Positions 1 to 49,946 of a stretch of DNA of 49,946 nucleotides are shown in pieces. Every line of letters starts with the position of its first letter. The stretch's first letter is position 1. This stretch comes from Alistipes senegalensis (lineage in GTDB: Bacteria > Pseudomonadota > Gammaproteobacteria > Burkholderiales > Burkholderiaceae_D), in assembly GCA_023664945.1 (NCBI GenBank), contig JAMPER010000006.1, positions 1-49,946 on the forward strand, in the 5' to 3' direction. The notes beneath the pieces are model-generated. The model made no database searches, was not told where the DNA came from, and saw only the letters and a program-made list of their open reading frames with translations. Made by a program: the position numbers and the translations under genes.

Positions 1-38
1 GGACTCATACCATATTGTAAGGCCTCAGGCACGATTAG

Positions 39-296
39 CCGGAAATATTTCTACTCTTACTCTCTGCAACGCAATTGATAGCCAGATTCTGCCGCCTTTT
101 TGTCCAGGTGCTTAACCGTAGTGATTCGGGTTACAGGCCAACGCTGCATGAGTGCCGCTCGCTTTCGGAGCGGCTTTATCGTGAGCAAGGTATCAATACG
201 CAGGTGCTTCTGTGTCATAGAAGCCAAGCTATGACTGACTCTTATAATGATATGCGCGGGCTTGATGGGCAAGAGCTCAGGGTTCTGGTGGTGTAG
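39..296 (+). pseudogene. C-terminal remnant of a phage-type tyrosine recombinase
   Basis: Only the last part of the catalytic domain is left. The frame is open from about 39 (stops at 18-20 and 36-38 close it upstream) to TAG at 294-296. It shows the order expected at the end of a lambda-type integrase: an HxxR box (RPTLHECRSL), the sequence REQGINTQ, a second histidine in LLCHRSQAMT (families usually have LLGH), and the nucleophile tyrosine in TDSYND. No recombinase N-terminal or mid-domain is visible upstream, so this cannot be a working integrase. It lies close to, but on the opposite strand from, the recombinase N-terminal half at 365-1360. The two pieces are therefore not simply two ends of one broken gene without a rearrangement. 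The gene could be complete only if it began outside the window in another frame. Confidence 0.7.
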
Positions 297-364
297 GGAA
301 GCACCGCCTTGGCGGGTATTCCTGATATGCTTATTCGGTAGTTAAAAAATTTCAACAGATGTCA

Positions 365-1360
365 CTACATTTTCTGAAAAGCTCTATTGTCATCAGCCCC
401 AGAATAATTTTGTAGGCGTATGGCACTTTCGCTTAGTGCTATATTGGATAAAATTCCAGCATATTTGCGCGTTGTTTCAAATGATTCTAGTCGATCATAA
501 TGATTTCCGTGCACAATTTTTGATCTACCTTCTGTATAAATATCGTCAATAAAATTCGTAAGATTCAGTTTGTACTTCCCTGTTACAACAATATCTTTAC
601 GCGACTTTCCCGTCAGATTTTCTGTCATCCTTAGAATACCCTTTTTTCCCCCTGCCCCTGAAAGAATATCAAGGCAAGCTCCAAATTTGACCACCGCAAT
701 GGCATCATTTAATTCGCGGTTTCCCTCTGCAAACCAATCTAATGCTGTAAGCCATCGCATGGCTAAATTGGGACACTTATGCATTGACGGATTCAATACC
801 CCAGTAATGATCTGGCCAAATGCTTCCAGTAAGTTGCTTCTTTCTTCGATAGCTTTTTGAAGTTTTTCGCCCCTCAACATTGGTATGCGTGGCCCCAAAG
901 ACATACCGGGAATGTGGAGAAAACCATTCGTTTCAACGAGCGTTTTTGTACCAATCGGAGGAAGGCATTCATCATACAAAGCTTGCCATTCCTCCAGCCG
1001 CATCCGCTGGCTGCGTATTGTCACAGGCAAAGGCTTAATAGACACAGCAGGATTAGAACCAATCAGACCGGCAGCAACCGCTTCAGCAAAACATTCTCTG
1101 GCTTCCAGCAGGACACGTCTGGCAGTGTTTTGCCTTCCGGATTGCCATAACGCATGAACAGCCTGAGCAATGTGAATTGGTCTCACAGCTCTGATACGGA
1201 TATGCCCGATAGCCTGTTTTAGATGGGCCAGGTTTCTTTTGCGTTTGTTGATGGTTTTAGGGTGAAGGGACCGCAGGGCAATGAGCTTTTCAAATTCGGT
1301 ACACCAGTCGGCAACGAGGGTAAGACTAGGGGCGATCCGGGTCAGGATTTTGGCGAGCAT
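365..1360 (-). CDS. Chimera: tyrosine-recombinase N-terminal half fused to an Apea-like HEPN domain
   Basis: 331 aa, ATG start preceded by AGGAGA at good spacing. Residues about 1-135 look like the core-binding (SAM-like) region of a phage integrase: a helical LHPKTINKRKRNLAHLKQ stretch, NTARRVLLEARECFAEAVAAG, GSNPAVSIKP and RLEEWQALYDEC, the usual lead-in to the catalytic domain. The catalytic domain (R..HxxR..Y) is absent. From about residue 140 to the end the protein resembles Apea-like HEPN proteins: MRWLTALDWFAEGNRELNDA, then ACLDILSG, then EGRSKIVHGNHYDR, which contains an Rx4H motif (R279, H284) typical of HEPN RNases. No stop or frameshift interrupts the frame. HEPN proteins are often RNases in defence or toxin systems. 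Whether this fusion is active, or only an accidental join that stayed open, cannot be told from sequence. There is no obvious partner gene next to it. Confidence 0.65.
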   Translation of the reverse strand: MLAKILTRIAPSLTLVADWCTEFEKLIALRSLHPKTINKRKRNLAHLKQAIGHIRIRAVRPIHIAQAVHALWQSGRQNTARRVLLEARECFAEAVAAGLIGSNPAVSIKPLPVTIRSQRMRLEEWQALYDECLPPIGTKTLVETNGFLHIPGMSLGPRIPMLRGEKLQKAIEERSNLLEAFGQIITGVLNPSMHKCPNLAMRWLTALDWFAEGNRELNDAIAVVKFGACLDILSGAGGKKGILRMTENLTGKSRKDIVVTGKYKLNLTNFIDDIYTEGRSKIVHGNHYDRLESFETTRKYAGILSNIALSESAIRLQNYSGADDNRAFQKM

Positions 1361-1500
1361 GGGTGTCTCCTGTCGTTTTTGTACAGGGTCATTTCACCAT
1401 GCGTTTGCAGCTAGTGTAATTGTTTTGCAGTCTGTGCAAATGATTGTACAGGTGGTTTATTGCGCGTAACGCTTCAATTTATCGCGCGCCGCTTCAATTT
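1361..1500. promoter_or_regulatory. Repeat-rich leader upstream of the recombinase-HEPN gene
   Basis: The 140 bases upstream of the start codon contain repeated short motifs. TTGTACAGG occurs twice (1379-1387 and 1444-1452). TTTGCAG occurs twice, near 1404 and 1424. A near-palindrome TGTGCAA-N4-TTGTACA lies at about 1434-1450. Such repeats are typical of regulator or recombinase arm-binding sites, but no -35/-10 pair is convincing. The function is inferred from position only. Confidence 0.3.
1461..1500 (+). repeat. Two tandem ~20-bp direct repeats
   Basis: Two copies with the shared word CGCTTCAATTT, each preceded by GCGCG and spaced exactly 20 bp apart. They lie about 100-140 bp upstream of the recombinase-HEPN start. 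They could be arm-type integrase sites or iteron-like regulator sites. Confidence 0.55.
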
Positions 1501-1756
1501 TTACAGCCTGCCTACTTTCTACTAAAAAGAATATTTCCCTTATCTGTCCCTCTGGTTGCGCATGTAAAAATATACCCGCCTGTTCCAGTTATCATCCTAC
1601 TCAAACTCATAATCAAAGCCTTCGCTAGATTACGGTGAAATAATATGGTACTAGGAAAGCCTTCCTTCAGCGTTTTAATCAAAAGATTGTCTGCCGGATA
1701 AGGATACAATTTCCTTTTATTTCAATATCAGCGTACGTTATCAGACGCCATAAAAA
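1501..1756. other. Non-coding gap with no recognisable gene
   Basis: No reading frame here has a recognisable protein or a convincing ribosome-binding site. The minus-strand frame at 1512-1709 has no familiar motifs and looks like chance. Base composition is more AT-rich than the flanking housekeeping DNA, in keeping with the decayed island around it. Confidence 0.5.
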
Positions 1757-1785
1757 CAAAAAACCATGAAACCGTCCGGTTTATG
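1757..1785 (-). terminator. Probable Rho-independent terminator of the ogt-like pseudogene
   Basis: Read on the minus strand, CATAAACCG and CGGTTTCATG pair (one bulge) and are followed within two bases by a run of six T. It sits about 60 bp after the pseudogene's last stop codon. Confidence 0.45.
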
Positions 1786-1842
1786 ATGACCTCTGTTTTC
1801 TCAACTTTACTTAACACGCTGGAAATATTTCCTAACTGGAAT

Positions 1843-2399
1843 TCACCATAATCTGCTTTTTGCTGTTTTGGCACACTCCAACTCCAACAATCCTCTTTTG
1901 GCGTCAAGGCCGCCGCCATAACCGGCCAGTTTGTGATTGCTGCCGATAACCCGGTGAGAAGGTACGAAAATAGAGATCGGGTTGGTTGCATTTGCCGATG
2001 CAACTGCCCGCACAGCCTTCGGACGATAGATGCGGCGAGCCAGTTCGCCATAAGATATGGTCATGCCGCGGGGTATTTTCATGAGCTTTTCCCATACAGC
2101 ACACTGAAATGCCGACCCTGTGAAGACAACCGGAACATCAAAAGTTTTACGCCACCCTGCGAAATATTCATCCGGTTCCCCATCGTCTGCTCGATCACAC
2201 CGGAGGTTCCCTCTTCATATTGTGCATGCAGATATCGCTGTACGCGCCGGTCTATCGTATGACGGCGTTTCTCCACAACCAAGTCACAAATACACAACCG
2301 TCCAACTAAAACTGCCGGCCAGCAAAACGATTCATCCGAATCATACAAAGTAATTCTATCTTTGCAATCACCAATTCTACATCTGATTCCGTTTTCCAC
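1843..2399 (-). pseudogene. Broken O6-methylguanine-DNA methyltransferase (Ogt/Ada C-terminal type)
   Basis: The C-terminal half is unmistakable. In one frame (about 2214 down to 1843) it reads FDVPVVFTGSAFQCAVWEKL, IPRGMTISYGELARRI, RPKAVRAVASANATNPIS and then a GYGGGLDAKRGLLELE-type end. The catalytic PCHRV motif is PSHRV here: the codon at 1957-1959 is TCT (Ser) instead of a Cys codon, so alkyl transfer would be abolished. The frame has no upstream ATG and is closed by TGA at 2215-2217. A second frame upstream (2399 to about 2220) begins MENGIRCRIGDCKDRITLY and resembles the N-terminal part of the same family, so at least one frameshift separates the halves. Repair of O6-methylguanine was the ancestral role. 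The gene is interpreted as dead. Confidence 0.75.
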
Positions 2400-2570
2400 A
2401 CATCGAGCACATGGATTTTTTGGATAGGAACCTCCTGCCCACTATTTTCCGGATGCAGGCAACATTTCTAAACAAAATGCACATAGAAACCTGCTTGAAT
2501 ACTGGGTTTCATGCAGGTTTATGCACGCTATTGGATAGTAAAAAAACGAGTTTTGGAGGCAGCACTTGAA

Positions 2571-2607
2571 ATAAAAAATCCCAGACATTTTTGGACTATC
2601 CGGGATT
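2571..2607 (-). terminator. Terminator-like hairpin after integrase remnant A
   Basis: On the minus strand AATCCC (2607-2602) pairs with GGGATT (2582-2577) around a 19-base loop region and is followed by TTTTAT. The stem is only 6 bp and overlaps codons of the old integrase frame, so this may be coincidental. Confidence 0.3.
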
Positions 2608-2734
2608 AATTTCTGAAACCCTGTCGGCGTGACTTCCAGATAAAGTTAACCTCCATTAAAAAGCTTGTAAGTCTTCTCTTTGGGCTTGACGTTTTTACCT
2701 GGAGGGCTGTCAGCGACTTGATGACTTTCCCCAT
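2571..2734 (-). pseudogene. Integrase remnant A (start of a P4-type, DUF4102 integrase)
   Basis: The ATG at 2734 follows GGAGG and reads MGKVIKSLTALQVK. A frameshift then leads to NVKPKEKTYKLFNGG, an in-frame TAA, and LYLEVTPTGFQK. This is the N-terminal signature of P4-like island integrases (TAIQVKNAKPKEKPYKLFDGGGLYLEVTP). Only about 50 codons survive, with a frameshift and a stop. A second, differently broken copy lies at 4180-4281. P4-type integrases insert at tRNA 3' ends, which fits the nearby tRNA-Ser gene. Confidence 0.75.
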
Positions 2735-2890
2735 GCTCACATCCTCCTTTTTGGGAGTATCTATTTTTACTCAGGAGGAATTTTTGCTAAATCGTGCCCC
2801 TCATTTATTGGATGTCAATGAATTGCCTAAAACGCTATTAAACAAAAAATCCGCGAACCGCATGATTTTACACGGTTTTTTTTGCAGGAG
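2650..2890 (-). repeat. Copy A of tRNA-terminator/leader/integrase-start module
   Basis: This stretch aligns along its whole length with 4196-4435 (copy B). Shared landmarks in order are CTCCAT.AAAAAG, CTTTGGGC, GCGAC.TGATGACT, CATGCT, CCTCCTTTTTGGGA, AAATCGTGCCCCTC, AAACGCTAT and a degraded form of the tRNA terminator ending TTTTACACGG. Copy A is the more decayed of the two at its terminator end. It is interpreted as the scar of an earlier or tandem island integration at the same tRNA-Ser locus. Confidence 0.75.
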
Positions 2891-3177
2891 GAATTACAAT
2901 CATCTTATGAAACTTGCATAAATACTATATTTTATTAAATTAAAATTTTACAGAGGAATTACTACGGTTATTTGCAACCAGTTAAAACAAGCAGTTCATA
3001 AAAACATTATCATTTATTTTTACAGCAAAACCATTTTTTGAAAAGAGAGGGTATAAGCTAATTAAAGAACAGCAAGTGGGGCGACAGGGAATTTTTCTTA
3101 CAACTTTATATAAATAAACTTTAGTTTGTTGGAAAACCAGTAAAGCCAGCCGAGTTCGCCCGTTTCATATGTACTGG
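2891..3177. other. AT-rich gap, no gene seen
   Basis: Very AT-rich sequence between integration module A and the antitoxin region. No frame with a ribosome-binding site or recognisable protein is seen. GCAGGAGGAATT at 2884-2895 faintly resembles the 3' end of the tRNA-Ser gene (GCGGAGAGGAAGGGATTC) where an attR would be expected, but the match is too weak to call. Confidence 0.4.
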
Positions 3178-3312
3178 TTAAGCTTTGTCCAGAATTGATT
3201 TCTTGTCTTCACTCAAGTCTCCAAATTCCTGTAATGCTTCAGCTGGAACTTCCTTTGATGTTTCAGGCTGTGGTACTTTTTTACGAATCCTAAATTTTCC
3301 ATATTTCCTTCG
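3178..3312 (-). pseudogene. Unrecognised short frame without start codon
   Basis: An open frame ending at TAA 3178-3180 reads KKVPQPETSKEVPAEALQ, then EFGDLSEDKKSILDKA. It is a hydrophilic Glu/Lys-rich stretch that looks like real protein rather than chance sequence, but the frame has no ATG, GTG or convincing start and is closed upstream by TAA. An overlapping frame with an ATG (MENLGFVKK...) is only 28 codons. It is probably the 3' end of a lost gene. No family is recognised. Confidence 0.25.
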
Positions 3313-3363
3313 TTATTTTTACAAACTAACCTTTGGAACACTTTAGCGTTCCTTTAACCTGTT

Positions 3364-3600
3364 TTACTCATTGATGCCAACCAGTTCAGAACACTTCTTA
3401 TTGATATTGATGTTCAAATTATTTTCACCGGTTGATTTGTAAAGAGTCATAACACAATTGGAATACTGCTTAATTTTACGCTCCCTCAAATCTTCATTTT
3501 TATCCACAAACAACTTGATGAGGAATAAAACAAATACAACAACCAGCAACCCTCCTACAGTAGCTATTGCAGTTATTATCAACTTTTTATACTCTTTCAT
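3364..3600 (-). CDS. Small single-pass membrane protein, unknown function
   Basis: 78 aa with an AAAGG ribosome-binding site 7 bp upstream of ATG. After a short basic N-terminus (MKEYKK) there is one long hydrophobic segment, about residues 8-32 (ITAIATVGGLLVVVFVLFLI). A soluble charged tail follows, holding two cysteines (SNCVMTL and KKCSELVG) that could form a disulfide if the tail is periplasmic. It starts just 11 bp after the end of the truncated frame downstream of the AbrB-type antitoxin, in the position where a toxin gene would normally continue. No family recognised. It may be a cargo gene that replaced the toxin, or an unrelated gene. Confidence 0.45.
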   Translation of the reverse strand: MKEYKKLIITAIATVGGLLVVVFVLFLIKLFVDKNEDLRERKIKQYSNCVMTLYKSTGENNLNININKKCSELVGINE

Positions 3601-3611
3601 TTATTTACCTT

Positions 3612-3653
3612 TCAACCTAATTGAGCCAGTATTCCCTCAATAACGATTTTCAT
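3612..3653 (-). pseudogene. Truncated start of the antitoxin's partner gene (possibly a PIN toxin)
   Basis: An ATGA overlap links this frame to the antitoxin stop codon, the usual coupling in AbrB-PIN (VapBC-type) pairs. It reads MKIVIEGILAQLG and stops. MKIVI is the common opening of PIN-domain ribonucleases (MKIVIDTN...), but the Asp is already lost and the rest is missing. With only 13 codons the family assignment is an inference from position. Confidence 0.35.
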
Positions 3654-3922
3654 GCCTGCTCGCGCTTCTTTTTGCGGTATTCCTTGACAATGGTATTCAC
3701 GTCTTCTTCTTTGTGCCCGACAGAAGCCGCCCACTGCTGTGCCTCATCCCATGCAGCCTTGCATTCTTCCACCGAAGGCAGCTTCAACGTCTTGAGCATA
3801 ATCGTATCCCCGTTTGCATATGCAACCAGCTTATCGCCTGTACTGATCGCCATTTTCCTGCGCATTTCGGCAGGAAGTGAAATCTGCCCTTTGGATGAAA
3901 CCGTCAAAACCTGTGTATCCAT
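3650..3922 (-). CDS. AbrB/MazE-family antitoxin-like regulator
   Basis: 90 aa. Residues 1-45 form a swapped-hairpin AbrB DNA-binding domain: QVLTVSSKGQISLPAEMRRK, then GDKLVAYANGDTIMLK. Residues 50-90 are a charged helical tail (EECKAAWDEAQQWAASVG...VKEYRKKKREQA) of the kind that wraps a PIN-type toxin in VapB-like antitoxins. It starts at ATG after GAAGGGGG. A perfect 19-bp palindrome lies 12 bp upstream and is the likely autoregulatory operator. The overlapping downstream frame is cut short after 13 codons, so the antitoxin seems to be solitary and may persist as a plain repressor. It lies inside the decayed tRNA-Ser island. Confidence 0.8.
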   Translation of the reverse strand: MDTQVLTVSSKGQISLPAEMRRKMAISTGDKLVAYANGDTIMLKTLKLPSVEECKAAWDEAQQWAASVGHKEEDVNTIVKEYRKKKREQA

Positions 3923-3933
3923 AGTACCCCCTT

Positions 3934-3952
3934 CAGTAAGATTTTCTTACTG
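3934..3952. promoter_or_regulatory. Perfect palindromic operator before the antitoxin gene
   Basis: CAGTAAGATTTTCTTACTG is an 8-bp perfect inverted repeat with a 3-bp centre, 12 bp upstream of the AbrB-like gene's ATG. Position and symmetry suggest binding by the antitoxin dimer itself. Confidence 0.6.
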
Positions 3953-4179
3953 TACAAAAAAAGACACGACATGGCAAAAAAGAAGAAGTTATGCTGTGGT
4001 ATCTGTCGGTTTTTTCAGGTTATGTTCTGCCTGTACGATTTAGTCTGAACTAGTACAAATAAGGCAATAGGTGCTCTCTTCTTTCCCGGATGCTGGGTGT
4101 TTGTGTTTTTTTTGTCTGTGGGGTTATGCTACTTTGTCTATACGGGGGATTCTCTCTGGGGGAATAACAGCAGCTTTTC
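3953..4179. other. Gap between antitoxin and integrase remnant B
   Basis: No gene is supported here. The minus-strand frame running from 4409 to 4050 is the out-of-frame read-through of the broken integrase and its flank. It contains no recognisable integrase sequence after the KLFDGGG point. Confidence 0.4.
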
Positions 4180-4281
4180 TCAGATTGACAGGCCGCCTCC
4201 ATCAAAAAGTTTATAGTGCTTTTCTTTGGGCCTAGCGTTTTTTTTACTTGGATGGCTGTTAGCGACCTGATGACTCCCCAT
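4180..4281 (-). pseudogene. Integrase remnant B (start of a P4-type, DUF4102 integrase)
   Basis: An ATG with a strong GGAGGAAAGC ribosome-binding site opens a 33-codon frame. Its second half reads KKNARPKEKHYKLFDGGG, the start signature of P4-like island integrases, and then ends at TGA. The first codons are shifted: compared with copy A, two bases are missing after ATGGGG, and extra A's in a homopolymer restore the frame. In the alternative frame the family sequence VIRSLTAIQVKK is still readable. It lies 180 bp from the tRNA-Ser 3' end, the normal place for such an integrase. Everything after the first 33 codons is lost. Confidence 0.8.
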
Positions 4282-4435
4282 GCTTTCCTCCTTTTTGGGA
4301 CTCTCTGTTTTTGCCCAAGATGCATTTTTACGAAATCGTGCCCCTCGTTTGCCGGATGCCAATGGACGACATGAAACGCTATAAAACAAAAAAAAACCCG
4401 CGTAAACACTTGGTTTTACACGGGTTTTTGGACGT
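4196..4435 (-). repeat. Copy B of tRNA-terminator/leader/integrase-start module
   Basis: The counterpart of 2650-2890. This copy abuts the tRNA-Ser gene and keeps the terminator intact. Both copies preserve not only the integrase start but also the roughly 100-bp leader between terminator and integrase, so the whole module was duplicated by successive integration or recombination and then diverged. Confidence 0.75.
4388..4424 (-). terminator. tRNA-Ser terminator
   Basis: On the minus strand CCCGTGTAAA pairs with TTTACGCGGG (one mismatch) and is followed by a run of nine T. It lies 37 bp past the tRNA 3' end. Confidence 0.75.
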
Positions 4436-4460
4436 TGTTGGATGCTGTGAAACAGGTTTC

Positions 4461-4551
4461 TGGCGGAGAGGAAGGGATTCGAACCCTCGATAGGCTATTA
4501 ACCTATACACGCTTTCCAGGCGTGCGACTTCAACCACTCATCCACCTCTCC
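4461..4551 (-). tRNA. serX: tRNA-Ser(GGA)
   Basis: 91 nt with encoded CCA. The acceptor stem GGAGAGG pairs with CCTCTCC, the discriminator is G, and the T arm contains GGTTCGAATCC. The anticodon loop CTGGAAA gives anticodon GGA. The extra arm between the anticodon and T arms is long (TATAGGTTAATAGCCTATC forms a stem), as expected for a class II serine tRNA. This gene is the apparent integration target for the island remnants on its 3' side. The gene symbol is the E. coli-style name and is not certain in this organism. Confidence 0.93.
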
Positions 4552-4563
4552 GCTGAATTTGAG

Positions 4564-4592
4564 ATAATATCGCTTTGGTGTAACAAGGTCAA
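4564..4592 (-). promoter_or_regulatory. Sigma-70 promoter of tRNA-Ser
   Basis: On the minus strand: TTGACC (-35, 4592-4587), a 17-bp spacer, and TATTAT (-10, 4569-4564), with the tRNA 5' end 12 bp further on. Confidence 0.7.
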
Positions 4593-4773
4593 GATTCCAC
4601 ATATAATCTTCCGTCTCTTTTTCCACATACCCAAACTGGCCGGGAATGGTATAAGACCGTTTTGCCTATCGCTGCCTCATCCACCAGCGCAATATGCCTG
4701 GCAAAAAAAGAAAAACAGTTGGATGATCACAGCATGAAAATGTACCAGGAAAGCTATCAAAAAACTTTATCCT

Positions 4774-5388
4774 TCAGGCATATGGAAAAACGCCTGCCCG
4801 GTTACCGCTTCCGGAAGCGAGCCATGCTCCCGATACCTGACAAGCCTGCCCATAATCCGGCATATCCGCCTCAGAAGCGATATTCCGCCATTTATTGTCT
4901 GATTCCTCCTGCATAAAAACATCAGCCAGATAAATCCAGTTTTCATTGGAGAAATGCTCGCGAGCCAATGAAAAAACAGCGTCTTCTTCCTCACTCAGCA
5001 TTTGCATCATCGTATGGCAATATTCCCGGATATGTTTTTCCAGCAGTTCCGGGTAATTTGTCTCTCCTGAAAGCTGCCGGTAAATCAGCTTGCCAACCGA
5101 AGCATGAAGCGTCAGAGAAAGCCGGTGCAGGGCGTCACGCGCCGCTATCTGCCTGGCCTCCTGCCCCGCCTGCTTCCTCACTTCAGGCAAAAAGTACCGC
5201 TCAACCCGGCGGGAACAACACCTTAGGCAAAAACAGCTGAAAACCTGAAAGAGGCTTTCCGGTTCGCCATCTCCCCCTTTCCCCCGCAAAAGTATATTTT
5301 CTGCCCGGTTTTTCAAATAAACCAGTTCTTGCCTGAAACCGTCATTCTCAACCTGGATGGCAACCTGTATATATGTACTTGAAAGCAT
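4774..5388 (-). CDS. Hypothetical protein with a hemerythrin-like helical region
   Basis: 204 aa, not firmly recognised. The middle part is all-helical, with histidines and acidic residues spaced as in hemerythrin HHE domains: LHRLSLTLHASVGKLIYRQL, LLEKHIREYCHTMMQM, and SEEEDAVFSLAREHFSNENW (compare the HEEE..FP.L.......W pattern of bacterial hemerythrins). A cysteine-rich patch CFCLRCC lies near residues 53-58. No signal peptide or membrane segment is seen. The ribosome-binding site is weak. It could sense or store oxygen, NO or iron if the metal ligands are real. Several canonical ligand positions are not obvious, so it may equally be a degenerate family member. Confidence 0.5.
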   Translation of the reverse strand: MLSSTYIQVAIQVENDGFRQELVYLKNRAENILLRGKGGDGEPESLFQVFSCFCLRCCSRRVERYFLPEVRKQAGQEARQIAARDALHRLSLTLHASVGKLIYRQLSGETNYPELLEKHIREYCHTMMQMLSEEEDAVFSLAREHFSNENWIYLADVFMQEESDNKWRNIASEADMPDYGQACQVSGAWLASGSGNRAGVFPYA

Positions 5389-5586
5389 AGTTTTACTTTA
5401 ATATCCGTAGTACAAAAACAGACAAAGTGGATAAAGAGCCTTGCTGCACCATAAAGTTCCCTATAGCGGGTTGAGAAAAGTCAAAGTGCAAAGCAAACCG
5501 CACTGTAACAAGAGACAAGAATTAGAAGGCAATGATATGATGGCGCAAGTCAATAAACCGATGCACTGCCCCTCTGGAAACAGGCC

Positions 5587-6144
5587 ATGAATGACATACT
5601 GAAGATTATCCGGCAACGCCGTTCCATCCGGAAATTTATGGATACGCCTGTTCCGGATGACATAACAGACCTCATTCTTGAGGCAGGAAAACTGGCACCA
5701 TGCGCCAGAAACCGTCAGGAAAGGCACTTCACACTTATCCAGTCGCAGCCCCTGTTGGCCGAGATGAGCCAGGCATCCAAAACAATCGCGCTCACACTTC
5801 AGGATCGTTATGTAAACCTGATGGCCCAAAGCGAAAACTACCATATTTTCCATCATGCCCCGCTGGTTATCCTGGTTTCTGCCCCTGATAAGCCGATGGC
5901 AGAATCGGATTGCGCCGCCGCTATCCAGAACATGATCCTTGCTGCCGAATCGCTCGGCTACAGCAGCTGCTGGGTCAATTTTGTGCTGTTTCTCTTCCAG
6001 GAAACCCAAGGCGGGGGCTACTACAAAAAACTCGGCCTGCCGCACGGATACCATCCTTATGGTTCCCTTGCTATCGGCATTAAAAAAGAAGGAAATATCG
6101 AGGAACGCCCCTTGCGCGGCAACACCGTTACACGCATACGCTAA
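5587..6144 (+). CDS. Nitroreductase-family FMN oxidoreductase
   Basis: 185 aa, close to the usual length of small nitroreductases. The N-terminal FMN-binding motif is RQRRSIRKF, followed by LILEAGKLAPCARNRQ (flavin phosphate loop region), a central APLVILVSA strand and the AAAIQNMILAAESLGYSSCW helix typical of the fold. The C-terminus has the GYHPYGSLAIG flavin-contact segment. These enzymes reduce nitro compounds, quinones or other substrates with NAD(P)H as soluble homodimers. The substrate cannot be inferred. Convergent with the sulfatase-like gene downstream; no operon partner. Confidence 0.85.
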   Translation: MNDILKIIRQRRSIRKFMDTPVPDDITDLILEAGKLAPCARNRQERHFTLIQSQPLLAEMSQASKTIALTLQDRYVNLMAQSENYHIFHHAPLVILVSAPDKPMAESDCAAAIQNMILAAESLGYSSCWVNFVLFLFQETQGGGYYKKLGLPHGYHPYGSLAIGIKKEGNIEERPLRGNTVTRIR

Positions 6145-6186
6145 TAGCCCGGTTGCCTCTTCTTGCCATCAGATAAAACGCTGTCT

Positions 6187-7710
6187 TTAGTCCTTCCCTG
6201 CTTCCCAGAGCGAATCATAAAGCCTGTTTTTCTTTCTCAGCTCATCACTCAATTTAGTCTTGCCCAATTCCTCCACCAGCGTAGGGCGCATTGAAAACAG
6301 CGATGTACCCAACCCCAGGCGGTGCCCCTTAATTTCATAACCTAATGCCTCCACCAGCGTCGGAAACATATCTACCTGCGTAAAGCGGCGGGATAAATCA
6401 GGCGCTTTTTTGCGCGCATTCACAAAGGCATTGAAAATAAAGCGGGATTCATCCGGCGAATTTTTAAAAAGGGTATGCGTTTCCTCCCCTCTTCTTCCTC
6501 CGGCTCTCATCAGCAGATGGTCGCCTATAAAAACAACTACCGTCTTTTTCCCGAAAGGCTGCTCCCTCACCCACTCCAGAAATTCTCCTGCCATGCGTGA
6601 AGCCTCATAAATAGTACTCTGAACCGTTGTCGGAAAATGATTTTTATCCGGAGGATTGGCGTTGCCAAAATGCGTGTCAATAGTCGCCATCACAGCAAAA
6701 AAGGGTTTGTCATGAGGAAGCGACAGGATTTTCTCCTTGAAAAAATCATAGGTAAACCGGTCGTAAAAACGCTTCCTTATCTTGGCCTTGAGACATTCTG
6801 CCTGATAATCTGACTCGAATCGCTCTGTCAAATGCCGGATATCATAAAATGCCTCAAAACCATGCGACTTCAAAAATACATCTATTCCGCTGAAACGGCC
6901 GCTGGTTCCCTGTACATATAAGTTCTGATAACCCAGGCCTTCCAGAAGCTGTCCTATAGAAAACGCATTCGGCGCAAAATCCGGCAGCGAACCGCCCACC
7001 CGGAGCGGATTGCCAATCCGCATCAGATAAGTAGTGGGCACACTAATCATGCTGCTGACCAGCGCCGATTGGGTCGGGAACTGGCCATACCCTTGCATAA
7101 AATGGGAAAAAGACTGGTTTTCTTCCGCAATCCGGCTAAGCTGTGGAATAAGGTTACGCTGCATCAGCTTTTTATCCGAAAAAGTTTTTTCCATACTTTC
7201 CAGATAAACCACAATCAGGTTCCATTGCTGCTTATCAGATGGAGGCGTGATCATGGCCTTTTCAGGGGCAACATAAAAATCCTCATAAAACTGGCTGACC
7301 TCCCGGTTATATTGCCGGTTCAGGTTCTCGCTCACCTGAAACATCTTGTTAATGCGAAAACCGCTGGAAACAAGGATGGCAATACTTACCAGACAAACCA
7401 CCAGGTTACAAAACGGCATAGCCTTGGCCAGCGCCATGCCAAGCCGGTTTTCTTTTCTGGCAAGGCGGCTGCCTGCCCACCGGATGATGAAAAACAGGCA
7501 TGAATACAGAAAAGCCTTTAACAGAACCTTGATATAAAAAGTCTGCGTAAATTCCGATTCTGCCCCCTCAAGCGGCACATTGAGAAAAAACATCACCTGT
7601 TCAAAAGTTGCACTATGAAAACTTTTTGTAAACCATTTGATCAGGTAAACAGAACAAAGAGCAAAAAACAGCAGTAAAAAAACACCTGCCTGCTTGAGGA
7701 ATTTCGACAT
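6187..7710 (-). CDS. LTA-synthase/OpgB-like membrane phosphoglycerol transferase
   Basis: 507 aa. The N-terminal 140 residues hold four or so hydrophobic segments (AGVFLLLFFALCSVYLI, IKVLLKAFLYSCLFFIIRWA, MPFCNLVVCLVSIAILV). A periplasmic sulfatase-fold domain follows: NLIVVYLESMEKTFSD (metal-binding first strand), the nucleophile region FPTQSALVSSMISVPTTY, DTHFGN and VVVFIGDHLLM. This is the architecture of LtaS/OpgB enzymes, which move phosphoglycerol from phosphatidylglycerol onto glucans or other acceptors in Gram-negative envelopes. The exact acceptor is unknown. It stands alone, with no glucan synthesis genes beside it. The start lacks a clear ribosome-binding site but fits the transmembrane start. 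Confidence 0.8.
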   Translation of the reverse strand: MSKFLKQAGVFLLLFFALCSVYLIKWFTKSFHSATFEQVMFFLNVPLEGAESEFTQTFYIKVLLKAFLYSCLFFIIRWAGSRLARKENRLGMALAKAMPFCNLVVCLVSIAILVSSGFRINKMFQVSENLNRQYNREVSQFYEDFYVAPEKAMITPPSDKQQWNLIVVYLESMEKTFSDKKLMQRNLIPQLSRIAEENQSFSHFMQGYGQFPTQSALVSSMISVPTTYLMRIGNPLRVGGSLPDFAPNAFSIGQLLEGLGYQNLYVQGTSGRFSGIDVFLKSHGFEAFYDIRHLTERFESDYQAECLKAKIRKRFYDRFTYDFFKEKILSLPHDKPFFAVMATIDTHFGNANPPDKNHFPTTVQSTIYEASRMAGEFLEWVREQPFGKKTVVVFIGDHLLMRAGGRRGEETHTLFKNSPDESRFIFNAFVNARKKAPDLSRRFTQVDMFPTLVEALGYEIKGHRLGLGTSLFSMRPTLVEELGKTKLSDELRKKNRLYDSLWEAGKD

Positions 7711-7768
7711 GGAAACAAACGGTCAAGAACAATGGATGGGAAGTTTAGCGCAACGCTATTCTTTATTC

Positions 7769-7810
7769 AATAGCATTTTGTGAATCGACATGCTATTAGC
7801 ACATTGCTAA
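7769..7810. promoter_or_regulatory. Operator cluster upstream of the XRE-like regulator
   Basis: Two overlapping symmetric elements lie 10-51 bp before the ATG. The first is AATAGCAT (7769-7776) paired with ATGCTATT (7790-7797). The second is the perfect 15-bp palindrome TTAGCACATTGCTAA (7796-7810). All half-sites share TAGCA/TGCTA, as in autoregulated repressor promoters. Confidence 0.5.
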
Positions 7811-7819
7811 TGTAAGCAA

Positions 7820-8290
7820 ATGAGCAAAGATGCCCCTAAAAAACGCGGCGGGATTCACAACGAAGCATTAAAGCAGGCGCTGGTACGCCTCATTGAACTC
7901 AATGTACCCAGCCGCTTCGCTTCAGAAAGGGAAATGGCAGAAGCGCTGGATTTTTCTCCCGCCCATTTTTCGCAGATGAAAAACGGCTTCAGGACAATCG
8001 GAAAAGATTCGGCAGAAAAAATTGAAAAAGGACTGCAACTGGGTGTGGGAGGACTATATCAATTTCAGGGAAATACGCCTGTTCCCGATATGCCATCAGC
8101 AACAGAAGATATGGCATCCCGCCTTGACAGGAGCAGCGAACCTGTCAAGGCACTGGTTGGTCTGGCTTTAAGGGAAAACCGGCCAAAACCGGCCTGGATG
8201 AGCAAATCTATTGAATACCAGCTGAAAGCCTTGATTGAGGCTATCGCAGAAAAGCTGAAAGAAAATAACGCGACCTTCGCACCAAAATAA
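7820..8290 (+). CDS. Helix-turn-helix (XRE/Cro-like) regulator, probably autoregulated
   Basis: 156 aa. Residues about 20-75 form a Cro/CI-like DNA-binding domain: NVPSRFASEREMAEALDF, SPAHFSQMKNGFRTIGKDSA, EKIEKGLQLGVGGLYQ. The motif S-x-x-x-F-S-x-M-K-x-G is the usual recognition-helix region. The remaining half is helical with no recognised ligand or peptidase domain. Two palindromic elements built on TAGCA lie directly upstream. There is no neighbouring target on the same strand, so it may regulate only itself or distant genes. A prophage or island origin is possible but no other phage genes are adjacent. Confidence 0.65.
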   Translation: MSKDAPKKRGGIHNEALKQALVRLIELNVPSRFASEREMAEALDFSPAHFSQMKNGFRTIGKDSAEKIEKGLQLGVGGLYQFQGNTPVPDMPSATEDMASRLDRSSEPVKALVGLALRENRPKPAWMSKSIEYQLKALIEAIAEKLKENNATFAPK

Positions 8291-8304
8291 CAGAAAGCCT
8301 CTTT

Positions 8305-8332
8305 TGCCGGACTGTTTGTAAGCAGTCCGGCA
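8305..8332. terminator. Perfect stem-loop between two convergent genes
   Basis: TGCCGGACTG pairs perfectly with CAGTCCGGCA around an 8-base loop, between the stop codons of the XRE-like gene and nrdJ. Neither strand has a clear T-run after it, so it may block 3' decay or act as a weak terminator for both genes. Confidence 0.5.
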
Positions 8333-8338
8333 CAGATA

Positions 8339-11221
8339 TCACCCGCATGTACCAATAGCGCCGCAGGCAATGCAGAAATTGCAGCCATCCTTGCGGATAA
8401 CAGCCGTATTACCGCACTCGCTGCAATATTTCCCACTGGTAAAAAGCGCCTGCAAATGCTGCCCTTCTGCAGGGCGGCCAGGCTCGTCAGCCACGACACC
8501 AAGCGGTTTGACCGGGTGACCGTCCGGCATGAGAATGCCAAGCATGGCATAGCGATGGATAACCAGCTGGGCAATATAAGCCACCGTAGAAGGGAAATTG
8601 GCCTGCCTGTCGCTGCCAGGAAAACGTGCCAGGAAATCGCCGCGCGGTTCGGCATAATTCAGGAGCTTGCGCAACTTCATGCCTATCCATGCCGGATCAA
8701 TTACCCGCATATCAACAGATAACAATTTGCACAAGGCATCAATAGCATGCGGATGCGCCCCTGTTAAGCCCATACTGTAAGGCCGCCTTGTCCCATCCGG
8801 CATTTGCAGCTCCTTCAGCATCAGGACAAAATCATCTCCGGTAGAAGGATTTTGCACATCCGCCACCCAGGCCAGCGTACCGTCCGTGCCGGTTCGGGGT
8901 TCATTCGGTACAAACAGGGCATCCATCACCGGGCTGGGGTCTCCCTTTTCGTAATGCAGCGCGCCAAGCTCGTTGTATCGCCACTGGAGAAGCCGGGCAA
9001 ACGCTGCCGTTGCACTGGGAACCAGCACCCGCTCCGCATGGGGAGGCATCGGCATTTCAAAGGCATCTCCTGTAGCCTTTGCCAGCATGGAAAAACGGTT
9101 TTCCAGCCAGGCACGGTCATTGGCACGCATATCCGTGGAAAGCATTTTAGCAATGGCATCCAGTCCTCTCGGCGTTTGGCCGCCCAGCACCCACACCTCA
9201 AAAGGAATATTGTCCTTGTCGGAAACAGCAATGGCAAATTCCCCCTGAGGCGTCTGTATCTGCTCGCTGATCCAGGCAGAAGCGCCCGCAGGCAAAGTTG
9301 GCCTGGAAGGCCAGCGCAAAGAGGCAAGCGGCGCAGAGGTTACCACCTCTTTTAAAACCATGCGGCGGTCCTCCTGTTGCAAAATGGCCTGCACCGGCGC
9401 GACAGCCGTGGCAGCTGGCGCTTCCTTAGGCTGAGCTTCCGCCACAGAAAGCACTGCTGTGCGCACATTGTTGGGGCGATAAGTCGTAATGCCTTTCAGC
9501 CCCTTTTTCCAGGCTTCCAGATACAGGTTCTTGAAATCCTCATAAGGGTAAGCCTCAGCCACATTCACCGTCTTGGATATGGCAGCATCAATATAAGGTG
9601 CCACTTCAGCCACCATCAGCATATGGTCTGTCGCCGAAATATCCAGCGCAGAAACAAATGACTCCGGCAGCGCCGAAACATCCCTTCCCATAGCGCGGTA
9701 AACCCGGTAGGCATGGTCTTCCACCACATAATTTTTCTTTGAGCCGTCCGGCATACGTTTGATTCGGTTGTAATACCAGGAAAAGGCCGGCTCAATCCCG
9801 TTTGAGGCATTATCCGCAAACGCCAGCGAAATGGTTCCTGTCGGCGCAATGGAAGTCAGGTGGGAATTACGGATGCCATACTGGCGGATATCCGCCCTGA
9901 TGGCTTCCGGCAAACGGGAAACAAATCCACTGGCCAGATATTTCTCAATATCCAGCATAGGGAAGGCTCCACGCTCCTTTGCCAAACCAACCGACGCAGC
10001 ATACGCGGCATCACGCATTACCCGGGCAATTTCGGCCGCCATTTCACGCCCTTGCACAGAATCATAGCGTATCCCCAGCATGATCAGGGCATCCCCCAGG
10101 CCAGTAAAACCCAGGCCAATCCTTCTTTTCGCTGCGGCTTCTGCCTCCTGTTCCGGCAGCGGCCATTTGGTTGCAGTCAGCACATTGTCCAGCATCCGGA
10201 CAGCAACGCCTGTTACCCTGGCCATCAGGGAAAAATCAAAAAGAGGCTGCGAAGAAAAAGGTGAAATAACATAGGCGGCAAGATTGAGGCTGCCAAGACA
10301 GCAGCAACCAAAATCAGGCAAAGGCTGCTCGCCGCAGGGATTGGTTGATTCAATCACCTCGCAATAAGCCAGATTGTTTTCCTGGTTAATCCGGTCAAGA
10401 TACAGCACCCCTGGCTCCGCCGCATTGTAAGTGCTTTGCATAACCAGGTCCCAGATAGCAGCCGCTTTGACAGTCCTGTAAACCCATTTGCCATCATCCC
10501 GCCGGTAAGCGCCGGCCGCTTTCAGCTCGTCATTGGGTTCTGCCGTATGCGCCAGCTCAAAATCGCCATCTGCCTCCACCGCACGCATAAAAGCATCTGT
10601 CACGCCAACCGATACATTAAAATTGCTTAGCTGACCCTGCTCCTGCTTGACTGTAATAAATTCTTCGATATCCGGATGGTCAATATTGAGCACAGCCATT
10701 TGCGCCCCGCGCCTGGCACCAGCCGATTCCACCGTTTCACAGGAACGGTCAAAAACCTTCATATAGGAAATGGGGCCGGAAGCACTGCTGCCGGTTCCCC
10801 TGACCTTCGCCCCTTTGGGACGGATAGCCGAAAAATTGTAGCCGACACCCCCGCCCCTGCGCATGGTTTCCGCGGCCTGCGCAAGTGCTGTATAAATACC
10901 GGGCTTGCCATCCGTCATATTGGTAATGGAATCGCCAACCGGCTGAACAAAGCAGTTAATCAGCGTCGTTTGCAAGCCTGTCCCTGCCGCGCTGCTGACC
11001 CGGCCTGCCGGAATAAATCCGTTTTGCAGCGCCCACAGAAATTCCTTCCTGTATTTTTCCCTGTCTTCCTGGGTTTCCACCTCTGCCAGCGCTGCCGCCA
11101 CCCGCGCCATCACGGCTTCTGCTGTTGTCTCTTCCTCCTTGGCATACTTTTCTATCAGTATGTCCCGGGAAATCTCCTGCTGCACAAACAAGGCCGCAGC
11201 TGCATAGTCATCCAATGGCAT
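8339..11221 (-). CDS. nrdJ: Adenosylcobalamin-dependent (class II) ribonucleoside-diphosphate reductase
   Basis: About 960 aa. It reduces ribonucleotides to deoxyribonucleotides using a B12-derived radical and needs no oxygen. Visible signatures are [12 protein letters not shown] with a reactive-site cysteine, [16 protein letters not shown], the catalytic [20 protein letters not shown] loop and [19 protein letters not shown]. The C-terminal third carries two tandem TSCPD-like segments and ends in a zinc ribbon, CSECGNT...[11 protein letters not shown], which in this family passes electrons to the active site. The ATG at 11221 ([16 protein letters not shown]) was chosen over the in-frame upstream ATG at 11299, which would add an atypical hydrophobic 26 residues. 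It is last in a minus-strand run after etfA, with a 160-bp gap that could hold its own promoter. It suits a strictly or facultatively anaerobic lifestyle. Confidence 0.93.
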
Positions 11222-11385
11222 AGGGCGCCCCCAAAACAAATTTATTGAAATAACAGGAAAATACCACCTGCCAACACCGGCAAAGACACCGCAATACACT
11301 ATGAAATGCCATGCGGTTATCCTTATGTTTTACCGGCTTCCCGTTTTAGGCAGGCGGCCTATTTTAACGCTGAAATAAAAATGCT

Positions 11386-12327
11386 TCAGCACAGCCCAGC
11401 AGGCAACTTTTCCATGAGTTCCGGCACAATTTCCTGCCAGTCTCCCACCAGGCCGTAATCTGAGACCAGGAAAATAGGCGCATCCAGATCCTGGTTAATG
11501 GCAACAATCGTTTTGGCATCCTTGATACCGGCCACATGCTGGATAGCCCCGGAAATGCCAATGGCAAAATACAGTTCCGGCGCAACAATTTTGCCGGTCT
11601 GACCAATCTGAAGGTCATTTTTGGCATATCCCGCATCTACCGCCGCGCGGGAAGCGCCCACTGCCGCGCCCAACCTGTCGGCAAACGCCTCAAGCAACCT
11701 GAAATTTTCGGCAGAACCCACCCCTTGCCCTCCAGCCACAATTACTTTGGCATCAGCCAGATCAGGACGGCCGGTTCTCTCAATCTGCCGCGAAAGACAA
11801 ACCACTTTCCCAATATCCGTTATCGTACCGACAGGCTCAATAGCTGCCCCATCCTGTCGCCCTGCCGGCATAAAAGTAGTCGGCCTGATAGTCAGGATTT
11901 TGACAGAATCGGATGACTTTACCGTTGCAATGGCATTGCCCGCATAAACAGGGCGCTTGAACGTATCAGGAGAAACAACCTGTATCACCTCGGAAACAAG
12001 CTCCACATCCAGCCTGGCAGCCACCCTGGGCAAAGCCCCCCGGCCAAGCACAGTGGCACATGCCAGAACATGGCTGTAAGGCGCGGCAACAGCCAGAATC
12101 TGTTCGGCGGCATTTTCTGCTATCCCGTCCTTCAGCGAAAGGGAATCCGCCAGCAAAACACGGGATACACCGCCAATTTGTGCGGCCTCCCTTGCAACAG
12201 ATTCACACTTATACCCCATCACCAACACCTCAACAGGGCCGCCGCACTGCGACGCAGCCGTTACAGCGCTGGCGGTAACGGTTTTAAGTTGACGGTTATC
12301 GTGTTCGGCAATAACAAGTATCGGCAT
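11386..12327 (-). CDS. etfA: Electron transfer flavoprotein alpha subunit
   Basis: 313 aa, normal length. It carries FAD and passes electrons from acyl-CoA and other dehydrogenases to ETF:quinone oxidoreductase. The N-terminal ETF domain ([20 protein letters not shown]) is followed by the C-terminal FAD-binding half with [36 protein letters not shown] and [15 protein letters not shown], the family's diagnostic motif. It begins 10 bp after the etfB stop, so the pair is co-transcribed and forms the heterodimer. The start is ATG with only a weak GATGAG upstream. Confidence 0.96.
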
Positions 12328-12337
12328 GGCTCATCAA

Positions 12338-13087
12338 TCAGAAAATTTTTGCCTTGTCTTTCAGTTTATCAACCAGCGACTGCACATCAGGCAACATCTC
12401 AACACCCGGACGGACAGGAGGAGCTTCCACCTGCAAAACCGTCAGGCGGGGCGAAACTGAAACTGCCAGCTCTTCAGGCGTTATCATGACAACCGGCTGC
12501 TTTCGAGCGCGAACCATATTGGGCAGCGTTACATACCGGGGAGCATTCAAACGAAGATCCGCCGTTATCACGGCCGGCAAATCAAGGCGCAACTCCTCTG
12601 TTCCCTCATCCATTTCCCGGACAACCCTGGCTGCCATTCCGTCTGTCTCCAGCCTGGAAACAAAGATACCCTGCGGCCAATCCAGAAGGGCCGCCAGCAT
12701 TTGGCCGGTTTGCGTAGCGTCATCATCAGTTGACTGCTTGCCCAACAAAACCAGCTGCGGTACCTCCCGGCGTACAAACGCGGCCAGGAGCTTCGCAATG
12801 CCAAGTGGCTGGAGCTGGGCATCCGTGCGAATCAATACCGCACGATCTGCTCCCATGGCAAGTGCTGTACGCAAAGTATCCTGCGCCTTTTCCACACCGC
12901 ATGAAACCGCAATCACTTCCGAAGCCTTGCCAGCTTCTTTCAGGCGCACCGCTTCTTCAACGGCAATTTCGTCAAACGGGTTCATCGACATTTTGATATT
13001 GTCTGCCTCAATCCCGCTGTTATCCGGTTTTACCCGTATTCTGGCATTGGAATCAACCACCCGCTTAACGCATACCACAACCTTCAT
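12338..13087 (-). CDS. etfB: Electron transfer flavoprotein beta subunit
   Basis: 249 aa. The small ETF subunit binds AMP and docks partner dehydrogenases. Recognised from MKVVVCVKRVVDSNARIRVK, MNPFDEIAVEEAVRLKEAG, LLGKQSTDDDATQTGQM and LPAVITADLRLNAPRYVTLPN, the family signature. Of the two ATG codons (13093 and 13087) the second is preferred: GGAGG is fused to the first ATG but sits 6 bp before the second, and the family starts MK.VV.VK. Followed directly by etfA and preceded, with a 57-bp gap, by the TusA-like gene. Confidence 0.96.
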   Translation of the reverse strand: MKVVVCVKRVVDSNARIRVKPDNSGIEADNIKMSMNPFDEIAVEEAVRLKEAGKASEVIAVSCGVEKAQDTLRTALAMGADRAVLIRTDAQLQPLGIAKLLAAFVRREVPQLVLLGKQSTDDDATQTGQMLAALLDWPQGIFVSRLETDGMAARVVREMDEGTEELRLDLPAVITADLRLNAPRYVTLPNMVRARKQPVVMITPEELAVSVSPRLTVLQVEAPPVRPGVEMLPDVQSLVDKLKDKAKIF

Positions 13088-13144
13088 CCACATCCTCCGG
13101 GAACAGTTTTTTCCATAAAACCTGCTGTACAGGCAAAAACAGGC

Positions 13145-13381
13145 TCACTTCCTTTTCAGGTAAAGCGTATATTCCCCGTCCGATTCATGCTGATTCAGGA
13201 GAATATGCCCCGTTTGACTGGTAAAAAAACGGAAATCACCAATAGCGGCGGGATCTGTCGCCAATACACGCAGTACCTGCCCGCTTTCCATGGTTGATAA
13301 TGCTTTTTTAGCCATCAGGATCGGGCGCGGGCACTTCTCTCCCCGCGTATCCACTTCCCTGCTTACCTGCACATCGTCCAT
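13145..13381 (-). CDS. TusA/SirA-family sulfur carrier protein
   Basis: 78 aa, full length for the family. After a short N-terminus the CPxP motif stands at residues 17-20 (DTRGEKCPRPILMAKKAL), with Cys17 the expected persulfide carrier. The end is the typical FxxxTGHxL...GEYTLYLKRK strand. TusA proteins relay sulfur for tRNA 2-thiouridine and cofactor synthesis. Other family members have different, poorly known targets, so the symbol is left open. It lies only about 10 bp after alaS on the same strand, a common betaproteobacterial pairing, and is presumably co-transcribed. Confidence 0.88.
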   Translation of the reverse strand: MDDVQVSREVDTRGEKCPRPILMAKKALSTMESGQVLRVLATDPAAIGDFRFFTSQTGHILLNQHESDGEYTLYLKRK

Positions 13382-13390
13382 CTCAACAGC

Positions 13391-16000
13391 TCACAGGCGT
13401 TCATCCACCCATGCAGCAACACTCTTGAGCGCCTCCGGCAAACTTGAAGGATCCGTCCCGCCGGCCTGTGCCATATCCGGGCGGCCGCCTCCCTTGCCGC
13501 CAACCTGCCTTGCCACATAATTGACCAAATCGCCTGCCCTTATCTTGCCGGTCATATCCGGCGTCACACCGGCAATCATGCCGACTTTGCCCTCATTGAC
13601 AGAAGCCAGCACAATCACAGCCGTTTTCAGGGCTTCTTTTACTTTATCCACCGCATTGCGCAGGCTGGCTGCATCAGCCCCGTCCAGGGTAGCCGCCAGC
13701 ACCTTCACGCCTTTGACTGTCACAGCCTGACCGGCCAGATCATTGCCCTGGCTGGAGGCAAATTTGGCTTTCAGGGAAGTCAATTCACGCTCCAGTCCTC
13801 TCGCCTGTTCCTGCATTTGATGAATACGAGCCACCAGATCATCCGGCTGGGTTTTCAACGCAAAGGCTGCCTCGTTGACCCTGCATGAAAGCGATTGCAC
13901 CACATCCAGCGCTGCCGTGCCGGTAACCGCTTCTACCCGCCGGATACCGGCAGCAATGCCGCTTTCGGAAACAATCTTGAAAAAACCGATATCTCCGGTA
14001 CGCGCCACATGCGTGCCACCGCATAATTCGCATGAAAACCCAATATCCAGCACACGCACCTCATCCCCATACTTTTCACCGAAAAGCGCCATAGCGCCAT
14101 GTGCAATAGCCTGGTCATAAGGCATAAGCTGTGTGCTGACAGCCTGGTTGGAGAGAATCTCCCTGTTGACGATTTTTTCCACTTCCCTGATTTCATCCGG
14201 TGTCAGCGGCGCATTGTGGCTAAAGTCAAAACGCGTCCTTTCTGCATCAACAAGAGAGCCGCGCTGGGCAACATGCGTGCCCAGAACCTGGCGAAGCGCT
14301 TTATGCATCAGGTGCGTAGCCGAATGGTTCCGCATCGTCTGCGCCCTCAACTCCATATTAACCCGGGCGAAAAGCCTATCACCAACAGCCAGCTTTCCTG
14401 CCGCCAGCATTCCGTGATGCCCTGTTACCGCCGCCTGGATTTTCTGGGTATCTTCCACTTCAAAGCAGATACCATCCGCTTCCAATACGCCATGATCCCC
14501 CACCTGGCCGCCGGATTCGGCATAAAACGGCGTAACATCCAGCACCACCACACCGCGTTGGCCCGGCAGCATTTCCTCCACCGGCGCACCATCCACATAA
14601 AGCGCCGTTACCCGGCCGTTTTCCTGAAGCCGTGCATAACCGACAAATTCCGTATTCCCGCCGGCATAATCCAGGATTGCCCCCATTTTAAACTTGCCTG
14701 ACGCACGGGCAGCCGCCCTCTGGCGTGCCATGGCAGCGTCAAACCCGGCGTCATCCAGCGTAATATGCCGCTCGCGGCAAATATCTGCCGTCAAATCCAG
14801 CGGAAAACCGTAAGTGTCATAAAGCGTAAACGCTGTCTCGCCGTCCAGGATATTCTGCCCTCCGGAAAGCGCTGCCTCGAGAATCTTCATGCCGTTTTCC
14901 AGCGTTTCCCCGAAGCGCTCCTCTTCATGCAGCAAAACATCTTCCACTCTCGCAGCTGATTCCTTCAGTTCAGGATAAGCAGCCCCCATCTCGATAACAA
15001 GATCCCTGACAAGGCGATGAAAAAACGGCTTCGATTGCCCCAGCTTATATCCGTGCCTGAGCGCCCGGCGAATAATGCGGCGAAGCACATAACCGTGGCC
15101 ATCACTGCCGGGAATCAGGCCATCCACAATCATAAACGCGCTTGCGCGAATATGATCGGCAATCACTTTCAGGGAATTATTTGACAGGTCAGCCGTTCCT
15201 GTTTCGCGGGCAGCTGCCCGTATCAGATTCTGGAAGAGATCAATATCATAGTTACTGTGGACATGCTGCAAAACGGCAGCAAGTCTTTCCAGCCCCATGC
15301 CGGTATCGACACAAGGCTTGGGAAGCGGCGAAAGATTACCCGCCTCATCCCGGTCAAACTGCATGAAAACCAGGTTCCATATCTCGATATACCTGTCGCC
15401 ATCCTCATCCGGCGTACCGGGCAGGCCGCCGGGAACATCCGAGCCATGGTCATAAAAAATCTCGCTGCTGGGACCGCACGGCCCTGTATCGGCCATCTGC
15501 CAGAAATTGTCGGAAGCATACCGGGCACCCTTGTTGTCCCCAATGCGAATCACCCTTTCTGGAAGAAGGCCAATATCATGAGTCCAGATACCATATGCCT
15601 CGTCATCTTCATGATAAACCGTCACCCACAGCTTTTCAGGCGGCAGCTTATAGACTTGCGTAAGCAATTCCCACGCATACCGGATGGCATCACGCTTGAA
15701 ATAATCCCCGAAGCTGAAATTGCCCAGCATTTCAAAGAAGGTATGGTGGCGCGCGGTATAGCCCACATTTTCCAGATCATTATGCTTGCCGCCGGCCCTC
15801 ACGCACCGCTGGACACTCGTTGCGCGGGTATAGGGCCTTTTGTCAATACCAAGAAATACATCCTTGAACTGCACCATCCCGGCATTGGTCAGGAGCATTG
15901 TAGGGTCATTGCCCGGCACAAGAGGACTTGAGCGCACAACGGTGTGCCCTTTTTCAGCAAAAAAACCAAGGAATTTCTCGCGGATTTCAGAAGCTTTCAT
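13391..16000 (-). CDS. alaS: Alanine-tRNA ligase
   Basis: 869 aa, standard length. It charges tRNA-Ala and proofreads Ser and Gly. The N-terminal class II catalytic core reads [20 protein letters not shown] and [20 protein letters not shown]. The editing domain has the metal-binding [12 protein letters not shown] and [16 protein letters not shown], and the C-terminal DHHA1-type domain ends with [16 protein letters not shown] consensus TATAAT -10 box lies 34 bp upstream. It is first in the run alaS-tusA-etfB-etfA-nrdJ, with purL (same strand) ending 97 bp upstream. Confidence 0.98.
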
Positions 16001-16033
16001 GATTATGGAAAATAGCGTTGACGCAAAAGAAAA

Positions 16034-16039
16034 ATTATA
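16034..16039 (-). promoter_or_regulatory. -10 box for alaS
   Basis: A perfect TATAAT on the minus strand 34 bp before the alaS ATG. The best -35 candidate at 17 bp spacing (CTGGCT) is poor, so only the -10 is supported. Confidence 0.45.
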
Positions 16040-16096
16040 CGTTATCTCTATGGCAGAGCCAGCTGCCCGACAGCAGGCAGCACAGGCACGCAGTTA

Positions 16097-19000
16097 TCAG
16101 CCGACCCACCGGCGGGCATTTCTGAACATGCGCATCCAGGGAGAATCTTCCTTCCAGGAATCAGGATGCCAGGAATGTTGTACGGTACGAAATACCCGTT
16201 CGGCATGGGGCATCAGCACCGTAAAACGGCCATCCTCTGTTGTAACAGAGGTGATACCACCTGGCGAACCATTCGGGTTGAACGGATAAGTTTCCGTCGG
16301 CATCCCATTATGATCCACATACCGCATGGCAACATGCACTTTCCCTATATCGCCCTGCCGGGAAAAATCGGCAAATCCTTCACCATGTGAAACCACAATC
16401 GGCGTACGCAGCCCGGCCATACCGTCAAAGAAAATAGAAGGCGATTGTGGCACTTCCACCATCGTAAAACGGGCCTCGAACTGTTCGGAGCGGTTTCGGG
16501 TAAACTTCGGCCAGGCATCTGCGCCGGGAATAATGGATTGCAGGTTGCTCATCATCTGGCAGCCATTGCAAATCCCCAGCGCAAAACTGTCTTGTCTTGC
16601 AAAAAAGGCGGCAAACTGTTCCCTGAGCCTGTCATTGAAAAGAATCGTCTTGGCCCAGCCTTCGCCCGCACCAAGCACATCCCCGTAAGAAAAACCGCCC
16701 ACAGCAATCATGCCACTAAAACCGGCAAGATCAGTCCGCCCGGCAATCAGGTCGCTCATATGCACATCCACAGCCGTAAAACCAGCCTTGTGCATCACAT
16801 AAGCCGTTTCCACATGGGAATTAGAACCTTGCTCCCGCAGAATCGCCACTTTGGGACGAATGCCGGTTGCAATATAGGGAGCAGCAATATCTTCCTGCAT
16901 ATCAAACGGAACAACAGGCCGCATACCCAAATCAGCCTCATCTGTTATCCGCTGGTATTCCATATCGGCGCAATCCGGATTATCCCGCAAGCGGGCAATG
17001 CGCCAGCTCGTTTCGCTCCATAGGCGATTCAATCCGGCAAGCGGCTGCGAATAAACCATTTTGCCGCCATGCAAAACCGTCAGGCTTTTTTCATCCGCTA
17101 TCGTCCCGATAACATGGGCAGCAGAATCAAGGCGATATGCTTTCAGGCACTGCATGACCGCTTCAAGATCCTGTGCCTTTACCTGCATAACAGCACCCAA
17201 CTCTTCGGCAAAAAGCACGCGGAAAAGGCTGTCATGCAAGCGGTCTGCCGCTGCATCGCTTCCCGTCAAAACAGCGTCAAGCGACAGGCGCAGCCCGGTG
17301 CGCGAGGCAAAAGCCATTTCGGCCAATGTTACAAACAGGCCGCCGTCCGAACGGTCATGATAAGCCAGCAGTTTGCCTTTGGCATTCAGCTGCTGTATTG
17401 CCGAAAAGAAAGAAACCAGATCCTGCGGGGCATCCACATCCGGTACCTCATGGCCAATCTGCCCTGTCACTTGCGCCAATGCAGAAGCACCCAGGCGGTT
17501 TTTTCCGCGTCCCAGGTCAACCAGCAGCAGCACCGTATCACCTGCATCCGTTTTCAGTTGCGGCGTCAGTGCCTTTCTGGCATCACAAACCGGCGAAAAA
17601 GCCGAGACAATAAGGGAAACCGGCGCAATCACTTCCTTGTCAACGCCATCTTCCTGCCAGGTCGTCCGCATGGAAAGCGAATCCTTGCCGACAGGAATGC
17701 TGATACCCAATGCCGGGCACAACTCCAGGCCAACCGCCTTAACAGCATCAAAAAGCGCGGCATCCTGCCCTGCCTGCCCGCAGGCAGCCATCCAGTTGGC
17801 CGACAGCTTGATATCCGATATTTTGCCAATCGGCGCAGAAGCGATATTGGTAAGCGCCTCGCCAATCGCCATCCGGCACGAAGCCGCCGCATCAATAACC
17901 GCAACCGGCGTTCTCTCCCCCATCGCCATGGCTTCGCCTTCATGCCCCTCAAAACTCATGAGCGTAACCGCGCAATCTGCTACCGGCACTTGCCAGGGAC
18001 CCACCATCTGATCACGCGCCGTCATGCCGCCGACAGTCCTGTCACCAATCGTAATCAAAAAAGACTTGTCGCCAACAGCCGGCAGCTGCAATATTTTCTC
18101 TGCCGTTTCTGCCAGACTTAACCCATCAACCTGCACCGGCGGATAGTGATGCGCAACATGGCTTACCTGCCGGTGCGTCTTTGGTGGTTTGCCAAGCAGC
18201 ACCTCCATCGGCATATCGACCGGCTCATTGCCATATTGCGGATCAACCAGTTTCAGCGTTTGCTCTTCCGTTGCCGTTCCCACCACGGCAAAACGACAGC
18301 GTTCCCTTTCGCAAAGCCTTTCAAAAAGCGGCAAATTCTCCGGTGCAATAGCCAAAACATACCGCTCCTGGGACTCATTGCTCCAGATTTCCCTGGGCGA
18401 CATGCCGCTTTCCTCAAGCGGAATACGGCGCAAGTCAAAATGGGCGCCGCAACGGGCATCATGGGCAATTTCTGGAAAAGCATTAGAAAGTCCGCCTGCG
18501 CCAACATCATGAATAGAAAGAATCGGATTATTTTCCCCCATGGCCCAACAGGCATTAATCACTTCTTGCGCCCGCCTTTCCATTTCAGGATTGCCACGCT
18601 GGACAGAATCAAAATCCAAATCCGCCGTATTGGCGCCTGTCGCCATTGAGGATGCCGCACCGCCGCCCATGCCAATCCTCATACCGGGGCCGCCAAGCTG
18701 AATCAGCAAACTGCCCGGCGGCAGATCACGCTTGAAAGTATGGCCGTCTGAAATATTGCCGATACCGCCTGCAATCATAATCGGCTTGTGATAGCCGAAA
18801 ACCTGCCCGCCGACATTCTGCTCATAAGTACGGAAATAACCGGCCAGATTGGGGCGGCCAAACTCATTGTTAAAAGCAGCGCCGCCAATAGGCCCCTCAA
18901 TCATGATCTGCAAGGGAGAAGCAATCCTTTCCGGCCTGCCATAAGCCGATGCTTCTTTTGCCGCCTCGTCCGGCTGCGTGACATCCGACGCATTTTCCCA

Positions 19001-20059
19001 CACCCGGCGTGCCTGCGGCAGCATCAGGCTGGAAACCGTAAAGCCGGTCAGGCCGGCTTTGGGCTTGGCTCCACGGCCTGTGGCCCCCTCATCCCTGATT
19101 TCACCGCCTGCACCGGTTGAAGCCCCCGGGAAAGGGGAAATAGCCGTAGGATGGTTATGGGTTTCCACCTTCATCAAAATATGGGTCAGCTCATCAGAAG
19201 CCTGGTATTCATGCCCTGCCTCCTCGCCGCGCGAATAAAACCGCATGACTTTTCCGCCCTGGATAATGGAAGAATTGTCTTTATAGGCAACAATCGTCCC
19301 TTCCGGGTGCTGCTCATGGGTATGGCGTATCATGCTGAAAAGCGATCTGTCCTGCCTTTCGCCGTCAATCGTCCAGTCTGCATTGAAAATCTTGTGGCGG
19401 CAATGCTCGCTGTTGGCCTGTGCAAACATCATCAGCTCAACATCAGTCGGGTTGCGGTTGGCAGCGGCAAACGCCTCGTACAGATAATCCACCTCATCCT
19501 CCGAAAGCGCCAGCCCCATTTCCGCATTGGCCTTCTCAATTGCTGCTTTGCCTCCTGACACAATATCCACATATTCCAGGGGGGCAGGCGGCAATTCGGC
19601 AAAAAGCCGGTCAACTTCCTGTTTATCAAACAGAACGGTTTCCGTCATGCGGTCATGCAGAATATTCGCTACATCTGCACGCTGCTCCCCTGCAAGCGGG
19701 GCAGCGCCCTGCCTGAGCACAATATAAAAGGAAATCCCCCGCTCAATACGCCTGATTTGCTGCAAACCGCAATGGCGCGCAATATCCGTTGCCTTGGAAG
19801 ACCAGGGAGAAATCGTGCCCAGCCGCGGCACCACTACCAGCTCCATACCGGTTTCGTTGCCGGTAAAGCGCTCGCCATAATCCAGCAGGGAAGACAAGCG
19901 GAGCATTTCTCCGTCAGAAAGCGGAGAAGCAACATTCACAAAATGGACAAAGCGACCGGTTATTCCTGTTATATCAGGAACAACCTTTTTTAAACGCGAC
20001 AGGAACCCTTTTGTACGAAAAGCAGACAGGGCATTGGAACCCGGTATGATGAGCATCAT
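16097..20059 (-). CDS. purL: Phosphoribosylformylglycinamidine synthase (large, single-chain PurL)
   Basis: About 1320 aa. It converts FGAR plus glutamine to FGAM in purine synthesis. The N-terminal linker and two ATP-dependent AIRS-like halves are followed by a C-terminal glutaminase. Seen: [56 protein letters not shown], and near the end [15 protein letters not shown] with the glutaminase nucleophile Cys. The frame is open back to 20224, but the family starts [12 protein letters not shown]. The ATG pair at 20059/20056 ([15 protein letters not shown]) is therefore taken as the start; the upstream 55 residues overlap the neighbouring terminator and are unlike PurL. The ribosome-binding site is weak. 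The other pur genes of this window lie 21 kb away. Confidence 0.97.
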
Positions 20060-20172
20060 GTATTGAAAAGTAGAAATTGGCGACAGAGCTGTAAGATTTC
20101 TATTATACCCGCCGCCCGGCTTTTTCTGCTTTTTTCTGTCCGCCCTGCAACCGTACAGGCATAAAACACCTG

Positions 20173-20222
20173 CAAAAAACGATGATGTGTTTTCCCGGTG
20201 TACCAAAAGAAAACACATCATC
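20173..20222 (-). terminator. Strong terminator of the RND efflux operon
   Basis: A 14-bp perfect stem (GATGATGTGTTTTC with GAAAACACATCATC) and a 14-base loop are followed on the minus strand by six T after one G. It begins 6 bp past the RND pump stop codon. Confidence 0.85.
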
Positions 20223-20227
20223 AAGGC

Positions 20228-23200
20228 CTACTTCTCATCCTCCCCATTGTCTTCCGGTTTTTGACCAGGTTCTTCCCTCTCTTCCGGCTGTGGCTGTGGC
20301 TGTGGCTGTGGTTGTTCCTGTTCAGGTTCCTCCGGCTGTAGTTGTATCGGCATCCGGGATTGCGCCTGTACAGGTTCCCCTGATTGTGCCGGTGCCTTGT
20401 TAACCGTTTTTTTCCGTGCCCCAAAGAAACTGTTTACAAGAACATAGAAAATAGGTGTAAAGAAAATCCCCAATACGGTCGCTGCTGTCACACCGCAAAC
20501 AACTGTTGTGCCAATCGCGTTCTGGCCGCCGGAACCTGCGCCGGAACTGATCATCAGCGGTATAACGCCAATTACGAAAGCCAGAGAAGTCATGATAATC
20601 GGCCTTAAGCGCTGGCGGGCGGCATGGACAATGGCATGGAAAAGATCCTCCCCTTTTTCATGCATTTCCCTGGCAAACTCCACAATCAGGATGGAATTTT
20701 TGGCAGAAAGGCCAATAACTGTCAGCATACCAATCTGGAAATAAACATCGTTGCTCATCCCCCGAAGCATCATTCCGGCCAAAGCGCCAATCACACCTGT
20801 TGGCACGACCAGCAAAACGGCAAAAGGAATAGACCAGCTCTCATACAACGCCGCCAGGCAAAGGAAAACAATCACCAGCGAAATGGCATAAAGCATGGGC
20901 GCCTGTGAACCGGCCATCTTCTCCTGGTAGGAAAGGCCTGTCCAGGCATAGTCAAAACCAGGAGGCAATTCTCCTGCCAGCTTTTCCATGGCAGCCATGG
21001 CCTGCCCCGTACTCTTGTTTTGGCCAGGTACGCCAAGAATTTCAAGCGAAGGCAAACCGTTATAGCGTTCCAGGCGTGGAGAACCTTTCTCCACATCCAT
21101 GGAAATAAATGACGAAAACGGAACCATTTCACCTTTTGCATTACGGATGCGATACCTGTCAAAATCCTTGGCCTGCATACGATAAGGCGCATCAGCCTGG
21201 ATATACACTTTTTTTGTCCGCCCGCGATCCATGAAATCATTAACATACATACCGCCCCAGTATGCGGAAATCGAAGTATTGATCTCGCCTCTTGAAAGAC
21301 CTTGTGCGCCAGCCTTGGCCAAATCAATATCCAGCACATACTGATCCACATCCTCAAGGCCGTTGGGGCGCACTGCCTGCAAATCAGGATTCTGGTTCGC
21401 TTTGGCCAGCAGAATATTGCGGGCATTCATCAAGGCTTCGTGCCCCTGGTTGGCACGGTCTATCAGCTCAAAGTCAAAACCGGTTGCATTGCCCAATTCC
21501 ATGATGGCCGGCGGAGAAAACGCATAAACTTCCGCCTGCTGGATTTGTGAAAATCGTGCCATGGCTCGCTGTACAATAGCAGAAACACGCTGCTCACTGC
21601 TTTTACGTTCGCTCCAGTCCTTTAAGCTGACAAAAGCCAGGCCGGCATTTTGCCCGCTGCCGCCAAAACTGAAACCGGCAATAGTCAGAACACTTGCCAC
21701 GGAATCCTTTTCATCTTCGCGAAAGTAGGTATCCACCTCATTTAGCACCTTTCGCGTCCGCTCAAGCGTCGCCCCGGTCGGCAACGTAACCTGGACAAAC
21801 AACACGCCCTGGTCCTCATCCGGTAAAAAACCGGAAGGAAGCCGCCAAAACATATAGCCGATGCACCCGATTCCCACCAGAAAAACGAGCAAATAACGCT
21901 TGGGTTTGGAAATCACCCGGGAAACCCCGCCCTGGTAACGGCCGGAAACCCTGTCAAACCAGGTATTAAACCGCCCAAAGAAACCCGTTGTCCTGTGCGG
22001 CATCACATCCGGCAGCATCGTGGCACACAAGGCCGGCGTTAAAATCATGGCCACCAGAACAGAAAGCGTCATGGCTGTCACGATGGTAATGGAAAACTGG
22101 CGGTAAATCACACCGGTTGAACCGCTCATAAAAGCCATCGGTACAAAAACAGCGGCAATAACCATGGCAACCCCCACCAGCGCGCCAGTAATCTGCCCCA
22201 TGGATTTCTTCGCCGCTTCTTTCGGGCCGATATGCTCCTCATGCATAATCCGCTCAACGTTTTCAACCACCACAATGGCATCATCAACCAAAAGCCCGAT
22301 TGCCAGCACCATACCGAACATAGTCAACGAATTGATGGAAAAACCCGTCAAGGCCAGCACCCCGAAGGTACCCAATAAAACAACCGGAATAGCAATAGTA
22401 GGAATCAGCGTTGCCCTGAAATTCTGGAGAAACAGATACATCACCAGAAAAACCAGGATAATCGCCTCTCCCAGCGTATGGAAAACCTCTTCAATAGAAA
22501 GTTTGACAAAAGGCGTGGTGTCATAGGGATAGACATTTTTGACACCTGCCGGATAAAACTTGGAGAGCGACTCCAGCTCCTTCTTGATCAATGCCGCCGT
22601 ATTCAGCGCATTGGCGCCGGAAGCCAGCTTGATAGCCAGGCTTGCCGCAGGTTGGCCGTTATAAAAATCCTCCGAATTGAACAGCTCATTATTCAGCTCA
22701 ATGCGTGCCACATCCTTCAAAAATACCGATGAGCCGTCTGTATTTGTCCGGAGAAAGATATTTTCAAACTGTTCGACTTTTTCAAAGCGCTCTGCAGCAA
22801 TAATGGTCAGGTTAATTTCCTGTCCCGGGAGAGCAGGACGTGCGCCAACCTGTCCACCAGTCACCTGCGCATTCTGCGCCTGTATGGCAGCGATAATATC
22901 AGACGGATTCAGTTTGTACTGCTCCATTTTCAACGGATCCAGCCATATCCGCATAGCATATTGCGAACCGAAAATCTGTGTATCGCCTACCCCGTTCAAA
23001 CGACCGATTGCATCCTGGATATTGCTCGCAATATAGTCAGACAAATCAGCCCCATCCATCTTGCCATCTTCCGAAATCAGCGTAGCAACCAACAGAAAGT
23101 TCTTGACTGATTTGGTTACCGACAGGCCTTGCCGCTGAACTTCCTCCGGAAGCAGCGGTGTGGCAAGCTGCAACTTGTTCTGCACCTGCACCTGGGCAAT

Positions 23201-23503
23201 ATCGACATCCACCCCGGAATCAAACACCAGATTGATCGTAGCCTGGCCGGAAGAGTCGCTGCTCGAATACATATAAATCATGTTATCGATACCCTTCATC
23301 TGCTGCTCAATTACCTGGGTAACCGTACTTTCAAGCGTTTTGGCAGAAGCGCCGGGATAGGTAGCAGAAATAGCAACTTCAGGCGAGGCAATAGAAGGAT
23401 ACTGGGCAACCGGCAGGGTAGAAATGGAAAGCGCACCCGCCAACATAATCAGGATAGCAATCACCCATGCAAAAATGGGGCGATCAATGAAAAAGTTGGC
23501 CAT
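20228..23503 (-). CDS. RND multidrug efflux pump, inner-membrane transporter (AcrB/MexB type)
   Basis: 1091 aa. A proton-driven drug exporter that works as a trimer with the adaptor encoded just upstream. HAE1-family features: [20 protein letters not shown] at the start, the paired aspartates of transmembrane helix 4 in [16 protein letters not shown], the second-half [21 protein letters not shown], and large periplasmic loops after helices 1 and 7. The last 55 residues are unusual: after the final helix comes a Gln/Pro/Glu-rich tail ([18 protein letters not shown]...), partly encoded by a GGCTGT hexamer repeat, about 40 residues longer than typical AcrB. No outer-membrane channel gene follows; a terminator comes directly after. 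The pump presumably borrows a TolC-type channel from elsewhere. Confidence 0.95.
20286..20315 (+). repeat. GGCTGT hexanucleotide tandem repeat inside the pump gene
   Basis: Four perfect copies and a fifth with one change (GGTTGT). Because the unit is 6 bp, copy-number change would lengthen or shorten the PQ stretch of the pump tail without shifting the frame. Confidence 0.8.
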
Positions 23504-23510
23504 AGGTTAC

Positions 23511-24932
23511 TTACTCCGCTTCTTCTTTTGCCGTTTTTTCTTCTGGCTCAGGCTGTTTTTCCTCAGCATTGGCAACAGGTTGTTCTTCTTTCACAACCTG
23601 TTGTTCTTTTTTTGCAGTCTCTGTTTCCTTCATCTCGGTATTGGCAATAGAAACCGCCTCCTGCACGACTTCCGAACGGACCGCTTCTCCGGTCACAACC
23701 TGCCCATGTTTCACCTTCTGCAGGCCGTCAGTCAACACCTTGTCTCCCGGCTTTAACCCATCTGTTATCAGCCAGTTATTTCTGTAGTCGCGATCCAGCG
23801 TCACATAACGTGTGGCCACATAATAATCATTCTGACCTAAGGAAGCGTCTTCTGTTATAGCCTCCTTTTCTGTTTGCTCCTCCCCGTTTTGCAACAACGG
23901 ATTTTCCTTCGTCAGCACATATACCATCGGCCGGTTCTTGGTATCACGCATGACTGTTTTTTGCGGAACCAGGACAGTACCTTCACGAACCCCTTCTTCA
24001 ATCACAGCCCTGACATACATGCCGGGAAGAAGAACATGATCCGGATTATCAAAAGTAGCACGCACCGTTACAACACCCGTGCTTTGCTCAATGGTCACAT
24101 CAGAAAACAGCAATTTCCCCAAAATCCAGTCCGGTTCCTCCCCTTCTGCACGGTTGCCGCCTATTTTGGCATAAGGCGTACCATCTTCCAGCTTCAGTTT
24201 GATTCTGGTTCCCCGCTGCGCGCCGTCCTGAACTTCTCCCGTTGCCAAAGCTCGCCGCAGCTTCAGCAGCTCGGTACTGGACTGGGTAACATCCACATAA
24301 ACAGGCGACAACTGCTGTACCGTCGCCAGCGGATCAGGCTGATTCTGGGTTACCAGTGCACCTGGCGTCACAAACGAACGGCTGATCCGGCCGGATACAG
24401 GCGAAAGCACCTTGGTATATTCCAGATTGATCCGTGCAGTTTCCACTGCCTGCTTTGCTACATTAACCGATGCAATCGCCTGATCACGCGCTGCAACTGC
24501 ATCATCATATTCCTGCTTGCTGACAGCATTGATATCCACAATTTTGCCGTAACGTTCTGCCATCAGGCGGGCAGCAACTACATTGGCCTGCGCCCTGGCA
24601 AGATCTGCACGGGCACTGTCATAGGCTGCCTTAAAAAGGGCCGGATCAATCTGATACAGCGGCTGGCCTTCCTTGACATCGGAGCCTTCTTCAAAAAGCC
24701 GTTTCTGGATAATACCGCTCACCTGGGGCCTGACTTCAGAAACCAGAAAAGCTGAAACCCTTCCCGGCATTTCCGTTATCAACGGCACATTGTTTGCCTG
24801 CGCGACCAGATAATTTACCTTGACATTCTGCTGAACCGGTTCTGCTTCTTCCCGGCACCCCGTCAGGCAGCATACTGCCGCAAACAACACGCCGAACAGA
24901 CTTCCCCTGTATAGTACCGGCAAGCTACTCAT
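23511..24932 (-). CDS. RND efflux periplasmic adaptor (AcrA/MexA type lipoprotein)
   Basis: 473 aa. It bridges the inner-membrane pump to an outer-membrane channel. A lipoprotein signal ends in the lipobox LTGC (Cys about residue 26). Then follow the lipoyl-like half-motif ITEMPGRVSAFLVSEVRPQV, a long helical hairpin (ADLARAQANVVAARLMAERY ... AVAARDQAIASVNVAKQAVE), and the beta-barrel and membrane-proximal parts (VLSPVSGRISRSFVTPGALV, LLPGMYVRAVIEEGV). The last 55 residues form an acidic Lys/Glu/Gln tail (KETETAKKEQQVVKEEQPVA...), not usual for the family and matching in style the tail on the pump. GGGAG stands before the ATG. It is 7 bp from the pump gene, so the two are one operon. Confidence 0.94.
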   Translation of the reverse strand: MSSLPVLYRGSLFGVLFAAVCCLTGCREEAEPVQQNVKVNYLVAQANNVPLITEMPGRVSAFLVSEVRPQVSGIIQKRLFEEGSDVKEGQPLYQIDPALFKAAYDSARADLARAQANVVAARLMAERYGKIVDINAVSKQEYDDAVAARDQAIASVNVAKQAVETARINLEYTKVLSPVSGRISRSFVTPGALVTQNQPDPLATVQQLSPVYVDVTQSSTELLKLRRALATGEVQDGAQRGTRIKLKLEDGTPYAKIGGNRAEGEEPDWILGKLLFSDVTIEQSTGVVTVRATFDNPDHVLLPGMYVRAVIEEGVREGTVLVPQKTVMRDTKNRPMVYVLTKENPLLQNGEEQTEKEAITEDASLGQNDYYVATRYVTLDRDYRNNWLITDGLKPGDKVLTDGLQKVKHGQVVTGEAVRSEVVQEAVSIANTEMKETETAKKEQQVVKEEQPVANAEEKQPEPEEKTAKEEAE

Positions 24933-25202
24933 TTTTCTCCCTTTTCACCACATCCAGTCACGCCCGTTTCTAGGCAAAACACGCAACAACAATAAGGATA
25001 AGGGTTCTTTACCCAAAACTGAACTAGTATAAAGGAAATACCGGCTTATTCCGCCACTTTTTTTGCGGTACAACAACCCGGATCCCTGCCTGTCCGAACC
25101 CTTGCACAATCCATTTCCAAAAACACTTTTTCCGGATTTTTCCCCGATATTTTCCTTATCCTATAATTAAAGCGCTATCTTTTCCTTTTCCCATACAGAT
25201 TG

Positions 25203-26333
25203 ATGATTACTCTTTATTCTCTCGTTCTTTTCGCCTGGATCGTATTCCGGCTCATCATGCCTTTACCTGTTGGTATGGCAGCCAGACTTGGCCTGGCATC
25301 TTTAGTTCTACTGATATCGCTCAAGCACTTCTTTTTCCAGCATCTTTTTGGCGGCCTGGCCTCGCCGGAACTGCCGCGCTTCGCTATCATTCTGGCCGGT
25401 TGGCTTTATGCAACCCTGGTGTTTCTCTTTGTTCTTGTTGTCATCCGCGATATTGCCGCATGTATCCTGTGGCTGGCCGCCAAAACCGGTTTTTCCGTAA
25501 AACCGGCCCTCATGGCCTGGCCGTTTTCCCTCAGCATAGTTCTGCTTTCCCTGGCATGCAGCACCTACAGCCTGTATGAAGCTATCCGCCTGCCGGACGT
25601 GAAAACAAAAGAAGTCCGGCTCAAGCGCCTGCCTTCCGAACTGGACGGATTAACCATCGTCCAGATTACCGATTTACATGTCAACGCCTTCAATCCTGAA
25701 AGCCAGGTAAGGAAAGTGGTAAAAACCATCAACAACATCCGGCCTGATCTCATTTTGCTGACAGGGGATATAGTGGATGGCAGCCCAGAAAAGCGTGAAA
25801 CAGACATCGTGCCACTGAAAGACCTGAAAGCCCGATACGGCATATATGGCGTTGTCGGCAATCATGAATACTATTCTGATTACGATGCCTGGCAAACCCG
25901 GCTGACCGGACTGGGTATCCATATGCTGAATAATGCCCATGTTACCCTTTCCATCCATGATGCCCCCCTGGTTATTGCCGGTATCACCGATGCGGCAGCG
26001 GCTGCCTTTGGCAAACCCATTCCGGATATCGGCAAGGCACTGGAAAATACCCCGGAAAATACCGTTCGCATCCTGCTGGCACACCGCCCAAAAAATGCGG
26101 AAATTCATGCAAAAGCAGGCATTGACCTTCAGCTTTCAGGGCACACCCACGGCGGACAAATAATAGGATTTGATCGAATTGTTGCGCACTTTAACGAAAA
26201 CCTGTTGTCGGGCTGGTACGATATCGGCAACATGAAACTGTATATCTGCCCTGGCACCAGCCTGTGGAATGGTTTTCCCGCCCGCTTCGGCGTTCCTTCG
26301 GAAATTCCTGTTTTCACTCTCCGAAAAGGATAA
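25203..26333 (+). CDS. Membrane-anchored calcineurin-like metallophosphoesterase (YaeI type)
   Basis: 376 aa. Four hydrophobic segments in residues 1-120 anchor the protein. A two-metal phosphoesterase domain follows with all five motifs: ITDLHVNAF (D, H), LLTGDIVDG (D), VVGNHEYYSD (N, H), ILLAHRPKN (H) and LSGHTHGGQ (H, H). Related proteins such as E. coli YaeI cleave phosphodiesters, but the physiological substrate is unknown, with envelope lipids or glycolipids plausible. The ATG at 25203 is used; the TTG just before it adds only one residue. A TATAAT-like -10 (25162-25167) lies about 36 bp upstream. Divergent from the efflux operon. Confidence 0.88.
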   Translation: MITLYSLVLFAWIVFRLIMPLPVGMAARLGLASLVLLISLKHFFFQHLFGGLASPELPRFAIILAGWLYATLVFLFVLVVIRDIAACILWLAAKTGFSVKPALMAWPFSLSIVLLSLACSTYSLYEAIRLPDVKTKEVRLKRLPSELDGLTIVQITDLHVNAFNPESQVRKVVKTINNIRPDLILLTGDIVDGSPEKRETDIVPLKDLKARYGIYGVVGNHEYYSDYDAWQTRLTGLGIHMLNNAHVTLSIHDAPLVIAGITDAAAAAFGKPIPDIGKALENTPENTVRILLAHRPKNAEIHAKAGIDLQLSGHTHGGQIIGFDRIVAHFNENLLSGWYDIGNMKLYICPGTSLWNGFPARFGVPSEIPVFTLRKG

Positions 26334-26500
26334 TGCGAGGCCATATAGATAAGAAAACAGCAAAATCCCGGCTATTATCACTTTATTCTGATACTGTCAT
26401 TCCGGATATAAAAACGTGATTACCGGTCAATACACCTGCCACAGGTTATTGATCCCTGATAGGCCTTTCTTCTTTCCTGCTATAAAAACGGAGAAAAATA

Positions 26501-27247
26501 ATGAAATGGAATACCTCATTATATGATGCAAATCACCACTTCGTTTCTGAATATGGCAAGGAATTGCTTGCATTTATTCCTGATAATCCGGAACAATCCA
26601 TACTGGATCTGGGCTGTGGCACAGGAACCCTAACGGTACAATTATCCCGCCTGGCAGGTAAAGTTATAGGCATAGACAGTTCGCAAAGCATGGTAAATAA
26701 AGCAAAAGAACAATTTGGGCATATTGCATTCAGGGTATGCAATGCGCTGGATCTGCCTTTTTCACAGGAATTTGACGTCATTTTCTCCAACGCCGTTTTT
26801 CACTGGATCACTAACCATCACTTGCTTTTGCAAAATATTTACCGGTCATTAAAACCGCAAGGCCGTCTGGTGTGTGAATTTGGCGCAAAAGGCAACATTG
26901 CATCCATTGAAAGTGCTTTTGCACAGGCAAGCAAAAAACTGGGCATTAACTACAAAACAAAATTCAACTTTATTACACCAGATAAATTTTCAGCAATACT
27001 TGAAAAAAACGGCTTTATAATCGATACCGTTTATGATTACGACAGGCCAACCCCGTTAAGCGATGGCCGGCGGGGATTAAGAAACTGGATAAAACAGTTT
27101 TTTGCTTCCGAACTGGCCATGATACCAGAAAACCGGCATGACTTTATCTTTCAACATGTGGAAACGCTAACTGAAAATACTGGATGGACTGGTCAGGAAT
27201 GGATAGCTGATTACAAAAGATTAAGAGCCATTGCCCATAAAAACTGA
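26501..27247 (+). CDS. Class I SAM-dependent methyltransferase
   Basis: 248 aa. A Rossmann methyltransferase with the SAM-binding glycine loop ILDLGCGTGTLTVQL, the acidic strand VIGIDSSQSMVNKAKEQF, VIFSNAVFHWI and the post-core LKPQGRLVCEF strand. The FSNAVFHWI and SLKPQGRL pieces and the length resemble trans-aconitate/malonyl-ACP type small-molecule methyltransferases (Tam/BioC group) rather than nucleic-acid enzymes. The substrate is not determinable. A good GGAGA ribosome-binding site stands 7 bp before ATG. It has AT-richer codon use than its neighbours and no operon partner, which fits but does not prove acquisition. Confidence 0.8.
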   Translation: MKWNTSLYDANHHFVSEYGKELLAFIPDNPEQSILDLGCGTGTLTVQLSRLAGKVIGIDSSQSMVNKAKEQFGHIAFRVCNALDLPFSQEFDVIFSNAVFHWITNHHLLLQNIYRSLKPQGRLVCEFGAKGNIASIESAFAQASKKLGINYKTKFNFITPDKFSAILEKNGFIIDTVYDYDRPTPLSDGRRGLRNWIKQFFASELAMIPENRHDFIFQHVETLTENTGWTGQEWIADYKRLRAIAHKN

Positions 27248-27311
27248 CTCACGCCAATTGAAGTAAAAGCTGACACCTTATTACATATCCTGCATTGGGA
27301 ACCAGAAATAT

Positions 27312-28682
27312 TCATGCCTTGTCTTTTTCTGCTGCCGGGAAAACCATCCGAACAACAAGACCGCCTGCCACATCGCCTGCCAATGTCAGCTTCCCGCCAT
27401 AGTGCTGAACAATCCGGTTCACAATGGCCAGTCCCAGCCCCGAACTGCCCGCCTGGCTTCTGGCCGTATTCTTCCGGGTAAAAGGCCTAAGCAGCCTCTC
27501 CCTGTCTTCTTCTGCAATACCAGGCCCTCGGTCAGAAACCGTCACAATAACTTCATCATCTTCATAATGGCAGGCAAAAGAAAGCTCCACCATATTGGTC
27601 TTCATGGAACGCCCATACCGTTCCGCATTGGAAAACAGATTACTGAACACACGCTCAAAATCAGTTCGGTTTCCCCTGACAAAAAGATCAGGTGCAATCT
27701 GGCGCCAAACCACCACATCAAGCATACGTGCAGCCTTTTCTGCTGCCTCCTCAAGCAACAGGCTGATATTGACTGCCTCATTCTGCTTGGGCGCACTTAA
27801 GCGAGCATAATCCAGAAACTGACCGACAATAGCGTCCATTTGCCGGATGTCGGCTTCCATACCGCCTTTTTCTTCCCTCTGCAAAGCAGACATTTCCAGT
27901 TCCAGCTGAATACGCGTCAATGGTGTACGCAAATCATGAGAAATACCAGCCAGCACTTCCATCCTCTCCCTCTCATTGCGTTCCAGCTCGCTGACCATCT
28001 GATTAAAACTGCGGTTGGCATCCCTTACCTCGGCAGATCCGGTCTCCGGCAACACCTCGGGCGTCCTGCCACCGGCAAACGTCCGGGCGGCAATCGCGAG
28101 CCGTGCCAACGGCTGGTTAATCAGGCCGGAAATAAAACCGGCGCCCATCAGCGACAGACCAAACCCTGCCGCAGCCCACCAGAGCCACTGCCAGTTTACC
28201 GGGCCTTCCAGACGCCCAATCGGCAAAGCCAGCCAATATTCATCCTCGTCATCTATCTTGAAACTGATCCAGAATCCTTCTATCCCGTTAACTTTCCGTG
28301 ATATGCGCGTATCTTCCCCAAGCTTGCTTCTGAGAAGACGCAAAAGAATCGGCCACTGACCGTCTTCGGGCAATGGCTCTACCTCATCAGGCAACTCCAG
28401 CGTATAAATACGGATACCCTCATTGCTTGCAAGGTCAAAAAGCAATTCCCTGCGCAAATCCGGCGCAGAATGTATTAAGGCAGTTCGCGTAATCGTGACA
28501 ATCGAAACCAGCTGGTTGGCAATCCGCTGGGCAAAAGGCTCCCGTTCCACCATCCGGAAACTCAATACCCACGCACCCATGCTGACACTGATGAGAAAAG
28601 CAAGCAAGGCAAATGTCCGCCAGAAAAGCCCGCTTTTCCACCAGGGTATCAGTACCGAACCAATCTGGGCTTCGCTATCCAT
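27312..28682 (-). CDS. envZ: EnvZ-like sensor histidine kinase
   Basis: 456 aa from the ATG at 28682, which overlaps the ompR stop codon (TAATG), so the pair is translationally coupled. Two transmembrane helices (ALLAFLISVSMGAWVLSF and WLWWAAAGFGLSLMGAGFI) bracket a periplasmic sensor region of about 125 residues. A HAMP linker follows, then the H-box GISHDLRTPLTRIQLELEMS, the N-box VFSNLFSNAERYGR, and ATP-binding boxes DRGPGIAEEDRERLLRPF and SSGLGLAIVNRIVQHYGG. It phosphorylates the OmpR-like partner in response to an envelope or osmotic cue. The signal is inferred only from the family. Confidence 0.92.
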   Translation of the reverse strand: MDSEAQIGSVLIPWWKSGLFWRTFALLAFLISVSMGAWVLSFRMVEREPFAQRIANQLVSIVTITRTALIHSAPDLRRELLFDLASNEGIRIYTLELPDEVEPLPEDGQWPILLRLLRSKLGEDTRISRKVNGIEGFWISFKIDDEDEYWLALPIGRLEGPVNWQWLWWAAAGFGLSLMGAGFISGLINQPLARLAIAARTFAGGRTPEVLPETGSAEVRDANRSFNQMVSELERNERERMEVLAGISHDLRTPLTRIQLELEMSALQREEKGGMEADIRQMDAIVGQFLDYARLSAPKQNEAVNISLLLEEAAEKAARMLDVVVWRQIAPDLFVRGNRTDFERVFSNLFSNAERYGRSMKTNMVELSFACHYEDDEVIVTVSDRGPGIAEEDRERLLRPFTRKNTARSQAGSSGLGLAIVNRIVQHYGGKLTLAGDVAGGLVVRMVFPAAEKDKA

Positions 28683-29431
28683 TATTGCGGCTGTCCATCC
28701 GGAATAAATACATACCCCAGTCCCCATACCGTCTGGATATAAAAAGGATGCGAGGGGTCAGGTTCAATCAGTTTTCTCAGGCGGGAAATCTGCACATCCA
28801 GGCTGCGGTCAAATACCTCATACTCCCGCCCGCGAGCCAGACTCATCAGTTTGTCGCGCGATAAAGGCTGGCGTGCATGCTGTGCGAAAACTTTCAAAAC
28901 TGAAAATTCGCCGGTCGTCAGCTGAACCGGCTCCCCGTTCTTTTTCAGCATACGGGTTCCCAAATCCAGCTCAAATTCACCAAAGCGAAAAAGCTGCGGC
29001 ATTTCCGTTGGCGAACCGGGAATATGATCCGGTTGCCTGCGGCGCAAAACAGCGCCAATCCGCGCCAGCAGTTCCCTGGGATTAAAAGGCTTGGGCAAAT
29101 AATCATCGGCCCCCATTTCCAGACCGATAATCCTGTCCGTCTCCTCTCCTTTCGCTGTCAGCATAATAATAGGCGTCATATCACCGCCTCCCCTCAAACG
29201 GCGGGTAATGGACAACCCGTCCTCTCCTGGCAACATCAGGTCCAGCACCAGCAAATCAAACCGTTCGCGCAGCCAGAAACGATTCATACTCTGGGCATTC
29301 TCTGCTGTTGTAACGGCAAACCCCTGCTCGCTCAGGTAACGGCGCAGCAAATCACGAAGCCGGGCATCATCATCCACCACAAGAATCTTTGTCTGGCGCG
29401 CCGCTTTATCCCGGTTTTCAGCTGTATTCAT
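28682..29431 (-). CDS. ompR: OmpR-like response regulator
   Basis: 249 aa. The receiver domain at residues 15-130 has the acidic pair DDD, the phosphorylated aspartate in LLVLDLMLPGEDG and the conserved lysine in LPKPFNPREL. The C-terminal winged helix (GEFELDLGTRMLKKNGEPV, LTTGEFSVLKVFAQHARQPL, VFDRSLDVQISRLRKLIE, VWGLGYVF) is of OmpR type. The upstream 190 bp separate it from a divergent small secreted protein, so both may share regulation. Confidence 0.95.
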   Translation of the reverse strand: MNTAENRDKAARQTKILVVDDDARLRDLLRRYLSEQGFAVTTAENAQSMNRFWLRERFDLLVLDLMLPGEDGLSITRRLRGGGDMTPIIMLTAKGEETDRIIGLEMGADDYLPKPFNPRELLARIGAVLRRRQPDHIPGSPTEMPQLFRFGEFELDLGTRMLKKNGEPVQLTTGEFSVLKVFAQHARQPLSRDKLMSLARGREYEVFDRSLDVQISRLRKLIEPDPSHPFYIQTVWGLGYVFIPDGQPQ

Positions 29432-29620
29432 GATTCCGCCCCCAATAATAGTTATTGTACTGACAATACCAGACTAGAGCACCTCCATCCTTGCCTGAAA
29501 ACAGCCTTACACAAAGTTACAACTTTGGACACACTTTTACCGTTTTCCGTGTACCAAACCGGCTGGCCTCTCATACAATAATGTCAGGAAAAATAAATTG
29601 AAGACAAAACGGAAACAGAC

Positions 29621-29926
29621 ATGAAAGCCTGCTGCGAGTTTGCTATCGCCGCCTTTTCCTGTAGCCTCCTGATTGGAATAGCGTATGCACAAGAAATACC
29701 GGAAGAAAAAACAGCAGAACCGTCCCGGCAAATAACAGAAGGAGAGATTCCAGGTTCCCGTTACGGAAGGCGAATGCGGCATCATCCCTTGCCTGATGAT
29801 TATTGCGGTGATTCTCCCTGTGCCAGTTACCGGCGTGTCAGCCGCATGTCGCACCATGACCGCCAGATGCTTCGGCAGCAAGTCAACGAAGCAGGGCAAA
29901 CACTATATCCTCCGAGGCACCACTAA
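29621..29926 (+). CDS. Small secreted basic protein divergent from ompR
   Basis: 101 aa. A Sec signal peptide (CCEFAIAAFSCSLLIGIAYA, cleavage after AYA about residue 23) is followed by a short Glu/Lys/Arg-rich mature part with two cysteines (YCGDSPCASYRR). The end, MSHHDRQMLRQQVNEAGQTL, resembles the MSPEERRQLRRDIREAG motif seen in small periplasmic proteins beside ompR/envZ in related betaproteobacteria. It may be a periplasmic partner or modulator of the two-component pair, by position only. ATG with GGAAACAGAC upstream. Confidence 0.6.
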   Translation: MKACCEFAIAAFSCSLLIGIAYAQEIPEEKTAEPSRQITEGEIPGSRYGRRMRHHPLPDDYCGDSPCASYRRVSRMSHHDRQMLRQQVNEAGQTLYPPRHH

Positions 29927-30150
29927 ATGAAAAAAGTTCTGTTTCGCGCAATAGACGCCCTATTTTTAAGGCCATAATAAAAATAGTGCTATAGCTTTGT
30001 ATTTATGGCATAATTCATTGTTTCGCACAATCTGCTATTTGGCAGGGTGCAAAAGAAAATTCGTTAAACACCCAGGCAAGTTGCCGGAGGCAGGGAAAAA
30101 CTATATGAACCCACTAAGCGCCGGCTGGCTACCGAACAACAGAGGCAAAA

Positions 30151-30417
30151 ATGAAAGAAGGCATCCATCCGGACTATCGTGAAGTAGTTTTCCACGACAT
30201 CTCATGCGATTTCAAATTTATTACCCGTTCAACCATTCCTACCCGCGAAACCATCACCTTTGAGGGTAAGGAATATCCTTACGTCAAGGTTGAAGTTTCA
30301 TCTGAATCGCATCCTTTCTACACCGGAAAATACAAAATTGTGGATACAGCGGGCCGTGTCGAAAAATTCCGCCAAAAATTCGGCAAAGTCGGTTCCAAAA
30401 CCCACATAGCAGGTTAA
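30151..30417 (+). CDS. rpmE2: 50S ribosomal protein L31 type B
   Basis: 88 aa. Type B L31 lacks the zinc-binding cysteines of type A: only one Cys (ISCDFKF) is present. The family signature runs [20 protein letters not shown], then [20 protein letters not shown] and FRQKFGKV. Ribosome-binding site AGAGG. A terminator follows 20 bp after the stop. Single gene. Confidence 0.95.
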
Positions 30418-30433
30418 TGCGGCAACCGCCGGG

Positions 30434-30459
30434 AAAAGGCAGCTTCGGCTGCTTTTTTT
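30434..30459 (+). terminator. rpmE2 terminator
   Basis: AAAAGGCAGC-TTCG-GCTGC followed by seven T: a UUCG tetraloop hairpin with a perfect stem. Confidence 0.85.
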
Positions 30460-30497
30460 CCGGCTCATTCCCAACCTGTATCCATCCCTCGACAACT

Positions 30498-32255
30498 ATG
30501 TCCAATACGCTGTCTCAGCATACTTCCCCCCTTAAGCCCGTACGGCTGGCGGCATCTGCCACGCTGACGCTGCCGCGCTGGGGACTGATTTTGCTGTGCC
30601 TGCTGTATATCCTTCCCGGCCTGTTTGGGCGCGATCCCTGGAAAAACATCGACGCTGCCAATTTCGGCGTCATGTGGACCATGGCGGAAGGCACCCTGAG
30701 TGACTGGCTGTACCCCAACATAGCCGGCACCGCCATGCCGAGGTATGGCCCGCTGACATTCTGGCTGGGCGCTGCCTGTATCCGGATTTTCGGATGGCTG
30801 ACAGGCGCTGTCAACGCAGCAAGAATCGCAACCCTTCTCTTTTTCTCGCTTGCCGCTTATTCAGTCTGGCAAACAGCTTTTCTTCTTGGCCGCCGTACTG
30901 AAGCACAGCCTATGAGGCTGGCCTTTGGCGGCCATCCGGAACCGGAAGATTACGGCCGGGTGCTGGCTGACGGAACCTTGCTGGTTTACCTGGGCTGCCT
31001 GGGGCTGATTATGTTCAGCCATGAAACCAGTGTTAACGCCCTTTACGTTGCCCTGATTGCCTTTACCCTGTTCAGGAGCGCCTGCCACCTTGATAACCCA
31101 ACCCTGAAAAATGCCGCCCTGCTGGGGCTGGCGATGGGAGGTCTGGCCCTGACAAACGGGCTCATTACCCCTGCCACCCTCTATTTTGGCTTCATTGCCG
31201 TCTCTTTCTTCCGCACACCCCGCCTGAAAATACTGCTGCACCTGCTTTTTGCTGCACTCATTACCCTGTGCATTATTTTCATCTGGATAAGCCTTGCCCA
31301 CACCTTCCAGCCCTATCATGGTTCCCCTGTCAACCTGTGGATACAATGGAATATCGGGCAAATAGAACCGCCCACATTTGAATCTGGCCATTACTTTCTT
31401 CGGTATGCCCTCTGGGGATTCTGGCCGGCATGGCCTTACGCCTGCTGGGCAGTTTACGCCTGGCGCCGCCAGTTCCGTGAACCCCACATCATGCTGCCGC
31501 TTTTGTTCACCCTGATATTCTTCCTGCTGGCCGTTTTAAACTTCCAGAAAGAAGAAACCTTCATGCTGGCCATGTTTCCGCCATTGGCCATTCTTGCCGC
31601 CTTCGGCCTGCCCACCATGAAACGTGGCGCCATCAATGCCGTTGACTGGTTTTCTGTCATGAGCTTTACGCTTATCGCTGCCGTTATCTGGGTCTGCTGG
31701 CTGGCCGCACAAACCGGCTGGCCGCCAGGCATCGCAAAAAACGCCCTCAAGCTGGCACCGGGCTTTATCCCGGAAATTCATCCTTTTGCCCTCCTTATTG
31801 CCATTCTGGCTACTGCAAGCTGGTTTATCCTGGTGTACTGGCGTCTTTCCAGGCAACCTTCCGTGCTCTGGCGGGCAGTCGTCCTGTCCTCCGGTGGCGT
31901 TATCCTGTGCTGGCTTCTCCTGGCAACCCTTTGGTTGCCCTGGATCAACTACAACAAAAGCTATGTCCCGGTCGCCACCAGCCTGGCTGAAAACATCCCG
32001 GATAAACGCCTCTGTGTGGATACCAACATTGGCTGGGCGCAGCGAGCTTCCTTTGCCTATTTTAGCGGCATCCGCTTTTCCGGGCTTACTCATAATACCT
32101 GCGGCTACCTTCTTTTGCAGGATACGGTCCCCAAACGTAATCCCCAGCCGTCTCCTGCCTATAAAGGCGATATGAAACTGCTATGGGAAGGTAATCGCCC
32201 CAGTGACCGTACCGAGCGCTTCCGGCTGTACCAATACCGGCAAAAGAACCGATGA
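30498..32255 (+). CDS. ArnT-like membrane glycosyltransferase
   Basis: About 585 aa from the ATG at 30498; the open frame upstream runs through the rpmE2 terminator and is not used. Around a dozen hydrophobic helices are predicted. The first periplasmic loop has the GT-C acidic motif LFGRDPWKNIDAANFGVMWT and then PRYGPLTFWLGA, as in ArnT/PMT enzymes, which move sugars from undecaprenyl or polyprenyl phosphate onto lipid A or other acceptors. The helices hold FSHETSVNALYVAL and NGLITPATLYFGFIAV, and a C-terminal soluble domain follows. The acceptor is unknown: no arn operon is adjacent. The next gene starts in an ATGA overlap with its stop, so it is translated together with the MATE exporter. 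Confidence 0.82.
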   Translation: MSNTLSQHTSPLKPVRLAASATLTLPRWGLILLCLLYILPGLFGRDPWKNIDAANFGVMWTMAEGTLSDWLYPNIAGTAMPRYGPLTFWLGAACIRIFGWLTGAVNAARIATLLFFSLAAYSVWQTAFLLGRRTEAQPMRLAFGGHPEPEDYGRVLADGTLLVYLGCLGLIMFSHETSVNALYVALIAFTLFRSACHLDNPTLKNAALLGLAMGGLALTNGLITPATLYFGFIAVSFFRTPRLKILLHLLFAALITLCIIFIWISLAHTFQPYHGSPVNLWIQWNIGQIEPPTFESGHYFLRYALWGFWPAWPYACWAVYAWRRQFREPHIMLPLLFTLIFFLLAVLNFQKEETFMLAMFPPLAILAAFGLPTMKRGAINAVDWFSVMSFTLIAAVIWVCWLAAQTGWPPGIAKNALKLAPGFIPEIHPFALLIAILATASWFILVYWRLSRQPSVLWRAVVLSSGGVILCWLLLATLWLPWINYNKSYVPVATSLAENIPDKRLCVDTNIGWAQRASFAYFSGIRFSGLTHNTCGYLLLQDTVPKRNPQPSPAYKGDMKLLWEGNRPSDRTERFRLYQYRQKNR

Positions 32256-33640
32256 AACAGGTGCAACCTGCTTCAACAAACCTGACGTTTAACATCGCCA
32301 GCCTGGCTTGGCCCATCCTCATCGGACAACTGGCTGCTATTGCCAATCCGGTCATGGATACAATCATGGTTGCGCGCGCTTCGGCAACCGACCTGGCAGC
32401 CCTGGCTATTGGCGCTTCCATTTACATCAGTATCTATATTGCCCTTAACGGCGTCATGCAGGCGCTCATGCCCATTTTTGGGCAACTATATGGCGCAGGC
32501 CACTTTGCCGAGATAGGGAAAAAAGCCCGGCAAGGCGTCTGGCTGGCCCTTTTTCTTTCCATCATCGGCTGCGCCCTCCTTTCCTTCCCTGCACCATTGC
32601 TTGCCATTGCCAAAGCGCCCCCGGAACTGATAGACAAGGCCACCCTCTATCTGCGAATACTGGCTTTTTCCCTGCCTGCTTCCCTGGTATTTCTGGTCTA
32701 TAACACCCTAAATACCGCCTTGGCACGCCCCAAAATGGTTATGGCCATCCAAGTGTGTGCCCTGCTGCTCAAAATCCCCCTCAACATCCTTTTTATCTTT
32801 GGCAAAGCCGGCCTGCCGGCTATGGGCGGTCCCGGTTGCGCCCTTGCCACTCTGTTTCTTGCCTGGTTCATGCTGCTTGCCGCCATACTCATCCTCAGGC
32901 TTAATCCTTTCTACCGTTTTTTGCACCTGTTCAAAACCGCCTTTCCCGACTGGCTGTCATTGAAAGAACTGCTCAGACTGGGATTGCCGATCGGCATGAA
33001 CTATTTCATTGAGGTTACAGCCTTTTCCTTCATGGCGCTGTTTATCGCCCGCATCGGTGTTGATACCGTTGCAGGCCACCAGATCATTGCCAACATTTCC
33101 ACTGTGCTGTACATGTTGCCACTGGCTACGGCAAGTGCTACCAGTACGCTTGTTGCCCAGGCCATCGGGGCCGGAAACTTGCCGCTGGCCAGAAAAATCG
33201 CTTTCTCCGGCCAGCGGATGGCAGCCTGTGTTGCCATTGCTGTTGCTGCCGGTATCTGGATATTTAAGGAACACATCGTCAGCATTTACACCTCCGATCC
33301 GGTCATTGCCGCTCATGCTGTGCCCCTTCTTCTGTTTGTCTGCTGCTACCAGCTTTTCGATGCCATCCAGGTAACCTCCGCCTACATCCTCAGGGCATAC
33401 AAAGTTGTTCTGGCGCCCACCTTGCTTTACCTCATAACCTTATGGTGTGTCGGGTTGGGCGGCGGCTATCTTCTGGCCTTCCATCTGCAAACAATTGATC
33501 TTCCTGCACAGATTCGCGGCGCAGGCAGCTTTTGGTTCAGCAACGGCATCAGCCTGACCCTGCTGGCATTTTGCCTTTTCCTGCTCCTGAAAAAAGTGGA
33601 AAAACAGGCAGAAACTATATCTGCCCAGGCAGACGGTTAA
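32252..33640 (+). CDS. MATE-family multidrug or small-molecule exporter
   Basis: 462 aa, twelve predicted membrane helices in two six-helix halves. Motifs: LAWPILIGQLAAIANPVMDT and AYILRAYKVVLAPTLLYLIT, with the second half opening LGLPIGMNYFIEVTAFSFMA. MATE proteins export cationic drugs or, in the NorM group, dyes and antibiotics by Na+ or H+ antiport. Coupled to the glycosyltransferase gene by a 4-bp overlap. An AT-rich patch begins right after its stop. Confidence 0.88.
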   Translation: MKQVQPASTNLTFNIASLAWPILIGQLAAIANPVMDTIMVARASATDLAALAIGASIYISIYIALNGVMQALMPIFGQLYGAGHFAEIGKKARQGVWLALFLSIIGCALLSFPAPLLAIAKAPPELIDKATLYLRILAFSLPASLVFLVYNTLNTALARPKMVMAIQVCALLLKIPLNILFIFGKAGLPAMGGPGCALATLFLAWFMLLAAILILRLNPFYRFLHLFKTAFPDWLSLKELLRLGLPIGMNYFIEVTAFSFMALFIARIGVDTVAGHQIIANISTVLYMLPLATASATSTLVAQAIGAGNLPLARKIAFSGQRMAACVAIAVAAGIWIFKEHIVSIYTSDPVIAAHAVPLLLFVCCYQLFDAIQVTSAYILRAYKVVLAPTLLYLITLWCVGLGGGYLLAFHLQTIDLPAQIRGAGSFWFSNGISLTLLAFCLFLLLKKVEKQAETISAQADG

Positions 33641-33714
33641 AAGAAAATATCTTCCGGCAAAGTGAAGAATAAAAAGTCTGAAAATATTTTACTGAAAAAA
33701 CTTTCCATAACATC

Positions 33715-33762
33715 TTTTCTATAGCCGGTTATGGTATAGAAAATAATCCAACAGATAGTTGG
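33715..33762. terminator. Two hairpins after the MATE gene
   Basis: TTTTCTATA (33715-33723) pairs with TATAGAAAA (33735-33743), and CCAAC (33748-33752) with GTTGG (33758-33762). They lie about 75 bp past the MATE stop and 70 bp past the GNAT gene's stop on the other strand. They are AT-rich and without clear T-runs, so probably a weak bidirectional terminator. Confidence 0.35.
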
Positions 33763-33833
33763 AAAATCACCCATAATAAAAACAGGAACTGCACAAATAC
33801 ATATCCGGAAATACCATTAAGAAAAGAATAGTA

Positions 33834-34286
33834 TCACCGCTCATTCTCCATAATGAAATTGGCAAGAACAATACCCTGCCGTTCTATATATTGTTTCCTG
33901 AAAACCTTATAGCCCCTCATCTCAAAAAAAGATTTTGCTGTCACAGAAACATGCGCAGTTATTTTTCCTTCAACAACTCCTTCCAGATGCTCACAAATCG
34001 CCGTTGCAATACCTTGTCCCTGGTAATTCTTATGAACAAACAAACGGTCAAGATAGGCTTTCCCGATATCTATACTCCCAAACCCCTGTATTATCCCTCC
34101 GGATTCAGCAACAATACTGTACTGCTCCAGCAAGGATTTATCCCACTTTTCCAAATTCATATTGGCTGGTGCCCAGGCATTCAATTGTTCTTTGGTATAA
34201 TCCTGTGCATTAACCGCATGAACAGTATCATGAAACAACTCTGCCAATTCCCTGGCATCTTCCGGCCGGTACTTTCTTATAATCAT
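33834..34286 (-). CDS. GNAT-family N-acetyltransferase
   Basis: 150 aa. The acetyl-CoA loop is NYQGQGIATAI (Q-x-x-G-x-G/A), after the beta-strand LDRLFVH and before the TAHVSVTAKSFFEMRGYKVF segment, the normal GNAT order. The N-terminal RKYRPEDARELAELFHDTVH is typical. The substrate is unknown (small-molecule or protein acetylation). It is AT-rich and divergent from the beta-lactamase start with only 83 bp between them, so they may share a control region. Confidence 0.85.
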   Translation of the reverse strand: MIIRKYRPEDARELAELFHDTVHAVNAQDYTKEQLNAWAPANMNLEKWDKSLLEQYSIVAESGGIIQGFGSIDIGKAYLDRLFVHKNYQGQGIATAICEHLEGVVEGKITAHVSVTAKSFFEMRGYKVFRKQYIERQGIVLANFIMENER

Positions 34287-34369
34287 TTTCCAATACCATG
34301 AATACCTGTTTTATATATTTTGCGTCGCCATTCAGTTGCAAAAATACATTATCTAAAACACACCTGGTC

Positions 34370-35284
34370 ATGCGTAAAATCACATTCATTTTCATTTCAT
34401 TGTTGCTGATAATATCTTCCCCGTCTGAAGCGGCAGAATACAACCCCTTATGGCACTCCGTCTCCGAAATCATAACCGGCAAAAAAGCAACCATCGGTGT
34501 TTCCATATTCATAGGCGGAAAAGAAATACTGTCTGTCAACAATAATCACAAATACCCGATGCTAAGCGTATTCAAATTTCATCAGGCACTTGCAGTCTGC
34601 CATTATTTGCAGAAAAACAATATACCACTGGAACACAAGCTATACATCCGAAGAAAAGATTTACATGAAAATACCCATAGCCCACTAAGAGACAAATACC
34701 CGGATGGCGGTGTGTATATCACCATAAGGGAACTGCTGGAATACACCTTGCAGTTATCAGATAACAATGCCTGTGATATCTTATTCGGCCATATTTGCAG
34801 TCCATCCGAAACAGACAATTATATCCGTTCCCTGGGTCTCAATGAATTTTCTATATCTGCAACAGAAAAAGACATGCACGATCAGATAGAAACCTGCTAT
34901 AACAACTGGAGTTCCCCCTCGGACACAGCAAAACTGATAGACAAGTTCCTAAGAGAAAATCTCCTTGCACAGGAATATCAATCATTCATAAAAAACACCA
35001 TGATTGCCTGCAATACAGGAAAAAACAGGTTGCCCCAACCATTTCACGGTAAAAATATCATCATTGGCCATAAAACAGGCACAGGAGACAAAAACCGGAA
35101 AGGACAAATAACCGGTGTCAATGATATAGGTTTCGTCATTTTGCCAAACGGCACAACATACGCCATTGCCGTTTTCATAAAGGACTCGGAAGAACCCCTG
35201 GAAAGCGCCGAGAAAATCATGGCAGAAATTTCACAGGTCGCTTATTCAGCATTATCCAGTACTATACCGGCTGGAACACATTAA
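34370..35284 (+). CDS. Class A beta-lactamase, subclass A2-like
   Basis: 304 aa. Signal peptide residues 1-21 (KITFIFISLLLIISSPSEA). All catalytic boxes are present: S66-V-F-K69 in PMLSVFKFHQ, S130-D-N in LQLSDNNACD, Glu166 in SATEKDMHDQIETCYNNWSS, and K235-T-G in GHKTGTGDKNRKGQI. The ATEKDM..Q..YNNW omega region and the long GVNDIGFVILPNG strand match subclass A2 (the CepA/CfxA/PER group) better than TEM-like enzymes. It should hydrolyse penicillins or cephalosporins in the periplasm. The ATG at 34370 is used because it begins the signal peptide. No LysR-type regulator is beside it. Codon use is AT-rich compared with the housekeeping genes, suggesting acquisition. Confidence 0.9.
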   Translation: MRKITFIFISLLLIISSPSEAAEYNPLWHSVSEIITGKKATIGVSIFIGGKEILSVNNNHKYPMLSVFKFHQALAVCHYLQKNNIPLEHKLYIRRKDLHENTHSPLRDKYPDGGVYITIRELLEYTLQLSDNNACDILFGHICSPSETDNYIRSLGLNEFSISATEKDMHDQIETCYNNWSSPSDTAKLIDKFLRENLLAQEYQSFIKNTMIACNTGKNRLPQPFHGKNIIIGHKTGTGDKNRKGQITGVNDIGFVILPNGTTYAIAVFIKDSEEPLESAEKIMAEISQVAYSALSSTIPAGTH

Positions 35285-35380
35285 TGAATAACAGAGGAAA
35301 TACTATATTCCTGGTTATCCATATCCCTGATTCCTGGCATAAACAGCCTGTTTTAGAAAATTCAATATACTGAATACTTT

Positions 35381-36184
35381 CTATGCTTCACTGCCAACAG
35401 GGAACATATCCTTCAGCATGGCTAAAACCTTTTCCATTCCGGCCTCTTTTGAGCCGGAAACCTGATAAGTATCCTTCCATGCCTGTGCCAGGGCTGCCAT
35501 TTTCTGTCCTGTATTTTCCTGTGAAACAATACCTTGCTCTTCCAACTTTTTATAGGCATCGGCAAATGAAGTTTTCACCCCTTTATATTGAGAAAGCTTC
35601 TCTGCGGTCTGCTTAAAAGCAGAAGCCGCTTTCCTGGCATTTTCAGCCAGACTGTTTTCTGTTTCGGCCGCTTTCTGATACGCTTTATCCAGACTGTCTA
35701 ACTCTTCCTCCATTGTCAGTTGGCGAAACCCCGTTTCAGAACAGGCATCCTCCACATAGCGTTCCCTTGTGCCATTCTCATACCCTTGCACAATTTCATC
35801 GTAAAGGTTCCCATAAGCCTTGACATAATCCTCAGCCCTGTCTGAAAGGCGGTATATACCACTGCCTTCCCGCAATGCCTTCAGTTCACTGACTTTCTGG
35901 AATAATTCACTTTCTGGCTGATTGATAAATACAACATTCCTTGCCTGCTGCATAAAAGCATGCTTTTCTACCGTAATTTCATCCGCCGTTTTACGGCCGT
36001 TTTTATATAACTCCTTTCTACAGCTTTCCATGCCTTCCTGCGAAATTGACAATTTCACCGCATTATTGCTTTTTAGCGGCTGTTCGTCCATTTGCCCCTC
36101 CCGGAGATTGACTGTTTTAACATGCCCAACCCCGTCATTCCCCATACTGATCTGGCTAACATTGCCGCTGATACTTACCGACAT
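35381..36184 (-). CDS. Hypothetical coiled-coil protein, unknown function
   Basis: 267 aa, ATG with GAGGTGATAT upstream. No signal peptide. The N-terminus (MSVSISGNVSQISMG) is polar. The body is largely helical and coiled-coil prone, with AENARKAASAFKQTAEKLSQ the clearest segment. The piece DYVKAYGNLYDEIVQGYENG, TRERYVEDACSETGFRQLTM resembles uncharacterised Firmicutes proteins (DUF4885-like) that carry an EIVQGYE.GTR..YV...ETGYR.LT.EEEL pattern. This similarity is from memory and not checked. It sits alone in the AT-rich patch with the beta-lactamase. Cytoplasmic, possibly an effector or structural protein; function not assigned. Confidence 0.6.
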   Translation of the reverse strand: MSVSISGNVSQISMGNDGVGHVKTVNLREGQMDEQPLKSNNAVKLSISQEGMESCRKELYKNGRKTADEITVEKHAFMQQARNVVFINQPESELFQKVSELKALREGSGIYRLSDRAEDYVKAYGNLYDEIVQGYENGTRERYVEDACSETGFRQLTMEEELDSLDKAYQKAAETENSLAENARKAASAFKQTAEKLSQYKGVKTSFADAYKKLEEQGIVSQENTGQKMAALAQAWKDTYQVSGSKEAGMEKVLAMLKDMFPVGSEA

Positions 36185-36400
36185 ATATCACCTCATTGCC
36201 TGGTCCAATTAAAACTGCCTCATCCCGCTTTGACACCTTATCTGCTTTATCGGCAAATTATCTGAATTATTAAGAAAAACATGCCAAACACGGGATAAAA
36301 ATAACAAATGACATAACCGGTACCCGAAAGCACCGGTTCAGGCAAAATAAAAAAAGAAGCGCCGCCCAACCATATTGCTGGCAACGCGCATACTGAACCG

Positions 36401-37201
36401 CTAATTGGCCTCGTCTCGCCTGGATACACTCTCTGCAAGCCTTTGCAACACAACAGAAGCCGCCGTCATGCCAAAACAGGCGGTAACCGTTACCGATGTA
36501 CCAAAACGCGGCGGCCTGGCTTCCATACCCTCTTGCACAGCCGCTTCCGGCTGCCTTGCCCTGTTTTCAGGATAACGTAACGGCTCGCCTGAATAAACCG
36601 CATCCACGCCAAAAGGCTTTGTGCCCCGCGGGAAACCATACTGTTGCCTTAAGCGTCTCCTTACCCTCGCAAGAAGCGGTTCCTGCTCCGTTTTGCTTAA
36701 ATCACGTACAGTGATTTTAGTCGGATCCACCTGGCCGCCTGCGCCGCCGGCCGTTATCAGGGGAATCCCCTTTTCATGGCAGCAGGCAATCAGCGCCGCC
36801 TTGGCAAACACATCGTCAATAGCGTCAATCACATAATCAAACGCTGACTGGCCGAAAAGCACACCGGCGTTTTCCGGCGTCACCATCACCGCCTTCCCCA
36901 ATACGCGGCAAAACGGGTTAATCTTTCCGATACGTTCAGCCAGCACATCAACCTTGGGCAGCCCCAGCGTATTTTCCAGCGCCAGAATCTGGCGGTTAAC
37001 ATTGGATGGCGCAACCCGATCCGGGTCAATCAGGGTCAAACGGCCTATCCCGCTTCTTGCCAATGCTTCAGCCGCCCACGAACCTACACCGCCAATACCC
37101 GTTACGCAAACATGCGCCTGCTGAAAATATAAAAAAGCAGCCTCTCCATACAAATGGCGTACCCCATCAAAAAACATATTCATCCGGCTTTCTTCATCCA
37201 T
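36401..37201 (-). CDS. tcdA: tRNA threonylcarbamoyladenosine dehydratase
   Basis: 266 aa. An E1-like ATP-dependent enzyme that dehydrates t6A37 of tRNA to its cyclic form. The nucleotide-binding stretch HVCVTGIGGVGSWAAEALAR and DPDRVAPSNVNRQILALENT are followed by the substrate-site DYVIDAIDDVFAKAALIACC, GIPLITAGGAGGQVDPTKI and GTSVTVTACFGMTAAS. This is the family's usual length and order. It complements tsaC at 39454-40476, which starts t6A synthesis. The start lacks a clear ribosome-binding site but matches the family. Confidence 0.92.
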   Translation of the reverse strand: MDEESRMNMFFDGVRHLYGEAAFLYFQQAHVCVTGIGGVGSWAAEALARSGIGRLTLIDPDRVAPSNVNRQILALENTLGLPKVDVLAERIGKINPFCRVLGKAVMVTPENAGVLFGQSAFDYVIDAIDDVFAKAALIACCHEKGIPLITAGGAGGQVDPTKITVRDLSKTEQEPLLARVRRRLRQQYGFPRGTKPFGVDAVYSGEPLRYPENRARQPEAAVQEGMEARPPRFGTSVTVTACFGMTAASVVLQRLAESVSRRDEAN

Positions 37202-37463
37202 ACCGTTGCTTGACTGTGATTGCTGGTTTTATCCATTCATCCATTTTAACCAAACCTTCCGGGAAAAGCAGAACACATCCCTTCTGCTCCGCCATGATAA
37301 AAGGCAATGGTCACATTGCCATAATCGACACCCAAGGAAAGCTCATGTAAAATTATTTGGATATAGCATGGGATAGGCAGGATTATTGCCTGCCCACAGC
37401 ACTGTCCCGATAACCGACTGCATACCGCTGTTTCAGATCACGCCATTAACAAGGAGAACTATT

Positions 37464-38675
37464 GTGTTCTGGGAAAAAAAACTGGAAAACTGGGTAACCA
37501 ATTTCAAGAAAGAATCTTCCATGCCGCTGCGCGTTGAATTGTGGAACGGCAAAAGCTACAACTTCAGCAATGAGCCGCCCACCGTCACCCTCCGCGTTCC
37601 CGAGCTGGAATCATTGCACTACCTGACCAAACCGTCTCTCGATAACCTGGGCACCGCCTATGTCGAAGGCAAACTGCATGTCGAAGGCAAACTGACCGAT
37701 GTGATCGACCTGGCCAACCGGCTGGCCTCAGGGTTCGATGATACCGCGGCATCCAGCGCGTCCCGTTTCAGGAAACTGTTTGGCGGCTTCCACAACCGCA
37801 AAATCGATAAGGAATCCATCCAGTACCATTACGATGTCTCCAACGAGTTTTACCAGCAATGGCTTGATCCGAGAATGGTTTATTCCTGCGCCTACTTTGA
37901 AAATGGCGATGAAGACCTTGCTACGGCGCAAACCAAAAAACTGGATCACATCCTGACCAAAATCCGCGTCAAACCAGGAGACAAACTGCTGGACATCGGC
38001 TGCGGCTGGGGCGGGCTGGTTATCCGTGCGGCAGAAAAATTTGGTGCAAAATGCGTAGGCATCACCCTTTCGGAAAACCAGTACGAACTGGCAAAAGAAC
38101 GCGTCAAGGCGGCAGGCCTGGAAAACCAGATTGAAATCCGCATACAGGACTACCGGGATATCCATGAACGTTTCGACCGCATTACCAGTGTCGGCATGTT
38201 TGAACATGTCGGCCTGCGCCATCTTAAAGACTACTTCACGATTATGCACAACCTGCTCACAGACGATGGCCTGGCAATGAACCACGGCATTACATCCTGT
38301 GACCCGGATAACGGCGCAATCCCGTTTGGCGGAGGGGAATTTATTGAAAAATATGTCTTCCCGAACGGCGAGCTTCCCCATATCAGCCTGGTGCTGAAAA
38401 CCATGCAGGAAGCCGGATTGGAAACGCTGGACGTGGAAAACCTCCGCCACCACTATGCCCGTACCTGCGGCATCTGGGCGGAAAACTTTGAAAACAGCAC
38501 TGAAGCCATCAAAAAAATGGTAGATGAAAAATGCTACCGCATCTGGCGCGTTTATCTTGCGGGCTGTTCCTACGCCTTCGCTGCCGACCGGGTTGCCATC
38601 TTCCAGGTTCTCTGCACAAGAAAAGGCAAGGAATTGCCTCTCTCCTGGTCAAGAAACTACATGTACCAGCGCTGA
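37464..38675 (+). CDS. cfa: Cyclopropane-fatty-acyl-phospholipid synthase
   Basis: 403 aa from GTG at 37464, which is 7 bp after a strong AAGGAGA and in frame with the longer open reading frame; the upstream ATG at 37386 lacks such a site. It methylates double bonds of phospholipid acyl chains using SAM. Motifs: YHYDVSNEFYQQWLDPRMVY, SAM loop LLDIGCGWGGLVIRAAEKFG, GITLSENQYELAKERVKAAG and SVGMFEHVGLRHLKDYF. Stationary-phase and acid-stress membrane adaptation is the usual role. Followed by a strong bidirectional terminator. Confidence 0.95.
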   Translation: MFWEKKLENWVTNFKKESSMPLRVELWNGKSYNFSNEPPTVTLRVPELESLHYLTKPSLDNLGTAYVEGKLHVEGKLTDVIDLANRLASGFDDTAASSASRFRKLFGGFHNRKIDKESIQYHYDVSNEFYQQWLDPRMVYSCAYFENGDEDLATAQTKKLDHILTKIRVKPGDKLLDIGCGWGGLVIRAAEKFGAKCVGITLSENQYELAKERVKAAGLENQIEIRIQDYRDIHERFDRITSVGMFEHVGLRHLKDYFTIMHNLLTDDGLAMNHGITSCDPDNGAIPFGGGEFIEKYVFPNGELPHISLVLKTMQEAGLETLDVENLRHHYARTCGIWAENFENSTEAIKKMVDEKCYRIWRVYLAGCSYAFAADRVAIFQVLCTRKGKELPLSWSRNYMYQR

Positions 38676-38692
38676 AAACGGCTTGCCCCTCA

Positions 38693-38734
38693 ATAAAACA
38701 ACCCTGCATGAAAAAACATGCAGGGTTGTTTTAT
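38693..38734. terminator. Bidirectional terminator between cfa and msrA
   Basis: ATAAAACAACCCTGCATG and CATGCAGGGTTGTTTTAT form an 18-bp perfect stem with a 6-base loop. A/T-rich ends serve both strands. The msrA stop codon lies inside its right edge. Confidence 0.9.
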
Positions 38735-39261
38735 TTTTTCAGGTAATCAGTAAACATGCGCCGAAATTGTGCCACTTTCGGCGCAACGACAAAAAGGCAG
38801 TATCCCTGCTCCGGATTATCCCTGAAAAAATTCTGGAGAAAATCCTCGGCAGGATAAAAGCGGGTAAACGCCTCAAGCTGCGTCACAATCGGAGAAGACC
38901 ACACTCCCGCCATTTCCGACATCACCTCTCGCGCAGTCTTTTCCTGCTCCGGTGTATGGTAATAAATAACCGAGCGGTACTGCGGGCCAATATCATTTCC
39001 CTGCCGGTTTGGCGTAGTCGGGTCATGCAGGGTAAAAAACAGGCGAAGAAGCTCCCGATAACTGATTACAGCGGGATCAAATGTAATATTGACCACTTCC
39101 GCATGCCCTGTTGTCCCCTGGGAGACCATCTCGTAAGACGGATTTTCTGCCTGACCGCCTGAATAGCCGGAAACAACAGATTCCACCCCCTTAACCTCCT
39201 GGAATATCGCTTCCAGGCACCAGAAACATCCTCCTCCGAGCGTCGCAAATTCTGTCGCCAT
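38731..39261 (-). CDS. msrA: Peptide methionine sulfoxide reductase A
   Basis: 176 aa. It repairs methionine-S-sulfoxide. The catalytic box is GGGCFWCLEAIFQEVKGV near the N-terminus, then SGYSGGQAENPSYEMVS, GTTGHAEVVNITFDP, FFTLHDPTTPNRQGNDIGPQ and the C-terminal YLKK. Of two ATGs, the second (39261, MATEFATLGG) has GGAGG at 7 bp, while the first is fused to it, so the second is preferred. It shares its terminator with cfa. Confidence 0.95.
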   Translation of the reverse strand: MATEFATLGGGCFWCLEAIFQEVKGVESVVSGYSGGQAENPSYEMVSQGTTGHAEVVNITFDPAVISYRELLRLFFTLHDPTTPNRQGNDIGPQYRSVIYYHTPEQEKTAREVMSEMAGVWSSPIVTQLEAFTRFYPAEDFLQNFFRDNPEQGYCLFVVAPKVAQFRRMFTDYLKK

Positions 39262-39453
39262 ATTCATTCCTCCGTTTTCCTTTTTCCCCTAACTGTATCC
39301 CAAAACGGAAAAACCTGCCTGATACAGGGCAGATAGCGCCTTCTTCCTGTTCTCTCTCAATAATGCAGGCAAAGCAAATTGCCTGAAGGCAAAAAAGGAG
39401 CAGCCCAAAGCGAAAAAGGGAACGCAAAAACAGAAAAAACAGGGAGCAGCCTT

Positions 39454-40476
39454 CTATGCCAGCAGTTTTTCCATAACGCCTGATGAACCATGCGCGGCGC
39501 GGCGCAGCCTGTCATGGATACCCTCCCAGGCATCTCCCAAAGGCGGCCGCTCCACAATAATCACATCAGCTGCCATCCCGTCCATCGCCCGCATGGCGGC
39601 ATAAAACCCATGCGAATAGGCTGGAGCAGAATCAGGCATCACCTGCCTGGCAAAAAGAAAAGACTGGAAGTCAGCCGAAAGCGGCGAATAATAAATCGCC
39701 GCTATACGCCGCCCCTTCTCCTTCAGACGGGCACACAGCACTGCCATTTCCGGCGCAGTTGCCAGCACAACCGGCGTAGCGGGAGCATAATGCGATGAAA
39801 GCGTACCGGAAGCCCTCGGCGCAGCAGCATCTGCTCCCACAGGCGCTTTTCCGATAACCGCCGCAATATCCGCCGCACTGATCTTTCCGGGACGCAGCAA
39901 TACCGGGCCATGCGTTTCCACCCGGGAAAGATCCAGAATAGTAGATTCAATGCCTACTTCGCTCTGCCCGCCATCCAGCACCGCCGCCAGGCGCGCATCC
40001 TGGCCAAACTCATCATGTACATGCTGTGCCAGTGTCGGGCTGACATGCCCGAAACGATTCGCGGAAGGCGCAGCCACGCCTCCCTTCCCTTTCCTGAAAG
40101 CCAAAAGCAGCGCCTGGGCAACCGGGTGGGAAGGACAACGCAGCCCCACCGTATCCTGCCCGCCCGTTACAAAAGCAGGCACATGCGCAGCCCGTTTCAG
40201 TATCATCGTCAGGGGCCCGGGCCAGAAAACCGCCGCAAGCTTTTCAGCCTCGGCCGGAATAGACAGAGCCCAGTAAGACAAATCCGCGCCTTCAGGCACA
40301 TGCACAATCAGGGGATGGTTAGCCGGGCGGCCTTTCAGCGCATAAATGGCAGCTACCGCATCCGGATTTTCCGCATCCGCTCCCAAGCCATATACCGTCT
40401 CGGTAGGAAAAGCCACCAGCCTGCCCGCTTCCAGCGCAGCGGCAGCCCGCGCAATCGCTTGATTGTCAGAAACCAC
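39454..40476 (-). CDS. tsaC: Threonylcarbamoyl-AMP synthase (Sua5-type TsaC)
   Basis: 340 aa, the long Sua5 form: an N-terminal YrdC domain (residues 1-200: GRLVAFPTETVYGLGADAEN, KGRPANHPLIVHV, SVGIESTILDLS-like DGGQSEVGIESTI) and a C-terminal Sua5 domain. It makes threonylcarbamoyl-AMP for t6A37 of tRNA. The start is GTG with AAGGCGG upstream, 9 bp past the purC stop. It is last of the minus-strand series pgk-fba-purE-purC-tsaC. Confidence 0.93.
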   Translation of the reverse strand: MVSDNQAIARAAAALEAGRLVAFPTETVYGLGADAENPDAVAAIYALKGRPANHPLIVHVPEGADLSYWALSIPAEAEKLAAVFWPGPLTMILKRAAHVPAFVTGGQDTVGLRCPSHPVAQALLLAFRKGKGGVAAPSANRFGHVSPTLAQHVHDEFGQDARLAAVLDGGQSEVGIESTILDLSRVETHGPVLLRPGKISAADIAAVIGKAPVGADAAAPRASGTLSSHYAPATPVVLATAPEMAVLCARLKEKGRRIAAIYYSPLSADFQSFLFARQVMPDSAPAYSHGFYAAMRAMDGMAADVIIVERPPLGDAWEGIHDRLRRAAHGSSGVMEKLLA

Positions 40477-40485
40477 GCAGCCGCC

Positions 40486-41364
40486 TTATTCCGTCAGCAT
40501 CCGCAGCGCATCCTGGTATTTCTGGGCCGTTTTTTGCGCAATCTCGGCAGGCAGGCGGGGCGCAGGCGCCTGTTTGTTCCACGGCTGCGCCTCCAGCCAG
40601 TCGCGCACAAACTGCTTGTCAAAAGAAGGCGGGGAACTCCCCACAACATAACTGGCTGCGGGCCAGAAACGGGAAGAATCCGGCGTGAGGATTTCGTCAA
40701 TCAGATAAACCTTGCCCTGCGCATCCGTACCAAACTCAAACTTGGTATCCGCAATCAGGATACCCTTTCCTGCCGCATATTCCAGAGCGGCAGAATACAG
40801 GTTCACCGCCATCTCGCGCACCTGCCGCGCCACATCAGCGCCAACCTTTTTTTCAACCTCGGCAAATGTAATATTCTGGTCATGCTCCCCAACGGCTTCC
40901 TTGGTGGAAGGCGTAAATATCACCTCCGGCAGCTTCTGCGCCTTTTTCATGCCTGGCGGCAGGGGAATCCCGCAAATCATCCCCGTCTTCTGGTAATCCA
41001 GCCAGCCGGTTCCAATCATATAACCGCGGACAATCGCCTCAATCCCTAAAGGATTGAGCCTTTTCACCACTACCGCACGGCCTTCAACCTGATTACGCTC
41101 ATCAGGTGCCACCACAGAAAGCGGATCCACCCCCGTCATGTGGTTCGGCATCATGTGCCCAAACTTCCCGAACCAGAAATTCGACATGGCTGTCAGAATC
41201 TTTCCCTTCTCCGGAATAGGATCATCCAGCACCACATCAAAAGCCGAAAGACGGTCTGTCTGCACAACCAGTAGCTTATCCTCGCCCACGGCATAAATAT
41301 CCCGAACCTTGCCACGGTGCAAAAATGGCAGCGATTTCAGGTTTGTCTGCATCATTCCGGACAT
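40486..41364 (-). CDS. purC: Phosphoribosylaminoimidazole-succinocarboxamide synthase
   Basis: 292 aa, the normal bacterial SAICAR synthetase: CAIR plus aspartate plus ATP gives SAICAR. Seen: [77 protein letters not shown] and [15 protein letters not shown]. The purE stop is 5 bp upstream, with GGAG inside the purE end serving as ribosome-binding site. Confidence 0.97.
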
Positions 41365-41369
41365 ATCGC

Positions 41370-42032
41370 TTACTCCAGTTCAGGCAGGCTGGCATGGGAA
41401 ACCTTTTCCGACTGCCTTGCCCTGAAATCCAGCAGCTTTTCCCGTAATGCCGCATCAGTCAGCGCCATCATGGCAATAACCGCCAGGGCCGCATTGGCTG
41501 CGCCCGCCTCGCCAATAGCCATTGTCGGCACAGGAATCCCCTTTGGCATCTGCACTGTTGCCAGAAGCGAATCCAGGCCCTTCATATACTTGGAAGGCAT
41601 CGGCACCCCGAAAGTCGGCAAAATAGTTTGTGCGGCAACCACCCCGGCCAGATGGGCTGCCCCGCCTGCGCCGGCAATAAAGGCCTGGCAACCGCGTTTT
41701 TCCATATCCTGTATCCACGCCTCAAGCTCGGCAGGAGAACGGTGTGCAGACAAAGCCCTCGCCTCATAGGAAATACCAAACTCCCGGCACATCTTCGCCG
41801 CTTCCATCATCACATCCCAGTCCGAAGTGGAACCCATAACAATGCCAACCAGTGTCCGATCCGCCATTCTGTCCAGACTGCTGCCGGCTGCCACTCGTAC
41901 TGTAGCGGCAGCTTTTACCGTTGCTTTTTTCAGTGTCGTTTTCCTTGCTGTCTCCGGCTTGGCCGCTGTCTTTTTCCGGGAAACGGCTCCCGGTGCGGCA
42001 GCCGGCTTGAGAGCTGTCTTTTTCATCACCAT
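41370..42032 (-). CDS. purE: N5-carboxyaminoimidazole ribonucleotide mutase with a Lys/Ala-rich extension
   Basis: 221 aa from the ATG at 42032 (alternatives 42161, 42026 and 41867). Residues from about 58 to the end are an ordinary class I Pur[97 protein letters not shown]. The first 55 residues are not part of PurE: a basic Lys/Ala/Pro/Thr run ([40 protein letters not shown]) like the tails of bacterial histone H1-like proteins. If translation starts at 41867 (MADRTLVG) the extension would vanish, but the codon pattern argues it is coding. Its role is unknown. Immediately upstream of purC; no purK nearby. Confidence 0.9.
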
Positions 42033-42242
42033 CTTTCTGTCCCATTCCTTTTGCCATAGCTTGTCAGCAGGCGTACTTGAATTGTGCAGATAACCTGCTG
42101 AAACCCCGCCCGCAAACAACGCACGGGGCTTGGAAAAACACCCCTTTCCGGCAATATTCAAGGCAAAACATAATTATTTCACAAATAAGGAAATAACAAC
42201 ATCTGGCAATTACCGGTGCACCCCGGTAAAAAAACAGCCTGC

Positions 42243-43307
42243 TTATTTTACAATTTGTGCAAAATCCCCTGCCTTGTATTTGGCGGCCATTTTTTCCAGC
42301 GAAACCGGCTTGATCCTGCCTGCCTGGCCCTCGCAGCCAAACTCCAGGTAACGCTGCCTGCAAAGCCGCCTTGCCGCATCACGGGCAACCGTCATGTATT
42401 CCCTCGGATCAAAATGGGAAGGCGATTCCGCCATATAACGGCGGATAGCACCCGTCATCGCCAGCCGGATATCCGTATCAATATTTACCTTGCGCACACC
42501 GTTTTTAATACCTTCCTGAATTTCCTCCACAGGCACACCGTACGTTTCCCTGAGATCCCCGCCAAACTGGCGGATTTCCGCCAAAAGTTCCTGCGGCACC
42601 GAAGAAGAGCCATGCATCACCAGATGGGTATTCGGGATGCGAGCATGAATTTCCCTGATACGCTGGATAGACAAAATATCTCCGGTCGGCTTGCGCGTGA
42701 ACTTGTAAGCGCCGTGGGAAGTGCCAATAGCAATCGCCAGGGCGTCGCACTGCGTTTGCTGCACAAAATCTGCCGCCTCATCGGGGCTGGTCAGCAGCTG
42801 CTCCTTCGTCAATTTGCCTTCTGCGCCGTGGCCGTCTTCCTTCCCGCCGGAAAGCGTTTCCAGCGAGCCAAGCACACCCAGCTCCGCTTCCACCGTCACG
42901 CCAATCGCATGGGAAAACTTCACCACCTCGCGCGTCACTTCCAGATTATAGGCATACGAAGCCGCCGTTTTGCCGTCCGGCATCAGGGAGCCATCCATCA
43001 TCACCGAAGAAAAGCCAGAACGGATTGCTGCCATGCAAACCGCCGGGGATTGCCCATGATCCTGGTGCATCACAACCGGGATATGCGGATAGGCTTCCAC
43101 TGCCGCCTCAATCAGATGACGCAAAAAAGCCTCCCCCGCATAACGCCTCGCGCCGGCCGAAGCCTGCATGATAACCGGCGCGCCAACCTCGTCAGCCGCA
43201 GCCATAATCGCCTGGACCTGTTCCAGATTATTCACATTGAAAGCCGGAATGCCATAACCGTTTTCGGCAGCATGGTCCAGCAATTGACGCATTGATACGA
43301 TAGGCAT
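42243..43307 (-). CDS. fba: Fructose-bisphosphate aldolase, class II
   Basis: 354 aa, zinc-dependent. It interconverts fructose-1,6-bisphosphate and the two triose phosphates. Motifs: [30 protein letters not shown] (zinc-binding His), [44 protein letters not shown] and [14 protein letters not shown] (His and Asp ligands and phosphate site). GGAGAGAGGG before ATG. 30 bp after the pgk stop, so co-transcribed with pgk. Pyruvate kinase, often between them in relatives, is missing. Confidence 0.97.
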
Positions 43308-43336
43308 CCCTCTCTCCTTTACCTGTTTTTAAAAAA

Positions 43337-44527
43337 TTACCGGGCTCGCCGCATCAGGATTTCCACCGCAGGCAGCATCTTGCCTTCCAGAAACTCCAAA
43401 AACGCGCCGCCGCCTGTCGAAATATAGCTGATCCTGTCTGCAATCCCGTATTTGGCAATAGCCGCCAGCGTATCCCCGCCGCCTGCTATCGAAAAAGCGC
43501 CCGAACCGGCAATCGCCATGGCAAGCGCTTTCGTGCCGCTGCCAAACTGGTCAAACTCAAATACGCCAACCGGCCCGTTCCACACAACCGTACCGGCAGC
43601 GCCAATCAGCTTGGCCAGCATACCGGCCGTTTCCGGGCCAATATCCAGAATCATGTCATCCGCCTCAATGGCTTCCACCCGCTTCACCGTTGCAGGCGCA
43701 CTGGCAGCAAACGTCTTGGCGCACACCACATCAACCGGGACAGGAACCGAAGCCCCCCGATCGCGCATCATTGCCATAATCGACCTGGCCTCCTCCAGCA
43801 GCTCATCTTCCACCAGGGAACGGCCAATCTCGTAACCGGCTGCCTTCAGGAAAGTATTGGCAATTCCGCCACCCACAATCAGGTTGTCCACCTTCCCGCC
43901 CAGCGTCTTGAGAATCGTCAGCTTGCCTGATACCTTGGCACCGCCCACCACCGCAACAAGCGGGCGGGCAGGATGATCTACCGCCTTGCCCAGTGCATCC
44001 AGCTCGGCTGCCAAAAGCGGGCCTGCGCAGGCAACCGGCGCATACTCTGCCATACCGTATGTCGTGGCTTCCGCACGGTGCGCCGTCCCGAAAGCATCAT
44101 TCACATACACATCGCAAAGCGCCGCCATTTTTTTTGCCAGCGCCCCGTCATTTTTCTTCTCGCCTTTGTTGAAACGGGCATTCTCAAGCAACACAACCTG
44201 CCCGGGCAAAACCTCTACCCCGTCAACCCAGTTTTGCCTGAGCTCAACCGGCTGTCCAAGCAGTTCCGACATACGTTTTGCCACCTGCGCCAGCGATTCG
44301 CTTTCGGCAAACTCGCCTTCTGCCGGACGCCCCAGATGCGAAGTCACCATCACAGCCGCCCCGGCCTTCAAAGCCAGCTCAACCGCAGGCATGGAAGCGC
44401 GTATCCGCGTATCCTCCGTAATATTCCCGCCCGCATCCCGAGGCACATTCAGATCAGCGCGGATAAATACCCGCTTGCCTTTAAGACCGCCATTTTCCGC
44501 CAGATCAGTTAACCGTTTGAATTGCAT
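43337..44527 (-). CDS. pgk: Phosphoglycerate kinase
   Basis: 396 aa. Transfers phosphate between 1,3-bisphosphoglycerate and ADP. N-terminal [20 protein letters not shown], the substrate box [11 protein letters not shown], the hinge [19 protein letters not shown] and the nucleotide loop [20 protein letters not shown] are all present. ATG at 44527 with GGGGGAAGG upstream is taken; an in-frame TTG 15 bp upstream is ignored. First of the minus-strand series pgk-fba-purE-purC-tsaC. Confidence 0.97.
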
Positions 44528-44692
44528 GGCCTTCCCCCGCAAAAAGATAATGCCGCTATTTTACCGCAGTGCCTGCCATAAAAACCCTGATACAGTGCAG
44601 GCACACCCGAAATCCCTGCCTCTATAACCTCAACAAATCTCTCTTAAATTCCATTAAAATTTCATTTTACGATTAAAAACCGGGAGAATTTC

Positions 44693-45613
44693 ATGCCAAT
44701 GCACAGTCGTGACGGAAAAATCTGGATGGATGGCAAACTGGTTGAATGGCGCGATGCCAATATCCATGTGCTGACGCACTCGCTGCACTACGGAATGGCA
44801 GTCTTTGAAGGCGTCCGCGCTTATAAAACAGCCAAAGGCCCCGCCATTTTCCGCCTCCCCGAACATACCCGCCGCCTGCTGAACTCCGCCAAAATCTTCC
44901 AGATGAACGTGGCATATGACCATGCCGCCCTGATGGAAGCCCAAAAAGAAATCATCCGGGCCAACAACCTGGATTCCGGCTACATCCGCCCGCTCATCTG
45001 GGTCGGTTCGGAAAGGCTCGGCGTTTCCGCACGGGAAAACACCATCCATGCCATGATCGCCGCCTGGCCGTGGGGTGCCTACCTGGGCGAAGACGGCATA
45101 AACAAAGGCATCCGCGTCAAAACCGCCTCCTTCACGCGGCATCATGTCAACGTTTCCCTTGTCCGCGCCAAGGCCTCCGGTTACTACATCAACTCCATCC
45201 TGGCCAACCAGGAAGCCACCTCCTGCGGCTTTGACGAAGCCCTTCTGCTGGATAAAGACGGCTTTGTCTCCGAAGGCTCAGGCGAAAACGTCTTTATTGT
45301 CCGCAACGGCAAAATCTATACGCCGGAACTTGCCAGCTGCCTGGACGGCATCACCCGCGATGCCGTTATCACCCTGGCAGAAGACTTGGGCTTCAAAGTC
45401 ATTGAAAAACGCATTACCCGCGATGAATTCTATACTGCTGACGAAGCCTTCTTTACCGGCACAGCCGCTGAAATTACCCCGATCCGCGAGCTGGACAACC
45501 GCACCATTGGTTCCGGCAAACGCGGCCCTGTCACAGAACAGCTGCAAACCCTTTTCTTTGACGTGGTATCGGGAAAATCCGCCAAATACAGCCACTGGCT
45601 CACCTACCTGTAA
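44693..45613 (+). CDS. ilvE: Branched-chain amino acid aminotransferase
   Basis: 306 aa, class IV PLP enzyme. It makes or degrades Leu, Ile and Val. Seen: GKIWMDGKLVEWRDANIHVL, HYGMAVFEGVRAYKT, the PLP lysine in VSLVRAKASGYYINSILANQ, the LDKDGFVSEGSGENVFIVRN signature and EAFFTGTAAEITPIREL. Ribosome-binding site GGGAG at 7 bp. Ends in a terminator. Confidence 0.96.
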   Translation: MPMHSRDGKIWMDGKLVEWRDANIHVLTHSLHYGMAVFEGVRAYKTAKGPAIFRLPEHTRRLLNSAKIFQMNVAYDHAALMEAQKEIIRANNLDSGYIRPLIWVGSERLGVSARENTIHAMIAAWPWGAYLGEDGINKGIRVKTASFTRHHVNVSLVRAKASGYYINSILANQEATSCGFDEALLLDKDGFVSEGSGENVFIVRNGKIYTPELASCLDGITRDAVITLAEDLGFKVIEKRITRDEFYTADEAFFTGTAAEITPIRELDNRTIGSGKRGPVTEQLQTLFFDVVSGKSAKYSHWLTYL

Positions 45614-45637
45614 ACCGGCGGCAAACAACCTGCTGTT

Positions 45638-45668
45638 GCCCTCCCACTATACGGGAGGGCTTTTTATT
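45638..45668 (+). terminator. ilvE terminator
   Basis: GCCCTCCC and GGGAGGGC form an 8-bp GC-rich stem (7-base loop), followed by TTTTTATTT. Confidence 0.9.
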
Positions 45669-45764
45669 TGCGGATTTGGCACAACAAAAATTTCCCCTTG
45701 AAAAAAGCAAAGCCATCCCTATTTTCCTCTCATTCATTTAACCAGATTGGCAAAAGAGGAAAAA

Positions 45765-47669
45765 ATGGCCGAACCAGAAAAACAGACGATGGGATTCCAG
45801 GCAGAAGTCAAACAGCTTCTGCAACTTATGATTCACTCCCTGTATTCCAACAAGGAAATCTTTTTAAGGGAAATGATATCCAACGCTTCCGACGCGGCAG
45901 ACCGGCTGCGTTACGAAGCGCTTGATAAACCGGAAATCTATGAAAACGATCCGGAACTGAAAATCATCGTTTCCTACGACAAGGATAAGCGCACCATCAC
46001 CATCTCCGATAACGGCATTGGCATGACCCGTGAAGAAGCCGTTGCCAACCTGGGCACCATTGCCAAATCCGGCACAAAAGAATTCATGTCCCGCTTAACC
46101 GGTGATGAACAGAAAGACGCCGCCTTGATTGGGCAATTTGGCGTAGGCTTCTATTCCGGCTTCATCGTGGCCGACAAAATCACCGTCGAAACCCGCAAGG
46201 CAGGCACCCCGGCAGCCGAAGCCGTCCGCTGGGAATCCTCCGGGGAAGGCGATTTCAGCGTAGAAACCATCGAAAAAACCAAACGCGGCACCGATATCAC
46301 CCTGCACCTTCGGGAAGGAGAAGACGAGCTGCTCACCAACTGGCGGCTCAAAGGCATCATCCGCAAATATTCCGACCACATTCCCATCCCCATCCAGATG
46401 GAAGAAGATGTCTGGGATGATGAAACCAAATCCATGAAACCCGGTACCGAGCTGGCCACCATCAACCAGGCCAATGCCCTGTGGGCACGCAGCAAATCCG
46501 ATATCACAGACGAACAGTACAGGGAATTTTACAAACACATCTCTCACGACTTCAACGATCCGCTCACCTGGACACACCACCGCGTTGAAGGCCGCACCGA
46601 ATATACCCAGCTGCTTTACATTCCCAAACAGGCCCCGTTCGATTTGTGGGACAGAAACAAGCGCGGCGGCATCCGGCTCTACGTCAAGCGCGTCTTTATC
46701 ATGGACGATGCCGAACAGCTCATGCCCGTTTACCTGCGCTTCGTCAAAGGCATTATCGATTCCAGCGACCTGCCGCTCAACGTCTCCCGCGAAATCCTCC
46801 AGGAATCCCGTGACGTGAAAATGATCCGTGAAGGCTCAACCCGCCGCGTACTTTCCATGCTCGAAGAACTCGCCAATGCCGAAGAACAGGAGAAAAAAGA
46901 CCAATACGCCGAATTCTGGGGCCAATTCGGCCAGGTTCTCAAAGAAGGCATCGGCGAAGACACCGCCAACAGGGACCGCATTGCCAAACTCATGCGTTTT
47001 GCCTCCACGCATAACGATACCGACATTCAAAACGTCTCCCTGGCAGATTACCTCTCCCGCATGAAAGAAGGCCAGGACAAAATCTACTACGTCACCGCAG
47101 AAAACTACCTGGCGGCAAAAAACAGCCCGCATCTGGAAATCTTCCGCAAAAAAGGCGTGGAAGTTCTGCTCATGACCGACCGTGTGGATGAATGGATGCT
47201 TTCCTTCCTGACCAAATTTGAAGAGAAAGAACTTGTCTCCGTTGCCAAGGGCGGGCTGGATTTGGGCAAACTGGAAGACGAAGCAGAAAAGAAACAGTTT
47301 GAAGAAACCCAAAACCAGTACAAGGACATCGTTGAAAAAATGAAAAAAGTCCTTGAAGACAAGGCCAAAGACGTGCGTATTACCCACCGGCTGACCGATT
47401 CACCCTCCTGCCTGGTTGCCGATGAACATGACCTTTCCGGCAACCTGCAACGGCTCCTCAAAGCCGCCGGGCAAGGCGCGCCGGATACCAAGCCCATCCT
47501 GGAAATCAACCCGTCGCACCCGCTCGTTACCGGCCTGAAAGCAGATGACAGCCGCTTTGACGACTGGGCAAACATCCTCTTTGACCAGGCCCTGCTGGCC
47601 GAAGGCGGCATTCCCGCCGACCCGGCAGCTTACGTCAAACGTATCAACAGCCTTTTGCTCGGCAAATAA
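45765..47669 (+). CDS. htpG: Chaperone HtpG (Hsp90)
   Basis: 634 aa from ATG 45765; the in-frame TTG at 45747 is ignored because GAGG lies 5 bp before the ATG. An ATP-dependent cytosolic chaperone. GHKL ATP site: [60 protein letters not shown]. Middle domain: [34 protein letters not shown]-terminal dimer region: [20 protein letters not shown]. Standard length, single gene, flanked by terminators. Confidence 0.98.
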
Positions 47670-47683
47670 CTGGCCTCTCCTAA

Positions 47684-47739
47684 CCTGCCGGGCAGCTCCC
47701 TGCCGCGCAGGGCGGCAGGGAGCTGCCCGGCAGGTTTTT
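47684..47739 (+). terminator. Very long, perfect htpG terminator
   Basis: A 21-bp perfect GC-rich stem (CCTGCCGGGCAGCTCCCTGCC and its complement) with a 9-base loop, then TTTTT. It faces the amtB stop on the opposite strand and may serve both. Confidence 0.92.
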
Positions 47740-47820
47740 CTTTATCCTGGTTTCAGGCAAAAAACAAAAAAGGCGGATCGCCGGAAGCGACCCGCCAACG
47801 CTGCAACAAAGGAAAGAAAA

Positions 47821-49182
47821 TCAGTAACGGTAAGCCGTTTCCCCGTGGGAAGTCACATCCAGCCCAATACGCTCTTCCTCCTCCGGCACCCTTAAGCCAA
47901 TCACCTTGTCAACCAGCTTGTAGGCAATAACAGAAACCACGCCGGACCAGGCCATTGTGACCAGCACACTTTTTACCTGTATCCAGACCTGGTTTGCCAT
48001 GGAAAAATCGCCCTCAATACCGGTGCCGCCCAGCGCGGGAGAAACCGCAATCCCGGTCAGAATCGCACCGAGAATACCGCCTACGCCATGCACCCCGAAA
48101 GCGTCAAACGCATCATCCACCTTAAGCAGGCGTTTTAAGCCGGTTACCCCCCACAGGCAGACAAAACCGGAAACAATCCCCATCACAATAGACCCTAACG
48201 GCCCTGCAAACCCGGCAGCCGGCGTAACAACCACCAGCCCGGCAACCGCCCCGGAAGCAGCGCCCAGCATGGAAGCCTTCCTTTTAATAATAGCTTCGCC
48301 GGCAATCCAGGCCAGCGCAGCAGCAGCCGTTGCCATCACCGTATTCACAAAAGCCAGCCCGGCAATCCCGTTGGCCGCCCCGGCCGAACCGGCATTAAAA
48401 CCGAACCAGCCCACCCACAACAGCGAAGCGCCCACCATCGTCAGCGTCAGGGAATGCGGCGTAAGCGCCTCACGCCCGAAACCAATACGCCTGCCAACCA
48501 TATAAGCCCCTATCAGGCCCGCAATGCCCGCATTCACATGCACCACCGTACCACCAGCAAAATCCAGCGCCCCATCGGCATTCAAAAAACCGCCGCCCCA
48601 GACAATATGCGCCATCGGTACATAACTGAACGTAAACCAGAGCAGCACAAACGCCAGCACAGCCCCAAAACGTATCCGTTCGGCAAACGCGCCCACAATC
48701 AGTGCACAGGTAATCCCCGCAAAAGTGCATTGGAATGCGGCAAACACATATTCCGGTATAGTGGGAAAGGCAGCCGACATCGTATCCGGTGTAATTCCCA
48801 GGAAAAAAGCCTTGCCGAAATCGCCAATAATCAGCCCTTCCCCTGAAAAAGCCAGCGTATAGCCATAAGCGCACCATGCGACCGATACCATGGCAAAAAT
48901 CACAAACACCTGAATCAACACCGACAACATATTCTTGCTGCGTGCCAGCCCGCCATAAAAAAGCGCCAGCCCCGGCACAATCATCAAAATCACCAGCAAG
49001 GCCGAAGTCATCATCCACGCCGTATCACCTGCCGAAAGGGCGCTCTGCGCCGCTTTCACAGCCCCGGCTGCCGCTTCCTCCTGAGCCATCGCCAATCCGG
49101 CACACATAAAACCTGCCATGCCCGCCATCGCCTGCACAAGCAGCATGCACAGGCGGCCGCTGCAAAAAATACCTGTTCTCAT
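47821..49182 (-). CDS. amtB: Ammonium transporter AmtB
   Basis: 453 aa. A signal peptide (residues 1-33, ending CAGLAMAQE) precedes eleven membrane helices. Amt motifs: DTAWMMTSALLVILMIVPGL, the GALAFYGG-type ALFYGGLARSKNMLSVL, FAAFQCTFAGITCALIVGAF AERIRFGA, DFAGGTVVHVNAGIAGLIGA (pore His), and the second pore His in VHGVGGILGAILTG. It conducts ammonium and is gated by GlnK. RBS AGGAGGAGAAG. 15 bp after glnK, same strand: the classic glnK-amtB operon. Confidence 0.96.
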   Translation of the reverse strand: MRTGIFCSGRLCMLLVQAMAGMAGFMCAGLAMAQEEAAAGAVKAAQSALSAGDTAWMMTSALLVILMIVPGLALFYGGLARSKNMLSVLIQVFVIFAMVSVAWCAYGYTLAFSGEGLIIGDFGKAFFLGITPDTMSAAFPTIPEYVFAAFQCTFAGITCALIVGAFAERIRFGAVLAFVLLWFTFSYVPMAHIVWGGGFLNADGALDFAGGTVVHVNAGIAGLIGAYMVGRRIGFGREALTPHSLTLTMVGASLLWVGWFGFNAGSAGAANGIAGLAFVNTVMATAAAALAWIAGEAIIKRKASMLGAASGAVAGLVVVTPAAGFAGPLGSIVMGIVSGFVCLWGVTGLKRLLKVDDAFDAFGVHGVGGILGAILTGIAVSPALGGTGIEGDFSMANQVWIQVKSVLVTMAWSGVVSVIAYKLVDKVIGLRVPEEEERIGLDVTSHGETAYRY

Positions 49183-49197
49183 CTTCTCCTCCTTTCC

Positions 49198-49891
<694 letters not shown>

Positions 49892-49908
49892 CGCACCATC
49901 ATGGTGCG
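49892..49908. promoter_or_regulatory. NtrC-type binding site
   Basis: CGCACCATCATGGTGCG is a 17-bp perfect palindrome matching the NtrC consensus TGCACC-N5-GGTGCA. It may act as an enhancer for glnK-amtB (from about 360 bp) or for a gene beyond the right edge, for example glnA. Confidence 0.65.
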
Positions 49909-49946
49909 TAAATAAGTCCGGCTGCCTCGCTGCCAGGCTAATACAG

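Follow-up and report, generated by a model that had tools for sequence, protein, structure and literature searches.

How did a single open reading frame come to join the N-terminal half of a phage integrase to an RNase-type HEPN domain, and is its product a working protein? The ORF that raises this question belongs to an accessory island in an Oxalobacter chromosome, within the 49,946-nucleotide stretch of DNA analyzed here (the window). The initial annotation had described an uninterrupted reading frame at 365–1360; the frame is present, with 331 codons, its strand being corrected to minus (ATG at 1360, stop at 367–365). Codons 1–131 (968..1360, minus strand) encode the core-binding domain, the linker and the first catalytic-domain residues of a lambda-type integrase, and codons 132–331 together with the stop (365..967, minus strand) correspond to the C-terminal ~200 aa of a protein of the PHROG family phrog_38039. 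At the junction, codons 126–131 (Q-A-L-Y-D-E; 968..985, minus strand) are compatible with both parent families. We favor, at a probability of roughly 87%, the reading that this ORF is an accidental fusion produced by a recent deletion in a prophage integrase-HEPN gene pair, and that its product has no selected function.

The N-terminal half was identified by matches of residues 31–108 to the Pfam domain Phage_int_M (E = 4.7e-8) and of residues 16–131 to the PHROG integrase family phrog_7244 (E = 3e-15); the core-binding region proposed at the outset is thus present and is that of a lambda-type tyrosine recombinase. Integrase homology extends to residue 131, which corresponds to approximately residue 191 of lambda Int and is upstream of all the catalytic residues of that enzyme (R212, K235, H308, R311 and H333; PMC10516654), every one of which is lost from the fused ORF, in agreement with the catalytic domain having been called missing. 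Three intact paralogues of 299 aa each are found elsewhere in the genome (C9:87266, C8:779682 and C9:91458) and are 84, 83 and 79% identical to the ORF, respectively, over residues 1–133/134; the one scanned against Pfam has both Phage_int_M and Phage_integrase. A search of the genome with the fused ORF returned six matches, namely itself, three integrase N-halves and two shorter pieces, and a profile built on the intact paralogues returned nine matches at seven places, three intact and six partial, the latter including the fused ORF (1–133), an opposite-strand fragment at window positions 60–293 (222–299) and one with two stops. This profile aligns to residues 74–352 of lambda Int (PDB 1z1b), which has the core-binding domain in common with the fused ORF; the paralogues differ from lambda Int in beginning after its arm-binding domain, whereas the fused ORF is without the catalytic residues too.

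The expression signals upstream of the ORF are likewise those of an integrase. A leader with a ribosome-binding site (1361..1496, minus strand; AGGAGA at 1366–1371) is there as first described, but rather than being the ORF's own it belongs to the integrase: it is common to one intact integrase gene (L002), and its first part is also found in a second (L003). The third intact copy (L004) has a different leader. With such signals the chimera could be made. As to the genomic settings of the family, two convergent 299-aa integrases (L010:3267-7860, equivalent to G000:C9:87266-91859) surround genes for an 8xMP membrane protein (4274–5017, minus) and a DUF4145 protein (6223–6912, plus), each of which meets an integrase gene tail to tail; at the third intact copy (L011), the gene met in this way encodes a trypsin-like protease. 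Members of the family also follow the pyruvate carboxylase gene, in this genome as a broken copy (L009:2746-3147) and in an O. formigenes MAG as an integrase C-terminal part at a contig end (L022:1-431), and this is an integration site common to the two genomes.

The C-terminal half, residues 126–331, matches the PHROGs v4 family phrog_38039 at profile positions 244–453 of 457 (E = 1.3e-38). It bears the motif R279-SKIV-H284, which conforms to the Rx4-6H motif of the HEPN superfamily; both residues (codons at 524..526 and 509..511, minus strand), correctly recognized from the start, are invariant in two alignments of relatives. This half is 34–51% identical to the aligned relatives and keeps other conserved residues besides R-x4-H, the difference from the family being that an integrase fragment stands in place of its N-terminal ~250 residues. 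The initial label of the domain as Apea-like went unconfirmed: no model of Pfam, NCBIfam or PADLOC, Apea models included, matched the C-terminal half, and PADLOC gave no credible match among 13 relatives of the HEPN half. The ApeA/BMEI1217 HEPN family is tabulated with the same conserved Rx4-6H (PMC3710099, Table 1), and a remote relationship of the C-terminal half to Apea-like HEPN proteins may exist. Foldseek searches with both structure models returned no match at E <= 0.001; the N-terminal half of the fusion model, which was modeled without homologue rows, is mostly below a pLDDT of 50, and the model is uninformative on the packing of the two halves.

A search of viral_contigs with profile A3 recovered 16 HEPN loci, 14 of them with a frame of 452–539 codons stop to stop, one interrupted by a stop (L050) and one cut by a contig edge (L043). 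With a full-length profile 19 loci were obtained, including the 16 A3 contigs; 16 of these are open over 425–458 of the 458 query residues, a further one (L080, on the contig of L050) covers the query but is frameshifted, and the remaining two (L043 and L084) run off the edge of their contigs. The N-terminal ~250 residues are accordingly present in 17/19, one of them the frameshifted locus, the other two being the ones cut at the edge. All 13 members of the full-length alignment, drawn from 13 of the 16 viral loci, match phrog_38039. The HEPN half alone as query found no match in viral_contigs or genome_contigs. Among the genomes searched the family is seldom encountered: apart from the genome under study, relatives were recovered from 4/399 genomes of the order (frames of 549, 742, 506 and 487 codons), 1/369 of the class (472 codons) and 2/398 of the phylum (453 and 469 codons; controls 0/14). 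All seven are in frames of 453–742 codons, four being distant and matching only part of the query. Two phage records and two plasmid records also match, and a 457-aa gene product of Acinetobacter phage vB_AbaSI_5 (XOT52784.1) is annotated as a 'HEPN domain-containing protein'. On these comparisons the parent of the HEPN half was a prophage protein of 450–470 aa, probably RNA-cutting, and the half itself is a truncated copy of such a longer protein. The missing N-terminal part was absent from the genome in a first search, run without a positive control, and the full family profile gave a single match there, at 244–454 of 457, as against 20–453 in another genome.

This distribution bears on two ways in which the HEPN half might have existed on its own. 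An ancestral split, with the half once an independent short gene, was rejected, as no relative was seen to be short by itself. Alternatively, the HEPN domain might be all that matters at present, as a minimal RNase toxin made either as the fusion or from an internal start, with the integrase half providing only a promoter and a ribosome-binding site. The HEPN half is indeed conserved as well as in its relatives; however, there is no stand-alone C-terminal HEPN domain among them (two are cut by a contig edge and one is frameshifted), an RNase without regulation would be harmful, and the sole nearby antitoxin-like gene identified, of the MazE type, is 2.3 kb away in a stretch common to the relative G007. 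We therefore regard this alternative as very unlikely.

The breakpoint itself can be placed closely. Around codons 126–135 the DNA is integrase-like through the Q-A-L-Y-D-E codons and HEPN-gene-like from the L-P-P codons on. MAFFT aligns the Q-A-L-x-x-E of the integrase part with identical residues in the HEPN proteins. The PHROG matches to the two families have residues 126–131 in common, that to the integrase ending at 131 and that to phrog_38039 starting at 126. Because both families fit these residues, this short common stretch is the likely crossover point. Searched separately, as had been suggested, the two halves resolve into an integrase and the end of phrog_38039, but their junction was encountered nowhere else: the exact 29 bases have no match in viral_contigs, the whole fusion as query gave no match in its HEPN half in any of 59 other genomes (12 of them from the same genus), and no other HEPN relative among those examined is joined to an integrase piece. 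Nor is an integrase-HEPN fusion described among the literature matches listed (open-licence; titles and abstract beginnings).

A junction seen in one genome might also be an assembly artifact, arising where a repeated integrase gene comes close to a contig end. The contig begins at window base 1 inside the repeated integrase upstream region, and this repeat recurs at the end of contig C9 (94.7% over 76 bases). Against this, the copies of the N-terminal half differ by 15–24% in DNA, too much for confusion, the junction is ~970 bases inside the contig, and searches of the rest of the assembly did not find the lost part of the HEPN gene. An assembly chimera is hence an extremely improbable explanation.

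Intact integrase and HEPN genes do occur side by side in other prophages. In 5/16 viral loci (L038–L042) the end of a same-strand integrase overlaps the start of the HEPN gene or is only a few bases from it, an example being L042:1235-3600 (within L036–L051). These tandem integrases are of a different type from that of the fused ORF, and the four scanned (all but L040) have Int_N and Phage_integrase. In L043, L044 and L051 the integrase is ~0.75 kb from the HEPN gene on the opposite strand, bringing the integrase-linked HEPN loci to 8/16, a count that is redundant (L040 is like L041 and L043 like L044) and refers to flanks of at most 3 kb. An integrase adjoins the HEPN gene in L014 and L019 as well, the only two loci found when the HEPN loci were searched by phmmer with a few integrase queries, Pfam performing better. 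In a named phage (L013) the HEPN gene is annotated among the structural genes of an Acinetobacter-type phage, and from the neighboring ORFs four others (L045, L047, L048 and L049) look like cases of the same carriage.

The deletion that we favor would have acted on such a pair. A prophage or small integrative element in the island would have carried an integrase gene followed by a same-strand accessory HEPN gene, and a deletion between short stretches common to both (Q-A-L-x-x-E-x-L), the frame being kept by chance, would have taken the catalytic part of the integrase along with the initial ~250 HEPN residues, or ~1.3 kb if the genes abutted. The product, if made, would link a core-binding domain that binds DNA weakly to a HEPN domain without its own N-terminal region, a region that is probably sensing or regulating. 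We infer deletion as the mechanism, as well as its recency and the lack of selected function; the immediate surroundings and the state of the sequence bear on these points.

The ORF lies in an accessory stretch (1..1496) absent at this place in the nearest relative, G007, in which the counterpart of window 1497–4438 (contig C5, 95.5–97.5% identical) directly adjoins a gene of 524 aa. In the genome under study the 524-aa gene is on contig C3 behind ~7.5 kb of other DNA, and window 1–1496 and C3:1-7486 would appear to be parts of one accessory island absent at this place in G007, the inclusion of the latter resting on synteny because the two contigs are unjoined in the assembly. At the very end of the contig (base 1), an integrase upstream region (1..76, plus strand) is joined directly to a C-terminal fragment of a convergent integrase (76..296, plus strand; residues ~228–299), which has lost its N-half and in which the LGH motif has become LCH (G273C). 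That the junction is seen in one genome only of those searched, in an accessory stretch among integrase pieces, supports an accident, as does the loss of the N-half from the other integrase in the window; yet the plus-strand fragment could be the end of the fused ORF's own integrase after an inversion, which leaves two broken genes unproven.

Several further features were observed in this region. The C3 stretch (L096:1-7486, G000:C3) has ORFs that, read by eye, resemble two regulators, one of them of the HTH type, and a macro-domain protein. An earlier delimitation of window 1–4353 as a strain-specific tRNA-Ser island, which rested on one G007 contig starting 308 bases beyond the match, was overturned, as G007 carries 1497–4438 on another contig. 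There (L093:1-16079 on C5; L055:1-308), the equivalent of window 4438 is followed by other DNA right before the tRNA-Ser (window 4461–4551), with genes for proteins with helicase/NOV_C, DUF1156, DUF499 and AAA domains and integrase upstream sequence at bases 1–58; it looks like a defence-type element. An imperfect 230-base direct repeat (window 2650–2881 and 4196–4429, ~77%), also present in G007, ends near the tRNA-Ser. The minus strand of window 1728–2399 encodes a methylguanine-DNA methyltransferase domain (Pfam DNA_binding_1 at 1846–2082) in overlapping short frames and reads PSHRV in place of the active-site motif PCHRV; this gene looks broken. The MazE-type antitoxin gene is at window 3653–3922 on the minus strand (Pfam MazE_antitoxin, E = 5.7e-10), and no toxin gene was identified beside it among the few neighbors scanned.

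Within the fused ORF, no stop, frameshift or raised substitution rate was found over the 331 codons. The integrase half gives pairwise dN/dS values of 0.10–0.13 against its paralogues, compared with 0.09–0.14 among the intact copies, estimates that are rough because dS is 0.7–1.5. It has private changes at 4/96 otherwise invariant positions, against 6/98, 4/96 and 9/101 in the intact copies, although by eye its changes are more radical (G42R, G57R, E66Q and R117S). Of the 33 columns that show conservation in 90% or more of 20 relatives, a set from which the distant L015, L019 and L020 were left out, the HEPN half keeps 32, and its branch of 0.53 is inside the range of the other leaves (up to 0.95). 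The plus-strand fragment, in turn, departs at 9/62 invariant positions, of which five are where it is broken off, versus 1/54, 5/58 and 1/54 in the intact copies. Together with the radical changes of the integrase half, these departures may be read as weak signs of decay. Most of what the initial annotation had named as evidence against its fusion idea was obtained, namely a junction in a single genome of those searched and a HEPN half that occurs elsewhere in longer proteins; the exception is clear loss-of-function signs, which were looked for in the sequence and not found. As there are no stops, the conserved columns are kept and the rate is not raised, the event was recent or, less likely, the product has been kept.

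The second of these options would correspond to a functional chimera, in which the integrase core-binding domain replaces the HEPN N-terminal region and places or regulates the RNase at core sites, under an integrase promoter. It could draw on related integrase sequence at seven places in the genome, on the open frame with its intact catalytic motif and conserved columns, on the integrase leader and ribosome-binding site, and on a precedent for the recombinase fold as a DNA-binding regulator, namely MrpR of SPbeta, a tyrosine-recombinase relative described as a tested repressor without recombinase activity (PMC10516654). Like the fused ORF, MrpR is related to tyrosine recombinases; it differs in that, by the same account, it keeps both recombinase domains and has no RNase domain. 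However, the chimera was found in a single genome, its junction, rather than marking a domain border, falls beyond the core-binding domain and within the opening part of the catalytic one, the partner's 250-residue N-terminal region is gone and the adjoining integrase piece is broken. We consider a functional chimera quite improbable, and hold out still less expectation for the specific version in which the core-binding domain steers or controls the HEPN RNase, e.g., by reacting to the presence or excision of related integrative elements at their core sites; if true, the recombinase half would be the sensor of a defence RNase. Between the two readings initially offered, then, a random junction in a decaying island is the favored one, and nothing shows that a captured effector has been kept for a function.

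The intact parent of the HEPN half was most likely a prophage-borne defence RNase with an N-terminal sensor and a C-terminal HEPN domain, as in the case of Tha, a HEPN defence protein carried by S. aureus prophages and activated by a phage tail protein, whose RNase is active on infection (PMC11087260). According to the published description, Tha is similarly prophage-borne and combines an N-terminal region without a recognized domain with a C-terminal HEPN domain with R-x4-H; it differs in being 301 aa long and from another phylum. Its C-terminal HEPN domain, carriage by prophages and direct coupling to an integrase gene in 5/16 loci make phrog_38039 a good candidate for a Tha-like defence RNase of prophages that is linked to an integrase. 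The fusion itself matters little, other than as a clear case of how a deletion between neighboring genes can yield an open, designed-looking chimera; the intact integrase-coupled HEPN family is of greater interest and is worth a test.
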